DNA from: Flavobacterium notoginsengisoli
Lineage (GTDB): Bacteria > Bacteroidota > Bacteroidia > Flavobacteriales > Flavobacteriaceae
Length of the DNA: 64,000 nucleotides
Reading direction: 5' to 3'
Assembly (NCBI RefSeq): GCF_014207905.1
Contig: NZ_JACHLB010000002.1
Coordinates: forward strand, 62,001 to 126,000
The notes under the pieces were generated by a model. The model was not told where the DNA came from, ran no database searches, and saw only the letters and a program-made list of their open reading frames with translations. Of this stretch, positions 1 to 64,000 are shown in pieces; the stretch's first letter is position 1; each line of letters starts with the position of its first letter. Position numbers and translations under genes: made by a program.

Positions 1-24
1 ATTCAATTCGTTTAGAGTAGTCAT
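1..24 (-). CDS. 5' end of a gene cut by the left window edge, possibly adenylosuccinate lyase
   Basis: Reading the minus strand, an ATG at 22-24 opens a frame encoding MTTLNELN before the window ends. A perfect TAnnTTTG promoter box lies 25 bases upstream, which supports a real start. From memory, flavobacterial adenylosuccinate lyases (PurB, purine biosynthesis) begin with this kind of sequence followed by AISPIDGRY, so purB is the best guess. Eight residues cannot prove it. Confidence 0.45.
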
Positions 25-48
25 TGTTATGTTGTTTTTCGAAAGGTG

Positions 49-56
49 CAAATATA
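49..56 (-). promoter_or_regulatory. TATATTTG -7 box of the left-edge gene
   Basis: The minus strand reads TATATTTG, an exact match to the flavobacterial -7 element TAnnTTTG, 25 bases upstream of the ATG at 22-24. No clear TTG -33 element is seen at the usual distance. Confidence 0.55.
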
Positions 57-102
57 AACAGAATTTAGCGATTACAGGTAATTAAAACGTTCATTTGTGC
101 AT

Positions 103-792
103 TCAAAATGAATTTAATCGCGTTCTTAAATCGGCAACACCTTCAGAAGCAAATTTAGCAATCGTTTCTACTTTATTTCGAATGTTCGGAATTGAGATTG
201 GTTTTGGATCAATATAAAAAACCGGTGTTGTGCTTGGAGTATACGAAATTAAACCTGCTGCGGGATAAACTTGAAGTGAAGTTCCGATTACAGCAAAATA
301 ATCGGCTGTTTCTGTAATGTCAATTGCTTCTTCAAGCGCTGGAACTTCTTCGCCAAACCAAACAATATGAGGTCTGAGCTGATGTCCGTTTGAATCAAAA
401 TCTCCAGTAAATAAATCTTCAGTCCAATCTAAAATTAGATTTTTATCCCGAACGCTTCTAACTTTTAACAATTCTCCATGCAAATGCAAAACTTTAGTAC
501 TTCCGGCGCGTTCGTGCAAATCGTCTACATTTTGAGTAATAATATGAACATCAAAATCTTTTTCTAATTCTGCTAAAATAATATGGCCAAGATTTGGTTT
601 TACTTCTTTTAACTGTTGACGTCTTTTGTTGTAAAAGTCTAGAACTAATTCTTGATTTTTGTGCCAGCCTTCTGGAGTCGCAACTTCCATTACATCATGA
701 CCTTCCCATAAACCATCGCTGTCGCGAAAAGTTTTGATGCCACTTTCTGCACTAATTCCTGCTCCTGTTAAGACTACAAGTTTCTTTTTCAT
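103..792 (-). CDS. cobB: Sir2-family NAD-dependent protein deacylase (CobB/SIRT5 type, no zinc cysteines)
   Basis: This is an NAD-dependent lysine deacylase acting on cytoplasmic proteins. The Rossmann motif GAGISAESGI is at residues 9-18, TQNVDDLHERAGS and the catalytic-His segment HLHGEL follow, and GTSLQVYPAA is near the C terminus. The Y54-x-x-R57 pair in FYNKRR is the signature that in SIRT5 and CobB selects succinyl or malonyl lysine. The four zinc-binding cysteines of most sirtuins are missing: the region between HLHGEL and RPHIVWFGE has no Cys. The frame is open from an ATG at 819, but the ATG at 792 (MKKKLVVLTGAG) fits the family start, so it was chosen. It is divergent from the following plus-strand gene. 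Confidence 0.9.
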   Translation of the reverse strand: MKKKLVVLTGAGISAESGIKTFRDSDGLWEGHDVMEVATPEGWHKNQELVLDFYNKRRQQLKEVKPNLGHIILAELEKDFDVHIITQNVDDLHERAGSTKVLHLHGELLKVRSVRDKNLILDWTEDLFTGDFDSNGHQLRPHIVWFGEEVPALEEAIDITETADYFAVIGTSLQVYPAAGLISYTPSTTPVFYIDPKPISIPNIRNKVETIAKFASEGVADLRTRLNSF

Positions 793-886
793 TTTTATGA
801 ATGATTGGTTGATTCTCATTCAAAGATAAGGAAATGAGAAATTTTTCAAATGAAATAGTTATTTTCGCAAACTAAATTTAATTGAT

Positions 887-1522
887 TTGAAAACGGAACT
901 GAGATTAAAGATTAAAAGAAGTTTTCTAGATAATTACAAAAGAGAATTACATCTGCATCCTGATTTTATTAAATTCGAAGATAAAGATTTGGTAAATGAT
1001 GGGTTTACTTCTTTTAAAACCAATGAAATAAAAGAATTTTGTTATGGTGTAACTTTGTATCAGTATCGTCTTGTTTTTGGAAGAGAATATCAAGTTTGGA
1101 TAAAAAATTTTGATGACGAAATTTTAAAAATAAAATTTACAAGTTATTTTGGAATTAAAAAACTTAAAGTCCACGAGCTTTATTCTGAAATAATAACTTC
1201 AGTTTGGGATTTGTATTTTAAAGAAAAAACGATAGCATTTATTGAAGATTTTAAACAAGGCAAATCTTTCTTTATCGGAGAAGCCGAGATTAATCCAGAA
1301 GGAATAATTATTACAGTATCGAAACTTCTTAAACAAGAAAAAAAACTAATTGCATGGAATGATGTAGGAATTAGAAAGTATGCCACTTATTTTTCTGTTT
1401 ATTCAAAAGAAAATCCATTAGATTTTAACCGTGGTTATTCCTATCAAAAAGACTGGAATACATTTGTTTTATATAACGTAGTTAATACTATTATTGCCAA
1501 TAAAAATATTAAAAATGATTGA
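887..1522 (+). CDS. hypothetical protein, upstream partner of trmH
   Basis: A 211-residue soluble protein with no signal peptide or membrane segment and no family I recognise. It is rich in Lys, Phe and Tyr and alternates short predicted strands and helices. The only plausible start is a TTG at 887 (MKTELRLKIKRSF); TATTTTCG at 860-867 resembles a -7 box but is imperfect. Its last codons overlap the ATG of trmH by eight bases, so the two are probably translated from one message. This coupling suggests a shared role but does not define one. A minus-strand frame inside it (1180-1386) is a shadow. Confidence 0.75.
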   Translation: MKTELRLKIKRSFLDNYKRELHLHPDFIKFEDKDLVNDGFTSFKTNEIKEFCYGVTLYQYRLVFGREYQVWIKNFDDEILKIKFTSYFGIKKLKVHELYSEIITSVWDLYFKEKTIAFIEDFKQGKSFFIGEAEINPEGIIITVSKLLKQEKKLIAWNDVGIRKYATYFSVYSKENPLDFNRGYSYQKDWNTFVLYNVVNTIIANKNIKND

Positions 1523-2180
1523 TTTAGATTACCTCGCATTCTTAGAAAACATATTAACTGAAAATAGAAAAGCTAATTTTCTAAAAGTATTAGAGAACAG
1601 AACAAAACATTTTACAGTTGCGGTTGAAGATGTTTATCAGATGCATAATACAAGTGCTGTAATGAGAAGCTGTGAAGTTTTTGGTATTCAAGAATTGAAT
1701 GTAATTGAACAACGTTTCGGAAAAAGAATAGACAAAGAAATTGCGTTAGGCGCACAAAAATGGGTTGACATTAATAGATTTGATTCGGTTTCAGGCTGTC
1801 TTTCTGATTTAAGAAATAAAGGTTATCAGATTATTGCGACAACACCGCATGAAAAAGATTGTATGTTGGAAGATTTCGATATTACAAAACCAAGTGCATT
1901 GTTTTTCGGAACAGAAAAAGAAGGTTTGTCTCAAGAAATTATGGATAATGCTGATGGTTTTCTAAAAATACCAATGGTTGGTTTTACCGAAAGTTTAAAT
2001 ATTTCTGTTTCGGCAGCAATCATAATTCAAAGCTTAACAAACAGATTGAGAAGATCTGATATTGACTGGAAATTAAGTGAGGAAGAAATTTTAGCAAAAC
2101 GCTTAGATTGGGCTAAAAATTCAATAAGAGATATAAAACGTATTGAAGAAAGATATTATCAGGATAATCCAAAGAGTTAG
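1515..2180 (+). CDS. trmH: tRNA (guanosine-2'-O-)-methyltransferase, SpoU/TrmH family
   Basis: A SpoU-class (SPOUT, knotted) RNA 2'-O-methyltransferase, probably methylating G18 in the tRNA D-loop with SAM. The visible motifs are the N-terminal block with VEDVYQMHNTSAVMRSCEVFG (motif 1, N and R for catalysis), LFFGTEKEGLSQEIM (motif 2) and IPMVGFTESLNISVSAAI (motif 3, SAM-binding knot). The length of 221 residues is normal for TrmH. A TTG at 1494 would add seven residues, but the ATG at 1515 fits the family and overlaps the previous gene by eight bases. The other SpoU proteins (e.g. TrmL, RlmB) are less likely because of the short C-terminal basic tail and the motif spacing. Confidence 0.88.
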   Translation: MIDLDYLAFLENILTENRKANFLKVLENRTKHFTVAVEDVYQMHNTSAVMRSCEVFGIQELNVIEQRFGKRIDKEIALGAQKWVDINRFDSVSGCLSDLRNKGYQIIATTPHEKDCMLEDFDITKPSALFFGTEKEGLSQEIMDNADGFLKIPMVGFTESLNISVSAAIIIQSLTNRLRRSDIDWKLSEEEILAKRLDWAKNSIRDIKRIEERYYQDNPKS

Positions 2181-2326
2181 TTTTCAGTCGCAGTTTAAAG
2201 TCTCAGTGTTGGCATTTTAAATTAGAAATTTAGATAAAAAAAAGACCGATAGTTTAACTATCGGTCTTTTTTTATGGATTTAAAAACATCAGTTGGTAAA
2301 CTTTGACTGTAAACTGCAACTGAATA
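2181..2326. repeat. CAGT-type inverted repeat, copy A (around a terminator)
   Basis: The left arm, about 2181-2212, begins TTTTCAGTCGCAGTTTA. The right arm, about 2290-2326, reads on the opposite strand as ATTCAGTTGCAGTTTACAG. The arms are imperfect inverted copies, with a perfect terminator hairpin between them. The same arm sequence recurs at 6095-6210, 9871-10390 and 22611-22702. Confidence 0.75.
2241..2270. terminator. bidirectional terminator between trmH and secA
   Basis: A perfect 14 bp stem (AAAGACCGATAGTT with its complement) has a two-base minimal loop, and is flanked by an A-run on one side and a T-run on the other. It can therefore end transcripts from both converging genes. Confidence 0.88.
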
Positions 2327-2335
2327 CTTAAAAAA

Positions 2336-5300
2336 TTATTCATTAACCAAAACCCAAGTTCCAGCTGCTAGTAAACTTTCAGCTTTTTTGTATTTCATGG
2401 TTTCAGTTTTACCAGTTGCAACTTCTTGAACTGTAACAGTGTCATTTCTGTTGATTTTTGGCATATCTCTAACGATAGTTTCTGTAACCTGACGTTGCTG
2501 AGTTTCTCCGGCCTCACGGTTGATGCTTTCGCTGTTTGGAATTTCGTCTTTACTTAATTGTAAATTTTCTTTAGGACGAGAAATTTCTCTTGCTTCGTGA
2601 ATCTCAGGTGTTTCTTGAGCAGGTAAATCACCTTTAAATAAGAATGAAATAACTTCTTTATTAACGTTATCTAACATTCCTCTAAACAAGTTGAAAGCTT
2701 CTAATTTGTAAATAAGCAATGGATCTTTTTGCTCGTGAACAGCCAATTGAACAGATTGTTTCAATTCGTCCATTTTACGTAAGTGTTTTTTCCAAGCTTC
2801 ATCAACAATAGAAAGTGTGATGTTTTTCTCGAAATCAGCAATTAACTGAGCACCTTCGCTTTCGTAAGCTTTTTTCAAGTCAGTTACCACATTCAAAGTT
2901 TTAATTCCGTCTGTAAATGGAACTACGATTCTTTCGAAATGATTGTTTGGCTCTTCAAAAACTCCTTTGATAATTGGGAAAGCTTCTCTTGCACTTCTTT
3001 CTGTTTTTTCTGTATAGAAAGCCAAAGCTTCTTTGTATACTTTTCCAGTAACTTCGATATCAGATAATTTTGCGAAATCTGCTTCAGAGATTGGAGAAGT
3101 GATTCCGAAATAACGAATTAAATCAAATTCGTATCCTTTGAAATCGTTTGTCACTTTATTGTTGCTTACGATTAGTTCGCAAGTATCATAAAGCATATTA
3201 GCAATATCCAGTTTCAAACGCTCTCCGAATAATGCGTGACGACGACGTTTGTAAACTACTTCACGTTGAGAGTTCATAACGTCATCATATTCTAATAAAC
3301 GTTTACGAACACCAAAGTTGTTTTCTTCTACTTTTTTCTGAGCACGTTCGATAGATTTAGTCATCATAGAATGCTGAATAACTTCACCTTCTTTAAGTCC
3401 CATTCTGTCCATTACTTTTGCTACTCTTTCAGAACCGAATAAACGCATTAAGTTATCTTCAAGAGAAACGTAGAATTGAGAACTTCCTGGGTCTCCTTGA
3501 CGACCAGAACGACCACGTAACTGTCTGTCTACACGACGAGAATCATGACGCTCTGTACCCACGATTGCTAAACCTCCCGCAGCTTTTACTTCTGGAGATA
3601 ATTTGATATCGGTACCACGACCAGCCATATTTGTTGCAATAGTTACAACTCCAGCTTTACCAGCTTCTTCAACGATTTGTGCTTCTTGCTTGTGCATTTT
3701 AGCATTCAATACGTTGTGTGTGATTCCTCTCATTTTAAGCATACGGCTTAATAATTCTGAAATCTCTACAGAAGTTGTTCCAATCAACACTGGTCTTCCT
3801 GCTTGTGATAATTCAGTAACGTCTTCAATAACGGCGTTGAATTTCTCACGTGTTGTTTTGTAGATATAATCTTCTTTGTCAATTCTTGCAATTCCACGGT
3901 TTGTTGGAATTTCAACAACATCTAATTTATAGATTTGCCATAACTCACCAGCCTCTGTAACAGCAGTACCCGTCATACCAGCTAATTTACTGTACATTCT
4001 GAAATAATTCTGTAATGTTACAGTTGCAAAAGTTTGAGTTGCAGCTTCGATTTTTACATTTTCTTTTGCTTCAATCGCCTGGTGTAAACCGTCTGAGTAA
4101 CGACGTCCATCCATGATACGACCTGTTTGCTCATCGACAATCATAATTTTGTTGTCCATGATAACGTATTCTACATCTTTTTCGAAAAGAGCATACGCTT
4201 TTAAAAGCTGAGTCAAAGTGTGAATACGCTCGCTTTTTACTCCAAAATCTTGGAATAATCTTTCTTTAGCTTCTGCTTCAGCATCTTTGTCTAGTTTTTG
4301 TTTTTCAATCGCAGCGATTTCTGTTCCAATGTCTGGTAAAACGAAGAAATCTGCATCTGTATCTCCAGAAAGGTATTTGATACCATTGTCTGTCAATTCA
4401 ACTTGATTGTTTTTTTCTTCAATCACAAAATACAAAGCTTCGTCAACTTTATGCATTTCGCGGTTGTTATCTTGCATGTATTGATTTTCAGTTTTTTGAA
4501 GCAATTGTTTAATTCCTTCTTCACTCAAAAATTTAATTAATGCTTTATTTTTAGGTAAAGATCTGTAAGCTCTTAATAATAAGAAACCTCCGTCTTTAGT
4601 ATTTCCTTCTTTAATTAATTTTTTAGCTTCAGCTAAGAAACCATTTGCTAACTGACGTTGTTGTGCAACTAAGTTTTCAATTTTTGGTTTCAATTCGTTG
4701 AATTCGTGACGATCTCCTTGAGGAACTGGTCCAGAAATGATAAGTGGAGTTCTAGCATCATCAATTAATACAGAATCCACCTCGTCGACAATTGCAAAAT
4801 TGTGTTTTCTCTGAACTAAATCGCTAGGCGAGTGCGCCATATTATCTCTTAAATAGTCAAAACCAAACTCGTTGTTAGTTCCGTAAGTGATGTCCGCGTC
4901 GTATGCTTTCTTTCTTTGTTCTGTACTTGGTTGGTGATTATCGATACAATCAACAGATAAACCGTGGAATTCAAATAAAGGAGCTTTCCAAGTACTATCA
5001 CGTTTTGCTAAGTAGTCATTCACTGTTACTAAGTGAACTCCGTTTCCTGTCAATGCGTTTAAATAAAGTGGAAGAGTAGCAACTAAAGTTTTACCTTCTC
5101 CCGTTTGCATTTCGGCAACTTTACCTTCGTGCAATACCATACCACCAATCAACTGAACGTCGTAGTGGATCATATCCCAAGTAATGTCTTTTCCAGCAGC
5201 ATTCCATTTGTTAGCCCAAATAGATTTTTCTCCATCAATTGTAATATATGGTTTAGTTGCTGAGAATTCACGGTCTTTTGCAGTTGCTGTAACTTCAACA

Positions 5301-5683
5301 TGTGAATTTTCTTTGAAACGACGAGCCGTTTCTTTAACTACAGAAAACGCTTCTGGAAGAATTTCCAATAAAGTTTTTTCTGAAATTTCGTAAGCTTCTT
5401 TTTCAAGAGTATCTATAGCATCATAAATATCTTCTCTTTTATCGATGTCTTCGATGTTTTCTACTTCCGCTTTAAGCGAAGCAATTTTAGCATCTTTGTC
5501 AGCTCTAGCTTCTTTAATTCTGTCTTTAAAATACACAGTTCGCCCTCTTAATTCATCATTAGTAAGATTCATTAAGGGAGCTTCGAATGCTTTAATTTTA
5601 GTTAAGTAAGGTTGTAAAGCTTTGACATCTTTTTGTGATTTATCACCTACAAAGACTTTAATAATACTATTTATGAAACTCAT
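2336..5683 (-). CDS. secA: preprotein translocase ATPase SecA
   Basis: SecA is the ATP-driven motor of general (Sec) protein export and works at the SecYEG channel. The sequence has the Walker A segment MQTGEGKTL near residue 195, the DEAD-box-like [19 protein letters not shown] near 300, and the second nucleotide-binding half with [13 protein letters not shown] and [23 protein letters not shown]. Its 1115 residues are typical of Bacteroidetes, which carry an extra helical insertion (about 330-450) compared with about 900 in E. coli. The C terminus lacks the usual zinc-binding SEC-C motif. In its place is NRNDTVTV...KYKKAESLL, which looks like a cysteine-free remnant of it. It stands alone between two terminators. 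Confidence 0.97.
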
Positions 5684-5730
5684 GATTTATTGTATTTCTT
5701 TATTATTTAATATGTATTTGAACCAAAAAA

Positions 5731-5754
5731 AAAGTCTCTGTGATGAGAGACTTT
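5731..5754 (-). terminator. terminator after the DUF2795 gene
   Basis: A 9 bp stem (AAAGTCTCT with its complement) has a 6-base loop, and on the minus strand is followed by a run of nine T. It lies 19 bases past the stop of the gene at 5773-5994, so secA probably needs its own promoter. Confidence 0.8.
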
Positions 5755-5772
5755 TTCATTTGGTTTATTTTT

Positions 5773-5994
5773 TTAATATTCATCCTCATTCCAAAGATAA
5801 TCTTCGTCTGTTGGATAATCAGGCCAAATTTCTTCCATTGATTCATATATCTCGCCTTCATCTTCGATTGATTGAAGGTTTTCAACCACTTCTAATGGAG
5901 CACCTGCTCTAATGGCGTAGTCAATAAGTTCATCTTTGTTAGCAGGCCATGGCGCATCACTTAAATAAGATGCTAATTCTAATGTCCAATACAT
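5773..5994 (-). CDS. small acidic DUF2795 protein
   Basis: A 73-residue acidic protein (MYWTLELASYL... ending in DYLWNEDEY). The pattern of an aromatic start, SYLSDAPWPANKDELIDYAI and a short helix-turn-helix-like core matches the DUF2795 family, which is common in Bacteroidetes and of unknown function. A strong TTG-N19-TATTTTTG promoter precedes it and a terminator follows, so it is a single-gene unit. The plus-strand frame at 5622-5912 that overlaps it is a shadow. Confidence 0.82.
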   Translation of the reverse strand: MYWTLELASYLSDAPWPANKDELIDYAIRAGAPLEVVENLQSIEDEGEIYESMEEIWPDYPTDEDYLWNEDEY

Positions 5995-6015
5995 CTGTTA
6001 TCTGTTTAGTTTGTG

Positions 6016-6045
6016 CAAAAATAAATTTTTTACTGAAAAAGACAA
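6016..6045 (-). promoter_or_regulatory. flavobacterial promoter of the DUF2795 gene
   Basis: On the minus strand a TTG (complement of 6043-6045) is followed after 19 bases by TATTTTTG (complement of 6016-6023). This fits the TTG-N17-23-TAnnTTTG consensus described for Flavobacterium and leaves a short leader before the ATG at 5994. Confidence 0.75.
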
Positions 6046-6094
6046 GTAAATTTTGATTTATTTTAATAAAATTTAAGAACGTCCTTATTAGTGG

Positions 6095-6210
6095 TCAGTT
6101 TTCAGTGGCAGTTTGCAGTACAAAAACTGATGTTTACTACTAAATTACTGTGTTTTTAAGTATCCAGTTTTTGTGATAGTTTGCAGTCTGAAAACTGAAA
6201 ACCGTAACTG
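6095..6210. repeat. CAGT-type inverted repeat, copy B
   Basis: The left arm (about 6095-6130) contains CAGTTTTCAGTGGCAGTTTG and CAAAAACTG. The right arm (about 6164-6210) is a degenerate inverted copy that ends one base before the stop codon of the adenosyltransferase gene. It shares arm words with the copies at 2181, 9871 and 22611 and fills the gap left of that gene's 3' end. Confidence 0.65.
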
Positions 6211-6211
6211 T

Positions 6212-6781
6212 TTACTTACGCGGTATCCATTTCACTTCTTCCGCTTTTAAGTCTGACGACAACTTCCGTGCCAAGACAAAAAGATAGTCAGAAAGTCGGT
6301 TTAAGTACATAATTGCGATTTCAGGAACGTGTTCGTTATGGCTTAAATGAACCGCTAAACGCTCCGCTCTACGGCAGATACAGCGCGCAATATGACAATG
6401 TGACACGGTAGGATGACCGCCTGGCAAAACAAAATGAGTCATAGGTGGAAGGCTTTCTTCCATTTTATCTATTTCGTTTTCTAATAATTCAATATCAGAA
6501 ACTATAATTCCGAGATTTTCTAAACGAAGTTTCCCGTTTTTTAGAACTTCTTTTTCTTGTGGAGTTGCCAAAATGGCACCAACGGTAAATAGACGATCCT
6601 GAATTTCTATTAAAATGGTTTTGTAATGAGAATCGATATCTTGATCGCGAATTAATCCAATATAAGAATTTAATTCGTCAACAGTTCCGTAACTGTCAAT
6701 TCTGATGTGGTCTTTTGGTACTCGGGTTCCTCCAAAAAGAGCTGTTGTACCTTTGTCGCCGGTTTTGGTATATACTTTCAT
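6212..6781 (-). CDS. cob(I)yrinic acid a,c-diamide / cobalamin adenosyltransferase, PduO type
   Basis: This enzyme transfers the adenosyl group of ATP to cob(I)alamin, making coenzyme B12 in the cytoplasm. The PduO-family signatures are clear: N-terminal ATP-binding YTKTGDKGTTALFGG (residues 4-18), DSYGTVDELNSYIGL, and the helix CICRRAERLAVHLS with the conserved Arg-Arg-Ala-Glu-Arg. The length of 189 residues is standard. It lies downstream of an ABC ATPase gene on the same strand, with a repeat fragment between. The window also holds a radical SAM protein likely to bind B12 (39041-41257), one possible consumer of the product. Confidence 0.93.
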   Translation of the reverse strand: MKVYTKTGDKGTTALFGGTRVPKDHIRIDSYGTVDELNSYIGLIRDQDIDSHYKTILIEIQDRLFTVGAILATPQEKEVLKNGKLRLENLGIIVSDIELLENEIDKMEESLPPMTHFVLPGGHPTVSHCHIARCICRRAERLAVHLSHNEHVPEIAIMYLNRLSDYLFVLARKLSSDLKAEEVKWIPRK

Positions 6782-6787
6782 TTTTTT

Positions 6788-6823
6788 TAAGATGCTAAGG
6801 TTCTAAGGTGCTGAGATGCTAAG
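6788..6823. repeat. TAAG-type dispersed repeat, copy 1
   Basis: A 36-base unit beginning TAAGATGCTAAGGTTCTAAG. An inverted copy agreeing at about 30 of 36 positions is at 50032-50067. It sits in the 75-base gap between the ABC ATPase and adenosyltransferase genes. Confidence 0.65.
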
Positions 6824-6856
6824 TTTTTCCTTTGCTATGATTAACCAATTAAACGA

Positions 6857-7549
6857 TTAAACAGATTTTCTCGTATCGCTTTCTATCAATCCATCTCTTA
6901 AACGAATAACTCTATGTGCATAAGCAGCAATATCTTCTTCGTGAGTAACTAGAATAACCGTGTTTCCTTGCGCGTGAATATCTCCGAAAAGTTTCATGAT
7001 TTCTACAGAAGTTTTACTGTCTAAGTTTCCTGTTGGCTCATCGGCTAAAATAATCGAAGGTTTATTTACTAAAGCTCTTGCGACTGCAACACGTTGACGC
7101 TGACCTCCAGAAAGCTGATTTGGCTGGTGATCCATTCTGTCTGCAAGATTTACTTGTTTTAGAACTTCTGTCGCTCGCGCAATTCGATCAGTTTTTCCGT
7201 AACCTGCATATATCATAGGAAGAGCAACATTATCCAAAGCAGTTGTTCTTGGCAATAAATTAAAAGTCTGAAAAACGAAACCAATTTCTTTATTTCTGAT
7301 TTCGGCCAATTCATCGTCTTTCATTTGGCTGACATCTTTTCCGTTCAGAACGTAATGCCCCGAAGTTGGAGTGTCTAAACAACCTAAAAGATTCATAAGA
7401 GTAGATTTTCCGGATCCCGAAGGTCCCATTAAAGCTACATATTCACCTTTGTTTATTTCTAAATTAATTCCTTTTAAAACATATACGATTTCATTTCCTA
7501 AAACAAAATTTCGTTTGATGTCGGTTATTTTAATTAATGGTTCGGCCAT
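6857..7549 (-). CDS. ABC transporter ATP-binding protein, LolD/MacB type
   Basis: The 230-residue ATPase subunit of an ABC transporter of the lipoprotein-export or MacB (DUF214/FtsX permease) class. Walker A GPSGSGKS is near residue 42, the Q-loop [17 protein letters not shown] follows, then the signature [15 protein letters not shown], Walker [14 protein letters not shown] and the H-loop VTHEED. The Q-loop wording and the GNLDS ending are typical of the LolD/MacB/FtsE group rather than of sugar or amino-acid importers. No permease gene is adjacent, so its partner must be encoded elsewhere. A -7-like TACTTTTA lies upstream. Confidence 0.92.
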
Positions 7550-7780
7550 TTTGCTTTACAATTTTGGATTTAAAAGTACAAAAACACTTTTGAATAAAAA
7601 TGATAAGTAGCCGATTATTGATTTTTGTTACAAAAACAATTAGTGCGTCTATTTACATAAAAAGATGTTTTTTAAAACCGTTATAATATTTGAAGTGAAT
7701 TTTATGTAATTATCATTATTTGCTGTTTTTTATAATTTTAATACGTTTTTATCGATTAAAACGTGGTAATAATGTAATTT

Positions 7781-7806
7781 TTGACATTATGATTTAAGTA
7801 ACTTTG
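7781..7806 (+). promoter_or_regulatory. likely promoter of the lipoprotein gene at 7833
   Basis: TTG at 7781-7783 and TAACTTTG at 7799-7806 match the two flavobacterial promoter elements. The 15-base spacing is shorter than usual. The -7 box lies 26 bases before the ATG. Confidence 0.5.
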
Positions 7807-7832
7807 GTATTATTAATTAAACAATCAAGATT

Positions 7833-8492
7833 ATGAAAAATATCAAAATAGCTACAGGAATTGCATTATTAGCGTTAAGCTTTACATCGTGTAAAGATGA
7901 AAAACAAGAAAAAGCACAGAAAACAATCGACTCTTATGTAACCTACGTCGATTCGGTAAAAAATGTAAAAGCCGATGATTTGAAAGAAAACTGGCAAGCT
8001 GTAGAAGCTGAATATGATAAAAGATCTGCAGAGGCAAATTTAGCTTTGGCTGATATTAAAGACAATGCTGCTCAAACAGAAAAAATAAATGCAAGCAAAG
8101 CGAAATACGAAGATTTTAAAAGCGAAATGGCCACCCTTTTAGCCCCACCTGCTCCAAGTCCTAAACAACAATTGAGAAATGCTTTGTTTGGTGAAGGAAA
8201 AATTGGAGACGATATGAGTTTTGCTTGGGTAAACGCACAAAATATTCACAGTGTGTACCAACAATTCGTTCATACAGTTGAGAATAATAAAGATAAATAT
8301 TCTAGAGAAGACTGGGATGAAATTAAAGTATTATATGAAGCATTAGACAGCAGAAAAAATACGGTTGAAAAAGAAGGTTTAACTTCTGAAGACAACAGAA
8401 AAATTGCTGGTCTGAAAATTAAATTTGCGCCTATGTACACTGTAAATAGAATGGGAGCAAAAGCAGAAGAGAATAAAGAAGCTAAAAAATAA
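7833..8492 (+). CDS. lipoprotein with helical DUF6565-like domain
   Basis: A 219-residue predicted lipoprotein: a short basic start, the hydrophobic segment IALLALSFT and the lipobox ending in Cys20. The mature part is highly charged, rich in Lys, Glu and Ala, and predicted to be mostly helical. The segment TIDSYVTYVDSVKNVKADDLKENWQAVEAEYDKR recalls the DUF6565 family found in Flavobacteriaceae; I assign that from memory. No enzymatic motif is visible. It is a single-gene unit with its own promoter and terminator, so its role in the envelope is unknown. Confidence 0.82.
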   Translation: MKNIKIATGIALLALSFTSCKDEKQEKAQKTIDSYVTYVDSVKNVKADDLKENWQAVEAEYDKRSAEANLALADIKDNAAQTEKINASKAKYEDFKSEMATLLAPPAPSPKQQLRNALFGEGKIGDDMSFAWVNAQNIHSVYQQFVHTVENNKDKYSREDWDEIKVLYEALDSRKNTVEKEGLTSEDNRKIAGLKIKFAPMYTVNRMGAKAEENKEAKK

Positions 8493-8518
8493 GCTTTAAA
8501 ATTTTGAATTAGTAATAA

Positions 8519-8546
8519 AAAAGACAATCAGAAATGATTGTCTTTT
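8519..8546 (+). terminator. terminator after the lipoprotein gene
   Basis: A 12 bp stem (AAAAGACAATCA with its complement) is closed by a GAAA tetraloop and followed by T residues. It may also serve the converging methyltransferase gene. Confidence 0.88.
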
Positions 8547-8553
8547 TTTTGTT

Positions 8554-9333
8554 TTATGCTCTTATTATAAAATGTTCTTTTTCTTGCTCGCGCCTGAAGA
8601 ATACAAATCCCCATTGAAAAGTGTCAATCGTAACTTTTACTTTAGGATGGTTTTTAATGATTTCCCAAGCTTCTTCCATTTCTTTTGACCAATGAATATC
8701 GTCGAAAATCCAAACAGAATCGTTGTTAATTGTCGATAATAAAAGTTCAAAATAAGCTAAAGTTGCTTTTTTTGAATGATTACCATCAAAATATATTAGA
8801 TTGTAGATTGTAGCTTGTAGATTTTCTGAAATTAAAAATGATTCAAATTCTGAAATTACATTTTCTACGTTTTTACAATCAAATTGATTTAATTGATTTT
8901 TTGCAATGCCAGCTGTATTTGGGCAACCTTCAAGTGTAATTACTTTAGCTTTCGGATTTCCTAAAGCTAAAGCTGAAGTTGCTAATCCTAGAGATGTTCC
9001 AATTTCTAAAATATTTTCTGGCTGAAAATAATTCGTTACACGAAACAATAATTCTGCTCGTTTTGGAGAAATTCCAGCTGTTTGAGCAATTTTAGAAATC
9101 TGTCTTCGGTTCGATTTAAAAACTCTTGAACCAGCTCCAAAATCGGTTACTTCGATAAAATTCTTATTCTTTAAAAGTGACTTTCTGTAATTTTCAAGAA
9201 TGCGATATTCAGGTTTTCTTTTCTTATCGTAGAAGCATTTCGTTAATAAATTAAAAACGAAAGGCGAATGAACGGCGTGTTCATTTTTAGAATTCCAAAG
9301 GAACTTTAGATAAGATTTTATTTGAAAAAGCAT
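8554..9333 (-). CDS. class I SAM-dependent methyltransferase, O-methyltransferase-like
   Basis: A 259-residue cytoplasmic protein with a Rossmann-type SAM-binding core. ILEIGTSLGLATSALAL is motif I, VITLEGCPNTAGIA ends in the acidic motif II residue, and YFDGNHSKKATLAYFELLL then VWIFDDIHWSKEMEEAW are later motifs. The DGNH and FDDIHW pattern resembles caffeoyl-CoA/catechol O-methyltransferase-like enzymes, but the substrate cannot be inferred. The N-terminal SPFVFNLLTKCF block is common in Bacteroidetes homologues. It lies 21 bases downstream of the FKBP gene on the same strand, so the two may be cotranscribed. Confidence 0.85.
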   Translation of the reverse strand: MLFQIKSYLKFLWNSKNEHAVHSPFVFNLLTKCFYDKKRKPEYRILENYRKSLLKNKNFIEVTDFGAGSRVFKSNRRQISKIAQTAGISPKRAELLFRVTNYFQPENILEIGTSLGLATSALALGNPKAKVITLEGCPNTAGIAKNQLNQFDCKNVENVISEFESFLISENLQATIYNLIYFDGNHSKKATLAYFELLLSTINNDSVWIFDDIHWSKEMEEAWEIIKNHPKVKVTIDTFQWGFVFFRREQEKEHFIIRA

Positions 9334-9354
9334 TTAAAAATTTGCAATAAGTGA

Positions 9355-9828
9355 TTAGTTTACTTTAATCAATTTTACATCAAAAATAAGTACAGAACCT
9401 CCAGGAATTCCACTTCTGTCATAACTTCCATATCCCAAATGAGCAGGAATCAAAAGCGTTCCGCTGCCGCCTTCTTTAAATAACGGAATTCCTTCTGTCC
9501 AACCTTGAATCACTTGCGTTAGAGGGAAAGTAATTCCGGCGCTGCTACTTTGGTCAAACGTTTTTCCACTTGTGAAAGAACCTGTATAAGCTACAGTAAC
9601 AGATGAAGTAGATGTTGGCTGTTTTCCAGTTCCAGGCTCATTAATAATGTAATACAAACCAGAATCTGTTCTTTGTGCAGTTAAATTGTTTTTGGCAATG
9701 TAATCTTTGATTTCTTGTTCGTTTTGTTCTCTGTAATCTTTTGCTGGTTCTGGTGCTGAATCTTTGTCCGAACTTACACAAGAAACAAATAACGTTAAAC
9801 TAAATAATGCGGCTAATAATTTTTTCAT
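9355..9828 (-). CDS. FKBP-type peptidyl-prolyl cis-trans isomerase, lipoprotein
   Basis: A 157-residue envelope lipoprotein with a lipobox ending in the Cys of LFVSC (about residue 17) and a C-terminal FKBP domain. The FKBP core shows VTVAYTGSFTSGKTFDQSS, FPLTQVIQGWTEGIPLFKEGG, LLIPAHLGYG and LIFDVKLIKV, matching active-site positions of the family. It should catalyse proline isomerisation during folding of exported proteins. Several flavobacterial FKBPs are lipoproteins linked to gliding motility; this one is not next to gliding genes. The CAGT-type repeat that carries the four-helix-bundle gene starts just upstream. Confidence 0.92.
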   Translation of the reverse strand: MKKLLAALFSLTLFVSCVSSDKDSAPEPAKDYREQNEQEIKDYIAKNNLTAQRTDSGLYYIINEPGTGKQPTSTSSVTVAYTGSFTSGKTFDQSSSAGITFPLTQVIQGWTEGIPLFKEGGSGTLLIPAHLGYGSYDRSGIPGGSVLIFDVKLIKVN

Positions 9829-9870
9829 TGTGGTATTTTATTTTTTTAATGTTGGTAAATATAGGGAAAT

Positions 9871-10390
9871 TAGTTTTTAGTCGCAGTCACAGTGACAGTT
9901 TTCAGTTTGTTGGAATCTTTAAAAGTTTTAGCTGCATCCAAACTTACTAGGATTATTTATCATATAATTTATTAATCTTCCTATTTCAAGATTTTTTAGA
10001 TGTAAGTTTTCAAATGTCTCTTTGCTGATGTATTTGCATTCCATTGAAAATTCAAGCCAAGTAAATGTTTCTGAATTTTCAGCGTCACTATCAGTTAACT
10101 TACTCACAAAATGATTTGGATATCTTCTTTTTCTATAAGATTCAGCGATATTTGCTGAAACACTTCTAGAAGATCTTCTTATTTGATCTGTTAATGAATA
10201 TTTTTCTTCTACAGGAAAAGTTTTTGATAATTCGAAAATTTCCATCGCAAGCTCAAAAGATTTCTTGTATGCCAGTAATTCTTTAAAATCCATATATTAT
10301 TTTTTTTGCAAGAATAATAAAAAAGAAAGAAAAAGTTTACTTTTAAAGAAAAAAACTGAAAACTGTCACTGTGACTGAAAACTAAAAAAT
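9871..10390. mobile_element. CAGT-type inverted-repeat element, copy C, carrying a four-helix-bundle gene
   Basis: The left arm (9871-9910) and right arm (10351-10390) are inverted copies. A core of 25 bases at 9884-9908 is perfectly complementary to 10353-10377; it starts CAGTCACAGTGACAGT and contains its own small dyad GTCAC-A-GTGAC. The arms enclose one complete gene (9928-10293) and little else. The right arm ends exactly at the stop codon of the ABC-F gene. Empty versions with related arms are at 2181, 6095 and 22611; the copy at 22685-22702 shares an exact 18-mer with 10371-10388. Treating it as a mobile or formerly mobile unit is inference. Confidence 0.6.
9928..10293 (-). CDS. four-helix-bundle protein (S23 / 23S rRNA intervening-sequence protein family)
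   Basis: A 121-residue protein of the family first found as the open reading frame of intervening sequences in spirochaete and Coxiella 23S rRNA. Family members form a four-helix bundle (often pentameric) with a basic surface, and include the Avd proteins of diversity-generating retroelements. The recognisable core is DFKELLAYKKSFELAMEIF, SKTFPVEEKYSLTDQIRRSS and RSVSANIAESYRKRRY, the last being the conserved basic helix. No 23S gene or retroelement is near. It is enclosed by the CAGT-type inverted repeat, its start being 59 bases from the right arm. The function is unknown; nucleic-acid binding is inferred from relatives. Confidence 0.88.
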   Translation of the reverse strand: MDFKELLAYKKSFELAMEIFELSKTFPVEEKYSLTDQIRRSSRSVSANIAESYRKRRYPNHFVSKLTDSDAENSETFTWLEFSMECKYISKETFENLHLKNLEIGRLINYMINNPSKFGCS

Positions 10391-12252
10391 TACCCTTCAA
10401 GTTTAGCCGAAAGTTCAAACCAACGTTCTTCTTTGGCATCTATTTTATTGATTATATTTTGAAGTTCGTTTGCTTTCTTTTCAATATCGGCGTCTGCGAC
10501 TTTTCCGTCAGAGAATAGTTGTTCGATTTTAGTTTTTTCGATTTCTAAATCTTTAATTTCTCTTTCGATTTTCTGATATTCTTTTTGTTCGTTAAAGCTT
10601 AGATTTCCTGTTGGATTATTTTGTTTCCAGTCTTTCTTTTCGGCTTTATTTTCTTCTTTTTGAGTAACATCGGCGCTGTCTTCATAAGCTCTAAAATCAG
10701 AATAATTTCCTGGGAAGTTTTCAATTTCGCCTTCTCCTCTAAAAACAAATAAATGATCGACAATTTTATCCATGAAGTAACGGTCGTGTGAAACAACCAA
10801 TAAACAGCCTGGATAATCTAAAAGGAAACTTTCTAAAACATTAAGTGTTACAATATCCAAATCGTTTGTTGGCTCATCGAGAATCAAAAAGTTCGGATTC
10901 TGAATTAAAACCGTACACAGATACAAACGTTTTAATTCGCCACCGCTCAATTTTTCTACATAATCGTATTGTTTTTTGGCATCAAAAAGAAAACGCTCTA
11001 ATAGTTGTGAAGCCGAAATAATTTTTCCTTTTGCCAACGGAATATATTCTCCATACTCCTTAATAATATCAATAACACGCTGTCCTGGTTTTGGGTTAAT
11101 TCCAGATTGCGTGTAATAACCAACTTTTATAGTATCACCTTTTACAACGCGGCCACTGTCTGGCGGAATTGTTCCTGTCAAAAGATTTAAGAAAGTCGAT
11201 TTTCCTGTTCCGTTTTTACCAATAATTCCAATTCGTTCTCCACGTTGAAAATCGAAACTGAAATTGTCAAGAATAACTTTGTCTTTAAATTTTTTAGAAA
11301 GTTTATGAAGCTCAATAATTTTGCTTCCCATTCTTTCCATATTAATTTCGAGCTCAACTTTGTTTTCTTTACGTCGGCTTTGTGCTTTTTCTTTAATAAT
11401 GTAGAAATCATCCTGACGTGATTTAGATTTGGTTGTTCTCGCTTTTGGCTGGCGGCGCATCCATTCTAATTCTTTTACAAAAAGGTTTTTAGCTTTGTCA
11501 ATACTCGCATTTTCAGAAGTAATTCTTTCTTCTTTTTTCTGTAAATAGTAAGAATAATTTCCTTTGTATTGGTATAATTTTCCATTGTCTAATTCGACAA
11601 TTTCGTTACAAACACGCTCCAAAAAGAAACGGTCGTGCGTAACCATAAACAAGGTAATATTTTCTTTGGCAAAATAACTTTCCAACCATTCGATCATTTC
11701 CAAATCTAAATGGTTAGTTGGCTCATCCAAAATCAATAAATCTGGACGGTTGATTAAGATTATTGCCAATGAAAGACGTTTTTTCTGTCCTCCAGAAAGA
11801 TTTTTTACTTTAAGTTTAAAATCTTCTAATTTCAGTTTGAATAAGATTTGTTTGTATTGTGTTTCAAAATCCCAAGCATTATGCTGATCCATTGCATCAA
11901 AAGCTTTTTGATATGCTTCTTCATCATTTGGGTTTTCAAGCGCTTTTTCGTAAGCTTCAATAACTTTTAAAGTTTCGTTATCCGAAGCGAAAATGCTTTC
12001 TTCAATTGTCAATTCATCCTGCAGATTGTTATCTTGAGAAAGAAAAGCCATTCTGATTCCTTTTCTCAAAACAACTTGCCCAGTATCTGGTTCGTCCAAA
12101 CCATTAATAATACTCATAATAGTTGTTTTTCCAGAACCGTTTTTAGCAATAAAAGCGATTTTTTGATCTTTGTTGATTCCAAAAGAAATGTTGTCAAAAA
12201 GGACTCTTTCGCCAAATGACTTCGATATATTTTCTACAGATAAATAATTCAC
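10390..12252 (-). CDS. ABC-F family ATPase, Uup-like
   Basis: A 620-residue soluble protein with two ABC ATPase domains and no membrane segments, the layout of the ABC-F translation factors that bind the ribosomal E site. The first domain has KNGSGKT (about residue 38), LSGGQKKRLSLAI and LLILDEPTNHLD. The second has GKNGTGKST (about 347), LSGGELKRLYLC and FLILDEPTNDLD. Between them is the inter-domain linker with ELEWMRRQPKART. The tail from about 545 is a coiled coil (EYQKIEREIKDLEIEK... to the end) as in Uup, which fits better than EttA or YheS. The stop codon abuts the right arm of the four-helix-bundle element. Confidence 0.93.
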   Translation of the reverse strand: MNYLSVENISKSFGERVLFDNISFGINKDQKIAFIAKNGSGKTTIMSIINGLDEPDTGQVVLRKGIRMAFLSQDNNLQDELTIEESIFASDNETLKVIEAYEKALENPNDEEAYQKAFDAMDQHNAWDFETQYKQILFKLKLEDFKLKVKNLSGGQKKRLSLAIILINRPDLLILDEPTNHLDLEMIEWLESYFAKENITLFMVTHDRFFLERVCNEIVELDNGKLYQYKGNYSYYLQKKEERITSENASIDKAKNLFVKELEWMRRQPKARTTKSKSRQDDFYIIKEKAQSRRKENKVELEINMERMGSKIIELHKLSKKFKDKVILDNFSFDFQRGERIGIIGKNGTGKSTFLNLLTGTIPPDSGRVVKGDTIKVGYYTQSGINPKPGQRVIDIIKEYGEYIPLAKGKIISASQLLERFLFDAKKQYDYVEKLSGGELKRLYLCTVLIQNPNFLILDEPTNDLDIVTLNVLESFLLDYPGCLLVVSHDRYFMDKIVDHLFVFRGEGEIENFPGNYSDFRAYEDSADVTQKEENKAEKKDWKQNNPTGNLSFNEQKEYQKIEREIKDLEIEKTKIEQLFSDGKVADADIEKKANELQNIINKIDAKEERWFELSAKLEG

Positions 12253-12269
12253 AAGAATAAAATTTTTTG

Positions 12270-12277
12270 CAAAAGTA
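12270..12277 (-). promoter_or_regulatory. TACTTTTG -7 box of the ABC-F gene
   Basis: The minus strand reads TACTTTTG, an exact TAnnTTTG match, 18 bases upstream of the start at 12252. No convincing -33 element is visible. Confidence 0.55.
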
Positions 12278-12301
12278 AACTATTATCTTACGATTTGCGA
12301 A

Positions 12302-13267
12302 TTATTTATGGAGATACAAATCGAGTGCTGGAGCTAAATCAAAATAATGAATCTGCTGTAAAACATTAATTATAGGTTTGCGAATAAGCGCTTCATTTGT
12401 CAAAAAATAATGTAATCCATCTTTAGTTGCAATTCCTTCAAGTTGGTGAAAAGGAAGTTTTAAATCGATTCTTCTCTTGTTTCCAGATAAAAAATCATCA
12501 TTTTTAAAATCATAAAGAAGATAAATAAACGGTTTTCCGAGTTTGGTATAGCCACACAAAGTAATCAAATGTTTATCTTCTAAAAATGTCGCGCCAGTAA
12601 CCAAACCTTTGGTGTCGAGTGTAGCTTTTAATGTGGCAATTTGATTTCCTACTTGATTGGGCAAAGTGTAAATTGAAGTTTTAGAAGATTTCCATTGTTT
12701 GGTAAATAAATATATGCTGTCTTTTAAAATGATAAAAGCCTCACAGTCAAAATCGGTTTTGTTGGGTTTTGAAGCAGATAAATCTTTTTGGTCAGCATAA
12801 GTAAAATTGATTGTTTCGATTTTGGGCTTTTCTTCTAAAAATGATTTCTTTTCAATTTTAAATATTTTTAAATCAGATCGGTTTCCTGAATAATTATTGC
12901 CAAAATCACCAATATAAATATGCGAACTGTCTTGTGCAATTTCTTCCCAATCGTTATTTATGATGTCGTTAAGAATGATTTTTCTTTTGATTTTTCCCAA
13001 AGAATCCAATCCGTAAATGGTTTGATCGTGATCATCATTATGTGTCCAGAATAAATTTTCGAAAGCGATTAATCCAGAGGTTTCTTTTATAGAATCGTTT
13101 AAGCGAATGGAATATTCTGGTTTTAGTTTTAAGTTTTTATAACTGCAACTTCCGTCATTAATTGTAGCATCAGAATTGTAATTTTCAGCCTTTGGATCGG
13201 TGCAGCCAGAAATTTGCGCATTGACAGCCGTTGTTATGGTGAGAAAGAAGAAAAAGAATTTTAGCAT
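12302..13267 (-). CDS. secreted protein with a GCTDPxAxNY motif and propeller-like body
   Basis: A 321-residue protein with a typical signal peptide (LKFFFFFLTITTAVNA, cut before QISG). Immediately after the cleavage site comes the cysteine-containing block GCTDPKAENYNSDATINDG, a motif frequent in secreted Bacteroidetes proteins but usually found nearer their ends. The rest consists of repeated strand-rich segments such as LIAFENLFWTHNDDHDQTIY and DWEEIAQDSSHIYIGDFGNN, like a beta-propeller. No catalytic signature was identified. It is a single gene, divergent from the exopolysaccharide transferase gene, and its function is unknown. Confidence 0.78.
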   Translation of the reverse strand: MLKFFFFFLTITTAVNAQISGCTDPKAENYNSDATINDGSCSYKNLKLKPEYSIRLNDSIKETSGLIAFENLFWTHNDDHDQTIYGLDSLGKIKRKIILNDIINNDWEEIAQDSSHIYIGDFGNNYSGNRSDLKIFKIEKKSFLEEKPKIETINFTYADQKDLSASKPNKTDFDCEAFIILKDSIYLFTKQWKSSKTSIYTLPNQVGNQIATLKATLDTKGLVTGATFLEDKHLITLCGYTKLGKPFIYLLYDFKNDDFLSGNKRRIDLKLPFHQLEGIATKDGLHYFLTNEALIRKPIINVLQQIHYFDLAPALDLYLHK

Positions 13268-13412
13268 GATTGCAATATTAAATTTGCATACCTTAAAAGT
13301 AAAGTTTTAAATAATAGAATAAAAATAGTATTAAAAAATATAATTTAAATGTTACTTTGCAACACTAAAAACACCATTGTTTTCTATTCTTTAGAATAAA
13401 GTCAAACCCAGA

Positions 13413-14831
13413 ATGAAGATTTTACAGAAACTGTCGCATTACCGAATCTCACGTTACTTCAAACTTTTGTTTGTTATAGTCGATGTGATACTACTTAATT
13501 TAGCAACGGTACTTTCTTCATTGGCAAGATTTGGAAGTCTAAATAAATTGCTGACAAAAGAAGAGCAGACTATTTCGCTTTTGGCAATTTTTGTCTGGAT
13601 TGTTTTATTGTTTCAAAATGATTCGAACAGAAGTATTCGCGTTGAGCCAATTGAATCTATTTTATGGAGAACGATAAAAAAGATTTCTATTCATGCCGCT
13701 TTAATTTCTGTTTCAGTGGTTTATTTAAAATATGCTGATATTTCAAGACTTCGAATGGTGTATTTTTATTTGATCTTTTTCGGATTGTTGATGATTACGA
13801 GGTATTTATCGATGAAGCTTCTAAAATACATTCGAAGTAAAGGCTATAATTTTAAGACCTTTATTATTGTTGGTGCTAATGAAAGCGGCGAAAAAATCCG
13901 AAAAGTGTTAGCAAAAGATCTAACTTATGGATATAAATTTTTAGGCTTTTTTGACGAAAAACAAAGTCAGACGTCAGTTGATTCTGCAATGATTAAGGGT
14001 TCTTTTGAAAACGTAAAAAAGTTTTCGATTGACAACAAAATAGACGAAATGTACGTTGCATTACATATTGATAATATTGAGGTAATTAATGAATTGATTG
14101 AAATTTGCGAACAGAATATGATTCGTATCAAATTTATTCCGGATTTCCAGCTCTACACAAAAGCAAGCAAAGTTGAAGTAAGCTTTTATGAAAATACACC
14201 TGTACTAATGTTTCGAACAGAACCTATGGAATACGCTTCTAACAGGGTTCTGAAAAAAATCTTTGATGTTTGTTTTTCAGGTTTAGTTATTTTGCTGATT
14301 TTTCCTTGGCTTTTTCCTATAATTATGATTATCATTAAATTAGAATCTCCTGGTCCTGTTTTTTTTAAACAAGAAAGAGCGGGAAGAGATAATCATTCTT
14401 TTATGTGTTTGAAATTTAGAAGTATGCACGTAAATGTCTTAGCTGACAATAAACAAGCCGAAAAAGGAGATAGCCGAATTACTAAATTTGGAGCCTTTAT
14501 CCGTAAAACAAGTATAGACGAACTTCCTCAGTTTTTCAATGTTTTTTGGGGCGATATGTCGGTAGTTGGGCCAAGACCGCACATGGTTAATTTGGCTAAA
14601 GAATATAGTGATTTAATCAGCAATTATTTAGTTCGCCAGTACGCAAAGCCTGGAATTACGGGTTGGGCGCAAGTAAACGGCTTTAGAGGTGAAACGAAAG
14701 TATTAAGTGATATGGAAAATCGTGTAGAATATGATATTTGGTATATCGAAAACTGGAGTTTTCTGCTCGATATAAAAATTGTAATAAAAACGGTAATCAA
14801 TATTATTAAAGGCGAAGAAAATGCCTATTAG
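13413..14831 (+). CDS. undecaprenyl-phosphate glycosylphosphotransferase (exopolysaccharide initiation)
   Basis: A 472-residue inner-membrane enzyme that moves a sugar-phosphate from a nucleotide sugar onto undecaprenyl phosphate, the first step in making an extracellular polysaccharide. It has four N-terminal membrane segments (to about 130), a CoA-binding-like domain (FIIVGANESGEKIRKVL) and a further membrane segment near 285 leading into the PglC/WcaJ catalytic domain: FFKQERAGRDN, CLKFRSMH, RKTSIDELPQFFNVFWGDMSVVGPRPH and PGITGWAQVNGFRGET. The sugar is probably glucose or galactose. The rest of a capsule locus is absent. It converges on the CpsB-type gene, with five bases between the stops. 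Confidence 0.93.
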   Translation: MKILQKLSHYRISRYFKLLFVIVDVILLNLATVLSSLARFGSLNKLLTKEEQTISLLAIFVWIVLLFQNDSNRSIRVEPIESILWRTIKKISIHAALISVSVVYLKYADISRLRMVYFYLIFFGLLMITRYLSMKLLKYIRSKGYNFKTFIIVGANESGEKIRKVLAKDLTYGYKFLGFFDEKQSQTSVDSAMIKGSFENVKKFSIDNKIDEMYVALHIDNIEVINELIEICEQNMIRIKFIPDFQLYTKASKVEVSFYENTPVLMFRTEPMEYASNRVLKKIFDVCFSGLVILLIFPWLFPIIMIIIKLESPGPVFFKQERAGRDNHSFMCLKFRSMHVNVLADNKQAEKGDSRITKFGAFIRKTSIDELPQFFNVFWGDMSVVGPRPHMVNLAKEYSDLISNYLVRQYAKPGITGWAQVNGFRGETKVLSDMENRVEYDIWYIENWSFLLDIKIVIKTVINIIKGEENAY

Positions 14832-14836
14832 TCAAT

Positions 14837-15574
14837 TCAATATCTAAAAAACTCATTATTAGAAATAATCTCTTTTAGAGCATCAATATTGTCAATTTTT
14901 ACTTTTTTATCAAATGCTCTAATGTGGTTTTTGTGATGAACATCAGTTCCGCAAAAATCATACATTCCTTTCTTTAAAAGCTCATCGGCTGTATTGGCAA
15001 TCTTTGAACCATAATATTCTACAGTCGCAAGCAGATTTAATTGAAAAAGACATCCCGCATCTTTCAGTTTTTTGTACTCATCAAATTTTTTATGAAAAAA
15101 AGTATAACGCTCAGGATGTGCCAAAACTGGAATGTAACCTGCAACTTGCAATTCGAAAATCGTTTTGTATAGCGTTAAAGGTGCATTGAGATAAGACATT
15201 TCAACCAGAATGTAATTATCTTTTAAAGTTAAAAGCTTTCCTTCTTTTAAGTGTTCCGTAAACCAATCGTCTATAAAATATTCAGCAGCAGATTGAATTG
15301 GTGTTTGAATATTGTTTTCTGAGAATGCGTTTTGTGTCTCTTCGAGTTTAGATTTTATAATTTCTGGAGAATTATTCCAAACATAATGATTAATGTGCGG
15401 TGTAGTAATAATTTGAGAAATGCCAATTTTTTCTAGAGATCTTGCAAGTTCAATAGAATTGGAAATAGTTTGAGCTCCGTCATCAATTCCTGGTAAAACG
15501 TGAGAATGGATATCTACAAAACTTCCGTCTAATAGATCCTTTAAGATAGGTTTAGATTTGAAAAAAGATAGCAT
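14837..15574 (-). CDS. CpsB/CapC-type tyrosine-protein phosphatase (PHP fold)
   Basis: A 245-residue metal-dependent phosphatase of the PHP superfamily that in other bacteria dephosphorylates the tyrosine autokinase controlling polysaccharide chain length. Metal-binding motifs are DIHSHVLPGIDDGA (residues 21-34), ITTPHINHYVW, EMSY, LAHPERYTFF and FCGTDVHHKNH near the end. Its place beside an undecaprenyl-phosphate glycosylphosphotransferase supports a role in exopolysaccharide control. No tyrosine kinase gene is in the window. Confidence 0.9.
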   Translation of the reverse strand: MLSFFKSKPILKDLLDGSFVDIHSHVLPGIDDGAQTISNSIELARSLEKIGISQIITTPHINHYVWNNSPEIIKSKLEETQNAFSENNIQTPIQSAAEYFIDDWFTEHLKEGKLLTLKDNYILVEMSYLNAPLTLYKTIFELQVAGYIPVLAHPERYTFFHKKFDEYKKLKDAGCLFQLNLLATVEYYGSKIANTADELLKKGMYDFCGTDVHHKNHIRAFDKKVKIDNIDALKEIISNNEFFRY

Positions 15575-15686
15575 TGGGGCAAAACTTTATAACTCAATTT
15601 TATAGACTACAAAATTAATGTAGAAATTCTAATTAGCCGTTTTAGAATTATGTTATATTTGATTTTTAGTAAAACTGTAAAAAATT

Positions 15687-16877
15687 ATGAAAATAAAAGA
15701 GAATTTGTTCAATCAGAGAATTATTTCTATTGATGCTTTACGTGGAATTACCATTTTTGTAATGATTTTTGTAAATGAGTTGGCAAGTATTCAAAACGTT
15801 CCTCAATGGATGAAACACATGCCAGCAGATGCAGATGCAATGACTTTTGTCGATTTAGTTTTTCCTGCTTTTTTATTTATTGTCGGAATGTCCGTTCCGT
15901 TTGCATTTAATGCCAGATTACTAAAAGGAGACAGTACCAAAACTATTTGGACTCACACTTTAAAAAGAGCTTTGGCTCTTATAATCATTGGTGTTTTTAT
16001 GGTCAATGCCGAATATGGTTATGATGCTACAAAAATGATAATTGCACCAGCTTTCTGGGGACTTTTAGCCTATACAATGCCAATTCCGATTTGGAATAAA
16101 TACCCTAAAGATTTTCCTCTTTGGCTTAAAAATGTGTTGCAATACGGAGGAATCGTAGTTCTTGTAACACTTTACTTTCTATATATTCAGGATACTGGAG
16201 AAAGGGGAATGACTCCAAAATGGTGGGGAATTCTCGGTTTAATTGGTTGGGCGTATCTTTTTACGGTTATCTATTATTGGCTCGTTTCTGGAAATTTATG
16301 GGCAATGATTGGTTTTTTGGTTTTCTGCGTTGCTATGAATTCTCTAAACTTGACTGAAAATTCTTTTGTTCAAAATACTTCATGGCTGAGTTTTATTGCT
16401 GGTCATCTTACGCATGGCGCTTTGGTTTCAGCCGGAATTGTAATTTCACTGCTCTTCTTTGACCGAAAGATTGAAAATAAAATCAACTGGCCTGTAATTG
16501 CTTTTATCATATTGTTTTTTGCCGTTGGATTTGGTTTAAGACCTTTATTCGGAATTTCAAAAATTCAAGGAACTCCATCTTGGACAATGATTTCAGCGGG
16601 AATTTGTACTATTCTGTTTTACTTTTTGTATTGGCTTATGGAAGTTAAAAAACAAACCAAATGGAGTGAATTTTTTATGCCCGCAGCGGCAAATCCGCTT
16701 TTGATATATATTTTGCCGGGAGTAATTTATTATTTCTGCAAAATGCTTAATTTTCATATTATTCCAGGATATTTCAGAGTAGGTGTTCCAGGAATTATTT
16801 GGTCTTTGGTTTTTTCTACCATTATGCTTTTTGTAATGAAAATTTTAAACAAGTATAAGATTCAGTTGCATTTATAG
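15687..16877 (+). CDS. DUF5009 membrane protein, heparan-alpha-glucosaminide acetyltransferase-like (paralogue 1)
   Basis: A 396-residue integral membrane protein with about ten hydrophobic segments. The start RIISIDALRGITIFVMIFVNE and the block TFVDLVFPAFLFIVGMSVPFA are hallmarks of the DUF5009/NagX group related to lysosomal HGSNAT, which transfers acetyl groups across a membrane onto glucosamine. Whether this protein does so is not shown. Another DUF5009-type protein, with similar start and loop motifs but more distant, is at 30717-31988. A large nested palindrome follows the stop codon. Confidence 0.85.
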   Translation: MKIKENLFNQRIISIDALRGITIFVMIFVNELASIQNVPQWMKHMPADADAMTFVDLVFPAFLFIVGMSVPFAFNARLLKGDSTKTIWTHTLKRALALIIIGVFMVNAEYGYDATKMIIAPAFWGLLAYTMPIPIWNKYPKDFPLWLKNVLQYGGIVVLVTLYFLYIQDTGERGMTPKWWGILGLIGWAYLFTVIYYWLVSGNLWAMIGFLVFCVAMNSLNLTENSFVQNTSWLSFIAGHLTHGALVSAGIVISLLFFDRKIENKINWPVIAFIILFFAVGFGLRPLFGISKIQGTPSWTMISAGICTILFYFLYWLMEVKKQTKWSEFFMPAAANPLLIYILPGVIYYFCKMLNFHIIPGYFRVGVPGIIWSLVFSTIMLFVMKILNKYKIQLHL

Positions 16878-16894
16878 TTTTATTAAAACGATTT

Positions 16895-17083
16895 TTTTAA
16901 CGCAAAGGGCGCAAAGGATTTTTCGCAAAGTACGCTAAGAATTTGAGCGGAATATTTAAAAATATAAAAGTTCGCAAAGCTTTATTTACATAATGCTTTG
17001 CGAACTTCGCAGTTTGTAAAACTCACTTAAGAAAAAACTTTTGCGCCCTTTGCGAAAAATCCTTTGCGCTCTTTGCGTTAAAA
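16895..17083. repeat. nested palindromic element with GCAAAG arms
   Basis: The 36-base outer arms at 16895-16930 and 17048-17083 are inverted copies with one mismatch; each has the CGCAAAGGGCGCAAAGGATT-like sequence. An 11-base inner pair (GTTCGCAAAGC and its complement) lies at 16970-16980 and 16994-17004. The whole unit of about 190 bp fills the gap between two converging genes and could fold into one long RNA stem. Confidence 0.88.
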
Positions 17084-17091
17084 TTAAAATA

Positions 17092-17652
17092 TCAATCTAT
17101 AATTACAGACTTAATCTTCAATACAGATCCAGAAACTGGATTATAATTCACAAAATTGAATTTGCATAAATTGTGAATATTCAGAAGTTTTCCATCAGCG
17201 AGTTCATCTTGTTTAAAGTTTGACCAAGGAATTTTTATCGTTTTAAATTGATTTGGAGAAGCAGGCAAACTAATTCTCGGATGCGAGCCGCCATGCACGC
17301 ATCCAGTTCCTTCAGAATTTCCTTCTCTCGCTTGCAGTTTTATAATTTGTGTTGATTGATAAGTGATTTCTACAAATTTCGATTCATTAGAAAGATTGGT
17401 CGGAATTCCATCATTGGTTTCAGATGAAGTAATCATCACATTAAGTTCAATTTCACCTTTCGGGTTGTCTTTTGCGGTTATCGTAATTATTCCTTTTTTT
17501 AAGCGAACATCATTTATTGTTTCTTCACTTTCCTTTGATGGACCAGCGATAAACCATTTGTTAGATTGTACAAGATTTTCTTTTTTTTCTTGGGCATTTG
17601 CCGAAAAGCTAACAAAACAAACAACTAAAAAACAGATAAATAATTGACGCAT
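17092..17652 (-). CDS. secreted beta-rich protein of unknown function
   Basis: A 186-residue protein with a clear signal peptide (LFICFLVVCFVSFSANAQ). The mature part is strand-rich, and its end (FKTIKIPWSNFKQDELADGK, then ILNIHNLCKFNF-like and VLKIKSVIID strands) resembles the jelly-roll ending of carbohydrate-binding domains. There are two cysteines, in GCVHGG and NLCKF, possibly a disulfide. I do not recognise a named family. It converges on the DUF5009 gene across a palindromic repeat. Confidence 0.75.
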   Translation of the reverse strand: MRQLFICFLVVCFVSFSANAQEKKENLVQSNKWFIAGPSKESEETINDVRLKKGIITITAKDNPKGEIELNVMITSSETNDGIPTNLSNESKFVEITYQSTQIIKLQAREGNSEGTGCVHGGSHPRISLPASPNQFKTIKIPWSNFKQDELADGKLLNIHNLCKFNFVNYNPVSGSVLKIKSVIID

Positions 17653-17760
17653 ATTACTTTTTAAAATCAGATAATTAGAAACTCAAATGTACTTTTTTTA
17701 GCCTTTTAAAAATCTTTTTTATTCACTTAAAATTTTAAGTATAATTCTTAATTAAAATTT

Positions 17761-17768
17761 TAAATTTG
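17761..17768 (+). promoter_or_regulatory. TAAATTTG -7 box of the outer-membrane protein gene
   Basis: An exact TAnnTTTG match 27 bases before the ATG at 17796. No TTG is found at the usual distance upstream. Confidence 0.55.
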
Positions 17769-17795
17769 TAAGAGTCGGTTTTTAAAATATTGTGA

Positions 17796-18980
17796 ATGAA
17801 TAGTTTAAAAAGTCTATGTATTTTCGGTGTTTTATTAATAAGTTCGTTTTGCACAGCTCAGAACGATAGTACAGCTGTGGGGAATCGAGATATCTTAGAT
17901 GTTATTCATAAAATTTTTGATAAGAATGATACCATTAAAAAAGATCATCAAAAAAAGTTAGCATTTTCTTTACTTCCAGTTCCTGTCGACGTCAATTCCA
18001 GTACGGGTTTAGTGGTTTCCTTTTTAACTACATTTTATTTAGACGAAGATCACGAAAACACCAAAATGTCTCAGATTACCTTTTCGCCTTATTTTAGTTT
18101 TACCAAACAATATGTTTTTCCAATACAATCTTATGTTTATACAAGTGAGAACAAATGGAATTTTATTGGAGATTATCGCTATATGATTTATCCACAGGAT
18201 ACTTACGGATTAGGCGAACATGATTCTAAAGAAAAAATGTCAACACTCGATTATCAACAATGGCGTTTTTATCAATTTGTAACCAGAAAAATTGTTGGGA
18301 ATTATAGGTTAGGAATGGGTTTCCTCTTAGATAATTATCAAAATATTTCGGAGCAATCTTATGTAGACGAGGAAACTGATTATGATCAATATATGAACGG
18401 AGATTACACAGATGAAACTTCATTCGGATTTGCGATTCAGGGTTTGTATGATTCACGGGAAAATATCATCAATCCAAAACAAGGATTATATGTTGAGGCC
18501 GATTTGCGTATTAATACCAGTGGAGTAGAAGGTGATAAGTGGCAATCGTTATATATAGACGCCAGAAAATATCATTCTTTCAGTAAGACCAAACATAGAG
18601 TTTGGGCTTCGAGAGCTTTTTATTGGTCTACTTTTGGAGGAAAACCGCATTATTTAGATTTGCCAAGTATTGGCTGGGATCGTGACGGAAAAACAGGACG
18701 CGGTTTTACCAAAAACAGATATCGAAGTAATGCCTTAATTTATTTTGAAACCGAATACAGAACAGATATCAGTCGAAATGGCTTTTTTGGAGCCGTGTTT
18801 TTTACCAATATTTCATCAGTTTCAAAACTGGACACTTATGAATTTAAGAAATGGAATCCTGCTGTTGGAACCGGAATTCGCATAAAATGGAACAAACGTA
18901 ACGGCAGTAATCTGGCGCTAGATTACGGAATTAGTAAAAACGACTGGTCACTTCGCTTGGGGTTATCAGAAAATTTCTAA
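17796..18980 (+). CDS. BamA/TamA-type outer-membrane beta-barrel protein
   Basis: A 394-residue protein with a signal peptide (cleavage after SSFCTA) and a C-terminal surface-antigen (D15/Omp85-like) barrel. Evidence includes RENIINPKQGLYVEADLRIN, the typical Omp85 strand pair, alternating aromatic strands throughout, and a terminal strand ending in DWSLRLGLSENF with aromatic C terminus. POTRA domains are absent: only about 50 residues precede the barrel. It is therefore a small relative rather than BamA itself. The glycosyltransferase gene begins 32 bases downstream and may share its transcript. Confidence 0.87.
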   Translation: MNSLKSLCIFGVLLISSFCTAQNDSTAVGNRDILDVIHKIFDKNDTIKKDHQKKLAFSLLPVPVDVNSSTGLVVSFLTTFYLDEDHENTKMSQITFSPYFSFTKQYVFPIQSYVYTSENKWNFIGDYRYMIYPQDTYGLGEHDSKEKMSTLDYQQWRFYQFVTRKIVGNYRLGMGFLLDNYQNISEQSYVDEETDYDQYMNGDYTDETSFGFAIQGLYDSRENIINPKQGLYVEADLRINTSGVEGDKWQSLYIDARKYHSFSKTKHRVWASRAFYWSTFGGKPHYLDLPSIGWDRDGKTGRGFTKNRYRSNALIYFETEYRTDISRNGFFGAVFFTNISSVSKLDTYEFKKWNPAVGTGIRIKWNKRNGSNLALDYGISKNDWSLRLGLSENF

Positions 18981-19012
18981 CTTTCGGCCAAAATCTACAA
19001 GATCAATTATTC

Positions 19013-20176
19013 ATGCAGTTATCGATTATTATTCTCAACTATAATGTAAGTTATTTTCTGGAACAATGCGTTTTAAGTGTTCAGGAAGCAATCACAACAA
19101 TCGATGCAGAGATAATTGTGGTAGATAATAATTCATCAGATGACAGTGTTTTGATGATGAAAGAGAAATTTCCAGACGTAAAACTGATTGAAAACAAAGA
19201 GAATTTTGGTTTTCCAAAAGGAAATAATATAGGTTTTCGTGAAGCGAAAGGAAAGTACATCTGTATTTTAAATCCCGATACCGTTGTTGCCGAAGATACA
19301 TTTACTAAAATTCTGGCTTTCGCCGAAAGGCAAAACAATCTCGGAATTATCGGCTGTAGACTAATTGACGGAACTGGAGAATTTCTTCCCGAAAGTAAAA
19401 GAGGAATTCCAACGCCTTGGGTCGCTTTTACAAAGATTTTTAGTTTGTATAAAATCTTTCCCAAAACAAAACTTTTCAATCAATATTATGCTCAGCATTT
19501 AAATGAAAACGAAACCGGAAAAGTTGATATTCTGGTTGGTGCTTTTATGTTTTTAGAAAAAAAACTATACGAAGATTTAAATGGTTTTGACGAAAACTGT
19601 TTTATGTACGCAGATGATATCGACTTGTCTTATCGTGCTTTACTATTACAAAAGACTAATTTTTATTTTCATGAAACAACAGTTTTACATTACAAAGGAG
19701 AAAGTACAGTAAAAGATGAAATGTACATGAAACGTTTTCAGGAAGCTATGAATTTCTTTTATCAGAAGCATTTTAAGAAATCTTGGTTTTTTAGCCTTTT
19801 TATACAAATTGGTACTTTTTTGTTTTCTATTGCGAAAATGTTTCAAGGAAAACCAAAGGATAATCCATTGCTGGAAAGCTATTTTTTATGCTCCGAAAAT
19901 GAGAATTTCACTAAAAAACTGGCTTCGATTTTGGAAAATAAAGTTGGTTTTTTAGAATTCAAAGAGGAAAAAATGGTAAATTCGTGCCTTGTTTTAAAGG
20001 GTAAAAAGACAGAGATCATTTTGGATAATCACTATATTTCATTCAAAAAATGTATCGAAATCATAGAAACTCTTAAAGATAAGAAGGTTACTTTTAAAAT
20101 ATTTCCCAAAAAAACGGGTTTTATTATTGGAAGTAATTCCAGAAATGACAGAGGGCAAATTATAAAAATTGAGTAA
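19013..20176 (+). CDS. glycosyltransferase family 2
   Basis: A 387-residue GT-A fold transferase that probably acts at the cytoplasmic face of the inner membrane. Residues 3-60 contain LSIIILNYNVSYFLEQCVLSV and EIIVVDNNSSDDS; the metal-binding region is YICILNPDTVV; later come GAFMFLEKKLYEDLNGFDENCFMYADDIDLSYR and HYKGEST, typical of rhamnosyl/dTDP-sugar-type GT2 proteins. A hydrophobic stretch (SWFFSLFIQIGTFLFSIA) near 260 may anchor it. The C-terminal 100 residues are not part of the GT domain and are unfamiliar. The sugar and acceptor are unknown. Confidence 0.9.
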   Translation: MQLSIIILNYNVSYFLEQCVLSVQEAITTIDAEIIVVDNNSSDDSVLMMKEKFPDVKLIENKENFGFPKGNNIGFREAKGKYICILNPDTVVAEDTFTKILAFAERQNNLGIIGCRLIDGTGEFLPESKRGIPTPWVAFTKIFSLYKIFPKTKLFNQYYAQHLNENETGKVDILVGAFMFLEKKLYEDLNGFDENCFMYADDIDLSYRALLLQKTNFYFHETTVLHYKGESTVKDEMYMKRFQEAMNFFYQKHFKKSWFFSLFIQIGTFLFSIAKMFQGKPKDNPLLESYFLCSENENFTKKLASILENKVGFLEFKEEKMVNSCLVLKGKKTEIILDNHYISFKKCIEIIETLKDKKVTFKIFPKKTGFIIGSNSRNDRGQIIKIE

Positions 20177-20260
20177 AAAATTATATTAAGTGTAATTTAT
20201 GTTTAAAATATTCATTAATTTCGCAATCTGAAAATCAAAAACATCTTTTAGATTAACAAT

Positions 20261-21619
20261 ATGGCAAGATTTGAATTAAAGCTTCCGAAAATGGGAGAAA
20301 GTGTCGCTGAAGCAACCATTACAAACTGGTTGAAAGAAGTTGGAGACAAAATTGAAGCTGATGAAGCTGTACTCGAAATTGCAACCGATAAAGTTGATAG
20401 CGAAGTGCCTAGCGAAGTATCAGGAATTTTAGTTGAGCAGTTGTTTGGAAAAGATGATTTGGTGCAGGTAGGACAGACTATTGCTATTATTGAAACTGAA
20501 GGCGGAGATGCGCCAGTTGTAGAAGCGGATAAAGTTGAAGAAACCGTTGCTCCTGCCGAAGCTACTGAAATTGAAAATTCAATCGAAGAAATAAAAGAGA
20601 CGGTTGCTGTTTCTCAAGATTTTTCAGGTTCAGAAAAATTCTTTTCTCCATTAGTAAAAAATATTGCAAAAGAAGAAGGCGTTTCTTTGAGTGAATTAGA
20701 AAATTTATCTGGTTCAGGAAAAGACGGACGCGTGACTAAAGAAGATATTTTAAAATATATAGAAGACCGTAAATCTGGGGTTGTACAAGCTCCAAAAGCG
20801 GTTGAGGAAACTCCGAAAGTAGTTGCAGAAACGCCAAAAACTGAAGCGCCTAAAGCAGTTGAGCCAGTTGCTCAAAAAAGCCAACAGGCAGTTCCGGTTT
20901 CTGTAAATGGAGCTGACGAAATTGTCGAAATGGACAGAATGCGTAAACTGATTTCAGGATACATGACAGCTTCAGTTCAGACTTCGGCTCACGTTCAATC
21001 TTTTATAGAAGTTGATGTAACGAACATTGTAAAATGGAGAGATAAAGTAAAAACTGCTTTCGAAAAAAGAGAAGGTGAGAAGTTGACTTTTACGCCAATT
21101 ATGATGGAAGCAGTTGCAAAAGCTTTGAAAGATTTTCCAGGAATGAACATTTCTGTTGATGGCGATTATATCATCAAAAAGAAAAATATCAATTTAGGAA
21201 TGGCGGCGGCGTTACCAAACGGAAATTTAATTGTTCCTGTAATTAAAAATGCAGATCAGTTGAATTTGGTTGGAATGGCAAAAGCGGTTAACGATTTAGG
21301 AAATCGTGCAAAAGCTGGAAAATTAAAGCCAGACGATACGCAAGGCGGAACTTATACAGTAACAAACGTAGGTACTTTTGGAAGTGTCTTTGGAACTCCG
21401 ATTATCAATCAGCCTCAAGTGGGTATTTTAGCTCTTGGAGCAATTCGTAAAGTTCCTGCGGTAATAGAAACTCCTGAGGGGGATTTTATTGGAATTCGTC
21501 AGAAAATGTTCTTGTCTCACTCTTATGATCATAGAGTAGTAGATGGAGCTTTAGGAGGAAGTTTTGTGAAAAGAGTAGCAGAATATTTAGAAGCTTTTGA
21601 TGTGGATAGAGATTTCTAA
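20261..21619 (+). CDS. dihydrolipoamide acyltransferase, E2 component of a 2-oxoacid dehydrogenase
   Basis: The 452-residue core subunit of a 2-oxoacid dehydrogenase complex, moving the acyl group from lipoyl-lysine to CoA. There is one lipoyl domain (residues 2-80, lipoylated Lys in EIATDKVDSEVPSE), an Ala/Pro/Glu-rich linker, a peripheral-subunit-binding domain (FFSPLVKNIAKEEGVSLSEL...GRVTKEDILKYI), a second Ala/Pro linker and the catalytic domain ending in SHSYDHRVVDGALGG. The wording favours the branched-chain or broad-specificity type rather than pyruvate (PDH E2 usually differs in its lipoyl repeats). E1 and E3 genes are not adjacent. Confidence 0.93.
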   Translation: MARFELKLPKMGESVAEATITNWLKEVGDKIEADEAVLEIATDKVDSEVPSEVSGILVEQLFGKDDLVQVGQTIAIIETEGGDAPVVEADKVEETVAPAEATEIENSIEEIKETVAVSQDFSGSEKFFSPLVKNIAKEEGVSLSELENLSGSGKDGRVTKEDILKYIEDRKSGVVQAPKAVEETPKVVAETPKTEAPKAVEPVAQKSQQAVPVSVNGADEIVEMDRMRKLISGYMTASVQTSAHVQSFIEVDVTNIVKWRDKVKTAFEKREGEKLTFTPIMMEAVAKALKDFPGMNISVDGDYIIKKKNINLGMAAALPNGNLIVPVIKNADQLNLVGMAKAVNDLGNRAKAGKLKPDDTQGGTYTVTNVGTFGSVFGTPIINQPQVGILALGAIRKVPAVIETPEGDFIGIRQKMFLSHSYDHRVVDGALGGSFVKRVAEYLEAFDVDRDF

Positions 21620-21640
21620 ATCGATTATAAAAAATTTTTC

Positions 21641-21671
21641 AAATCCGATTAGTGTAATACTGATCGGATTT
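21641..21671 (+). terminator. terminator of the E2 gene
   Basis: A stem of about 13 bp (AAATCCGAT with its complement, extended by TAGT/ACTG pairing) with a 5-base loop is followed by a T-run, 22 bases past the stop codon. Confidence 0.88.
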
Positions 21672-21811
21672 TTTTATGTTTTGTAAGAAAAGCGTTAGAT
21701 GGTAATGCCTGAAGAGGTTATTGTTGTATTTCTTAAAAGTTAAAATCGTTAAATGAAAGCTTTTTTCGACAAAAAAAATGAGAATAAAGGAGGATATTCG
21801 GCTTTAAAAAT

Positions 21812-21819
21812 TACATTTG
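21812..21819 (+). promoter_or_regulatory. TACATTTG -7 box of the exonuclease gene
   Basis: An exact TAnnTTTG match 20 bases before the ATG at 21840. The -33 element is not evident. Confidence 0.55.
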
Positions 21820-21839
21820 TAAACTTATAAAAATTAGAA

Positions 21840-22610
21840 ATGGAATTAAAACTTAACAAACCAATTTGCTTTTTTGATCTCGAAACAACGGGAATTGATA
21901 TCGGTAAAGATAGAATCGTAGAAATTTCAATATTCAAAGTTTTTCCTAACGGAAACAAAGAAAGTAAAACCTGGCTGGTTAATCCAACAATTCCAATTCC
22001 TCCGCAAACTACTGCAGTTCATGGCATAACTGATGAAAAAGTAGCAAATGAACCAACGTTTACTGAACTTGCTCCTCATATTCATAATATGATTAAAGAT
22101 AGTGATTTGGGCGGTTTCAACTCAGATCGTTTTGATATTCCGCTTTTGGCAGAAGAATTGCTTCGTGCGGGAGTTGATTTTGATATGAAAAATAAAGTTT
22201 CTGTAGATGTGCAGACCATTTTTCATAAAATGGAAGAGCGTACTTTAAGTGCGGCTTTGAAATTTTACTGTGGAAAAACCCTTGATAATGCACACTCTGC
22301 AGAAGCTGATACAATGGCGACTTACGAAATTCTGAAAGCGCAATTAGATCGTTATCCTGAATTAGAAAACGATATGAAATCGTTGTCTGAATTTACAACC
22401 CGTAAAAAAATCGCAGATTTTGCTGGAATGATTGCTTTTGATAAAGATGACGAAGAAATTTTTACTTTTGGAAAACATAAAGGTGCTAAAGTGGAAAAAG
22501 TTTTAGAATCAGAGCCAGGTTATTTCAGCTGGATTCAAAATGCTGATTTTCCTTTGTATACCAAAAAAGTTTTGACAGCAATTAAATTAAGAAAATTAAA
22601 TACGAAGTAA
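21840..22610 (+). CDS. DnaQ-like 3'-5' exonuclease with ExoX-type C terminus
   Basis: A 256-residue DEDDh exonuclease of the DNA polymerase III epsilon/RNase T superfamily. ExoI FFDLETTGIDIGKDRIVEIS holds the first two acidic residues (residues 12-14), ExoII GGFNSDRFDIPLLAEEL holds the third, and ExoIIIe AHSAEADTMATYEIL gives the catalytic His and Asp. The last 60 residues, FTFGKHKGAKVEKVLESEPGY...SWIQ, are the extra domain also seen at the end of exodeoxyribonuclease X. It is thus likely a stand-alone repair or RNA-processing exonuclease rather than the replicative proofreader. A CAGT-type repeat directly follows. Confidence 0.9.
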   Translation: MELKLNKPICFFDLETTGIDIGKDRIVEISIFKVFPNGNKESKTWLVNPTIPIPPQTTAVHGITDEKVANEPTFTELAPHIHNMIKDSDLGGFNSDRFDIPLLAEELLRAGVDFDMKNKVSVDVQTIFHKMEERTLSAALKFYCGKTLDNAHSAEADTMATYEILKAQLDRYPELENDMKSLSEFTTRKKIADFAGMIAFDKDDEEIFTFGKHKGAKVEKVLESEPGYFSWIQNADFPLYTKKVLTAIKLRKLNTK

Positions 22611-22702
22611 GTTATCAGTCGCAGTCTCAGTTTTCAGTTTTGACTGAGACTATTTCTGTATTTAGATAACTGCGACTGAAAACTGTGACTGAAAACTAAA
22701 AA
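22611..22702. repeat. CAGT-type inverted repeat, copy D
   Basis: The left end starts GTTATCAGTCGCAGTCTCAG and the right end holds ACTGCGACTGAAAACTG and GTGACTGAAAACTAAAAA. The outer words CAGTCGCAGT and ACTGCGACTG pair with each other, and CAGTC...GACTG steps occur inside. The last 18 bases match the right arm of copy C (10371-10388) exactly. The element ends two bases before the ATG of the FAH gene and so forms its 5' leader. Confidence 0.82.
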
Positions 22703-22704
22703 GA

Positions 22705-23316
22705 ATGAAAATCATTTGTGTCGGCAGGAATTATGCCAATCATATAGAAGAACTAAAGAACGAACGTCCGAGCGAGCCGGTAGTTTTTATGAAACCTGAT
22801 TCTGCGGTTTTGTTGAAACAGCATCCGTTTGTTATTCCGGAGTTTTCTGAAGATGTTCATCATGAAATAGAAATTATTGTAAAGATTAATAAAGTCGGAA
22901 AGTATATCGAACCTAAATTTGCTCATAAGTATTATGATGAAATAAGTGTCGGAATCGATTTTACAGCTAGAGATTTACAAAGTAAGCTGAAAGAAAAAGG
23001 TCTTCCATGGGAAAAAGCTAAGGCATTTGACGGTTCTGCGGTAATTGGTGATTTTTTGCCAAAAACTAACTTTGTTTCTATGGAAAATCTTAATTTTGAA
23101 TTGAAAACAAATGGCGAAACGGTTCAAAAAGGAAATTCTGAGATGATGCTTTGGAAGATTGATGAATTAATTTCGCACGTATCTCAGTTTTTTACATTAA
23201 AAATTGGAGATATTATTTTTACAGGAACGCCTGCTGGGGTTTCTGCTGTAAAACCAAATGATGTTTTAGAAGGCTTTTTAGAAGATAAAAAATTATTCAG
23301 AATACAAGTAAAATAA
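22705..23316 (+). CDS. fumarylacetoacetate hydrolase family protein
   Basis: A 203-residue single-domain FAH enzyme of the isomerase/decarboxylase/oxaloacetate-tautomerase type. The family markers are KIICVGRNYANHIEEL (residues 2-17), PVVFMKPDSAVL, the metal-ligand segment VHHEIEIIVKINK, VGIDFTARDLQ, KAFDGSAVIGDFL and IIFTGTPAGVSAV. It probably works on an acylpyruvate or oxaloacetate-like compound; the exact substrate is not decidable. Its leader is copy D of the CAGT repeat. The stop codon overlaps the next start (TAATG), so it is translationally coupled to the HPt gene. Confidence 0.9.
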   Translation: MKIICVGRNYANHIEELKNERPSEPVVFMKPDSAVLLKQHPFVIPEFSEDVHHEIEIIVKINKVGKYIEPKFAHKYYDEISVGIDFTARDLQSKLKEKGLPWEKAKAFDGSAVIGDFLPKTNFVSMENLNFELKTNGETVQKGNSEMMLWKIDELISHVSQFFTLKIGDIIFTGTPAGVSAVKPNDVLEGFLEDKKLFRIQVK

Positions 23317-23660
23317 TGGCTTTAAAGTACAACCTTTCGAAAGTGTATGCACTTTCAGATAACGATCCTGAATTTGTAAATCAGATTTTAACTTTATTTG
23401 TTACAGAAGTTCCGGAAGATTTAAAACAAATCAAAGAAGGAATTAAGAAAAAGGATCATAAATATGCTTATTCTTATGCGCACAAAATAAAGCCTACTTT
23501 GGATTTAATGGGGTTAAATGTAGCCTTTGAGGAAATTCTTCAAGTGGAAGCCTGGACAAAAGCTGAGGGCAAGAAAAAAGATATTATTGAAACTTTTAAG
23601 AGTATCAAAATACAAGTTAAAGAGGCAATTAAAGAGATAAAAAAAGACTTTGATTTATAA
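23316..23660 (+). CDS. single-domain histidine phosphotransfer (HPt) protein
   Basis: A 114-residue all-helical protein of the HPt class, relaying phosphate between hybrid kinases and response regulators. The phospho-acceptor His is H56 in YAHKIKPTLDLMGL, with Lys at +3 and Gly later as in other HPt domains. No kinase or receiver domain is attached, and its gene is fused translationally to an FAH metabolic gene (one-base overlap), an unusual setting for a phosphorelay protein. Its partner is unknown; the only two-component genes in the window are at 42.1-44.1 kb and are not hybrids. Confidence 0.85.
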   Translation: MALKYNLSKVYALSDNDPEFVNQILTLFVTEVPEDLKQIKEGIKKKDHKYAYSYAHKIKPTLDLMGLNVAFEEILQVEAWTKAEGKKKDIIETFKSIKIQVKEAIKEIKKDFDL

Positions 23661-23669
23661 AATATAATT

Positions 23670-23706
23670 AAAACCCAATTCTTGTATTGAGAAAGAATTG
23701 GGTTTT
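23670..23706 (+). terminator. terminator of the FAH-HPt operon
   Basis: A perfect 14 bp stem (AAAACCCAATTCTT with its complement) with a 9-base loop and T-rich end begins ten bases past the HPt stop. Confidence 0.9.
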
Positions 23707-23815
23707 GTTTTCTAATTTTGAAAAGCTACTGTTTCTGTAAAATAAGATTCAAGTGCTGAATTTTCTTCCTTTATAATAACCTGCTCAAGTCGGGTAAAAT
23801 TTTCCTTAAATAAAT

Positions 23816-25069
23816 ATGAAAGCAGCAATCATAACAATTGGAGATGAAATTCTAATTGGTCAAATCGTAGATACAAATTCAGCTTTTATTGCTAAATCTT
23901 TAGATAGAATTGGAGTTGAGGTGGCAGAAATGCTGTCAATAAGCGATGACAAAAAACATATTTTAGATACTTTTTCCAATCTCCAAAATAAGGTTGACGT
24001 TGTAATAGTTACTGGTGGATTAGGTCCAACTAAAGATGATGTGACAAAAAAAACGTTCTGTGAATATTTTGACGATGAATTAGTTGTAAATCCAGAAGTT
24101 TTGGCGCATGTAACGCAATTAATTGAAGGTTTTTATAAAAGACCTATTTCTCAGTTGAATAAAGATCAGGCTTTGGTTCCTTCAACGTGTACTGTTTTGT
24201 ATAACAAAGTTGGGACAGCACCAGGGATGTGGATGAAAAAAGAAAATACTGTTTTTATTTCGCTTCCGGGTGTTCCGTATGAAATGAAATATTTAGTAGA
24301 AGAAGAAATAATTCCGAAAATAGTTCGAGAATATAAACGCCCTTATATTATTCATAAAACCATTTTGACTTATGGTCAAGGAGAAAGTTTAGTGGCAGAA
24401 CGTATAGAGCAATGGGAAAATAATCTTCCTGACTTTATAAAGCTAGCCTATCTGCCAAATCCTGGAAGAGTTCGTCTTCGTTTGACTGCTCGAGGAACTA
24501 ATAAAGAAGAATTAGAAGAAGCTATAGAGAGCAATGTGCAATCATTGGATGCGATAATTCATGATATTATTGTAGGTTATGAAGAAAATGAAACAATTGA
24601 AACTGTAATTGGTAAATTACTTTCTAAACAAAATAAAACGATCTCAACGGCAGAAAGTTGTACAGGAGGAAGAATTGCGTCGCTTTTATCTGCTGTACCA
24701 GGATCATCTAGTTATTTTAAAGGAAGTGTTGTTTCTTATGCAACCGAAGCAAAAGTAAATGTACTTGGTGTTTCTCAAAGTTTAATTGGTCAATTTTCGG
24801 TAGTAAGTGCTGAAGTTGCATCTGCTATGGCTTTGAATGTGAAAAACTTACTTAAAACTGACTATGCATTAGCAACGACGGGTAATGCTGGTCCGTCAAA
24901 AGGCGATTCTGATGCCGAAATTGGTGCTGTTTTTATTGCTTTAGCAACGCCTAATGATGTAATTGTTGAAGAATTTAACTTCGGACAACCGCGTGAAAAA
25001 GTGATAGATAGGGCATCAGTTAAGAGTTTGGAAATACTGCAGAAAGAAATTTTAAAAATTGTGCAATAA
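23816..25069 (+). CDS. cinA: CinA: competence/damage-inducible protein, nicotinamide-nucleotide amidase family
   Basis: A 417-residue two-domain protein. The N-terminal molybdopterin-binding-like (COG1058) domain has [20 protein letters not shown] and [17 protein letters not shown] and belongs to the ADP-ribose-pyrophosphatase-type group. The C-terminal CinA domain from about 255 has [22 protein letters not shown] and [20 protein letters not shown], the nicotinamide-nucleotide amidase that recycles NMN in the pyridine nucleotide cycle. Length and domain order are standard. The next genes are rpmB, rpmG and ftsY, a neighbourhood I associate with Bacteroidetes genomes. Confidence 0.93.
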
Positions 25070-25140
25070 TTTTTTGCTACAATGGTTTATTTTTCTTTTC
25101 TTTGCACCCTGATTTTGAATAACGATAAAAGATAAGTATA

Positions 25141-25377
25141 ATGTCAAGAGTTTGTGACCTTACAGGTAAAAGAGCGATGGTAGGAAATAACGTTTCTCAC
25201 GCTATGAACAAAACTAAGAGAAAGTTTTCTGTAAACTTAGTTAAAAAGCGTTTTTATCTTCCAGAAGAAGATAGATGGATTACTCTTAGAGTAGCAGCAT
25301 CTACGATAAAAACAATTAATAAAAATGGAATCACTGCAGTTTTGAAAAAAGCGCAGTCAGAAGGATTTATCAAATAA
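25141..25377 (+). CDS. rpmB: 50S ribosomal protein L28
   Basis: A 78-residue basic protein of the large ribosomal subunit. The start [20 protein letters not shown] and the following [17 protein letters not shown] are the family signature. One cysteine (CDLTGKR) remains of the zinc-binding set, so it is probably the zinc-free form. It heads an operon with rpmG and the DUF4295 gene, with gaps of 27 and 77 bases, and ftsY follows after a terminator. Confidence 0.96.
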
Positions 25378-25404
25378 TCTTTTCCTAAATAAATATATAG
25401 CAAG

Positions 25405-25587
25405 ATGGCAAAGAAAGGTAATAGAATCCAAGTAATTTTAGAATGTACTGAGCACAAAACTTCTGGTGTTCCAGGAACTTCTAGATATATTACAACTAAG
25501 AACAAAAAAAATACTCCAGATAGATTAGAGATTAAAAAATTTAATCCAATCTTAAAAAGAGTAACTGTTCACAAAGAAATTAAGTAA
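25405..25587 (+). CDS. rpmG: 50S ribosomal protein L33
   Basis: A 60-residue basic protein ([21 protein letters not shown]) of the large subunit, near the tRNA E site. [11 protein letters not shown] and [20 protein letters not shown] are the family core. Only one Cys is left, so it is the zinc-free (C-minus) form. It sits directly between rpmB and the DUF4295 gene. Confidence 0.96.
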
Positions 25588-25664
25588 TAATTAGAGATTT
25601 TTATAAATCTCAAATGGTTTAGCCATTTCGAGTTTTATGGAAAACTTCAAATAACATTTGAATC

Positions 25665-25817
25665 ATGGCAAAGAAAACCGTAGCATCGTTACAAACAGCT
25701 TCTAAGAGATTGTCAAAAGCCATTAAAATGGTAAAATCTCCTAAAACTGGTGCATATACATTCGTAGAATCTATTATGGCTCCTGAAGAAGTTGATGAAT
25801 TCTTGAAAAAGAAATAA
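25665..25817 (+). CDS. DUF4295 small basic protein, ribosomal protein bL38 candidate
   Basis: A 50-residue lysine-rich protein: MAKKTVASLQTASKRLSKAI, then KMVKSPKTGAYTFVESIMAP and EEVDEFLKKK. This is the DUF4295 family, restricted to Bacteroidetes. From memory, the cryo-EM ribosome of Flavobacterium johnsoniae revealed this protein as a large-subunit component named bL38. Its place directly after rpmB and rpmG supports a ribosomal role. The start is an ATG 77 bases after the rpmG stop, and a terminator follows the stop. Confidence 0.9.
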   Translation: MAKKTVASLQTASKRLSKAIKMVKSPKTGAYTFVESIMAPEEVDEFLKKK

Positions 25818-25836
25818 TTACAATTACATTATATAG

Positions 25837-25867
25837 AAAAGCTACTTTCATTTCGGAAGTAGCTTTT
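25837..25867 (+). terminator. terminator of the rpmB-rpmG-DUF4295 operon
   Basis: An 11 bp stem (AAAAGCTACTT with its complement) with a 9-base loop and a following T-run lies 20 bases after the DUF4295 stop. Confidence 0.88.
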
Positions 25868-25875
25868 TTATTACC

Positions 25876-25883
25876 TATATTTG
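25876..25883 (+). promoter_or_regulatory. TATATTTG -7 box of ftsY
   Basis: An exact TAnnTTTG match just after the terminator, about 124 bases before the ftsY ATG. That gives ftsY its own promoter and a long leader. The leader contains AT-rich short repeats of the AATCTAATAAATCTAAAT kind. Confidence 0.55.
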
Positions 25884-26006
25884 TCTAAAAATTTAAAGAA
25901 TCGTAACAATTGACCTTTTTTTGAAAAACAATTGCGCTTTCTTTAAAGATTTGGATTTCTTGTATGAAAATCAAGAAATCTAATAAATCTAAATAATCTA
26001 CAAAAA

Positions 26007-26960
26007 ATGAGTTTTTTTAAAAAATTATTCTCTACCGAAAAAAAAGAGACTTTAGACAAAGGTCTTGAAAAAACGAAAACTACTTTTTTCTCGAAGTTAA
26101 GCAAAGCGGTTGCCGGAAAATCTAAAGTTGATGACGATGTTTTAGATGATCTGGAAGAGGTTCTTGTGGCTTCGGATGTTGGTGTAAATACAACTTTGAA
26201 AATCATTTCAAGAATCGAAAAGCGAGTTGCTGAAGATAAATACCTAGGAACAGAAGAGTTAAATCAAATTCTCCGTGATGAAATTGGTGCTTTATTATCC
26301 GAAACAAATACAGGTGAAGCAACAGAATTTGAAATTCCGAAAGATAAAAAACCTTACGTTTTAATGGTTGTTGGAGTAAATGGAGTAGGGAAAACAACAA
26401 CAATTGGTAAATTAGCTTATCAGTTTAAAAAAGCTGGACATAAAGTAGTTTTGGGAGCGGCAGATACATTTCGTGCTGCGGCTATAGACCAATTGCAAGT
26501 TTGGGCAGATCGTGTTAATGTGCCGATTGTTAGGCAGCAAATGGGAAGCGATCCTGCTTCTGTAGCATTTGATACTTTACAATCTGCTGTTGCTCAAGAT
26601 GCTGATGTTGTTATTATTGATACAGCTGGACGTCTTCATAATAAAATTAATTTAATGAATGAGTTGACAAAAGTAAAACGTGTGATGCAAAAGGTAGTTG
26701 CCGATGCTCCTCACGATGTGCTTTTGGTTTTGGACGGTTCTACAGGTCAAAATGCTTTTGAACAAGCGAAACAATTTACAGCAGCAACAGAAGTGACTTC
26801 ATTGGCTGTAACTAAATTAGATGGAACTGCAAAAGGGGGAGTTGTAATTGGTATTTCTGACCAATTTCAGATTCCGGTTAAATATATAGGTGTTGGTGAA
26901 GGAATTGAAGATCTACAGGTTTTTAATAAATATGAATTCGTTGACAGTTTTTTTAAATAA
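26007..26960 (+). CDS. ftsY: signal recognition particle receptor FtsY
   Basis: A 317-residue SRP receptor GTPase that brings translating ribosomes to the membrane. The NG domain is complete: GVNGVGKTTTIGKLAYQ (G1, about 128), DTFRAAAIDQL (G2-like), IIDTAGRLHNK (G3), TKLDGTAKGG (G4) and a final GVGEGIEDLQVFNKYEFVDSFF. The N-terminal acidic A domain is almost absent, with only a short lysine-rich start, as usual in Bacteroidetes. A 54-residue membrane protein gene follows within 7 bases. Confidence 0.96.
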   Translation: MSFFKKLFSTEKKETLDKGLEKTKTTFFSKLSKAVAGKSKVDDDVLDDLEEVLVASDVGVNTTLKIISRIEKRVAEDKYLGTEELNQILRDEIGALLSETNTGEATEFEIPKDKKPYVLMVVGVNGVGKTTTIGKLAYQFKKAGHKVVLGAADTFRAAAIDQLQVWADRVNVPIVRQQMGSDPASVAFDTLQSAVAQDADVVIIDTAGRLHNKINLMNELTKVKRVMQKVVADAPHDVLLVLDGSTGQNAFEQAKQFTAATEVTSLAVTKLDGTAKGGVVIGISDQFQIPVKYIGVGEGIEDLQVFNKYEFVDSFFK

Positions 26961-26966
26961 TTTATA

Positions 26967-27131
26967 ATGAAAAATATATCAGCTTTAACATTTTATTTTG
27001 CTAGTGTAATATCTTTTGTTCTGGCAAATGTTTTAAAGGATAAGAATCTTTCAGTATATTATATTTTATTGGTAGCTGGAATCATTTTGTTCTTTTTAGG
27101 AGTTCTTAAAAGAATTCGAACTAATAAATAA
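26967..27131 (+). CDS. 54-residue two-helix membrane protein downstream of ftsY
   Basis: An ATG at 26967, six bases after the ftsY stop, opens a 54-codon frame: MKNISALTFYFASVISFVLA, then NVLKDKNLSVYYILLVAG and IILFFLGVLKRIRTNK. Two hydrophobic segments flank a short charged turn, and the basic tail RIRTNK should stay in the cytoplasm. The close spacing, convincing membrane pattern and the terminator right after the stop support a real gene cotranscribed with ftsY. No family is recognised. Confidence 0.72.
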   Translation: MKNISALTFYFASVISFVLANVLKDKNLSVYYILLVAGIILFFLGVLKRIRTNK

Positions 27132-27148
27132 TTACATAGTTTGAAAAT

Positions 27149-27205
27149 AAATGGAGTTCAGAAAAACTAGATTTATAGTAAATCTAGTTTTTCTGAACTC
27201 CATTT
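27149..27205. terminator. 27 bp perfect-stem bidirectional terminator
   Basis: The arms 27149-27175 and 27179-27205 are perfectly complementary with a 3-base loop (TAG). The hairpin lies between the small membrane protein gene and the converging serine hydrolase gene, directly against the latter's stop codon. The length is unusual for a simple terminator. Confidence 0.85.
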
Positions 27206-28276
27206 TTATTGATATAAAGCATTAATTTTCTCCCACAAAGTTTTATCAAAATCGGATAAGGCAAGATTTACATTATCAGCAGCATCTCCCATTCTAATTA
27301 CCACCATTTTTTTACTCGGAATTACATAAATCTTCTGGTCATTTTTTCCTAAAGCCATAAACATATCGCTTGGTCCTGTTGGAATCACGCTTCCTTGAAA
27401 GTTAAGCTGTGATTGTGGCAAATGATAGCTTGCTTTTCCGTTTAACCACCATAAATAGCCATATCCTAAATTGATATTTTGCGAAGTTGAGGTTGCTTCA
27501 TTAAAGAAAGTTTCGTTTAAAATGGTTGTGTTTTCCCATTTTCCTTTATTTAGCATTAACAATCCGAAGCGAGCCATGCTTCTTGTTGTACTTGTATAAA
27601 CGCTATTAACGCCAAGTTGAACCCAATTGCCGTCCATTCCGATTTTGTCTCTTAATTTGGTGTTGAAATAGTTTTCCCAAGTCTGTTTACTAGCTTTTGC
27701 TACAACATCTTGAAGTTTTACATATACATTATGGTAAGCCCATCTGGTTCCAGCATCAGCTTTGTAGATTAAGTCTTCTGGGTCTACGTTATCTGTAGTA
27801 TCATCGAGACCGGATGTCATCGTTAAAAGATGTTTGCAGGTTATAAGGTTTTCTTTGGCAAGAGTTTCACTTGTCCATCCTGTTCCAATATAATCAGACA
27901 CTTTACTATTGATGTTTAAAAGTCCTTCTTGCTGTGCAATTCCAGTAAGAGTAGACGTTAATGTTTTTCCTGCACTGGCCCAGTACCAGTTTGTTGTTGC
28001 AGTATGTTTGTTAAAATAATTTTCTAACACAATTCGGCCATTAACTAAAATTATAAAAGATTTAGAATTTTTGAGTTCTAAATAATCTAAAAGAGGTTGG
28101 ACGGCGTTTTGATTCCATTTTAAATCAGAAATTGATTTTGTTTCCCAGCTCGTTCCTGTCAAAGGAGGGAAATACATGGTTTCATCAGGAATTGGAGTCG
28201 GATCTGTTTCAGATGAGTCTTTACTGCAGGCTATAAAAAATAGCGCTAATAAGATTGTGCAAATTGATTTGGTCAT
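27206..28276 (-). CDS. serine hydrolase, beta-lactamase (class C)/penicillin-binding family, lipoprotein
   Basis: A 356-residue lipoprotein (lipobox FFIAC, Cys near residue 17) with a beta-lactamase-like fold. The catalytic SxxK is SAGK in YWASAGKTLTSTLTGIAQQE, and the YxN motif is YHN in GTRWAYHNVYVKLQDV. Other conserved segments are HLLTMTSGLDD and YGYLWWLNG. Enzymes of this kind are mostly esterases or D-aminopeptidases rather than true beta-lactamases; no substrate can be named. A good TTTG-N23-TATTTTTG promoter precedes it, and a strong terminator ends it. Confidence 0.9.
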   Translation of the reverse strand: MTKSICTILLALFFIACSKDSSETDPTPIPDETMYFPPLTGTSWETKSISDLKWNQNAVQPLLDYLELKNSKSFIILVNGRIVLENYFNKHTATTNWYWASAGKTLTSTLTGIAQQEGLLNINSKVSDYIGTGWTSETLAKENLITCKHLLTMTSGLDDTTDNVDPEDLIYKADAGTRWAYHNVYVKLQDVVAKASKQTWENYFNTKLRDKIGMDGNWVQLGVNSVYTSTTRSMARFGLLMLNKGKWENTTILNETFFNEATSTSQNINLGYGYLWWLNGKASYHLPQSQLNFQGSVIPTGPSDMFMALGKNDQKIYVIPSKKMVVIRMGDAADNVNLALSDFDKTLWEKINALYQ

Positions 28277-28304
28277 GTTTTTTGTTTTTGGTTTGGGGTT
28301 TGAC

Positions 28305-28338
28305 CAAAAATATACAAAAAAGTTTAATCGGCTAACAA
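28305..28338 (-). promoter_or_regulatory. flavobacterial promoter of the serine hydrolase gene
   Basis: On the minus strand a TTTG (complement of 28336-28339) is followed 23-24 bases on by TATTTTTG (complement of 28305-28312), 29 bases ahead of the start at 28276. The spacing is at the long end of the known range. Confidence 0.6.
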
Positions 28339-28363
28339 ACTTATTTTTAGGTTTATAAAAAGA

Positions 28364-28894
28364 TTATAGTGCAGTTTTATCTTTCTGCAATTTCCATTTT
28401 GTACCGTCATTATAGACAATATAATAAACAGTAACATGAATAATTTTATCTGCATCTGTTGAGAAATCTTCCCAAATTTCAGATTTAGTCTGCCCGGGTT
28501 TTATTAAGTCTATTATGTTGCCTTTAAAATTTCCTTCGCCATAAAAATAATTTCCACTTGCAGGTTCTTCAAAGGCATTTAGACAAAACCAGTTTAGTTT
28601 TATTGCTTTAATCGATTTGGAACTTAGATTTTTATAGGTTATTTTAATGTCTTTATGGTGAGAATAGCTGTTTTTTAAGAGGGTAGCGTTTAAAATTTTT
28701 ATGGGAAATTCTTCTGATTTTGGAATTTTTGAGGTGATTTTTTTTGTTAGAAGCGTATCAGTTTGAATTCCTTTGCTTTCGTCTTCTATTGAATATTTTT
28801 CGGAATTAATTTGGGCTTTTTTTTCTTGTTTAGATTGGTCGCATTTTGAAAATAGAAATAGTGTGCTAAAAACTAGAAGTGCTATTTTTTTCAT
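28364..28894 (-). CDS. hypothetical lipoprotein
   Basis: A 176-residue predicted lipoprotein: MKKIALLVFSTLFLFSKC gives a lipobox-like end at Cys18. The mature part begins with a lysine/glutamate-rich linker and then a small strand-rich domain with ILNATLLKNSYSHHKDIKITYKNLSSKSIKAIKLNWFC and YYIVYNDGTKWKLQ. This resembles small domains seen in other Bacteroidetes lipoproteins, but I cannot name it. It is a single gene with no clear partner; the next gene is divergent. Confidence 0.72.
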   Translation of the reverse strand: MKKIALLVFSTLFLFSKCDQSKQEKKAQINSEKYSIEDESKGIQTDTLLTKKITSKIPKSEEFPIKILNATLLKNSYSHHKDIKITYKNLSSKSIKAIKLNWFCLNAFEEPASGNYFYGEGNFKGNIIDLIKPGQTKSEIWEDFSTDADKIIHVTVYYIVYNDGTKWKLQKDKTAL

Positions 28895-29209
28895 TTTTTA
28901 GTTGAAAATGGGAATTTTAGATTTTTTTAATTCAATTTGCCACTATGGTAATTGTGCTATAAAAATCTCGATCTTTTAAAAAGATAATTGCCTATGGAAG
29001 TTATTATGCTGTTAAAATAAGGTGTTTCTTGTTTTTTTTATTCTTGAGGATTTTGTTTTTTTAGAATGAAATAATCAATGCAAAATATTTCTTTTGATGA
29101 TTATAAGGTTATCTTTGTAGTCCGAGAAAAATTTCTACATAAGGTAACAGATGGCATATTTTACACCAGATTGAGGAGGTAAACAATTGCTTAAAAATAC
29201 GCACGATTT
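28895..29209. other. 315-base divergent intergenic region with an unusual leader
   Basis: AT-rich region between two divergent lipoprotein genes. It holds a TATCTTTG -7 box at 29110-29117 for the right-hand gene, and a leader with two tiny frames: ATG at 29151 (MAYFTPD, stop at 29172-29174) and TTG at 29187 (eight codons, stop TGA at 29211-29213 overlapping the ATG at 29210). Between them is GAGGAGGT at 29173-29180, a strong Shine-Dalgarno match that is rare in this window. Nothing else was recognised. Confidence 0.45.
29110..29117 (+). promoter_or_regulatory. TATCTTTG -7 box of the lipoprotein-DUF721 operon
   Basis: An exact TAnnTTTG match about 93 bases ahead of the ATG at 29210, with TTTTG 13 bases before it (too close for a standard -33). 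It would yield a leader of about 85 bases carrying the two short frames. Confidence 0.5.
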
Positions 29210-29650
29210 ATGAAAAACACTTTTATGATTTTGGTTTTGTCGCTTTTACTTGTGAGCTGTAAACAAGAAATTAAGCCTGATGATATTAAAAAACTAAACG
29301 GCTATTGGGAAATCGAAAAAGTGGTTTTTGAAAAAGGAGAAGAGAAAGAGTATAAAATGAATGAGACTTTTGATTTTTTTCAAATTAAAGACAACAAGGG
29401 TGTTCGAACGAAAGTGATGCCACAATTTGATGGGACATTTTTGACAACAGATACTTTTGAAAATGTTTCAGTTCGATTTAAAGATGAACAGGTTTTTTTA
29501 GATTATAAAACAGATTATGCAAAATGGAGTGAAGAAATTGTTTCAATTTCTGATGAAAAGTTGGTAACTAGAAATCAGCAAAAAATTGAATATCATTATA
29601 AAAAAGCAGCACCAATAAATCTTTTAAACGATGGCGAAAAGACTAAATAA
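29210..29650 (+). CDS. small lipoprotein of lipocalin-like type
   Basis: A 146-residue predicted lipoprotein: MKNTFMILVLSLLLVSC gives the lipobox with Cys17. The body starts LNGYWEIEKVVFEKGEEKEY and continues with short strands, like the lipocalin-like small lipoproteins of Flavobacteriaceae; function unknown. Its ATG overlaps the stop of an eight-codon leader frame, and its own end overlaps the DUF721 gene by 20 bases, so expression is probably coupled along the whole message. Confidence 0.75.
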   Translation: MKNTFMILVLSLLLVSCKQEIKPDDIKKLNGYWEIEKVVFEKGEEKEYKMNETFDFFQIKDNKGVRTKVMPQFDGTFLTTDTFENVSVRFKDEQVFLDYKTDYAKWSEEIVSISDEKLVTRNQQKIEYHYKKAAPINLLNDGEKTK

Positions 29651-29927
29651 CGAATCTACTATTAGCGCAGTTTTACAACAAATTATTCAAGTGAATAAGC
29701 TACAGCCAGGAATGGATCAAATTGATGTGCGTGATGCTTGGAAAAATCTTATGGGAAGTGGTGTTAATACCTACACGAAAAATGTAGTTTTAAAAGGAAG
29801 TACACTTTATGTTGAATTAGGTTCTGCAGTTTTACGCGAAGAATTGAGCCACGGAAAGTCAAAAATCGTTAAAATGATTAATGAAGAATTAGGACGAGAA
29901 GTTATTAAAGATGTAGTGCTTCGCTGA
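29631..29927 (+). CDS. DUF721 protein, DciA-like
   Basis: A 98-residue basic protein of the DUF721 family: RLNNESTISAVLQQIIQVN, then IDVRDAWKNLMGSGVNTYT, VLKGSTLYVELGSAVLREELSHG and KIVKMINEELG. The family is related to DciA, which loads the replicative helicase in many bacteria, so a DNA-replication role is possible. It lacks the long extra domain of larger DciA proteins. It overlaps the upstream lipoprotein gene by 20 bases. Its stop codon runs into a heptad tandem repeat. Confidence 0.86.
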   Translation: MAKRLNNESTISAVLQQIIQVNKLQPGMDQIDVRDAWKNLMGSGVNTYTKNVVLKGSTLYVELGSAVLREELSHGKSKIVKMINEELGREVIKDVVLR

Positions 29928-29980
29928 TTTTAGATTTTAGATTTTAGATTTTAGATTTTAGATTTTAGATTTTAGATTTT
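29927..29980 (+). repeat. tandem repeat of ATTTTAG, about 7.7 copies
   Basis: Seven copies of the heptamer ATTTTAG plus five bases directly follow the DUF721 stop; the last A of the stop belongs to the first unit. A shorter run of the same unit is at 49739-49765. To the right, 30042-30077 carries a partly complementary AATCTAAAAT-type sequence, so the array and that segment bracket the terminator. Confidence 0.9.
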
Positions 29981-29990
29981 TCGATATAAA

Positions 29991-30020
29991 AAAAATCCAT
30001 TTCAATTGAAATGGATTTTT
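29991..30020. terminator. bidirectional terminator between DUF721 and ndk
   Basis: A 30-base perfect palindrome built on AAAAATCCATTTCAA and its complement, with A- and T-runs at the ends, between two converging genes. Confidence 0.82.
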
Positions 30021-30077
30021 TTATTTGTGATCATTAAGTTCAACAATCTGAAATCTTAACTCTACAATCTAAAATTA

Positions 30078-30497
30078 TTAGAATTGCTCTCTTCCTGCAA
30101 AGTGGAATGCGCTCTCGATAGCAGCGTTTTCGTCGCTATCAGATCCGTGAACAGCATTTTCTCCGATAGAAGTAGCATATGCTTTACGAATAGTTCCTTC
30201 AGCAGCTTCTGCTGGGTTTGTAGCTCCAATTAAAGTTCTGAAATCTTCTACTGCGTTATCTTTCTCTAAAATAGCAGCAACAATTGGTCCACGAGACATG
30301 AATTCAACTAATTCTCCGTAGAAAGGTCTTTCTGCGTGAACTGCGTAGAATGCTTTTGCATCTGCTACAGTTAATTGAGTTAATTTTAATGAAACGATTT
30401 TGAAACCACCATTAGTAATCATTGCTAAGATGTTCCCGATGTGTCCGTTTGCAACAGCATCTGGTTTAATCATTGTAAAAGTTCTATTTGTTGCCAT
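30078..30497 (-). CDS. ndk: nucleoside-diphosphate kinase
   Basis: A 139-residue enzyme that balances nucleoside triphosphate pools by phosphate transfer through a catalytic histidine. The start [19 protein letters not shown] is typical, and the active site is in [15 protein letters not shown], with the phosphorylated His in VHGSD. Length is normal. It has its own TACTTTTG promoter box. Confidence 0.97.
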
Positions 30498-30520
30498 TTT
30501 GTATTTTATTAAATTTTGTG

Positions 30521-30528
30521 CAAAAGTA
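30521..30528 (-). promoter_or_regulatory. TACTTTTG -7 box of ndk
   Basis: An exact TAnnTTTG match on the minus strand, 24 bases ahead of the ndk start. A TTG 12 bases upstream is too close to be a standard -33 element. Confidence 0.55.
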
Positions 30529-30613
30529 TACTTTTTTTATCAATTGATTTTAATAAATTCTTAATTAAAATGTATTCAAATGCTGTTTTGAGCAAGAAAT
30601 GTTTTTTATGGAA

Positions 30614-30709
30614 ACCATATAAGTGATATAAGTTCATTTTAGAACGCTGTAAAGTTTATTTGGGATTTCTGCGCAAAGCTTTTAAATGAACTTATATCAC
30701 TTATATGGT
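30614..30709. repeat. inverted repeat with perfect 26 bp arms (ATATAAGTGATATAAG family)
   Basis: 30614-30639 and 30684-30709 are exact inverted copies; the arm contains CCATATAAGTGATATAAG. The 44-base centre is unrelated. The element fills the gap between ndk and the converging end of the second DUF5009 gene, ending seven bases before that gene's stop codon. Confidence 0.92.
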
Positions 30710-30716
30710 GAAATTT

Positions 30717-31988
30717 TTAAACTTTGAAAATCAGTTTGTTTCGGTAGAAGATCCATAGTATAAAAGACCAGATTGCGACATAAGTTAATGCTCCAGCCAA
30801 AGAAGCTGTCATTGGATTAGAAAATAAAGGCGCAATTCCGAAACGGTATAAATAATCTAATAAATTGGTTTGTTCTTCTGGATTTGAAGGATTCTGAAAA
30901 CGGATCATCACCAAAGCCTGCGGAATAATCTGAGATGCAAAGAAAACAATCATCGGATTTACTCCCCAAATTATAAACAGTTTAAAACCTTTTTGGTATT
31001 CTTTAATGTCAATTAAATAATATAAACCTGTTAAGCACACAGTTGCCAGTCCTGTTGTGTACAAAACATAACTGCTTGTCCAGATAGATTTGTTTATCGG
31101 GAAAACTAAATCCCAGATTAATCCAAGAAAAAGAAGTACAGTTCCAATTCTTCCCATTGTCAACGCTTTTTGGACTTTGCTAGCATTCAATAATAAAATT
31201 TGCCCTATAAATAATCCAATTATTCCATTTACTATTGAAGGCAAAGTACTTAATATTCCTTCTGGATCCCAAGTTTTGGTTTCGTGATACATATGTCCTT
31301 TTAGTAGAACGCTATCAACCCATGCAACTAAATTGGTTCCTCTTTCTAGATTTGCTTCACCAACTCCGGGAACTGGAATTAAAGTCATTATTGCCCAATA
31401 TCCTAGAAGTAAAACAATTCCTGTAATGATTTGTGTTTTTCGAGATGTTTTTAAATATAAAAGAGAAACTACAAAATAAACAACTGCAATACGTTGTAAA
31501 ACACCTGGAAGTCTTACGTCTTGATAGTTTTCAAAACCTCCATAAGCTAAAATTAGATAAATTAAAAGTATTCCGACAGCGAATATACTTTTTAATCGAT
31601 TGCTGAAATTTCCCATCAAAGCATAACCAACCGCAATAGTAATGGCTAAACGGCCAATGAGAAGAGGAATTCCTTCTAAACCAAATAATTGAATTTTGTC
31701 AAAGAAATTAAAGAATATTCCGAGACAAAGCATTCTTAAAGAACGAATTAGAATTTTATTAAATGTAGTACTATCGTAAACTTTCTCAGGCATTGCCAGC
31801 GGAACAGCAACTCCCATTATAAAAACAAAAAAAGGAAATACTAGATCTGTTGGCGTGCATCCGTTCCAGTGTGCGTGCAAAAGCGGTGGATAAACATTTC
31901 CCCAGTCACCGGGATTGTTTACAATAGTCATCAATAGAATTGTCAGTCCGCGAAAGACATCTAGCGAAATTAGGCGTTCTCTTACCAT
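30717..31988 (-). CDS. DUF5009 membrane protein, heparan-alpha-glucosaminide acetyltransferase-like (paralogue 2)
   Basis: A 423-residue protein with about ten hydrophobic segments. LISLDVFRGLTILLMTIVNN at the start and CTPTDLVFPFFVFIMGVAVPLA are the DUF5009/NagX markers; further on come GVLQRIAVVYFVVSLLYL and LATVCLTGLYYLID. The family has the HGSNAT-like fold for transmembrane acetylation of amino sugars. It is closer to the classical NagX type than the gene at 15687, with which it shares only the general pattern. It may act in amino-sugar use, but no such genes are adjacent. Confidence 0.88.
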   Translation of the reverse strand: MVRERLISLDVFRGLTILLMTIVNNPGDWGNVYPPLLHAHWNGCTPTDLVFPFFVFIMGVAVPLAMPEKVYDSTTFNKILIRSLRMLCLGIFFNFFDKIQLFGLEGIPLLIGRLAITIAVGYALMGNFSNRLKSIFAVGILLIYLILAYGGFENYQDVRLPGVLQRIAVVYFVVSLLYLKTSRKTQIITGIVLLLGYWAIMTLIPVPGVGEANLERGTNLVAWVDSVLLKGHMYHETKTWDPEGILSTLPSIVNGIIGLFIGQILLLNASKVQKALTMGRIGTVLLFLGLIWDLVFPINKSIWTSSYVLYTTGLATVCLTGLYYLIDIKEYQKGFKLFIIWGVNPMIVFFASQIIPQALVMIRFQNPSNPEEQTNLLDYLYRFGIAPLFSNPMTASLAGALTYVAIWSFILWIFYRNKLIFKV

Positions 31989-32111
31989 TTGGTTAGTTAG
32001 TTAATAGGTTATAAAATATAATTCTATTTGGTTTGAGAGAGTGATAATCTCGGAAATGAGCTGGTTATTTGTTCCTAAATTATCGCTTTTGAATTTCTAA
32101 AGATAATTATT

Positions 32112-33701
32112 TTAGATTATTATGATGTCAAAATTTTGTTCTAAAGGTTTTAATTTTTGAATTAAAAGAGGGATTAACTGTTCTCCTTTTTCTAAATAAA
32201 ACTCAGAAAAATTGGTTTGACGTTCCTGAAGTCCATAATTTGGAAACAATTCGCATTGCAAATCTGTAACGCGCTGTAATTGATCTTGTAATTTTCTTTT
32301 TTGAGCTTTTAATAAACGTTTTTCTAAATTTTCTAAACCTTTCTTTTGTTTTACTTCTTGCGCTTTTACAGTTCCAGAAAAAGATTTATCTGTTTTTTCT
32401 GCCAATTCAAAAAGATAAGCAAATTGTTTTTCAAGAGCTTCTTTTTGAGCGGTTAAATCAATTGGGAAAGGAGATAGTTTATGGGTAATTTCATTAATTA
32501 GATTTTCCGATTTACTAAATAAATCTTTCCATGATAAATTTAAATTATCTGCTTTTTTAACTTGTTTTTCTGTTGCTAGAAGTACGGAGTTTCGAACCAA
32601 TAAAATCGGGAAAGTAATGTTTACTGCATCAAAGAAACCTTTCAGTTCTAACCAATAAGCAATTTCTCCACCTCCGCCAATGTAGCAAAGATTTGGTAAA
32701 ATAATTTCCTGATACAATGGACGCATAATCACGTTCGGACTGAATTTTTCAGGATTACTTTCTAGTAGTTTAAAAATTTCTTCTTTAGAAAATGAGATTT
32801 TGGTATTGTTAACTACATATTTGTCGTTTTCAAAAATGATTCTTTCTCGCAATTTATCTTCAATATAAAAAAGATTAATCTCACGTGGATTGACCTGAAC
32901 ATTATAATTTTCAAGTTTATCAATTGATTTTTGAACCGTTTTGAATGAAGTTTGATTTTCTAATTCTTCTTTGACAAATGGAATAAAAGCACGTTTTAAA
33001 TCAACACTATCTGCATCTAGAATTACTAAACCATAATTTGAAAATAAACTATTGGCTAAAAAACGAGTCGCATCAGCAAGATTTTCGTGTTTTAAATAAG
33101 CTTCTTCAAAAAGTTTTTTAAGTGTATTGGCATTAGTGCTTGAACCTAATTCTTTAGAATAAACTTCAAACAAATCATCTAATCCATTTGTAGAAAGTCT
33201 TCCTACAGGTCCAGTACTTTCGGCATTCCAACGAATTTTTTTTCCTTTAAAATTAAAATAATTAATTTCTTCAAAATCATGATCTTCAGTTGCCATCCAG
33301 TAAACAGGAACGAAATTGTATGAAGGATATTTTGATTTTAATTCTTTAGTTAAATTAATCGTAGAAATAATTTTATATAGAAAATACAGTGGTCCGCTAA
33401 AAAGATTTAATTGGTGTCCTGTAGTAATTGTAAAAGTATTTTCGAGTGCTAAAAGCGTGATATTTTGTTTAGTAGCATCTGATATTTCAATATTTTGATA
33501 TTGCTTTTGCAAAGCTTCAACCAATGCAGTACGGTTATTGTTATCAAAATTAACTGCTTTTTCGGCAATTTGTTTTTCGAAATTTTCTAGAGTTGGAAAA
33601 TTATTGTACAGCGGTTTTAATTCTTCCTTTTCATCTAAATAATCTTGCATTAGTTTAGAAAAATATCCAGAAGATTGAAAGCTGATACAGTCGGTAGGCA
33701 T
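32112..33701 (-). CDS. bshC: bacillithiol biosynthesis cysteine-adding enzyme BshC
   Basis: A 529-residue cytoplasmic enzyme that is credited with adding cysteine to glucosaminyl-malate in the last step of bacillithiol synthesis. The BshC family features are GHQLNLFSGPLYFLYKIIST (nucleotide-binding-like start), VPVYWMATEDHDFEEINYF, the long coiled-coil segment in the C-terminal third (KAQEVKQKKGLENLEKRLLKAQKRK...) and LCYIGGGGEIAYWLELKGFF. The length matches the family. bshA and bshB are not in the window. Confidence 0.94.
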   Translation of the reverse strand: MPTDCISFQSSGYFSKLMQDYLDEKEELKPLYNNFPTLENFEKQIAEKAVNFDNNNRTALVEALQKQYQNIEISDATKQNITLLALENTFTITTGHQLNLFSGPLYFLYKIISTINLTKELKSKYPSYNFVPVYWMATEDHDFEEINYFNFKGKKIRWNAESTGPVGRLSTNGLDDLFEVYSKELGSSTNANTLKKLFEEAYLKHENLADATRFLANSLFSNYGLVILDADSVDLKRAFIPFVKEELENQTSFKTVQKSIDKLENYNVQVNPREINLFYIEDKLRERIIFENDKYVVNNTKISFSKEEIFKLLESNPEKFSPNVIMRPLYQEIILPNLCYIGGGGEIAYWLELKGFFDAVNITFPILLVRNSVLLATEKQVKKADNLNLSWKDLFSKSENLINEITHKLSPFPIDLTAQKEALEKQFAYLFELAEKTDKSFSGTVKAQEVKQKKGLENLEKRLLKAQKRKLQDQLQRVTDLQCELFPNYGLQERQTNFSEFYLEKGEQLIPLLIQKLKPLEQNFDIIII

Positions 33702-33936
33702 AATTTTAAATTTATTTTTGACAGCTGTAAATTTAATGAAAATATACAGTTAAAAACGCTATTAACAATTGCTTAAGAATTGATATTTTCATTTTTGTTT
33801 TAAAGTTCCGATAATCAGGTTTTTATTTTTGGTTTCAATTACTGTTTTTAAAATGGAAAACTTATGAAATTTGTTAAAAAACACTAAGTGTTTTAAAACT
33901 AGTTCTTGTAAATATGAATTATTAATAATGAAACTA

Positions 33937-33944
33937 TATTTTTG
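33937..33944 (+). promoter_or_regulatory. TATTTTTG -7 box of the MFS transporter gene
   Basis: An exact TAnnTTTG match about 30 bases before the ATG at 33975. The nearest TTG is 28 bases further upstream, longer than the usual spacing. Confidence 0.5.
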
Positions 33945-33974
33945 TAAGCAAAAAAAAAGTTATATCTATTTTAC

Positions 33975-35252
33975 ATGAAAACTAACCCAAATAAAAAGAA
34001 CTCTCTAAAACATGTTCTTTTTGGAAGCCTTATTGGTACCACAATCGAATTTTTTGATTTTTATATTTATGCCAACGCCGCGGTCTTGGTTTTTCCTCAA
34101 TTATTTTTTCCAAGTTCAGATTCGACAATGGCAACTCTGGAATCTTTAGCTACTTTTTCTATTGCTTTTCTGTCACGCCCTTTAGGTTCGGCATTTTTTG
34201 GACATTATGGAGATAAAATTGGCCGTAAATTTACTTTAGTTGCCGCTTTACTTACAATGGGAATTTCGACAGTTACAATCGGATTTTTACCAAGTTATGA
34301 AAGTATCGGTGTTGCTGCGCCTTTATTATTAATGCTTTGTCGATTCGGACAAGGTGTTGGTCTGGGAGGAGAATGGGGTGGAGCCGTTTTATTGGCAATC
34401 GAGAACGCACCGCCAAATAAACGCGCTTGGTATGGAATGTTTCCACAATTGGGAGCTCCAATCGGATTATTGCTTTCAGGAGGAACGTTCTTGTTATTAA
34501 CCGATTCTATGAGCAATGAAGATTTTATGAATTACGGTTGGAGAATTCCTTTTATTGCAAGTGCGCTTTTGGTAATTGTTGGTTTTTATATTAGAACAAA
34601 AATTACAGAAACGCCTTCATTTGAAAATTCTAAAAAAGAACAGGAAGAAGTAAAAGTTCCTTTTTTAGAATTGGTGAAATCGTACAAAAATCAGTTGATC
34701 TTCGGAACATTTGCTGCCATTACTACATTTTTGGTTTTTTATTTAATGACAGTATTTACTTTAAGCTGGGCAACTTCAGATTTAGGAATTGTAAAAAGAG
34801 ACGGATTGTTAATTCAGTTGTTTTCGGTATTGTTTTTTGCACTTTTTATCCCTGTTTCTGCTGTAGTTGCCGATAAAATTGGACGCCGTAAAATGCTTAT
34901 TTTGGCAACAGCAGCAATTGCTATTTTCGGATTTTTCTTTTCATACTTCTTGAGCTCAGGAAATATAGTTTTAGTTACGATTTTCGCTTGTATCGGAATG
35001 TCTTTAATGGGATTTACTTATGGACCATTAGGAACTTTTCTATCCGAATTGTTCCCAACTACAGTTCGTTATTCTGGAGCTTCATTAACATTCAATATGG
35101 CAGGGATTCTTGGAGCAGCTTTTGCACCGATGATTGCAATTTGGTTGGCAAAAACCTATGATGTCAGTTATGTAGGTTTTTATTTAGTTACAGCCGCACT
35201 GATATCTTTAATATCATTTTTGGTGATTAGTAAAGATGAGCATAAATTTTAG
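33975..35252 (+). CDS. MFS transporter, metabolite:H+ symporter type (MHS/ProP-like)
   Basis: A 425-residue inner-membrane carrier with twelve predicted helices. The start SLIGTTIEFFDFYIYANAAV, the cytoplasmic loop GHYGDKIGRKFTL, GQGVGLGGEWGGAVLLAIE after helix 4, and the second loop ADKIGRRKMLIL are the signatures of the metabolite:H+ symporter subfamily (e.g. proline/betaine, shikimate, alpha-ketoglutarate carriers). Which compound it carries cannot be said. It is a single gene with its own promoter and a strong terminator. Confidence 0.92.
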   Translation: MKTNPNKKNSLKHVLFGSLIGTTIEFFDFYIYANAAVLVFPQLFFPSSDSTMATLESLATFSIAFLSRPLGSAFFGHYGDKIGRKFTLVAALLTMGISTVTIGFLPSYESIGVAAPLLLMLCRFGQGVGLGGEWGGAVLLAIENAPPNKRAWYGMFPQLGAPIGLLLSGGTFLLLTDSMSNEDFMNYGWRIPFIASALLVIVGFYIRTKITETPSFENSKKEQEEVKVPFLELVKSYKNQLIFGTFAAITTFLVFYLMTVFTLSWATSDLGIVKRDGLLIQLFSVLFFALFIPVSAVVADKIGRRKMLILATAAIAIFGFFFSYFLSSGNIVLVTIFACIGMSLMGFTYGPLGTFLSELFPTTVRYSGASLTFNMAGILGAAFAPMIAIWLAKTYDVSYVGFYLVTAALISLISFLVISKDEHKF

Positions 35253-35276
35253 ATAAAAGAAATATTAAGAATTATA

Positions 35277-35309
35277 AAAGTCCGCAAGTTAAATACTTTG
35301 CGGACTTTT
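35277..35309 (+). terminator. terminator of the MFS transporter gene
   Basis: A 12 bp stem (AAAAGTCCGCAA with its complement) with a 9-base loop and T-run. It also overlaps the 3' side of the converging T9SS-protein gene and may serve both. Confidence 0.85.
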
Positions 35310-35315
35310 ATTTTT

Positions 35316-38300
35316 TTATCTTTTTAAAGTAAAATGCCCTCTAAATTCTGTTCCATTAATTCTTGTTACAGTAAACCAATAATCTGTCGCAGGTTGCAGG
35401 TGACCGATAAAAGTCCCATCCCAAGCTGTATTTGGAGCCAATTCTTTAAGTAATTTTCCATAACGGTTAAATATTCTGATCGATGAATTTGGAGCCAAAT
35501 AAGAAGGATTAATGGTCCAAGTATCATTAAAACCATCTTCATTTGGAGTAAAGAATTTTGGATAAGGAAGTTCGTCAACTAAATTGATACAATTTTGATC
35601 AATTGTCGCGAGAATATTTATAGTTACAGGAACTCTGTCACTTTCACAATTACTAATGGTTTGAGAAGCGTAATATGTTACTCCGTCTTCCAATGAAGTT
35701 GATTCAAATAAATTATTTGTGGATGAAGAACTTTCATACCATTTAATATTTTGTCCGATAATATCAATGTCACTGATTTTGGCATTTTTTTGAATGCAAA
35801 ATTGTTGCGGAGAGTCAGAACTCGGAATTTGAGTGTCTTGTATTTTGACAGTAATGGCTAATCTTTCGCTTTCGCAATTGTTTAAAGTTTGAGAGACATA
35901 ATAAACAGCATTTTGCAATAAAGTCGTTTCAGACAACAGATTCCCATTCAGAGCCGAATCATACCATTTTAAAGCAGTTCCGTTTATATTAAGATCTTCA
36001 ATAATAGCAATTTCATCAATACAAAATTGCTGATTGTTATTTCCTGTTGGCAAAGGTGTATCGTAAACATGAACCAAAATTGGCGTCCTGTCACTTTCGC
36101 ATCCAACAGTTTGAGATGCATAATAGGTTTTGTTGTTTTCTAACAGAGTGGTATTGGGTAATGTTGATGCAGACATCATGGTATCAAACCATTTGATGTT
36201 TTGTCCCATTATTTGAATGTCATTAAGGGTTTTGTTTTCTTTTTTACAAAACGACTGCTCTGGAGCTCCCGATGGAACAGAAGGTGTATTGACAATTGAA
36301 ACAGTAACTCCAAATCTTGGACTTTCACAATTGTTTTCTGTTTGTGAAGCATAATAGGTTTTTCCATTTTCAAGAGTTGTTGTCTCTGATAGTAAAGAAC
36401 CATTGGTTAATGCATCGTACCATTTTATTGAAGTTCCTGTTATTTCAATATTTGAAATAGTCAAATTTTGCCCTGTACAAAAAGATTGATTTATGTTTCC
36501 TGTTGGTTCAGAAGTATTTTGAATTACAACATTAATTTTCTTTACATTATCACAAATATCAGTTCCCAAAATTGTGCAGGAATATTCTCCGCTATTGATT
36601 GCTGAGGTATTTGGTATATTTGGATTTTGCAAATTGGAGGTAAAACCATTTGGTCCTGTCCATAAATAACTCGTTCCTCCAGATGCTTTAAGCTCTAATG
36701 TTTCGCCAATACAAATTGGAGAATTACTTAATGCTGATGGGGTTAAAGATTGTTGCAAATCTTGAAATTTGATTAAAAAACCTGATGGACTACCATTAGG
36801 GACTTCAATGAAAGCTCCTGGACTTGCGATATCATAATCAGCAAAACCGCTAAAAACACTCCCTGTTACAAAAATATTACTTGTGCCTTCACTTATGATA
36901 ATAGGATCTCTGACGACGTTTGTTGTTCCAAAATAAGTTCCCCAAGTTTTTCTGCAATTTCCATCCAATTTCAGTATAAAACCAGAAAATGATCTATTTA
37001 CGGGATTATAAGCATTTGAGCATGCAATTTCAAACCCATAAGTGGATATTCCTGTGACAAAAACTTCGCTATCATTTTTCGGATAAATTGAAGTTGCATC
37101 TCCTTGACAGTAACTTAACCATGCTAATTTCTGTGTGTTCAAATTGAATTTAGCAAAATAACTGCTTCTAGAAGATTTCATTGTAGGTTCAAATGTATCA
37201 GGTGTCGAAATATTATTGTTTTCAGTTTTACCTGTTATGTATAAATTATCACCATAAATTTTACAAGTATATATCCAATCACTTTTTATACCTCCAAAAT
37301 AAGTACTCCAAATACGTTGGCCATTAGGGTCAAATTTTACAATCATTCCATCTCCTGCAGAAGCTAAATCTCCTACATGATAAGAAGGTTGATAAGAATT
37401 AGCCGTGGCTATATTGTTTTCGCTTAATGTGTATCCGACTAAAATAATGTTGCCATCTTTATCAATAGCTGAATCTTCAAAAGAATCATCTTTATCCCCT
37501 CCAAAATAAGTTCCCCAAATTCTATTGCCATTACGGTCAAATTTTGCTAAAAATCCGTCAAAGCGATTGTTGTCTATTCTTGTTTCTTTGAATGAGTTAG
37601 GAGTCGAAATAAATTCATCGCTTGTTGTAGCGCCCGAAAGATAAATATTATTTTGTTGGTCAACTGAGACGCTGTTAGCAAAAGTCAATCCGTTATCATT
37701 TCCATAATAGGTTGCCCATTGTCTAACCCCGTTTGAATTTAGTTTGCCTAAAAACATTTCAGAATAAGAGCCTGATTTATTTTCCTTAAAAGAACCAATA
37801 GTCGAAATATTATTTAAACTGTTGGTGTTTCCACAAAAAACTAAATCTTTATTTTGAGATACTTTTATCGATTTAATATTATCGTCATAGTTTCCTCCGT
37901 AATAGGTCGCCCAAATTCTGTTTCCGTTAGCATCAAATTTGGCAATGTAGCCATCCCAGGTAATGTAGCCTGGATACTTGGTAAAGCTTGCAGATGATTG
38001 ATGGGAACCCAAAGTAGCAATAGTAGAAACGCTGGCGGTTTTACCTCCAAAATAGATATTGCCTAGATCATCTTTATCGAGTGTGTTAGATTCTGTCCAA
38101 TCCTGTCCGCCATAAAAAGTTCCCCAAAGTCTTGTCGGAACAGGATCAATTACAACTGTTTTCCCACGCAAAAAATTGGCTGAGCGAAATCCATAAATAT
38201 CTTTTTTAATTTTTCTGTATCCAACAAGAATCTCTTTTTTATGACCTTTTTCTTCAATCCAGCTCGCGGGAAGCGTTTCTTCCATTTTTCCAAAGCGAAC

Positions 38301-38927
38301 ATTCATTTGGATTTTATTATTGACCAAATTAGTTTCTGCACCGTTAAATTTTAACTGGATATCTGAAATATTTCCTTTTGGATGAATTACAAAATTATAT
38401 TCAACGGTCTTTTTGGGATCATCAGGAATTGTAAAAACAACATCGATATTCGGATAAATATTTTTATAGGTAATTTGTTTGTATTGATGAACTCCAATAA
38501 TTCCTTCAGGTTTATTTGGAATATTATAATAGTTATCAAAATCGGTTGATTTCTGTTCCGTAATTAATTCAACTTTAGAATTAGAATTTAAAAAGTCAAT
38601 ATCTATTCTATGAAAAATATATTCTAAATTAGATTCTTCTTTTCCTTCATCGTCTTTTTCAGGAATTGCATAAGGAATCTTTTTTGTTGTTGATGAGCAA
38701 ACAACTGGAGTCTTTTTTACTTCATAAACATCATAAGAAAAACCATTCTTTTTTAGTTGAACACCCAAACCGTTAGTATTCAGTAAATATTTTACAGCAG
38801 TATTAGGTTTTCCATTTTGATCGATAATTTGTCCTTTATTCTCTTTAAAACCAATTGATTGTGTTTTATTTTGAGAGAATAATGGAATTGTAATTAATAG
38901 GAAAAGAAAAAGTAATTTATGTTTCAT
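35316..38927 (-). CDS. large secreted SBBP-propeller / Ig-repeat protein with T9SS type B sorting domain
   Basis: A 1203-residue surface or secreted protein. After a signal peptide (LLFLFLLITIPLFSQ) comes an N-terminal beta domain like that found before SBBP repeats (IDQNGKPNTAVKYLLNTNG). Then seven propeller blades with WATYYGG/WGTYFGG words lie between about 265 and 770. A PKD/Ig-like domain and four cysteine-paired repeats (FC...KWYD...YYASQT...CES) run from about 830 to 1120. The C-terminal 80 residues (PKFFTPNEDGFNDTW to RGHFTLKR) are the gliding-motility-type (type B) sorting signal of the type IX secretion system. It probably acts as an adhesin; the ligand is unknown. The gene has a canonical promoter. 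Confidence 0.93.
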   Translation of the reverse strand: MKHKLLFLFLLITIPLFSQNKTQSIGFKENKGQIIDQNGKPNTAVKYLLNTNGLGVQLKKNGFSYDVYEVKKTPVVCSSTTKKIPYAIPEKDDEGKEESNLEYIFHRIDIDFLNSNSKVELITEQKSTDFDNYYNIPNKPEGIIGVHQYKQITYKNIYPNIDVVFTIPDDPKKTVEYNFVIHPKGNISDIQLKFNGAETNLVNNKIQMNVRFGKMEETLPASWIEEKGHKKEILVGYRKIKKDIYGFRSANFLRGKTVVIDPVPTRLWGTFYGGQDWTESNTLDKDDLGNIYFGGKTASVSTIATLGSHQSSASFTKYPGYITWDGYIAKFDANGNRIWATYYGGNYDDNIKSIKVSQNKDLVFCGNTNSLNNISTIGSFKENKSGSYSEMFLGKLNSNGVRQWATYYGNDNGLTFANSVSVDQQNNIYLSGATTSDEFISTPNSFKETRIDNNRFDGFLAKFDRNGNRIWGTYFGGDKDDSFEDSAIDKDGNIILVGYTLSENNIATANSYQPSYHVGDLASAGDGMIVKFDPNGQRIWSTYFGGIKSDWIYTCKIYGDNLYITGKTENNNISTPDTFEPTMKSSRSSYFAKFNLNTQKLAWLSYCQGDATSIYPKNDSEVFVTGISTYGFEIACSNAYNPVNRSFSGFILKLDGNCRKTWGTYFGTTNVVRDPIIISEGTSNIFVTGSVFSGFADYDIASPGAFIEVPNGSPSGFLIKFQDLQQSLTPSALSNSPICIGETLELKASGGTSYLWTGPNGFTSNLQNPNIPNTSAINSGEYSCTILGTDICDNVKKINVVIQNTSEPTGNINQSFCTGQNLTISNIEITGTSIKWYDALTNGSLLSETTTLENGKTYYASQTENNCESPRFGVTVSIVNTPSVPSGAPEQSFCKKENKTLNDIQIMGQNIKWFDTMMSASTLPNTTLLENNKTYYASQTVGCESDRTPILVHVYDTPLPTGNNNQQFCIDEIAIIEDLNINGTALKWYDSALNGNLLSETTLLQNAVYYVSQTLNNCESERLAITVKIQDTQIPSSDSPQQFCIQKNAKISDIDIIGQNIKWYESSSSTNNLFESTSLEDGVTYYASQTISNCESDRVPVTINILATIDQNCINLVDELPYPKFFTPNEDGFNDTWTINPSYLAPNSSIRIFNRYGKLLKELAPNTAWDGTFIGHLQPATDYWFTVTRINGTEFRGHFTLKR

Positions 38928-38947
38928 TTGAATAATTTGGTCGGTGA

Positions 38948-38976
38948 CAAATGTAATTAAATGTTTACAATTTCAA
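38948..38976 (-). promoter_or_regulatory. canonical flavobacterial promoter of the T9SS-protein gene
   Basis: On the minus strand TTG (complement of 38974-38976) is followed after 18 bases by TACATTTG (complement of 38948-38955), 20 bases before the ATG at 38927. Both elements and the spacing fit the consensus. Confidence 0.78.
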
Positions 38977-39014
38977 ATCAAAAAATGAAATGCGAAAAAG
39001 TCCCTAATAACCTG

Positions 39015-39022
39015 TATTTTTG
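39015..39022 (+). promoter_or_regulatory. TATTTTTG -7 box of the radical SAM gene
   Basis: An exact TAnnTTTG match that overlaps the TTG at 39020. Because it should precede the transcript start, it argues that the true start codon is the later TTG at 39041, with a short leader. Confidence 0.55.
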
Positions 39023-39040
39023 CAAAAAAATAATTCCCTT

Positions 39041-41257
39041 TTGAAAACAAAACTTTTTGTAATTACGCCTCCATTTACGCAACTGAATACCCCGTATCCA
39101 GCAACAGCTTATATAAAAGGTTTTCTAAACACCAAAAATATCGAATCGGTTCAGGCTGATTTGGGTATCGATGTGATTTTAGAATTGTTTTCGAAAAAAG
39201 GATTAGAAAGTTTGTTTCAGGTTTCAGGTTTCAAGTTTGATATTGTTGGAAACGAAATCTCCGATAATTCTAAACGTATTTTTGCTTTACAAGACGAATA
39301 CATCAAAACGATTGATTCTGTAATTCAGTTTTTGCAGGGAAAAAATCCAACTTTGGCTTTACAGATTTGTCAGGAAGATTTTCTGCCTGAGGCTTCTCGT
39401 TTTGCACAGTTAGAAGAATTGGATTGGGCTTTTGGAACAATGGGAACGCAAGATAAAGCAAAACATTTAGCTACTTTATATCTCGAAGATATTTCAGATT
39501 TTATTGTAGAATGTGTCGATGAGAATTTCGGCTTCAGCCGCTATGCAGAACGTTTAGGACGAAGCGCTAATTCTTTTGACGAATTATATAACGAACTTCA
39601 AAAAGAACCAACTTACATCGATTCAATTTTAATTTCACTTTTGAAAGAAAAAATTGAAACGGTAAAACCAACCTTGTTTTTAATTTCTGTTCCGTTTCCA
39701 GGAAATTTATATAGTGCATTTCGAGCAGCACAATGGGTAAAACAAAACCATCCTGAAATAAAAATATCAATGGGTGGAGGTTTTCCAAATACCGAATTGC
39801 GCTCGCTTTCAGATAAACGTGTTTTTGAATTTTTCGATTTTATCACTTTGGATGATGGCGAAGTTCCAATTGAAGAACTTGTTGATAATTTGTCATCCCG
39901 AGCGGAGTCGAGGGACGAGAAGCGTTATAAAAGAACTTTTCTTTTAGAAAATGGAGAAGTGGTCTATAAAAATAATTCTCTAAAACATGATTATAAACAA
40001 TCTCAGGTTGGAACGCCCGATTATTCCGATCTGCCTTTGGATAAATATATTTCAGTTATCGAAATTGTAAATCCGATGCATAGAATGTGGAGTGACGGCC
40101 GTTGGAATAAACTGACAATGGCGCACGGTTGTTATTGGGGAAAATGTACTTTCTGCGATATTTCTTTAGATTACATAAAAGTTTATGAACCCGTTGCGGC
40201 AAGCTTGCTTTGCGATCGAATAGAAGAATTAATTGAAAAAACAGGTCAAAACGGATTCCATTTTGTTGATGAAGCTGCGCCACCAGCCTTAATGCGTGCT
40301 TTAGCGCTTGAAATCTTAAAAAGAAAACTGGCAGTGACATGGTGGACCAATATTCGTTTCGAAAAAAGTTTTTCTAAAGATTTGTGTTTGCTCTTAAAAG
40401 CTTCTGGCTGTATTGCCGTTTCAGGCGGTTTAGAAGTTGCTTCGGATCGATTATTGAAATTAATTGATAAAGGAGTTACGGTTGAACAAGTTGCAAAAGT
40501 GACTCGAAATTTCACTGAAGCCGGAATTATGGTTCATGCGTATTTAATGTACGGATATCCAACACAGACGATACAAGAAACAGTTGATAGTCTGGAAATG
40601 GTTCGTCAGTTGTTTGAAGCGGGAGTTTTACAATCAGGTTTTTGGCATCAGTTTGCTTTGACGGCACATAGTCCGGTTGGTTTATATCCGGAACAATTTG
40701 GTGTTACCAAGAAAACAGAAACAATTGGAGCATTTGCTAATAATGACATTGAATATACTGATGCAACAGGAATCAATCACGATAAATTTAGCTTTGGCTT
40801 AAAAAAATCGCTTTTCAATTTTATGCACGGAATTTGTTTTGATTACGAACTCCAAGAATGGTTCGATTTTAAAATTCCGAAAACAAAAATTCATCCCGAT
40901 TTTATTTTTAATGCCTTAGAGGAACAAAACGATTTTAATACAAAACCAAATGCAAAAGTAGTTTGGCTTGGCGGAAAACCTTCATCAGAACTTTTTACAA
41001 AATCAAAAAAAGGAAGAAGCTGGGAAATGATGGCTTTGACTTTTCATGATAAAAAAGAAAGTTTCGATATCCAAACTAGCAAAGAAGAAGGAGAATGGCT
41101 GATTTCGATTTTGTCAAAAATAGCTGTTTCTGGTTCTAAAAATTATACTTTCCAAGAAATAAAAAATGACTTCGAATCTGAATTAGAAGATTTCGAATTG
41201 TTTTGGTATTCAAAGCCTGTAAATACTTTACGCGAATTCGGATTATTGGTGCTTTAA
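39041..41257 (+). CDS. B12-binding-type radical SAM protein with CX4CX2C cluster motif
   Basis: A large radical SAM protein of 738 residues from the TTG at 39041 (KTKLFVITPPFTQL). An N-terminal Rossmann-like B12-binding-type half (to about 280) precedes the radical SAM barrel. The cluster motif is GCYWGKCTFCD, with Cys364, Cys369 and Cys372: four residues between the first two, not the usual three. Later motifs are GFHFVDEAAPPAL, SGGLEVASDRLL and AYLMYGYPTQT. Family B12-dependent enzymes often methylate unactivated carbons or phosphorus; no substrate is evident. A repeat-derived segment (39891-39922) is read in frame inside it. It converges on an MBL-fold gene with one base between the stops. 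Confidence 0.85.
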   Translation: MKTKLFVITPPFTQLNTPYPATAYIKGFLNTKNIESVQADLGIDVILELFSKKGLESLFQVSGFKFDIVGNEISDNSKRIFALQDEYIKTIDSVIQFLQGKNPTLALQICQEDFLPEASRFAQLEELDWAFGTMGTQDKAKHLATLYLEDISDFIVECVDENFGFSRYAERLGRSANSFDELYNELQKEPTYIDSILISLLKEKIETVKPTLFLISVPFPGNLYSAFRAAQWVKQNHPEIKISMGGGFPNTELRSLSDKRVFEFFDFITLDDGEVPIEELVDNLSSRAESRDEKRYKRTFLLENGEVVYKNNSLKHDYKQSQVGTPDYSDLPLDKYISVIEIVNPMHRMWSDGRWNKLTMAHGCYWGKCTFCDISLDYIKVYEPVAASLLCDRIEELIEKTGQNGFHFVDEAAPPALMRALALEILKRKLAVTWWTNIRFEKSFSKDLCLLLKASGCIAVSGGLEVASDRLLKLIDKGVTVEQVAKVTRNFTEAGIMVHAYLMYGYPTQTIQETVDSLEMVRQLFEAGVLQSGFWHQFALTAHSPVGLYPEQFGVTKKTETIGAFANNDIEYTDATGINHDKFSFGLKKSLFNFMHGICFDYELQEWFDFKIPKTKIHPDFIFNALEEQNDFNTKPNAKVVWLGGKPSSELFTKSKKGRSWEMMALTFHDKKESFDIQTSKEEGEWLISILSKIAVSGSKNYTFQEIKNDFESELEDFELFWYSKPVNTLREFGLLVL
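39891..39922 (+). repeat. palindrome-family repeat fragment inside the radical SAM coding sequence
   Basis: 32 bases reading TGTCATCCCGAGCGGAGTCG and continuing AGGGACGAGAAG resemble the intergenic GTCA-GGCTGAGCGAAGTCGAAG-type element at 49767-49791. In the protein they are read in frame as LSSRAESRDEK (about residues 284-294), between VDN and RYKRTFLLENGEVVYKN. No frameshift results. It looks like a repeat captured by the gene. Confidence 0.7.
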
Positions 41258-41258
41258 A

Positions 41259-42023
41259 TCAATATTCCAAACATTCTCCATCATTCGGAATAGCCGTTTT
41301 GTTTAAAAGTCCATGATCTGCAAGTGCAGTTCTCAATTGCAGTCTTGTTGTCGGACAATGATTTAAAGCTTCTAAATGATTTGCAATTACTTTTCCTGGA
41401 GCAAGCGTGACGAATTTTAAAATATCGTCCATTCGCATTAATAAAGGCTGTCCGAAATCTAATCTAGCGGTGCCACAAGCTACAGTAGAAATATCTGGTT
41501 TAAGTTGTGTCAGAACTTTTTCTACATCTTCGGTAAAAATTGTATCAGAACTGATGTAGATCGATTTTTCATTGGCTAATTCGATAAGAAAACCCATTAC
41601 ATTTCCCATTAATTTTGCAACAAAACCATAACCATGAATTGCAGGAATTCCAGTTATTTTTCCATCCAAAAATAATTGAGGTTGCCAATATTCTAAAGTT
41701 TGAATCACACTTAATCCTCTTTGTACAAGAGCTTTTTCGTCTTTAGAACTGCAAATTACGGGAATGCTTTTTCTTCTCAAAAAAACCTCGCCCGCCTTAT
41801 CTATATGATCTGGATGCAAATGCGTAATTAAGCAATGTGTGACTTTGCTCAAAATTTCACGACTGTTTTTAGGCAGTGCTACCAGCGGATTTCTTTTCGG
41901 TTTATATCTGAAAATTGTAAAAGGCGGAATTGTTTTCCTTTTACCTAACATTGGGTCAATTAAAATGACATGCTTTTCTGTTTCAATCACCAAAGTGGCA
42001 TTTCGCAAATGATGTAATTTCAT
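41259..42023 (-). CDS. MBL-fold metallo-hydrolase, UlaG-like
   Basis: A 254-residue metallo-beta-lactamase-fold hydrolase. The metal site is visible as THLHPDHIDKAGE (the HxHxDH motif) and the later GTARLDFG and IANHLEALNHCP segments. It lacks signal peptide and membrane segments, so it is cytoplasmic. The wording (HHLRNATLVIETEKHVILIDPML and FLIELANEKSIYISSDTIFT) is that of the L-ascorbate-6-phosphate lactonase (UlaG)/RomA-like group, but similar proteins have varied substrates. It is convergent with the radical SAM gene. Confidence 0.86.
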   Translation of the reverse strand: MKLHHLRNATLVIETEKHVILIDPMLGKRKTIPPFTIFRYKPKRNPLVALPKNSREILSKVTHCLITHLHPDHIDKAGEVFLRRKSIPVICSSKDEKALVQRGLSVIQTLEYWQPQLFLDGKITGIPAIHGYGFVAKLMGNVMGFLIELANEKSIYISSDTIFTEDVEKVLTQLKPDISTVACGTARLDFGQPLLMRMDDILKFVTLAPGKVIANHLEALNHCPTTRLQLRTALADHGLLNKTAIPNDGECLEY

Positions 42024-42107
42024 ATCGAGGAAAATTAGATATTAAAAATACAAAGTTTTTCGAAAAATTGTTTACAGATTTTTCTTTATTTTTAACAGAA
42101 TTGTGAT

Positions 42108-42794
42108 TTACCCAATAGAAAACCTAAATCCAATTCCGTGTAGGTTTTCTATCGAAATTCCATCTTCGTTGGCTAAGATTTTACGCAGACGCGAAATAAA
42201 AACATCGAGACTTCTTCCCATAAAATAATCATCTGTGCCCCATAAAGAGGTTAAGATTTGTTCGCGCTTTAGAACAGAATTTTTGTGATCTAGAAATAAC
42301 TTCAATAATTCAGCTTCGCGTTGTGTAAGTCCGACTTTTTCTTCATCATTAAAAAGAATAAAATTTTTAGTGTCAAACTGATATTTTCCGACTTCGTAAA
42401 TGGTTTTTACCGCTGGAATATTTTTCTGCGAACGTTTTAAGAAAATTTCAATCTTCAATAATAATTCTTCAATGCTGAAAGGTTTAACCAAATAGTCATC
42501 TGCTCCAAGTCGTAAGCCTTTAATTCTGTCTTCCTTTAAAGTTTTAGCCGAAAGGAAAATAATCGGAACATCAAGATCGATTTTTCGAACAGCTTCAGCC
42601 AAATCAAAACCGTCCATTTTGGGCATCATAATATCAAAAATGCAAATGTCGAATTCTTCTTCTTCAAAAATTTTTAAAGCAGATTTTCCATCAGAACAAT
42701 GCGTTACGTCATAATTATTTTGCTCCAAATTGTCTTTGGTTAAAAACGCAAGGGTTTCATCGTCTTCGGCATAAAGTATTTTGAAATTTCTCAT
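42108..42794 (-). CDS. OmpR-family response regulator
   Basis: A 228-residue two-component regulator: a receiver domain with DDE (EDDETLAF), phospho-acceptor Asp in CIFDIMMPKMDG (Asp54 region), Thr/Ser in IIFLSAKT and Lys in DYLVKPFSIEELLLKIEIFLKR; then an OmpR-type winged helix ending in GRSLDVFISRLRKILANEDGISIENLHGIGFRF. It overlaps the upstream sensor kinase gene by four bases (ATGA), so kinase and regulator are an operon and surely a pair. Target genes are unknown; the divergent DUF1573 gene is a candidate. Confidence 0.95.
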   Translation of the reverse strand: MRNFKILYAEDDETLAFLTKDNLEQNNYDVTHCSDGKSALKIFEEEEFDICIFDIMMPKMDGFDLAEAVRKIDLDVPIIFLSAKTLKEDRIKGLRLGADDYLVKPFSIEELLLKIEIFLKRSQKNIPAVKTIYEVGKYQFDTKNFILFNDEEKVGLTQREAELLKLFLDHKNSVLKREQILTSLWGTDDYFMGRSLDVFISRLRKILANEDGISIENLHGIGFRFSIG

Positions 42795-44056
42795 TTTTTA
42801 TAAGGAATAGATAAAGTTATGGTAACGCCTTTTTCTGTGTTATTTTCGGCTTTTATTTTCCAGCTCTGAAGACTGCAGATTTCTTTTACATAATACAAAC
42901 CAAGACCAAATCCGTTTACTTCATTGCTTTTTTCGTTTTGAACTCTGTAAAACTTATCAAAGATAAAAGATATTTTTTTAGGATTAATGCCAATTCCGTT
43001 ATCATTAAACTCTAGTTTTAAACAATTATTTTCTTCCTTAATAGTGATTTTTATTTCAGGTTTTTCATTGCAATATTTTACTGCATTGTCCAATAAATTA
43101 TAAACCAGATTACCAAAATGGAAAGCATCTGTATCAATTAAATATTGAGTTGATGCCGTTTCTATAGAAAGAGTAGCTTCAGGATATTTTAGTTTGATAT
43201 TTTCTATAGCTTCTTCAATAATCGGAACAATCAAAAGACTTTCTTTTTTAAGTTCCAAAGGGGTATAATCTGATTTAGCAATGTTTAGAATTTTTTCAAT
43301 ATGACTATTCAGTTTATTTCCTTGATTGATGATAATATCGGTATAGGTATGAAGTTTTTTGTCCTCTTTAATAGGTTTTTGTTCAATCAGATATTTTGAT
43401 GCAATAAGAATCGATGCCAAAGGTGTTTTAAATTCATGCGTCATATTATTGATAAAATCACGCTGTAATTCGGAATATTTTTTTTGCTGTAAAAGTTTAA
43501 AAATAGAATAAACGTAAATCAGTAAAATTAAAATCAAAGCTGTCGAAAGGATAAACCAGAATCGCATCGAACTAAATAAATAAGTAGTTTCGTTCGGAAA
43601 ACGCACAGCGAAATAATATACCAGATTTTTATGCTTTGGGAAATAAACAGTCTTTTTGCATTCTGATTTTTTCTTTGTCAACGTAATATAATCACCATAA
43701 ATCATTTCGTCGCTTTGGCAATTGTACATCGCGTATTCGAAATCTGTAGTGATGTTCATTTTTTTGAATTCTGTTTTTAGATAGAATTCTAAAATTTCAG
43801 GTTCAAATTCATTATCAACATTTACAATATAATAGTCGTTGGCAATTTTCTGCACTGGATTTTGTACAGGAAGTTCGTGATTGGTTCCTTCGTACAATTT
43901 TTTCGCCACTTCCAATAAAGCAATATGTGCCTTCTGACTTAGTTTTTTTTGTTCAATCGTAAAAGCCTCTTTTGTCCATAGCAATTGCGCCACCAAAATA
44001 CTAATGATGGCTACCAATCCTAAGAGAATGATGCTGTTGAGTTTATTAATTTTCAA
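42791..44056 (-). CDS. membrane sensor histidine kinase
   Basis: A 421-residue kinase with two membrane helices (IILLGLVAIISILVAQLLW at the start and WFILSTALILILLIYVYSIF near 175) around a periplasmic sensor of about 140 residues. That loop has two widely spaced Cys (NCQSD and KSECKK), which could pair. The H-box is FINNMTHEFKTPLASILIASKYL with the phosphorylated His, the N-box is NLVYNLLDNAVKYC, and DNGIGINPKKISFIFDKFYR and GFGLGLYYVKEIC close the ATP lid. It acts on the regulator encoded next. The signal is not known. Confidence 0.95.
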   Translation of the reverse strand: MKINKLNSIILLGLVAIISILVAQLLWTKEAFTIEQKKLSQKAHIALLEVAKKLYEGTNHELPVQNPVQKIANDYYIVNVDNEFEPEILEFYLKTEFKKMNITTDFEYAMYNCQSDEMIYGDYITLTKKKSECKKTVYFPKHKNLVYYFAVRFPNETTYLFSSMRFWFILSTALILILLIYVYSIFKLLQQKKYSELQRDFINNMTHEFKTPLASILIASKYLIEQKPIKEDKKLHTYTDIIINQGNKLNSHIEKILNIAKSDYTPLELKKESLLIVPIIEEAIENIKLKYPEATLSIETASTQYLIDTDAFHFGNLVYNLLDNAVKYCNEKPEIKITIKEENNCLKLEFNDNGIGINPKKISFIFDKFYRVQNEKSNEVNGFGLGLYYVKEICSLQSWKIKAENNTEKGVTITLSIPYKK

Positions 44057-44170
44057 GAATAAGCAATTTTGAGAGTGTAATATTAATCAATTTTAGCCTA
44101 AAAACAGGCGGTTAACAAGTCATTAACAAACGTTTGAAAGCAGTTAACAGCGATTTTATTTTGTCTGAAT

Positions 44171-44178
44171 TACCTTTG
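44171..44178 (+). promoter_or_regulatory. TACCTTTG -7 box of the DUF1573 gene
   Basis: An exact TAnnTTTG match 42 bases before the ATG at 44221, divergent from the histidine kinase gene. Confidence 0.6.
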
Positions 44179-44220
44179 TAATATCAAGTTGAACTATAAA
44201 CCATTTTAAATATAACTGTT

Positions 44221-44637
44221 ATGAAAATGATCAAAATTTCGATGTTAGCTTTAGCTCTTGGCTTAATGTCTTTTTCGGCAATTGCTCCAGTAAAATCTTT
44301 AGTTTCTGAAACTGCAATTTCAGCAACTACAGCTTCTACAATTGTTTGGAAAGCAGAAACTATTGATGTTGGACAAATTCCGCAAGGAACTCCAAAAGCA
44401 ATTGTTTACGAATTTAAAAACACTGGAAAAACTGCCGTAGTTATTACAAACGTACAAGGATCTTGCGGATGTACAGCTACAGATTACACAAAAGAACCAA
44501 TTCAGCCAGGTAAATCTGCAAAAGTTACTGCAACTTACAATGCTGCAAACAAAGGTGCTTTTACAAAAACAGTTACTGTAACAACTAGTGCAGAAACTAC
44601 ACCAAAAATCCTTACTTTAAAAGGTACGGTTATTTAA
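44221..44637 (+). CDS. secreted DUF1573 (ASPM-like beta) protein
   Basis: A 138-residue exported protein with a hydrophobic signal segment (KISMLALALGLMSFSAIAP). The mature part is a single DUF1573 domain, an immunoglobulin-like beta sandwich: ETIDVGQIPQGTPKAIVYEFKNTG, ITNVQGSCGCTATDYTKEPIQPGKSAKVTATYN and FTKTVTVTTSAETTPKILTLKG. The CGC pair in GSCGCT is characteristic of the family. It is abundant in Bacteroidetes; its function is not established. A promoter and terminator frame it as a single-gene unit. Confidence 0.92.
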   Translation: MKMIKISMLALALGLMSFSAIAPVKSLVSETAISATTASTIVWKAETIDVGQIPQGTPKAIVYEFKNTGKTAVVITNVQGSCGCTATDYTKEPIQPGKSAKVTATYNAANKGAFTKTVTVTTSAETTPKILTLKGTVI

Positions 44638-44664
44638 AAATTTTAATAGGTTGGTTATATGGCG

Positions 44665-44696
44665 AAAGCTCTAAACAAGAAATTGTTTGGAGCTTT
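44665..44696 (+). terminator. terminator of the DUF1573 gene
   Basis: A 14 bp stem (AAAGCTCTAAACAA with a complement having one G-T pair) is closed by a GAAA loop and followed by T residues, 28 bases past the stop. Confidence 0.85.
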
Positions 44697-44803
44697 TTAC
44701 TTTTTAAAGCTTCTGAAACAGATAAAAATAGCAACATTAATATTCATTCAAGAGCATTTTTAATTAATAGATTTTTTTTTACTTTTAATAAAAAATCCTA
44801 CTT

Positions 44804-46384
44804 ATGAAAATTTGGTATACGCCCTTTATAGCAGTTATTTTTTTGATGATTTTTTCGTGTAATTCGAAAGCGGATAAAAAGGAAGAAAATGCAATTAAAA
44901 AAGTGGAGAAGATTCCAGAATTGAAACTTACAATCGATACAACTCGTATCGCAAAGTTTTATGAAAGTTATCCGAAATTAGTAAAATACAAGACTGATGT
45001 AATTTCTTTATATCAGAAGAATAAATCGACTCAACTTTGGCAGGATAATAAAGGAGTTGTCGAATTCGGAAATACTTTATTCAATCAATACAAAAATTTA
45101 GATCAAGAAGGACTAAAAGCCAATTATCCTTATAAAGAAGAGTTAAATGCCGTTTTTGAAAATAATCCGACTCAAAAACTGTCTAAAGAAGATACCGATT
45201 TACTGCTTTCTAATTTGTATTACTATTATGCAGAGAAAGTCTACGCAGGTTTTGACGAAAAAACAAGTATTTCGATGGAATGGCTTTTGCCTAGAAAAAA
45301 GTTCAATTATCAAGTGCTATCTGATTCTATTTTTAAGAAATCAACCATTTTGGATGATAAGAAAAAAAAGATGTTCAGTCAGTATTACAAGCTTCGTGAT
45401 GCTTTAAAAGAATATCGAGAAATAGAGAAAAATGGTGGTTGGAAAACAATAGAAACGGGAGAAGATTATAAAAGTCTAAAAGTTGGTGATTCCTCAGATG
45501 TTGTTGCTCAAATTAGAGAAAGGCTTTTTGCTACTAAAGATTTGAAAGAAGACACAAAAAGCGCTGTCTGCGATACGATTTTGATGAAAGCCATGAAAAA
45601 CTACGAATTGCGTCATGGTTATACTCCAAAAAATATCATTTTAAAAGAACATATTACTGATTTAAATATTCCAGTTTCAGATCGAATCAAAACCATTATT
45701 GCCAATATGGAGCGCTGTCGTTGGATTGATCCCGAATTAGAAAAAGGTCAGAAATACATCGAAGTTAATATTCCAGAATTTAAATTGTATATAATTGAAG
45801 ATGGAAAAATTGCTTTTACATCGGCAGTTGTAGTCGGAAAAGCGATGACAAAAACGGTGATTTTTAGCGGAATGATGAGCAATATTGTTTTTAGTCCGTA
45901 TTGGAATGTTCCGCCGAGTATTATAAAATCGGAAATAAAACCCGGAATGGCTAGAGATAAAAACTATCTAAAAAAGAAAAACTTAGAATGGAATAATGGT
46001 TCTGTTCGTCAGCTTCCGGGAAAAAATAATTCTTTGGGATTGGTAAAGTTTTTATTCCCAAATTCAAGCAATATTTATCTGCATGATACGCCTTCAAAAA
46101 GTTTGTTTGAAAGAGAAAGCAGAGCTTTCAGCCACGGTTGCGTACGTGTAGCAAAACCAAGAGAATTAGCAATTGAATTGTTAAAAGTTGACCCACAATG
46201 GAATCCTGCCAGAATTGATAAAGCAATGCACGCCGGAAAAGAAAGCTGGTATACTTTGAAGAAAAAAGTTCCGGTTTATATTGGTTATTTTACCGCTTGG
46301 GTAGATCGCGAAGGAAATTTGAATTTCTATAAAGATATTTACGGAAGAGATGAAAGTTTGATCAAATTATTGACAGAGGAATAA
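44804..46384 (+). CDS. L,D-transpeptidase (YcbB-like), lipoprotein
   Basis: A 526-residue envelope enzyme making 3-3 peptidoglycan cross-links or linking stem peptides. The signal ends in the lipobox MIFSCNSK (Cys18 or 19 region). The central part (about 60-290) has the scaffold domain of YcbB-type enzymes (IVAQIRERLF...YELRHGYTPKN resembling a peptidoglycan-binding fold). The catalytic domain holds YIEVNIPEFKLYIIEDGK and the YkuD active site HDTPSKSLFERE...SHGCVRVAKP, with the nucleophilic Cys in SHGCVR. It is a single gene. Confidence 0.92.
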   Translation: MKIWYTPFIAVIFLMIFSCNSKADKKEENAIKKVEKIPELKLTIDTTRIAKFYESYPKLVKYKTDVISLYQKNKSTQLWQDNKGVVEFGNTLFNQYKNLDQEGLKANYPYKEELNAVFENNPTQKLSKEDTDLLLSNLYYYYAEKVYAGFDEKTSISMEWLLPRKKFNYQVLSDSIFKKSTILDDKKKKMFSQYYKLRDALKEYREIEKNGGWKTIETGEDYKSLKVGDSSDVVAQIRERLFATKDLKEDTKSAVCDTILMKAMKNYELRHGYTPKNIILKEHITDLNIPVSDRIKTIIANMERCRWIDPELEKGQKYIEVNIPEFKLYIIEDGKIAFTSAVVVGKAMTKTVIFSGMMSNIVFSPYWNVPPSIIKSEIKPGMARDKNYLKKKNLEWNNGSVRQLPGKNNSLGLVKFLFPNSSNIYLHDTPSKSLFERESRAFSHGCVRVAKPRELAIELLKVDPQWNPARIDKAMHAGKESWYTLKKKVPVYIGYFTAWVDREGNLNFYKDIYGRDESLIKLLTEE

Positions 46385-46391
46385 AAGTTGA

Positions 46392-46497
46392 TTTCACGCA
46401 GATTTGAAAAGATTTAAGCAGATGTTCGCAGATTTTTTATTGCAGTTAGTAAAAAGATCTAATTGAATCTGCTCTAATCTGTAAAATCTGCGTGAAA
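46392..46497. repeat. inverted repeat with CACGCAGATTT arms
   Basis: A 14-base perfect arm pair (TTTCACGCAGATTT at 46392-46405, complement at 46484-46497) and a looser inner pair (AAGCAGAT with ATCTGCTC) occupy the gap between the converging L,D-transpeptidase and NlpC/P60 genes. Repeated CGCAGAT/GCAGAT words occur inside. Confidence 0.82.
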
Positions 46498-46511
46498 AAA
46501 TAATAATAAAA

Positions 46512-47021
46512 CTATTTAGCCAAAACATCAACACATTTATAAAAGCGTTTGGTATAATGTTCTGTATCAAGTGCAGTTATAGTGACTTGCTGTGCTTTTC
46601 CTGACGAAGCATGAATAAATTTGGACTGCATTCCGTTGGCCTCACAAATAATCCCGACGTGGCCGACAATATTTCTGTTTTTATATCCATAAAAAACTAA
46701 AACATCACCCACTTTAAATTCTTCTGGTTTTAAAGCCTTTCCTAAATTTTTATATCCGTTGGAACTTCTTGGCAAAGTCACTCCGAAATTGCTGAAAACG
46801 TAACTTACAAATCCAGAACAATCAAATCCTTTTTTCGGATTACTGCTTGCGTATACATAAGGAGTTCCTAAATATTGTTTTGCATAAGAAATAATAGAAT
46901 CACGATTTATTTCGGTCTGAATTTTAGTTTTTGGATCCAATATTTGAGGTTCTTTCTTTTTGATTGTAAAAGAAGAAAGTAAAATAACAGACAGAAGAAA
47001 TAATAGTAAGCGCAATCTCAT
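46512..47021 (-). CDS. NlpC/P60-family peptidoglycan endopeptidase
   Basis: A 169-residue secreted cysteine peptidase that probably cleaves D-Glu to meso-DAP bonds in peptidoglycan. A signal-like N terminus (LLLFLLSVILLSSF) precedes the C40 domain: FDCSGFVSYVFSNFG (catalytic Cys), VGHVGIICE (catalytic His) and HASSGKAQ (third His). It has no SH3 domain, so it is one of the short forms. It converges on the L,D-transpeptidase gene: both are wall enzymes. Confidence 0.93.
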   Translation of the reverse strand: MRLRLLLFLLSVILLSSFTIKKKEPQILDPKTKIQTEINRDSIISYAKQYLGTPYVYASSNPKKGFDCSGFVSYVFSNFGVTLPRSSNGYKNLGKALKPEEFKVGDVLVFYGYKNRNIVGHVGIICEANGMQSKFIHASSGKAQQVTITALDTEHYTKRFYKCVDVLAK

Positions 47022-47161
47022 TTTTTTAGTTTTATATAAATTGAAACGCTAAATATAAACCGTTATTTTACTTTAAAAAGAACAACTACACCCTAAAAAG
47101 TACGAATGTGCGCCATTTGGTCTTCAAATGATGTGTTTATGTGGTGTTTTTTTATTGCATT

Positions 47162-47207
47162 TTGACATTTTAGTATCTTTCTGTATAATTCATTTCAAAT
47201 ATATTTG
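47162..47207 (+). promoter_or_regulatory. promoter region of the CE2 esterase gene, with two alternative -10/-7 boxes
   Basis: TATATTTG (47200-47207) is an exact flavobacterial -7 box 31 bases before the ATG at 47238. Upstream, TTGACA (47162-47167) and TATAAT (47184-47189) with a 16-base spacer are exact sigma70-type hexamers, which Bacteroidetes rarely use. Which one works cannot be told from sequence. Confidence 0.5.
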
Positions 47208-47237
47208 TGAATCGTATTTAGATTTAACAAATAAATT

Positions 47238-48338
47238 ATGTTTCCCAAAAAAATAGCCGTTTTAATTTCGTTTTTGCTGATTTCAGCCTTTTCGAATGCT
47301 CAAACTCAAAATGCTGCTAAAACTTTCTTGTATCAAGGAAGAGTGGATAAGCTTCAAAATGACCAAGTAATTTTAATCGGAACAGCATCTTCGGTTGCTT
47401 TTAATTTTACAGGAAATGAATGTTCAATTTCGCTTCAAAGTGTAGATGCTTACGAACATCATAATTATGTTCAATTAGTTTTGGACGGAAAATCTATTGG
47501 AAAGATTAAAGTTGAAAAAGGAGCTGTACAATCTTTTCCAGTAAAAGTGACTTCAAACAAAAAAGAACATCAATTAGAGATTTACAAAAATACAGAAGCC
47601 CAAAGCGGAAATATTTTATTTGCAGGAACAACGGCGAAACTAATTCCGATTTCATTTAAGAAGAAAAAGAAAATCGAATTCATAGGCGATTCTATTACCT
47701 GTGGCGCGGCGAGCGATCCATCAGACGTACCTTGCGATAAAGGCGAATATATGGATCATCATAATGGTTATTATGCTTACGGACCAACGCTTTCTCGTGA
47801 AATTGGTGTTGATTATTTAATGAGCTGTGTTTCGGGAATCGGAATGTATAGAAACTGGAATGACGAGCATAAAGACGAAGCCATAATGCCAGATGTTTAT
47901 CAAAATTTATATCTGACAAAAGATGCTTCGAAACCGAAATACGACTTTGCTTTTCAGCCAGATATCATCAGTATTGCTTTGGGAACAAATGATTTTTCTG
48001 GTGGAGATGGAAAAAAAGAACGTCTTCCTTTTAATGCAGAAAAGTATGTTTCTAATTATATTGATTTTATAAAAATGCTTTATACACACAATCCAAAAGC
48101 ACAAATTGTGATTACAAACAGTCCGATGGTTGGCGGAGACAGAGCAATAATTTTTGAAGAATGTCTGAATAAAGTTAAAAACGCTTTCGCGGATGATAAA
48201 GCACACAAAACCATTCAGATTTTCAAATTTAAACCAATGACTCCAAATGGATGTTCTGGACATCCGGATGTGGCAGATCATAAGGTTTTGGCAAATGAAT
48301 ATGCACCATTTTTAAAGAAACTGCTAAATGAAAAATAA
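47238..48338 (+). CDS. CE2-type acetyl esterase (SGNH hydrolase with N-terminal jelly roll)
   Basis: A 366-residue secreted esterase (signal VLISFLLISAFSNA). An N-terminal beta sandwich (about 30-150) is followed by an SGNH domain: block I FIGDSITCGAAS (catalytic Ser), block III ALGTNDFSGGDG, and PDVADH near the end with the catalytic His. This order, with the sandwich first, is the CE2 family, which removes acetyl groups from plant mannans and xylans. It overlaps the next esterase gene by 11 bases, forming a two-gene deacetylation unit that heads the carbohydrate region. Confidence 0.88.
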   Translation: MFPKKIAVLISFLLISAFSNAQTQNAAKTFLYQGRVDKLQNDQVILIGTASSVAFNFTGNECSISLQSVDAYEHHNYVQLVLDGKSIGKIKVEKGAVQSFPVKVTSNKKEHQLEIYKNTEAQSGNILFAGTTAKLIPISFKKKKKIEFIGDSITCGAASDPSDVPCDKGEYMDHHNGYYAYGPTLSREIGVDYLMSCVSGIGMYRNWNDEHKDEAIMPDVYQNLYLTKDASKPKYDFAFQPDIISIALGTNDFSGGDGKKERLPFNAEKYVSNYIDFIKMLYTHNPKAQIVITNSPMVGGDRAIIFEECLNKVKNAFADDKAHKTIQIFKFKPMTPNGCSGHPDVADHKVLANEYAPFLKKLLNEK

Positions 48339-49707
48339 TATCTATAAGTTTGTTTTCTTTTTATTGATTTCCAGTACTATGATGGCAAACGTTTCGCTTC
48401 CGAATATTTTTAGTGATAATATGGTTTTACAACGCAATTCTGAAGTGAAAATTTGGGGTTGGGCAAATCCAAAAGAAGAAATCAAATTGGTTTCAAGCTG
48501 GAATAATCAGGAATATAAAACCGTGGCGAGCAATCAAGCAAAATGGGAATTGACGATTAAAACTCCTGAAGCCGGTGGGCCTTTTACCATTTCTATAAAA
48601 GGTTATAACGAGGTAGTTTTAAAGAATATTTTGATTGGTGAAGTCTGGCTTTGTTCTGGACAATCTAATATGGAAATGTCTGCAAGCTGGGGAATTGACG
48701 ATGGGGAAGAAGAAGCTAAGAATGCTACAAATCCAAACATTAGATTTTTTACCGTTCCGAAATTAACAGCCGAAAATCCGCAGAATAATTTATTAGGAAA
48801 CTGGGTTGAATCAACTCCTGAAACTATGAAGTATTTCAGTGCAGTTGGCTACTTTTTTGCAAAACGTCTTCGCGAAGATTTAAAAAATGTTCCCATCGGA
48901 TTAATTTCTTCCAATTGGGGCGGAACTCCTGCAGAAATCTGGATGTCAGCAGATGTAGTAAACAACGACCCTGTTTTATTAGAAAACGCCAAAAAACTCA
49001 ACGAACAAGAATACGGACCAAGACAACCTGGACGCGCTTACAATGCGATGATTTATCCAATTATCGGATTTAAAATTGCAGGAACGCTTTGGTATCAGGG
49101 AGAATCTAATGTTGGATCGTTGGTTTATGATAAAACTTTAGGTGCTTTAATTACATCTTGGAGAAAAGAATGGAAAGACGAATTTCCGTTTTATTATGTT
49201 CAGATTGCGCCTTTTAAAACTGGAAGTAATAACTTTTCAAATGTTACGGTTAGAGATTCGCAAAGAAAACTGCTGAAAGAAGTTCCGAAAACTGGAATGG
49301 TCGTAATCAGTGATATTTCGGATACGATTGATATTCATCCAAAAAACAAAAAGTCGGTTGGAATTCGTCTGGCGAATTTGGCTCTTGCCGAAACTTATAA
49401 AGTAAATTCTAATTTAGTTAATGGACCGCTCTTCAAATCCATTAAAATAGATAAAAATAAAGTAACCGTTTCTTTTGATTATGGAGACGGATTGTATTTC
49501 AAAGACAAAAAATCAAATCAGTTTGAAGTTGCAGGAACTGATGGAGTTTTCTATCCTGCCGAAGCTTCAATTAAAAATAACGAAGTGATTTTGACAAGTA
49601 AAAAAGTGGCTTCTCCGGCAAAAGTGAGATTTGCATGGGGAAACACAACGCAATCGGATTTGTTTAATAAAGCGAATTTGCCTGCTTCTTGTTTTGTTTC
49701 TGAGTGA
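48328..49707 (+). CDS. sialate-O-acetylesterase-like GDSL esterase
   Basis: A 459-residue secreted protein (signal FVFFLLISSTMMANV) of the sialate O-acetylesterase group: VSLPNIFSDNMVLQRN, WLCSGQSNMEM (catalytic Ser in GQSN), GTLWYQGESN and DISDTIDIHPKNK with the catalytic Asp-x-x-His. In polysaccharide-use loci such enzymes usually deacetylate plant polymers rather than sialic acids, so acetyl-mannan is the likely substrate here. It overlaps the CE2 gene by 11 bases. Confidence 0.9.
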   Translation: MKNNIYKFVFFLLISSTMMANVSLPNIFSDNMVLQRNSEVKIWGWANPKEEIKLVSSWNNQEYKTVASNQAKWELTIKTPEAGGPFTISIKGYNEVVLKNILIGEVWLCSGQSNMEMSASWGIDDGEEEAKNATNPNIRFFTVPKLTAENPQNNLLGNWVESTPETMKYFSAVGYFFAKRLREDLKNVPIGLISSNWGGTPAEIWMSADVVNNDPVLLENAKKLNEQEYGPRQPGRAYNAMIYPIIGFKIAGTLWYQGESNVGSLVYDKTLGALITSWRKEWKDEFPFYYVQIAPFKTGSNNFSNVTVRDSQRKLLKEVPKTGMVVISDISDTIDIHPKNKKSVGIRLANLALAETYKVNSNLVNGPLFKSIKIDKNKVTVSFDYGDGLYFKDKKSNQFEVAGTDGVFYPAEASIKNNEVILTSKKVASPAKVRFAWGNTTQSDLFNKANLPASCFVSE

Positions 49708-49738
49708 GTTTGTAAAGAAGAAAGAAGCAAGAATAAAG

Positions 49739-49765
49739 ATTTTAGATTTTAGATTTTAGATTTTT
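49739..49765 (+). repeat. short ATTTTAG tandem repeat
   Basis: Three perfect heptamers and a partial fourth. Same unit as the array at 29927-29980. Confidence 0.85.
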
Positions 49766-49800
49766 TGTCAGGCTGAGCGAAGTCGAAGTCCCGCATTTTT

Positions 49801-49901
49801 TGTCATTTCGACTGAAAGGAGAAATCACACTAGAAACTCCACACAGAACGTCGCCAATCTTTGTCGAATCACGAGTGCGATTTCTCCCAGTCGAAATGAC
49901 A
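49801..49901. repeat. inverted repeat with GTCATTTCGACT arms
   Basis: TGTCATTTCGACT (49801-49813) pairs perfectly with 49889-49901, and the adjoining GGAGAAATC (49818-49826) with GATTTCTCC further in. The centre is unrelated. Confidence 0.85.
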
Positions 49902-49925
49902 AGATAACCAAAATGCTCTTTTGAA

Positions 49926-50023
49926 AACGATTTGCGTGAGGGATAGAAGTGGAAAGCCCACAGCCGTGAGGAACGAACAGGCGAGGACTTGAAACGGATA
50001 GCCCGACCCGGAGGGACACGCCC
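49926..50023. repeat. GC-rich dispersed element (GATAGAAGTGGAAAGCCC type)
   Basis: Base composition is clearly richer in G and C than the flanks. It holds GATTTGCGTGAGGGATAGAA, then GTGGAAAGCCCACAG and GATAGCCCGACCCGGAGGGA. The same kind of unit, in the other orientation and with another centre, is at 57589-57682. From memory such units are common in Flavobacterium genomes. Confidence 0.7.
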
Positions 50024-50031
50024 AAAAAAAA

Positions 50032-50067
50032 CTTAGAATCTTAGTGCCTCAGAACCTTAGAATCTTA
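50032..50067. repeat. TAAG-type dispersed repeat, copy 2
   Basis: Inverted relative to the copy at 6788-6823, with about 30 of 36 positions in agreement. It sits 26 bases before the GH3 gene. Confidence 0.7.
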
Positions 50068-50093
50068 AAAAAAAAACTAACTAAACCACAAAT

Positions 50094-52391
50094 ATGAAAA
50101 ATAAAAAAATACTAATTATTGGAGTTTTTGCTCTGTTTACTGTTGGAAATATGAATGCACAAAAAAAGCCGTATCTGGATAAGAATAAAACTGTTGAACA
50201 ACGTATAGATCTGCTTTTACCGTTAATGACGTTGGAAGAAAAAGTAGGGCAAATGAACCAATATAATGGTTTTTGGGATGTTACGGGGCCAGCGCCAAAA
50301 GGCGGAACGGCAGAATTAAAATACGAACATTTAAGAAAAGGATTAGTCGGATCGATGCTTACGGTGCGTGGCGTGAAAGAAGTGCGTGCCGTACAGAAAA
50401 TTGCGGTGGAAGAAACTCGTTTGGGAATTCCGTTGATTATTGGTTTTGACGTAATTCATGGTTATAAAACGTTAAGTCCGATTCCGTTAGCTGAAGCAGC
50501 AAGTTGGGATTTAGAAGCGATTAAGAAATCGGCGGCGATTGCGGCAGATGAGGCTTCTGCGTCAGGAATTAACTGGACTTTTGGTCCAAATGTCGATGTT
50601 GCGAATGATGCGCGTTGGGGACGTGTTATGGAAGGCGCAGGAGAAGATCCGTATTTAGGAAGCAAAGTGGGTTATGCCAGAGTAAAAGGTTTTCAAGGAG
50701 AAACGGTGGCCGATTTGGCTAAAGTAAATACTATTGCGGCTTGTGCGAAACACTTTGCCGCTTATGGTTATGTGGAAGCAGGATTGGAATATAATATTGT
50801 AGATATCAGTAATTCTAAATTGTACAATTCGGTTTTGCCTCCTTTTAAAGCCACTGTTGATGCAGGAGTTCGTACGTTTATGAATTCGTTTAATACTTTG
50901 AATGGTGTTCCGGCAACTGGAAATGCCTTTTTGCAAAGAGATATTTTAAAAGGAAAATGGAAGTTTGACGGATTTGTAATTTCGGATTACGCTTCGATTC
51001 GCGAAATGATCGCGCACGGTTATGCAAAAGACGAAGCTGATGCAACGGCAAAAGCGGTTATTGCAGGTTCTGATATGGATATGGAATCGTATTTATATGT
51101 TGCCAAATTAGTTGACTTAGTAAAATCTGGAAAAGTAAAAGAATCTTTGGTTGATGATGCTGTTCGCAGAATTTTAAGAGTGAAATTTGAGTTAGGATTA
51201 TTTGATGATCCGTACAGATATTGTGACGAAAAACGTGAAAAAGAAGTTGTTGGAAGCAAAGCTAACAATGAGGGCGTTTTGGATATGGCGAAGAAATCTA
51301 TCGTTTTATTAAAAAATGAAAAAAATCTACTTCCGCTAAAGAAATCCGGACAGAAAATCGCTTTGATTGGAGCTTTAGCAAATGATAAAAACAGTCCGTT
51401 GGGAAGCTGGAGAATTGCCGCTTCTGATGACACTGCGGTTTCGGTTTTAGAAGGAATGCAGCAATACAAAAACAATCAGTTGACTTTTGAAAAAGGAGTT
51501 GATTTATTGAAACAAAAAGCGACTTTCTTAACAGAAACAGTTTTCAATACCACAGATAAAAGCGGATTTGAAGCTGCAAAAACAGCTGCAAAAAATGCCG
51601 ATGTTGTGGTAATGGTTTTAGGTGAATACGGATTCCAAAGTGGAGAGGGAAGAAGCCGTACCGATTTGAATCTGCCAGGATTACAGCAAGAATTATTAGA
51701 AGAAATTTTTAAAGTAAATCCGAATGTAGTTTTGGTTTTAAATAATGGCCGTCCGTTGAGTATTCCGTGGGCTGCAGAAAATGTTCCAGCAATTGTGGAA
51801 GCTTGGCATTTAGGAACTCAAACCGGAAATGCTGTAGCGCAGGTTTTATACGGAGATTATAATCCGAGCGGAAAACTGCCAATGTCATTTCCTAGAAATG
51901 TAGGTCAGGTGCCGATTTATTATAACAAATACAGTACAGGAAGACCAATTGACAGTGATAAAAATGTTTTCTGGTCACATTACATGGATGTGGAAAAAAC
52001 ACCTCAATTTTCGTTTGGTTTTGGATTAAGCTACACTAAATTCGATTATAAAAACCTTAAAATTAATAAACCTGCTTTTGCAAAAGGAGAAAATGTTCAA
52101 GTAAGTGTTGAGGTTACAAACTCAGGAAATTACGACGGAAAAGAAGTGGTGCAATTATACATTCATGATGAATACGCAAGCATCGTTCGTCCGATTAAAG
52201 AATTAAAAGGCTTTGAATTGGTAAATCTGAAAAAAGGAGAAACAAAAACGGTAAACTTTACTTTAACGGATAAGGAACTTGGATTTTATAATAATGAAGG
52301 CGCTTATTTAGTTGAACCGGGAACTTTTAAAATCATGGTTGGAGGAAGCTCTGATAAAGGGTTGCAAAGTGGTTTTGAAATTAAAGAATAG
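50094..52391 (+). CDS. bglX: GH3 beta-glucosidase
   Basis: A 765-residue exported glycosidase with signal IIGVFALFTVGNMNA. The order is the GH3 N-terminal barrel (IPLIIGFDVIHGYKTLSPIP, AACAKHFAAYG), the catalytic Asp in GFVISDYAS, the alpha/beta sandwich and a C-terminal fibronectin III-like domain (NSGNYDGKEVVQLYIHDEYASIVRPIKELKGF). It matches the BglX class, which hydrolyses terminal beta-linked glucose from oligosaccharides in the periplasm. In this locus it may remove glucose from glucomannan oligosaccharides. It lies in a string of plus-strand enzyme genes but behind a cluster of repeats, so it may have its own promoter. Confidence 0.94.
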   Translation: MKNKKILIIGVFALFTVGNMNAQKKPYLDKNKTVEQRIDLLLPLMTLEEKVGQMNQYNGFWDVTGPAPKGGTAELKYEHLRKGLVGSMLTVRGVKEVRAVQKIAVEETRLGIPLIIGFDVIHGYKTLSPIPLAEAASWDLEAIKKSAAIAADEASASGINWTFGPNVDVANDARWGRVMEGAGEDPYLGSKVGYARVKGFQGETVADLAKVNTIAACAKHFAAYGYVEAGLEYNIVDISNSKLYNSVLPPFKATVDAGVRTFMNSFNTLNGVPATGNAFLQRDILKGKWKFDGFVISDYASIREMIAHGYAKDEADATAKAVIAGSDMDMESYLYVAKLVDLVKSGKVKESLVDDAVRRILRVKFELGLFDDPYRYCDEKREKEVVGSKANNEGVLDMAKKSIVLLKNEKNLLPLKKSGQKIALIGALANDKNSPLGSWRIAASDDTAVSVLEGMQQYKNNQLTFEKGVDLLKQKATFLTETVFNTTDKSGFEAAKTAAKNADVVVMVLGEYGFQSGEGRSRTDLNLPGLQQELLEEIFKVNPNVVLVLNNGRPLSIPWAAENVPAIVEAWHLGTQTGNAVAQVLYGDYNPSGKLPMSFPRNVGQVPIYYNKYSTGRPIDSDKNVFWSHYMDVEKTPQFSFGFGLSYTKFDYKNLKINKPAFAKGENVQVSVEVTNSGNYDGKEVVQLYIHDEYASIVRPIKELKGFELVNLKKGETKTVNFTLTDKELGFYNNEGAYLVEPGTFKIMVGGSSDKGLQSGFEIKE

Positions 52392-52431
52392 TTTTTTTGA
52401 GGTTCAAAGGGACAAAGAGACAAAGGTTTTT

Positions 52432-52482
52432 TCGCCACGAATTCACGAATTTTGAAACTAGTAATTCGTGAATTCGTGGCGA
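52432..52482. repeat. perfect 20 bp inverted repeat (CGCCACGAATTCACG) that may also terminate bglX
   Basis: TCGCCACGAATTCACGAATT (52432-52451) pairs exactly with 52463-52482 around an 11-base loop, followed by TTTCTTTT. It lies between bglX and the converging DUF5615 gene and could serve as terminator; its arm sequence looks like a dispersed repeat. Confidence 0.9.
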
Positions 52483-52488
52483 TTTCTT

Positions 52489-52824
52489 TTAATAGATTTC
52501 TAAAATCATTAATTCGTCATTTAGATTAAATGATTCTATAATATCTTTTTTTGAAATAAGCAGCTCAGCTATTTGTTTAGTGTTTTTATTGAAAGTTTTT
52601 AAAATAATTACTTTTGGAGGAACTCCTCTAAGAAGTAATAATTTTTCAAAATCATCATCATGGGTAAGAATGGTAAAATTGTTTTTTCTGGCATATTCCC
52701 AAATCTCCAAATCTTTTGCAGGCTGATTTACGGGAATGTCTTTAGAATGAAAACAATCAGGAAAATCAGTTTCAATAAGTTTGGTTATTCTCCAGGAAAT
52801 ATTGGCATCTAAAAGCAGTTTCAT
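52489..52824 (-). CDS. DUF5615 PIN-like protein, probable toxin
   Basis: A 111-residue PIN-like nuclease-fold protein. The acidic PIN residues are visible: MKLLLDANISWRITK (Asp6), EIWEYARKNNFTILTHDDDF (Glu and the Asp triplet) and VPPKVIILK. Proteins of this type (COG4634) usually pair with DUF433 antitoxins, here encoded directly upstream: the two genes share one base. Toxicity and RNA cleavage are inferred from the family. Confidence 0.85.
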   Translation of the reverse strand: MKLLLDANISWRITKLIETDFPDCFHSKDIPVNQPAKDLEIWEYARKNNFTILTHDDDFEKLLLLRGVPPKVIILKTFNKNTKQIAELLISKKDIIESFNLNDELMILEIY

Positions 52825-53054
52825 TATGCTGCAATTATTTTTGTGATATTTTCTCTATTAGCAGCAAAGGCTAAAGCAGCAAGAATATGTTCTTTATTTA
52901 ATTCAGGGAAATCTTCAATAATTTCTTCGAACGACATTCCTGTAGAAAGCCATGAAAGTATATCCGAAACACAAATTCTAGTTCCTGTTATTACGGGTTT
53001 ACCAAATCTGATATCAGGATTTATTGAAATTAAGTTTTGCCAGCTAGTATTCAT
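52824..53054 (-). CDS. DUF433 protein, probable antitoxin of the DUF5615 partner
   Basis: A 76-residue protein: ISINPDIRFGKPVITGTRICVSDILSWLSTGMSFEEIIEDFPEL is the DUF433 helix-turn-helix-like fold. In other bacteria such genes lie upstream of DUF5615 toxins. It has an exact TAAATTTG -7 box ahead of it and shares one base with the toxin gene, so the pair is an operon and may repress itself. Confidence 0.87.
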   Translation of the reverse strand: MNTSWQNLISINPDIRFGKPVITGTRICVSDILSWLSTGMSFEEIIEDFPELNKEHILAALAFAANRENITKIIAA

Positions 53055-53070
53055 AATTTTAGAATTTAAA

Positions 53071-53078
53071 CAAATTTA
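53071..53078 (-). promoter_or_regulatory. TAAATTTG -7 box of the DUF433-DUF5615 pair
   Basis: An exact TAnnTTTG match on the minus strand, 17 bases ahead of the start at 53054. Confidence 0.55.
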
Positions 53079-53161
53079 CAAAATTTAAAATGAATTAGAT
53101 TTTTAATTATTGGCGTTTGTTTTTTACCTTTAAAATCTATTAAAACTCCAAAATTAAAACA

Positions 53162-54118
53162 ATGAAATATAACAGATGCGGGAAAAGCGGATTGCTGCTT
53201 CCAGAGATTTCTTTAGGATTATGGCACAACTTCGGATCGGTGGATAATTTTGATAATGCCGAAAGCATTGCTGTAGAAGCTTTTGATAAAGGAATTACTC
53301 ATTATGATTTAGCGAACAATTACGGACCTGTTCCAGGTTCTGCCGAAACTAATTTTGGTAAAATTCTTTGGCATAACTTTCAAGGAAATTTGCGAGATGA
53401 AATTATTATTTCAACCAAAGCTGGTTACACCATGTGGGACGGACCTTATGGGGATTGGGGTTCTAGAAAATATTTATTGTCAAGTTTAGATCAGAGTTTG
53501 AAACGAATGAAAGTCGATTATGTTGATATTTTTTATTCGCATCGCCCAGATCCAGAAACGCCGATTGAGGAAACTATGATGGCTTTAGATTATGCTGTTA
53601 GAAGTGGAAAAGCTTTGTACGTTGGAATCAGTAATTATTCTGCGGAACAGACTCGTGTTGCGGTTGATGTTTTGAAGCAATTGGGAACGCCATGTTTGAT
53701 TCACCAAGCTAAATATTCAATGCTACAACGTTGGGTAGAAGATGGGTTGTTAGATGTTTTAGAAGAAAAGGGAGTTGGCTGTATTGCCTTTTCGCCTTTG
53801 GCGCAAGGACTTTTGACTGATAAATATTTAAACGGAATTCCTGAAAATTCACGTGCGCATAATCCAAACGGACATTTGAGAGAAGATGAGGTGACGCAGG
53901 AACGTATTGAGAAATTAATTCAGCTGAATGAAATTGCTAAAAATAGAAACCAGTCTTTGGCACAAATGGCTTTGGCTTGGCTGCAGAAAGATAAACGAAT
54001 TACATCGGTTTTAATTGGAGCAAGTTCTGTAAAACAATTGTGTAATAATATTGACTGTTTGCAGAATACCGAATTTACGCATGATGAATTGAATGCTATT
54101 GAGAAGATACTGGCGTAA
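53162..54118 (+). CDS. aldo/keto reductase, YghZ/L-glyceraldehyde-3-phosphate reductase type
   Basis: A 318-residue NAD(P)H-dependent oxidoreductase of the AKR14 group. The marks are MKYNRCGKSGLLLPEISLGLWHNFGS, the catalytic Asp and Tyr in FDKGITHYDLANNYGP, Lys in IISTKAGYTMW, His in FYSHRPDPETP and the cofactor loop at the end (VLIGASSVKQLCNNI). The E. coli relative reduces L-glyceraldehyde-3-phosphate and methylglyoxal. It converges on the GH97 gene; a link to sugar breakdown is possible but not shown. Confidence 0.92.
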   Translation: MKYNRCGKSGLLLPEISLGLWHNFGSVDNFDNAESIAVEAFDKGITHYDLANNYGPVPGSAETNFGKILWHNFQGNLRDEIIISTKAGYTMWDGPYGDWGSRKYLLSSLDQSLKRMKVDYVDIFYSHRPDPETPIEETMMALDYAVRSGKALYVGISNYSAEQTRVAVDVLKQLGTPCLIHQAKYSMLQRWVEDGLLDVLEEKGVGCIAFSPLAQGLLTDKYLNGIPENSRAHNPNGHLREDEVTQERIEKLIQLNEIAKNRNQSLAQMALAWLQKDKRITSVLIGASSVKQLCNNIDCLQNTEFTHDELNAIEKILA

Positions 54119-54145
54119 AATGTTATTTGTAAAATGTAAAATGAT

Positions 54146-54176
54146 AAAAAAGGAGAACAATTTGTTCTCCTTTTTT
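54146..54176. terminator. terminator between the AKR gene and the ancestral end of GH97
   Basis: A 15 bp inverted pair (AAAAAAGGAGAACAA and its complement) with T- and A-runs. Its right arm ends within the stop codon (54175-54177) of the ancestral GH97 frame, where a terminator would be expected if the full-length gene were the native one. Confidence 0.82.
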
Positions 54177-54369
54177 ATTTAATAATCATTGCTAATCCAC
54201 CACCGCTTGCTAAATGATATTTTAGTTTTGTCGTTGAATCAACAGTTATAATTTCTTTTTTATAATCGGTTGCAGCTTTGTCTGCGTTTAGTCCGTCTGA
54301 GAAAATTTCGGCTTGGAATTTTTTACCTTTTTCAAGGAAAGAAAAATCAATTGTAATATCTCTGGAATC
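54175..54369 (-). pseudogene. detached C-terminal tail of GH97 (64 codons after an in-frame amber)
   Basis: On the minus strand, reading past the TAG at 54370-54372 in the same frame gives DSRDITIDFSFLEKGKKF, then QAEIFSDGLNADKAATDYKK and EIITVDSTTKLKYHLASGGG before LAMIIK and a TAA at 54175-54177. This is the usual end of GH97 proteins (R-x-L/I-T-I-D-x-S-F-L, AEIFxDGxNADxxATDY, LASGGG). It has no start of its own. Confidence 0.8.
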
Positions 54370-56154
54370 CTAATTTGTGATGGCGCCTAAATACCAAATG
54401 TTTGCTTTTCTTCTGGCAATGGAAACGTATTTTCCAACTTCGCCATCAAGAGCAATGGTTTCATCAAAAGTAGTTGGAACTTTAGAGATGTAATCAGTGC
54501 TTTCCTGTTCTTTCATAAAAGCGGTTGGACTATCCGCCATCATTTGTAAAGGCGCTTCAAAAATGGTGTAAAGTGCCAATTGATGACATCTCGTTCCCTG
54601 ACTCATTGGTGTCGAATGACTTGGTTTGAATTCGCTTTTGGTTGCATTTCGCATCGCACCAGGCGTATAATCCATTGGGCCTGCCATCATTCTAATAAAT
54701 GGAATTGTTGTATCGTAAAGAGGCACATCGTCATTTGGTGTCCATTTATTATTTTCTAAACCTTTTACACCTTCAAAATTTAAAATATTTGGGAAAGTTC
54801 GCTGAATTCCAGTTGGCTTATACATTCCATGGAAATCAATGATTAGTTTATGGTTTGCTGCTTTTTGTGCAATATCATAAACAGAATTGACCATTTTTGC
54901 ATCATCGCGATCGATAAAATCAACTTTGAAGCCTTTAACGCCCAGTTTTGCATAATTGTCAAAAACGGCGTCTACTTTATTGTTTATTGCCATCCACGAA
55001 GCCCACAAAATAATACCAACGTTTCTTTCTTTCGCGTAAGCAATCAAATCTTCCAAATTCACATTCGGATTGTGTTTCATAATATCGGTTTCAACACTCC
55101 AGCCTTCGTCCAAAACAACATATTCAACTTTGTTTTTAGAAGCAAAATCAATGTAGTATTTATAGGTTTGGGTATTAATTCCCGCTTTAAAATCGACGTT
55201 ATAAATATTCCAGTCGTTCCACCAATCCCAAGCGACTTTTCCAGGTTTTATCCATGCAACGTCTTTTATTCTTGATGGTGCTGCCAATTTCTGAACCATA
55301 TCATTATTAGCTAAATCAGCGTCGTTTTCAGCAATAACAATCGCTCTCCACGGAAAAGTTCTTGTGCCTTTGGTTTTTACCAAATAATCAGCTCTTTCGG
55401 TAATTAATTTATTTAGGAAATTAAATCCACCATTGGTTTCTTGAGTTGGATACTTTGAAAAACGAGATTCAAAACCTGTTTTATTTTTATTGTTGGTGAC
55501 AAATAATCCCGGATAATCTTCTAAATCTGCTTCTAAGAAGACAGCTTTTTTATGGTTTTTATAATCAATTAAAAAAGGTAAAAATGCCAAAGTATCTTTC
55601 GAAAATCCGCTTATTTTTTTGTTTTCATAATGTGATTCAAAAGAAGAAATAAACTGATCTTTTGGGTTTCTTAAATCGCGAACGTAAGGTATCAAAGTGT
55701 TGTAATCCTGATCAAAATTTAAAACAACTTCTTCATTTTTAACTGTAATTTCTTTTTTCTTTTTTGTGATGAAACGATACGCCGCGCCATCATCAAAAAC
55801 ACGAAATTCAAGACTGAAATCGTTTTTGAAATTAATCGTCAATTTGCTGTATTGATCTTTTACGGTTTTCTTTTTGTACAAAGGTGTTTCAAAAGAAGTA
55901 TTGATACTTTCTTTTTTCGAATTTAAAACAATTGGATTCTGTCCTAAAATAACATTCCCATCCAAAGTCAGAGCCATTTCAGATGGAGCCAAAATCAAAT
56001 CTTTTTCATGTGAAATTGACCAAGAGATTTTATCATTCAAAGCAATTTTTACTTCAATTTTTCCATTTGGAGAGACTACACTAAAATCCTGTTTTTTCTG
56101 TGCGAAAGAAAAGTTTATGATTAGAAAACAGAAAAGAATAAATGTATTTTTCAT
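54370..56154 (-). CDS. GH97 glycosidase (alpha-galactosidase/alpha-glucosidase), truncated by an in-frame stop
   Basis: 594 residues with signal ILFCFLIINFSFA, the GH97 N-terminal beta domain, and the barrel with VAWDWWNDWNIY, YVVLDEGW, VGIILWASWMAI and KGFKVDFIDRDDAKM. In characterised members, the retaining alpha-galactosidases use an Asp at the position of the KVDF Asp, so alpha-galactosidase on galactomannan is the likely activity; alpha-glucosidase cannot be excluded. The frame ends at ...YLGAITN with a TAG, and the missing 64 codons follow in frame. The lost C-terminal domain may abolish activity or secretion folding. It is the last gene of the mannan-type cluster on this strand. Confidence 0.9.
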   Translation of the reverse strand: MKNTFILFCFLIINFSFAQKKQDFSVVSPNGKIEVKIALNDKISWSISHEKDLILAPSEMALTLDGNVILGQNPIVLNSKKESINTSFETPLYKKKTVKDQYSKLTINFKNDFSLEFRVFDDGAAYRFITKKKKEITVKNEEVVLNFDQDYNTLIPYVRDLRNPKDQFISSFESHYENKKISGFSKDTLAFLPFLIDYKNHKKAVFLEADLEDYPGLFVTNNKNKTGFESRFSKYPTQETNGGFNFLNKLITERADYLVKTKGTRTFPWRAIVIAENDADLANNDMVQKLAAPSRIKDVAWIKPGKVAWDWWNDWNIYNVDFKAGINTQTYKYYIDFASKNKVEYVVLDEGWSVETDIMKHNPNVNLEDLIAYAKERNVGIILWASWMAINNKVDAVFDNYAKLGVKGFKVDFIDRDDAKMVNSVYDIAQKAANHKLIIDFHGMYKPTGIQRTFPNILNFEGVKGLENNKWTPNDDVPLYDTTIPFIRMMAGPMDYTPGAMRNATKSEFKPSHSTPMSQGTRCHQLALYTIFEAPLQMMADSPTAFMKEQESTDYISKVPTTFDETIALDGEVGKYVSIARRKANIWYLGAITN

Positions 56155-56189
56155 GTTGTGTTTTTATCAAATTTTGATTTTGTTATTCT

Positions 56190-56263
56190 GTTGAGACACA
56201 TCGCAGCGCGTCTAACGTATTGTGGATATTTGTTGTGTAGACGCACTGCGGTGCGTCTCTACA
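56190..56263. repeat. inverted repeat of the AGACGCAC-TGCG-GTGCGTCT type
   Basis: A strong hairpin at 56239-56258 (AGACGCAC pairs with GTGCGTCT around TGCG) and a degenerate inverted partner (about 56190-56213, with GAGACACATCGCAGCGCGTC) occupy the gap between GH5 and GH97. Short GC-rich palindromes of this sort are dispersed in many genomes. Confidence 0.78.
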
Positions 56264-56285
56264 GAAAATAGGGATGAATTCTATT

Positions 56286-57572
56286 CTATTTTTTTAATTC
56301 TAAATTGTAATCTTTCACAATTTTCAATGTCGATAGATCTCCATTAAAAACAGAATTTAAACCTTGCGGTTCTTGCGGTGGGTCTGTTGTAAAAGGTTCG
56401 CCCGGATTCCATTTTCCATCAGGATGAATAGCTTTCCCTTCTCCACCGTAACCCCAGAAATTTGCTGCTCTTAATGGTCCGCCATTTTTAACACTTTCTA
56501 CAACTCTTCCAAAAATATAGCTGTAAAATTTATCTCTGTAAACGGAAGAAGCTCCTGCGTTTAGATTTTCGTTTTCTCTTGGAAGACCAAATTCTTCAAT
56601 AATAATAGGCCTTTTCAGATTGTTGGCTACTTTAATATGATCATCAATATATTTTCCAGCATTTTCAATTGTTTTTGGAAATGTCGCTTCTGCATTATCA
56701 GCTTTAAACCAATTCCAGTTTTTAGGCCAAATGTGCATGGTCAAATAATCGATATTCGGATTTTTGTGTGTTCTTTCGAAAATTTCCATGCTGTCGTTTG
56801 AACTGTTTTTCCCTTCAGAACCTGTTGAAACCAAATGATTTTTGTCTAAACTGTCAATCAGATCGACAATGTTATTTAGCCATTTTGTGAATTTTGCTTC
56901 GTTTTCTACGGTAAAAAGTCTCGGCTCATTTCCAACTTGCCACGCCATAATGGTGTTGTCTTCGTTGTATTTCTTTTTAGAATAAGCATTTGTTCTGCCA
57001 ATAATAAACTTAACATGATTATTCAAAGCCTCCATACAAGGTTCGCAACTATGAAATTGCTCGGTATAAGACATAAATTGTGGCCAAGTATTCGGCGGAA
57101 TAGCGGGAACGGGAACAGGACCTTTACCATTCCATTCTAAATATTGTGACATACCGCCAGACCATTCCCAGTTATTGGTCAGATACAAAACGGCGTACAT
57201 TTTACGCTTGCTCATTTCATTAATCAAGAAATCCAATCCGTCCAACAAATCCTCGTCGTATTTTCCTTGTTCATATTGCAATGCAGGACGAACCGTAAAG
57301 TCGTATTTTCCGCCATCGGCACCTACTAAAATGCGTAAATTATCGATTCCGTTTTTCTGCATTAAATCCAATTCACGAAGCAGTCTTTTGCGATCGCCAA
57401 TTTTCTTTGAAGCAAGCATACTTCCATACCAATAATTGGTTCCGATGTATGCATAAGGTTTATCGCCTTTGTAAAACTGGTTTCCTTTTACACTAATTTT
57501 TTCTTGCGCTTGACAAGCAATTACTGAGAAAAGCAAGGCAAGAGAAAGTGTTTTAAAAAATCTATTTTTCAT
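56286..57572 (-). CDS. GH5 subfamily 7-type endo-beta-1,4-mannanase
   Basis: A 428-residue secreted enzyme, possibly a lipoprotein (signal SLALLFSVIAC, then QAQ). The GH5 barrel begins YKGDKPYAYIGTNYWYGSML. The acid/base Glu is in WQVGNEPRL and the nucleophile Glu in IIIEEFGLPREN. ARG-type strand end LDLMQKNGIDNLRILVGADG and the wording YLTNNWEWSGGMSQY belong to the mannanase subfamily (GH5_7). It probably cuts mannan chains outside the cell or at the outer membrane. The same strand cluster has two GH26 mannanases. Confidence 0.92.
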   Translation of the reverse strand: MKNRFFKTLSLALLFSVIACQAQEKISVKGNQFYKGDKPYAYIGTNYWYGSMLASKKIGDRKRLLRELDLMQKNGIDNLRILVGADGGKYDFTVRPALQYEQGKYDEDLLDGLDFLINEMSKRKMYAVLYLTNNWEWSGGMSQYLEWNGKGPVPVPAIPPNTWPQFMSYTEQFHSCEPCMEALNNHVKFIIGRTNAYSKKKYNEDNTIMAWQVGNEPRLFTVENEAKFTKWLNNIVDLIDSLDKNHLVSTGSEGKNSSNDSMEIFERTHKNPNIDYLTMHIWPKNWNWFKADNAEATFPKTIENAGKYIDDHIKVANNLKRPIIIEEFGLPRENENLNAGASSVYRDKFYSYIFGRVVESVKNGGPLRAANFWGYGGEGKAIHPDGKWNPGEPFTTDPPQEPQGLNSVFNGDLSTLKIVKDYNLELKK

Positions 57573-57588
57573 AATTTATATTTTAAGG

Positions 57589-57682
57589 AGCTATTCCCGC
57601 TATCCGTTGCAATCTTTTTGTGTCTCGTTAAAGAAACGAGACACAAAAAGGATTTCCACTTCTATCGGGGCTAGGGCAATCC
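57589..57682. repeat. dispersed element with a 16 bp perfect hairpin (CTTTTTGTGTCTCGTT)
   Basis: The ends read GCTATTCCCGCTATCCG and GGATTTCCACTTCTATCGGG, related to the unit at 49926-50023. The centre is a 16 bp perfect stem (57614-57629 with 57635-57650) with loop AAAGA. It lies between the GH26 and GH5 genes. The minus strand has no T-run after the stem, so it is not a standard terminator. Confidence 0.82.
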
Positions 57683-57735
57683 GTTATATTACGCGTTTTA
57701 TTTTGAACTTGAAACTTTAAACCTGAAACAAAAAA

Positions 57736-58965
57736 CTATTTAGGCATTTCATACATTTTTGGCAACGAATTGACCAAAGCCGATTTAGTTTTTAAACTGA
57801 ATGTTTTAAAATCACTTGTATTTGAAACCGTTCCGTTTGGAACATAATAGCCATCTACAGTATTATTCCAAAACATGACATAACTTATCTGAATATCATT
57901 TTTAGTCAAAGCGCTGTATAATAAAGTCGAAAACCAATCTGTAATGGCTGGCGTTGTATTGGTAACACGGTATCCAGTTTCGGTTAAAGCCGCGATTTTT
58001 ACTTTAGATTTTGCGTAATCTGAAAGGATTTTTAGTTTAGAATTTGCTTTGTCAGATCCCGTTTGACCTTGATTATTAAAGTCACCATAATTATCCATTC
58101 CGATAATATCAACATATTTATCTCCCGGATAACGGCTTAAATAATTGACTTCCGTTGTGTATGAATTATCGGGAGAAAAGGCATAGAGAATATTATGAAC
58201 TCCTTTTGTGTTTTTCAAATAATCAACCGTAAACTGATAAGCTTTTTTGTATTCATCTGGAGTACAAAAATCGGCTCCCCACCAAAACCAGCTTCCGTCA
58301 AATTCGTGAAAAGGTCTAAAAATTACAGGAATCAATTCGCCATTCGAACCTTTTAGATTTGAAATAACTTTGGCTACTTTATCTAATTTCTTTTTATACC
58401 ATTCGTTATTTGCTCCACCTGGAAGAATGCTTCTAAAAGCAGTCGATTTTTGCTCAGCCGTAATATCTGTAGCATAGAAAGACTCTTCTTTATTAGGTTC
58501 TCTCAAATGCCAACTGAAAGTATTGATTATTCCTTTCGCGTAAGCGGCTTTGGTATCTGCAATTATTTTTTGTTCTTGTTGATAAAACCAGTTGTTCGAT
58601 TGTTCGTTATTGGTTTTATCAGTGATAAACATAAAGTCTGAACCTAAAACTGCTGGATCAAAACCTGTATTTTTTTTAATGTCTGAATCTCCGCCAGCAT
58701 CTTGATAAAAGCTATTAAAAGCATCTTGTTGACCAATTGCTGTTTTGGTTTTTGCCAGTTTTTTTAAGTTATAAAATAAAGCTTGGGTTTCTTTTGTTGC
58801 ATTTGGATCAACCATATAATTGGTAACGTTTGATGTCGTTAAAGGATCATCTTGTGTTGGTGGATCTACTATAACTTCATCGGTCGAATCATTATCTGAA
58901 GAACATCCGGCCAGAACTAAAATGGATAAACTCAGAAATAGTATTTTAAGAAAAGATTTTTTCAT
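57736..58965 (-). CDS. GH26 endo-beta-mannanase, lipoprotein (copy 1)
   Basis: A 409-residue surface or periplasmic lipoprotein: LFLSLSILVLAGC is the lipobox, followed by an acidic Ser/Asp linker (SSDNDSTDE), a mark often seen in surface-exposed Bacteroidetes lipoproteins. The GH26 barrel has the acid/base Glu in VIFRPFHEFDGSWFWWG and the nucleophile in IAALTETGYR, with FSWHLREPN and QQDAFNSFYQDAGG near the start. It hydrolyses internal beta-1,4-mannosidic bonds, releasing mannobiose. A second GH26 gene is at the right edge. Confidence 0.94.
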   Translation of the reverse strand: MKKSFLKILFLSLSILVLAGCSSDNDSTDEVIVDPPTQDDPLTTSNVTNYMVDPNATKETQALFYNLKKLAKTKTAIGQQDAFNSFYQDAGGDSDIKKNTGFDPAVLGSDFMFITDKTNNEQSNNWFYQQEQKIIADTKAAYAKGIINTFSWHLREPNKEESFYATDITAEQKSTAFRSILPGGANNEWYKKKLDKVAKVISNLKGSNGELIPVIFRPFHEFDGSWFWWGADFCTPDEYKKAYQFTVDYLKNTKGVHNILYAFSPDNSYTTEVNYLSRYPGDKYVDIIGMDNYGDFNNQGQTGSDKANSKLKILSDYAKSKVKIAALTETGYRVTNTTPAITDWFSTLLYSALTKNDIQISYVMFWNNTVDGYYVPNGTVSNTSDFKTFSLKTKSALVNSLPKMYEMPK

Positions 58966-58971
58966 GGTTCA

Positions 58972-59520
58972 CTATTTTGTTTCAGGACTTAATTTTGCAA
59001 ATTCCTCTTCACCAAGCGCTATCATATTGACATCATCAAAAAAAACTGTTCCATTTGTCTGCGCTAATGCCAACATGATTCTTACCTTTTTTGCATTTGC
59101 TGGAATTTTTACAGCTTTTTTGTAATTGGTCCAGTCGGTTGTGTTTTTTGCCCTTCCGATAGTTTCTGAGCTAATTTGTTTATCGGCTGCATTGATAAAT
59201 TCTATAATGATTGCAGCGGCTTTATAATCTTCTTTTTGACTTTCTACTTGATCCGTTTTCATCCAAGCACTGCATTCAACGGCGTAACTGTTTTTCGGAA
59301 TTAAAATGGTTTGATCTAAAGCGCGCCATTCTGCTCCCGTATATTGATTGATTAAGGCGCTGCTTCTTCCCGTTTTTTTATCGTAAGATGAAAGTGCTGC
59401 ATTTTCTTGTCCAGTCCAATTGATAAGATCTCTTTCAAAACCAGAATTTTTTACGAGATTCATTTGCGCGTTTGACATTGTGGCAAGAAATAATAAACTA
59501 AAAAGTAAAAGCTGTTTCAT
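58972..59520 (-). CDS. secreted carbohydrate-binding-domain protein
   Basis: A 182-residue protein: signal LLLFSLLFLATMSNAQ, then NLVKNSGFERDLINWTGQENAAL, YTGAEWRALDQTILIPKNSYAVECSAWMKTD and KKVRIMLALAQTNGTVFFDDVNMI. This is the CBM4/9/22-like jelly roll that binds polysaccharides. It has no catalytic part. The stop is six bases ahead of the GH26 gene, so it is cotranscribed and probably works as a separate mannan-binding protein. Confidence 0.85.
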   Translation of the reverse strand: MKQLLLFSLLFLATMSNAQMNLVKNSGFERDLINWTGQENAALSSYDKKTGRSSALINQYTGAEWRALDQTILIPKNSYAVECSAWMKTDQVESQKEDYKAAAIIIEFINAADKQISSETIGRAKNTTDWTNYKKAVKIPANAKKVRIMLALAQTNGTVFFDDVNMIALGEEEFAKLSPETK

Positions 59521-59554
59521 GATAATATTATGCTAAGATTTTAAACTAAATAGG

Positions 59555-60745
59555 TTAATCTTTGATTCGGGTAATAAGTTCTAGGCAAGCGCGGCTATTA
59601 TGATAAGGACATTTCCAGAATCCGGCTTTATCTTTTTTCATTAGAGAATAATCACTGAAAATTCCCCAATGCCATTCGCCATTTTTCTGGTCAATAATAT
59701 ATTTTTTTGTGAATTTCCAGATTTTATAAACGATATCCAAATATTCTTCTTTTCCAGTTAATTGATAAGCATTGTAAAAACCAATTAAAGCTTCTGCTTG
59801 TGGCCACCAATGTTTTTCTGGAATCAATTCGTTTTTTTCGGGATCAAATTCATACCATAAACCGCCATCGGTATCTAAACCTTCTTTTGTGGCTTCTGCA
59901 ATTTGAATCGCGTATTTTTTATAATTGGCAATTAAAGTTTCATTTCCTGAAATTTCAGCGCATTGTTGTAAAAGCCAAGCCGCTTCAATATCATGTCCGT
60001 ATGAAATCACATCTGGTTTTTCGACCCAATTTTCATCAAAAAACAAATGTAAATGCCCTGTTTCTGGATTGATAAAATGTTTTTCGATTGTTTCTAATAA
60101 TTCTATAATGTCTTTTAGCAGATTTTCGTCTTTCCAAACTTTATATAAATTCACATAACCCTCAATAATATGAAGATGTGTATTCATAGTTTTCTTTTCG
60201 TTGGCATCTTTTTCGCTTAAGCGTAAATCTTCAATTGGTTGCCAATCTCTGGTAAAAGCTTCCAGATAACCTTTGTTTACTTTGTCGTAACTATGTTCTT
60301 GAATTTTTGAATATAAATTTTTAGCAATTTCTAAGGCTTTTTCGTCTTTAGAAATCGCATAATATTCAGACAATCCGTAAATCGCAAAGGCTAGCGCATA
60401 AATCTGATTTTTGGTGTCTTTTGGAGTTTTATCCTCATTAATACTCCAAAAAAGACCTCCAAACTGTGTGTCATAAAAATTTTCGGCTAGATATTCAAAT
60501 GCTCTTTTTGCCAGTTTTTTGTGGTTTTCGTTTTTTGTGGTTGAATAACTGGCAGAAAACGTCCAAAGAATTCGGGCATTTAAAACCGAACCTTTTTCAG
60601 CATTGGCAATTTGATGATCATTAAAATCAATTTGTCCGACAAAACCACCATTTTGATTGTCTAAAGTTCGTTCTGACCAATAGTTTAAAATGGATTCTAA
60701 TTCTGCATTCAATTCAGATTTTAAAAGCTTTCTTTGTAGTGACAC
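59555..60745 (-). CDS. AGE-family epimerase: cellobiose/mannobiose 2-epimerase
   Basis: A 396-residue cytoplasmic (alpha/alpha)6-barrel enzyme that turns mannobiose into mannosyl-glucose (or cellobiose into glucosyl-mannose) by epimerising C2 of the reducing sugar. The active-site histidines and Glu are visible in NTHLHIIEGYVNLYKV, DVISYGHDIEAAWLLQ, EKHWWPQAEALIGF and GEWHWGIFSDYS. No signal peptide is present, as expected. The GH130 gene starts next on the same strand with a six-base gap, the classic mannobiose pathway pair. Confidence 0.93.
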   Translation of the reverse strand: MSLQRKLLKSELNAELESILNYWSERTLDNQNGGFVGQIDFNDHQIANAEKGSVLNARILWTFSASYSTTKNENHKKLAKRAFEYLAENFYDTQFGGLFWSINEDKTPKDTKNQIYALAFAIYGLSEYYAISKDEKALEIAKNLYSKIQEHSYDKVNKGYLEAFTRDWQPIEDLRLSEKDANEKKTMNTHLHIIEGYVNLYKVWKDENLLKDIIELLETIEKHFINPETGHLHLFFDENWVEKPDVISYGHDIEAAWLLQQCAEISGNETLIANYKKYAIQIAEATKEGLDTDGGLWYEFDPEKNELIPEKHWWPQAEALIGFYNAYQLTGKEEYLDIVYKIWKFTKKYIIDQKNGEWHWGIFSDYSLMKKDKAGFWKCPYHNSRACLELITRIKD

Positions 60746-60751
60746 GATATT

Positions 60752-61942
60752 TTAAATTGCGTTATTTTTTTCGATTTGATTGATAATTGTCTGTACAGAA
60801 CCTGCAGAAATAAATGTATCGGCTGGTGTATTAATTACATAATCAACTAATTGATCTATAGAAGAAACAGCGACATGCATTCTCGTATCTGATGAAGCAT
60901 AATAAATGTAAACTGTTCCGTTTTCGTCTTCAATCCAACCGTTTGAGAATAAAACGTTTGATACGTCACCGACTCTTTCAATTCCTTCCGGTCCCATAAA
61001 ATGTCCTGCTGGAACGTGAGTAACTTTAGAAATATCGTTCAAATCAGTCATAAAAAGGTATAATGTATAACGTAATCCTGCAGCAGTATTACGAACTCCA
61101 TGCGCCATATGTAGCCATCCTTTTGATGTTTTAATTGGAGCTGGACCCAAACCATTTTTCAATTCATAAATGGTATGATATTGTTTTCCGAAAATGATTT
61201 TTTCGTCTTTAACAATTGGATTATTCATGTCTTCAACATAACCTAAACCGATTCCGCCGCCGCTTCCAACATCAATAAAACCATCTTGCGGGCGTGTATA
61301 TAAAGCATATTTTCCGTTTACAAATTCTGGATGTAAAACTACATTTCGTTGTTGTCCCGTATTTGAAATCAAATCAGGAAGTCTTTCCCAATTTACCAAA
61401 TCTTTAGAACGGACAATTCCTGCATTTGCCACGGCTGAACTCGTATCTCCTTTTGGTGCATTTGGATCTTTTCTTTCGGTACAGAAAATGCCGTAAACAA
61501 ATCCGTCTTCGTGATTTATTAAACGCATGTCGTAAACGTTGGTATCTGGATCTTCTGTTTGTGGAATTACGCAAGGTTTGTCCCAAAACTTGAAATTATC
61601 AATTCCGTTTGGGCTTTCAGCAATTGCGAAAAAAGATTTTCTATCAATTCCTTCTACACGAACAGCCAAAAGATATTTTCCGTTCCATTTCATTGCTCCA
61701 GCATTGAAAGCAGCGTTTATGCCGATTCTTTCCTGTAAAAATGGATTTGTATTTTCGTTAAAATCATAACGCCAGTTTAATGGCACGTGCGCTGCTGTCA
61801 CAACTGGGTTTTCGTAACGTTCGTAAATTCCGTTTCCGATAGTTTGCTGTGGCTGATTTTTTTGTTCTATTAATGTTTTATGCTGTTTTTCTAACGCCGA
61901 TTTTCTTTCTTGAAAAGTAGCTGAAGAGGTTATTGTTGTCAT
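60752..61942 (-). CDS. GH130 glycoside phosphorylase: 4-O-beta-D-mannosyl-D-glucose phosphorylase
   Basis: A 396-residue cytoplasmic enzyme that splits mannosyl-glucose with phosphate into mannose-1-phosphate and glucose. The five-bladed propeller has the proton-donor Asp in DPDTNVYDMRLI, with ALYTRPQDGFIDVGSGGGIG, WLHMAHGVRNTAAGLRYTLY and HFMGPEGIERVGDV around the phosphate pocket (GH130 subfamily 1). The start MTTITSSATFQERKSALEKQ has a longer N terminus than the core, as in MGP enzymes. It is between the symporter and the epimerase. Confidence 0.94.
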   Translation of the reverse strand: MTTITSSATFQERKSALEKQHKTLIEQKNQPQQTIGNGIYERYENPVVTAAHVPLNWRYDFNENTNPFLQERIGINAAFNAGAMKWNGKYLLAVRVEGIDRKSFFAIAESPNGIDNFKFWDKPCVIPQTEDPDTNVYDMRLINHEDGFVYGIFCTERKDPNAPKGDTSSAVANAGIVRSKDLVNWERLPDLISNTGQQRNVVLHPEFVNGKYALYTRPQDGFIDVGSGGGIGLGYVEDMNNPIVKDEKIIFGKQYHTIYELKNGLGPAPIKTSKGWLHMAHGVRNTAAGLRYTLYLFMTDLNDISKVTHVPAGHFMGPEGIERVGDVSNVLFSNGWIEDENGTVYIYYASSDTRMHVAVSSIDQLVDYVINTPADTFISAGSVQTIINQIEKNNAI

Positions 61943-61969
61943 ATGATTTGATTTCTTTGTCTGTATTTT

Positions 61970-63361
61970 TTAATGGTTTTGATTTCTCTTTTCGTTTAAA
62001 TCCTGTTCTATAATCTGTAATTTTTCTTCTGATAAAGGGTAAAATAAAATGAATGCTACTGAAACTGCCGCAGCAATTGCAGGAAGTATGCTTAACATTA
62101 ACTGAATTCCGTTTTGAGCTGTTGCAGTTTGTTCAACATTGGCTTGAAAACCGTAATAACCTAAAAGCCATCCAGCGCCAGCGCCTCCAATTGTCCATCC
62201 GAATTTTTGCGACATTGAAGAAGCAGAAAAGACTAATCCTGTTGCTCTTCTTCCTTGTTTCCATTCCGAGTAATCAGCGCTGTCAGCATACATTGACCAG
62301 ATTAAAGGGAAAATGCAACCCGCACAAATGCTGATTAAAACTTGAAAACTCATAATTAGCATTACATCTTCTTTTCCGAATAAATAGAAAATCAAACTTA
62401 AAATTGTCGCTACTGCCATAGCGCCAAAAAAGGTTTTCTTTTTACCAATTTTATTGGCAATCGGTGTTGCAATGATTACTCCAATAATATTTGCTGCTTG
62501 TCCTAAAACCAAATAAATAGAAGTGGGAGTCATATGAAAATCGGTTCCGAAAAGTGAGAAATCGAAGTTTACGGCACTGCTTACATAATATTTGAAGTAA
62601 TAAACGGCAGCGCCATCTCTGATGGAATTGAAAACTAAAGCTCCGATTCCTGCGCCAAGCAAAATCCACCAAGGTCTATTTTTCCAAAGATCTTTTAAGT
62701 CTTCTTTTAAGTTATTTTGTTCATTTTCGATAGGTTTGATTCTTTCTTTAGTGAATAAAAAACAAGCCCAGAAAAAGATAGTCGTGATTAATCCGAAAAC
62801 AGCGATTGTAGCCAACCAGCCCGTTTTAGAATTTAAATTTCCTCCAAAATAATTTACTAAAGGTTCGATTAACCAAAGTGCTAGAAGACTTCCGCCGAAT
62901 GCAAAAACCATACGGTAAGAAGAAAGCGTGTTTCTTTCTTTTCTGTCAGAAGACATTACGCCCAAAAGCGATGCATAAGGCACATTGATTAAAGAATAAA
63001 TCATCATCATTAAGGAATAAGTAACATAAGCATAAATGATTTTTCCTTTTTCATCAAAATCTGGAGTATAGAAAGTTAAAACTCCAATCACGGCAAAAGG
63101 TATGGCAACCCAAAGTAAATAAGGTCTAAATTTTCCCCATTTGCTTTTAGTTCTGTCGGCTAAAATTCCAACAATTGGGTCAAAGCAAGAATCCCAAATT
63201 CTAGTAATTAAAAACATTGTACCAACTACGGCAGGCGCCAATCCGAAAACGTCGGTATAGAAAAATAGCAGGTACATGCTGAAAATTTTCCAAAACATTG
63301 AGGAAGCAGCGTCTCCAAGACCGTAACCTACTTTTTCTTTTAAACTAATTTTGTCGTGCAT
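61970..63361 (-). CDS. GPH-type sugar:cation symporter (MFS), probable mannobiose importer
   Basis: A 463-residue inner-membrane protein with about twelve helices, of the glycoside-pentoside-hexuronide:cation symporter family: SLKEKVGYGLGDAASSMFWKIFSMYLLFFYTDVFG, RIWDSCFDPIVGILADRTKSKWGKFRPYLLW and the second-half loop KIGKKKTFFGAMAV. Between GH130 and GH26 genes it most likely carries mannobiose or manno-oligosaccharides from the periplasm. It is preceded 39 bases upstream by the right-edge GH26 gene. Confidence 0.93.
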   Translation of the reverse strand: MHDKISLKEKVGYGLGDAASSMFWKIFSMYLLFFYTDVFGLAPAVVGTMFLITRIWDSCFDPIVGILADRTKSKWGKFRPYLLWVAIPFAVIGVLTFYTPDFDEKGKIIYAYVTYSLMMMIYSLINVPYASLLGVMSSDRKERNTLSSYRMVFAFGGSLLALWLIEPLVNYFGGNLNSKTGWLATIAVFGLITTIFFWACFLFTKERIKPIENEQNNLKEDLKDLWKNRPWWILLGAGIGALVFNSIRDGAAVYYFKYYVSSAVNFDFSLFGTDFHMTPTSIYLVLGQAANIIGVIIATPIANKIGKKKTFFGAMAVATILSLIFYLFGKEDVMLIMSFQVLISICAGCIFPLIWSMYADSADYSEWKQGRRATGLVFSASSMSQKFGWTIGGAGAGWLLGYYGFQANVEQTATAQNGIQLMLSILPAIAAAVSVAFILFYPLSEEKLQIIEQDLNEKRNQNH

Positions 63362-63400
63362 TAGATTTTTTTTAATGATTGAAATTTAAATTTGAGGCAA

Positions 63401-64000
63401 TTATTTTAATTTTTTAGGAATGTCTTTTTCAAAGATAGTTTGATCCAGATTATAAAAATCTTTAAAATCTTTTTCGCTTACTTGTCCGCTAAACGGAGCA
63501 TAATAATGCATTTTTTGTTCTTTTTCCTGCCAACCATGATTTCTCCATAATAACACATAAGAAATTTTATAATCTCCAATTGCTTTTAATAAAGTTCCTG
63601 TCCACCATTTTGGATCTGGAACGGCTTCGTAACCCGCTTCTGCCAAAGCCATCAATTTATTTTTTTTATGGCTGATTTCATTTAGTATTTTAAATTGATT
63701 TTGAACTTCACGAATGAATTTTTCACCATTCGGATCATTACCGTTTTGGTAACTGTCAAAACTTAAAATATCTGCATAGTTGTCTCCAGGATAATTCGTT
63801 AGAAAATCTTCTTCACTGCCAAAACCGCCTGTGTTGTAAACATAAATTAAATTGTGAACTCCTTTTTTCTGCAAATAATCAAAAGTAAACTTCCAAGCCG
63901 TTTTGAATTCTTCTGGAGTGCAATTTCCTTTTCCCCACCAAAACCATCCGCCGGTAAGTTCATGAAAAGGTCTAAATAGAATTGGAATATTTTTTCCGTT
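63401..64000 (-). CDS. GH26 endo-beta-mannanase (copy 2), 5' end beyond the window
   Basis: The frame is open to the right edge; the TTG at 63874 is internal. Translated from the edge, it reads NGKNIPILFRPFHELTGGWF, then WWGKGNCTPEEFKTAWKF and on to YLQKKGVHNLIYVYNTGG. The acid/base Glu is in FRPFHE and the nucleophile in MALAEAGYEA. About 200 residues are present, roughly the C-terminal half. It closely resembles the other GH26 gene at 57736-58965 in layout but differs clearly in sequence, so they are paralogues with perhaps different sites of action. Confidence 0.92.
   Translation of the reverse strand, partial: NGKNIPILFRPFHELTGGWFWWGKGNCTPEEFKTAWKFTFDYLQKKGVHNLIYVYNTGGFGSEEDFLTNYPGDNYADILSFDSYQNGNDPNGEKFIREVQNQFKILNEISHKKNKLMALAEAGYEAVPDPKWWTGTLLKAIGDYKISYVLLWRNHGWQEKEQKMHYYAPFSGQVSEKDFKDFYNLDQTIFEKDIPKKLK

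Follow-up and report, generated by a model that had tools for sequence, protein, structure and literature searches.

What is an S23/IVP gene doing between inverted repeats in the gap between two protein-coding genes? S23/IVP proteins are widespread and structures have been solved, and we know of no established function for the family. The case described here lies in the window, the whole 64,000-nt stretch of Flavobacterium notoginsengisoli that was analysed (contig NZ_JACHLB010000002.1, positions 62,001 to 126,000). A preliminary description of this DNA had reported a complete four-helix-bundle gene in ordinary intergenic DNA, enclosed by perfect 25-bp inverted arms, and had proposed a family of gene-bearing and gene-less elements tied to the bundle protein.

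The window unit and its neighbours

The unit consists of two arms and one gene:

10355..10383, minus strand: 5' arm (mRNA sense), five AGT boxes with spacing 7-6-6-7, 6 nt past the ABC-F stop codon
9928..10293, minus strand: S23/IVP four-helix-bundle gene, complete ORF of 121 aa (PF05635, TIGR02436)
9872..9906, plus strand: 3' arm, which repeats the 5' arm in inverted orientation with one more box by eye, 43 nt from the FKBP gene start

A repeat search recovered the arms as a perfect 25-bp inverted repeat (9884-9908/10353-10377), which extends to 28 nt at 96% identity (9884-9911/10350-10377); read as box arrays, the arms are slightly longer, as listed above. The enclosed ORF belongs to the PF05635/S23 family by its score against the 23S_rRNA_IVP profile (107.9 bits, curated cut-off 33.8) and its modelled four-helix-bundle fold, and it also matches TIGR02436. 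As previously described, there is no rRNA gene in the window by Rfam, and a profile search of the host genome gave no match to reverse transcriptase (PF00078). The window's single Rfam match is a Flavo-1 RNA (RF01705, 57589-57676, 80 bits). The location is indeed intergenic, but it is not just any intergenic DNA, as the IVP gene is flanked by an ABC-F gene and an FKBP-type gene and all three are co-directional. In the closest genome by an ABC-F fragment (G015, 97% identity over 127 residues), the ABC-F site (L075) has no IVP gene and carries a hairpin with a different box sequence, or word (CACAAAG...); one gap thus hosts different words in different species.

Inverted box arrays frame IVP genes

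Flanks were compared for 127 PF05635 loci from Bacteroidota, comprising 10 from the host genome, 69 from a genus search (61 genomes) and 48 from a phylum search (118 genomes); IVP occurs in 60 of the 61 genus genomes and 90 of the 118 Bacteroidota genomes. These loci come mostly from the top of length-capped lists ranked by E-value, with weak family members under-represented and orthologous sites included. The framing score, for which the upstream flank is aligned with the reverse-complemented downstream flank, had a median of 31 for own flanks and 19 for mismatched flanks (Wilcoxon p = 1e-21, 127 loci). A score of at least 28 was reached at 78/127 loci, compared with 3.5% of mismatched flank pairs, 22/127 loci in direct orientation, and 4/104 control ORFs of 270-600 nt from the host-genome sample; the remaining 49/127 loci fell under 28. 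IVP genes are therefore found between such arms well above chance, the check that the preliminary description had called for. Framing was also seen on plasmids, where 7/12 cyanobacterial IVP loci scored at least 28 and one Riemerella locus was framed too (13 of 29 plasmid records examined). We regard it as practically certain that IVP genes are framed by inverted arrays.

Within the arms of 83 loci with a score of at least 26, autocorrelation was raised at lags 7, 8 and 14 (0.41, 0.39 and 0.38, vs 0.31 in shuffled sequence), which identifies the arms as tandem boxes. The boxes are 7-8 nt long, and their word varies among loci. This variation is found even within the host genome, which has ten PF05635 genes with the following words:

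Window unit: AGTNNNC
L001: RAGNNNCT
L002: GCTNTAA
L003: TTAGTAA
L004: ATGTTAGATGTGAA
L005: GTTTAATC
L006: AGTCGAA
L007: GAAGGAA
L008: AATTGTTAATTGAT
L068: TTTAGAT

Eight of the ten reach an inverted flank score of at least 28 with 300-bp flanks; L003 (26) and L002 (23) are below it, with the arrays of both visible by eye. Among nine of these paralogs, 0/36 pairs share a word (arm score of at least 36). Besides the window family there are many others, each with another word, and the arms are tandem box arrays; both points go beyond the preliminary description. Several of the copies adjoin essential or central genes (sufC/sufD, cysS, murD/ftsW). At these and other sites, the names cysS, sufC, sufD, mvaD, murD, ftsW, leuC and leuD were confirmed, groES and groEL were tagged by short peptide patterns, and gmk/nadD, kdpB/kdpA, folE and acyl-CoA genes are our interpretation of the peptide sequences.

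Coupling of word and protein

Protein similarity and arm similarity were associated across 3107 pairs of 83 loci with non-homologous neighbours (Mantel rho 0.144, a value matched by 1 permutation in 500). Arms were shared (score of at least 36) in 14% of the 57 pairs with protein similarity above 0.6, compared with 1.3% in the lowest similarity bin and 0 to 0.3% in the others.

Two clades were followed across unlinked sites. The window clade, drawn from a separate search of the genus with the window protein, comprises 25 loci, one per genome and including the window, with 53-100% identity; L389 matches in part (70% over 64 residues), and second copies in G007, G032, G037, G047, G048 and G059 were left out. 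These loci form 11 groups without common neighbours. Tandem CAGT/CAGA boxes, scored with a fixed pattern, were present on at least one side of 21/25 window-clade loci and 5/126 other IVPs (Fisher p = 2.7e-17), and on both sides of 12 and 1, respectively. By eye, 24/25 have these boxes, the exception being L388 (53% identity), which has another word. The gene is accordingly not fixed to one syntenic place: its clade occupies 11 sites, mostly with the same word, and the corresponding site of G015 is without IVP.

The second clade was sampled as the best 80 of 131 named loci by similarity to the single L002 protein, so that one clade is represented. A groES and/or groEL tag was found at 71/80 of its loci, with both at 42 (L300 is cut off). 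Eight others were read as being located between leuC and leuD, with confirmation for L289, in Runella, Telluribacter, metagenome-assembled genomes (MAGs) of Chitinophagaceae, Cytophagaceae and Flavobacteriaceae, and an unplaced Bacteroidetes bacterium. Boxes of the form GCNNTARGC occur at 70/80 loci, including 6/8 at leuC-leuD, vs 0/118 other IVPs, a comparison set from which nine L002-like loci were excluded. The closest plasmid-borne protein, from Pseudanabaena (62.6% identity over 91 residues), lies in a frame of AGC boxes with the same spacing of 7. Both fixed patterns were written after the sequences were seen; the Mantel test is independent of them. Judging from these comparisons, the word is very probably coupled to the protein and not to the genome.

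Two loci on contig 17 of G040 (L042 and L133) have a protein score ratio of 0.98, lie in gaps about 2.8 kb apart and carry the same TGTATA word, with arrays that are already different. They are probably a recent duplication.

Gene-less relatives and dispersed arrays

The three gene-less relatives noted previously are real, and the exact 18-mer reported as common to copies C and D is present. They are listed here with other gene-less arrays of the window:

2179..2328, no strand assigned: gene-less element with the window word; arrays 2179-2207 (+) and 2300-2328 (-); RNA fold z -8.1
about 6090..6210, no strand assigned: gene-less element with the window word; array 6090-6119 (+), inverted partner by eye; RNA fold z -3.5
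22610..22697, no strand assigned: gene-less element with the window word; arrays 22610-22638 (+) and 22669-22697 (-); RNA fold z -5.1
6789..6823, plus strand: solo five-box RAGNNNCT array, the word framing host-genome IVP copy L001
50032..50066, minus strand: solo five-box RAGNNNCT array, the word framing host-genome IVP copy L001
29934..30075, no strand assigned: gene-less hairpin with TTTAGAT boxes, the word framing host-genome copy L068; score 60 to the L068 arm

The first element lies between two convergent genes, with its first array overlapping a stop codon, and the element at 22610-22697 sits between co-directional genes. The TTTAGAT word is A/T-rich, and its reversed control is also numerous.

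With up to 3 mismatches, the window arm pattern occurs at 31 places in the host genome, counting both arms of the unit, compared with 0 for the reversed control; by coordinates, none of the other places is near any of the ten IVP genes. The RAG word of gene copy L001 forms 18 arrays of at least 3 boxes in 464 kb, 12 of which have exactly five boxes (35 nt). Plain k-mer counts of arm words in this 464-kb sample are swamped by A/T-rich chance matches, and alignment with reversed-arm controls was used instead. Overall, this gave a weak excess (178 matches vs 132 reversed). Words above their reversed controls, given for the two arms, were those of L001 (15 and 14 vs 2 and 1), L002 (2 and 3 vs 0), L007 (3 and 4 vs 0) and the window (4 and 1 vs 0 and 1). 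The L003 and L004 words gave at most 1 match per arm, and those of L005, L006, L008 and L068 were not clearly above the controls in this sample, L006 being below (3 vs 13). Arms taken from other genomes of the genus gave a mean of 5.5 matches vs 4.9 reversed.

Across genomes, array abundance is associated with the protein to varying degrees. The eight genomes with a protein more than 70% identical to that of the window have 24, 28, 12, 0, 3, 18, 3 and 20 window-word arrays; 7/8 are non-zero, and the mean of other genomes is 1.0 (p = 1e-5, uncorrected for kinship). The association is weak when all window-type genomes are taken (arrays in 12/24 vs 8/37 without a window-type protein, p = 0.028), and G052 has 16 window-word arrays without such a protein. 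It is also weak for the L002-type word (4/8 with the protein vs 7/52, p = 0.031).

Two further sets of dispersed hairpins were observed. One is a separate family of about 100 nt, TGTCATTTCGACGAAGGAGAAATCT... and variants, without evident tandem boxes. The other has repeated CAGATTN boxes, e.g. CACGCAGATTTGAAAAGATTTAAGCAGAT, and is a further word family; by eye, its word is found in none of the ten IVP gene copies of the host genome.

TGTCATTTCGACGAAGGAGAAATCT-type hairpins: window 49800-49902; L192 14411-14510; L208 2057-2157; L210 3822-3950
CAGATTN hairpins: window 46392-46497; L210 8212-8305, 9589-9710 and 12713-12864; L193 3837-3950

Position, polarity and mobility

IVP genes are co-directional with both neighbours at 115/125 loci, compared with 182/321 ORFs in general in the host-genome sample. 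A neighbour was taken as the longest ORF within 1 kb, and the 2/127 loci without a long ORF on both sides were dropped. Among the host-genome copies, L004 is antisense to both of its neighbours.

The arrays themselves have a fixed polarity relative to genes. Among 23 AGT or RAG arrays of at least 4 boxes from the host-genome sample and the window, the two arms of the window unit included, 12 had the 3' end of a sense gene as their closest gene end and 8 had the 5' end of an antisense gene, with 3 misfits (20/23). Sixteen of the 23 lie within 10 nt of that gene end, 11 on the stop side and 5 on the start side. Read along the mRNA, a stop codon comes before the 5' array and a start codon after the 3' array.

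Both occupied and element-free groES-groEL spacers were found, the latter being 20-25 nt long in six other genera (L308, L309, L313, L315, L326, L329), and no duplication is readable from them. The loci compared, with one genome per species, included no empty/filled pair that shows a target-site duplication, and the evidence for movement is distributional. On this basis the unit likely is, or was, mobile. At several groES-groEL sites the L002-type gene is decaying, with a frame that ends early and arrays still visible (L251, L269, L290, L293, L294, L299, L304).

Reverse transcription in trans was considered as a requirement and rejected: the mean number of IVP copies was 5.8 vs 5.5 by presence of RT (p = 0.53), and in 29/61 genus genomes IVP was present and no RT was detected.

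Protein structure, box number and RNA fold

The window protein is modelled as a four-helix bundle with a pLDDT of 97.5 and a TM score of 0.88 to 2GSC. The best PDB matches are 2GSC and 2RLD, with weaker matches to Avd (4DWL, E = 0.008) and to chain D of a diversity-generating retroelement (DGR) ribonucleoprotein (8UBE, E = 0.015). The homologue structures 2GSC and 2RLD have five chains each, and the title of the paper on Xcc0516 (2GSC), as given in the reference list of PMC3936711, refers to five four-helix bundles.

In the unselected host-genome sample, AGT chains of at least 4 boxes numbered 2, 6 and 1 with four, five and six boxes, respectively, compared with none in shuffled sequence. A histogram of AGT chains over other loci also has its mode at five (44/114 chains), in a set that includes loci picked by that word and overlaps counted twice. 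With a counter covering all words, five was the mode at scores of at least 12 (29 vs 2 shuffled); this counter is noisy, with counts of 6-12 common and partly due to chance extension, and cyanobacterial arrays can far exceed five boxes. As five is not sharp across all words, the five-box statement is limited to the RAG and AGT families. Five boxes and five subunits invite the reading of one box per subunit, which is so far a numerical coincidence.

The element transcript is predicted to fold with the two arms as its outermost stem (z -6.4). The coupling of word and protein suggests that the IVP protein probably binds its array. That the ligand is RNA and that five boxes are matched to five subunits is a more tentative proposal, which we would put at somewhat short of even.

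Proposed mechanism and alternatives

As a whole explanation, we lean toward the window unit being a member of a large family of intervening elements, located between operon-like genes. When complete, such an element would comprise a box array, an S23/IVP gene in the sense direction and an inverted box array, would usually be situated between the stop codon of one gene and the start codon of a co-directional gene that follows, and would be co-transcribed with these neighbours. In the mRNA, the two arrays are predicted to pair as a long stem. IVP would act as a homopentamer, each subunit most likely contacting one box of its own array, much as a TRAP-like ring would, and we propose that contact of this kind would tie each protein clade to one word. 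The ligand may be RNA and not DNA. Binding would protect, excise or silence the stretch of mRNA that derives from the element, which would make insertion between essential genes tolerable, and would also be the step by which same-word gene-less arrays are spread in trans.

Arrays might instead arise and spread alone through slippage and recombination, with IVP cassettes swapped by homologous recombination through same-word arrays; word and protein would then be coupled without binding. Arrays do outnumber genes (one gene among the 31 arm-like places), array words are found without the protein too, and the longer homogeneous arrays, e.g. Pseudanabaena L212 and G216, are as slippage would produce. 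We nonetheless judge this unlikely, as self-spreading arrays alone leave unexplained the five-box preference of the RAG and AGT families, the inverted pairing, the sense bias (115/125) and the polarity (20/23).

To our knowledge, no orientation bias between co-directional genes is known for DDE elements. It is quite improbable that the arms are the terminal inverted repeats of a conventional DNA transposon or miniature inverted-repeat transposable element (MITE), mobilized by a transposase in trans with IVP as a passenger: the inverted ends, the gene-bearing and gene-less copies and the seven decayed genes listed above would fit, but the ends differ among the copies of one genome while tracking the IVP protein and vary by protein clade, no target duplication was seen, and placement is orientation-biased between co-directional genes.

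An immobile host system of RNA regulation, in which arrays near gene ends serve as mRNA stabilisers or attenuators and are bound by an autoregulated IVP kept between operon genes, would account for the stem stability, the placement at stop and start codons and the persistence of L002-type genes at groES-groEL in many genera (71/80 tagged, the 80 having been found by similarity to the L002 protein), but we give it equally little credence, given the patchy presence at one site among relatives, the element-free spacers in six other genera, the early-ending reading frames and the occurrence of one protein clade at 11 sites.

Relation to known systems

Of the known systems, the intervening sequence (IVS) of 23S rRNA is nearest to the window unit, and closer than REP/RAYT. 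The IVS in Coxiella 23S rRNA is 428 nt long, has a 28-bp terminal stem and is excised by RNase III (PMC4990558). The window unit shares with such sequences the protein family, complementary ends that form a stem (here predicted) around the S23 ORF and a size of about 0.5 kb. It differs in lying between protein-coding genes, outside any 23S rRNA gene, and in having arms built of tandem 7-8-nt boxes, with words specific to the clade and many gene-less relatives. The unit is thus no 23S IVS, although its mode of action may be similar.

REP/BIME elements comprise gene-bearing and gene-less relatives that share hairpin words and are coupled to RAYT (HUH) proteins. The comparison with them, made in the preliminary description, is apt for the dispersed gene-less hairpins that share the window word (31 arm-like places, three gene-less units in the window). 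It holds as an analogy only, as the enclosed ORF encodes a four-helix bundle and not an HUH (Y1) transposase, and the words form multi-box arrays; profile matches of the ORF were PF05635, plus bAvd below cut-off, and nothing else. The preliminary interpretation as a whole is partly supported, and its central proposal of a gene-bearing and gene-less family tied to the bundle protein survived the comparisons that could have refuted it.

The putative principle of a ring protein on tandem boxes is that of TRAP, the trp RNA-binding attenuation protein, an 11-subunit ring that binds tandem NAG triplets at fixed spacing. TRAP has an unrelated fold and 11 subunits, in contrast to the five boxes found here in two families. 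Avd of diversity-generating retroelements shares the fold of the window protein (4DWL; 8UBE chain D) and a weak HMM match, but the window protein is below the cut-offs of both the Avd equivalog (24.6 bits, cut-off 80) and bAvd (38.1, cut-off 40), and no RT (PF00078) was detected in the host genome. The bRT-Avd complex is recruited by a structured spacer RNA (PMC12875486).

A further comparison is with tandem repeats of about 7 nt, which are mostly intergenic and with which the arms of IVP loci agree in their lags of 7, 8 and 14; cyanobacterial IVP loci are likewise framed by 7-8-mers (7/12 at a score of at least 28). The STRR repeats of cyanobacteria are heptamer-type repeats. Heptamer TAACTGA repeats have been described in Beggiatoaceae, cyanobacteria and Bacteroidetes, also in r-protein operons and upstream of start codons (PMC4679880). 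Their authors suggest a repeat-binding protein as a possible mobile element; we found no such protein identified there, and the terms S23 and "intervening" are absent from the main text (PMC4679880). The repeat sets given there are nearly all direct (PMC4679880), in contrast to the inverted pairs around a gene reported here. A literature search of open-licence PMC papers found none that links S23/IVP to heptamer arrays. Heptamer repeats are abundant in many genomes; the coupling of word and protein gives the repeats and S23/IVP a testable cause, and natural protein-word pairs make recognition directly testable.

S23/IVP proteins may more generally be pentameric rings in which each subunit reads one box of a tandem array, the word being particular to the clade. 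They would then constitute a mobile-element class of their own, present in Bacteroidota and cyanobacteria at the least, which enters operons in sense orientation and is the source of heptamer/STRR repeats, with the 23S rRNA IVS and the IVP genes of cas operons as special cases. We offer this extension tentatively. IVP has been listed among CRISPR-associated functions, with 18 genes (PMC3936711), and PMC10910872 names it in a figure legend. In Pseudanabaena and Anabaena 90, IVP lies between cas6 and cas4, framed by its own inverted arrays, and for these cases insertion is an alternative to a CRISPR role. Inverted arrays of 7-8-mers were observed at L212 and L218, on cyanobacterial plasmids, and at L215, the IVP gene being located between cas6 and cas4 in two of these records and between cmr genes in one.
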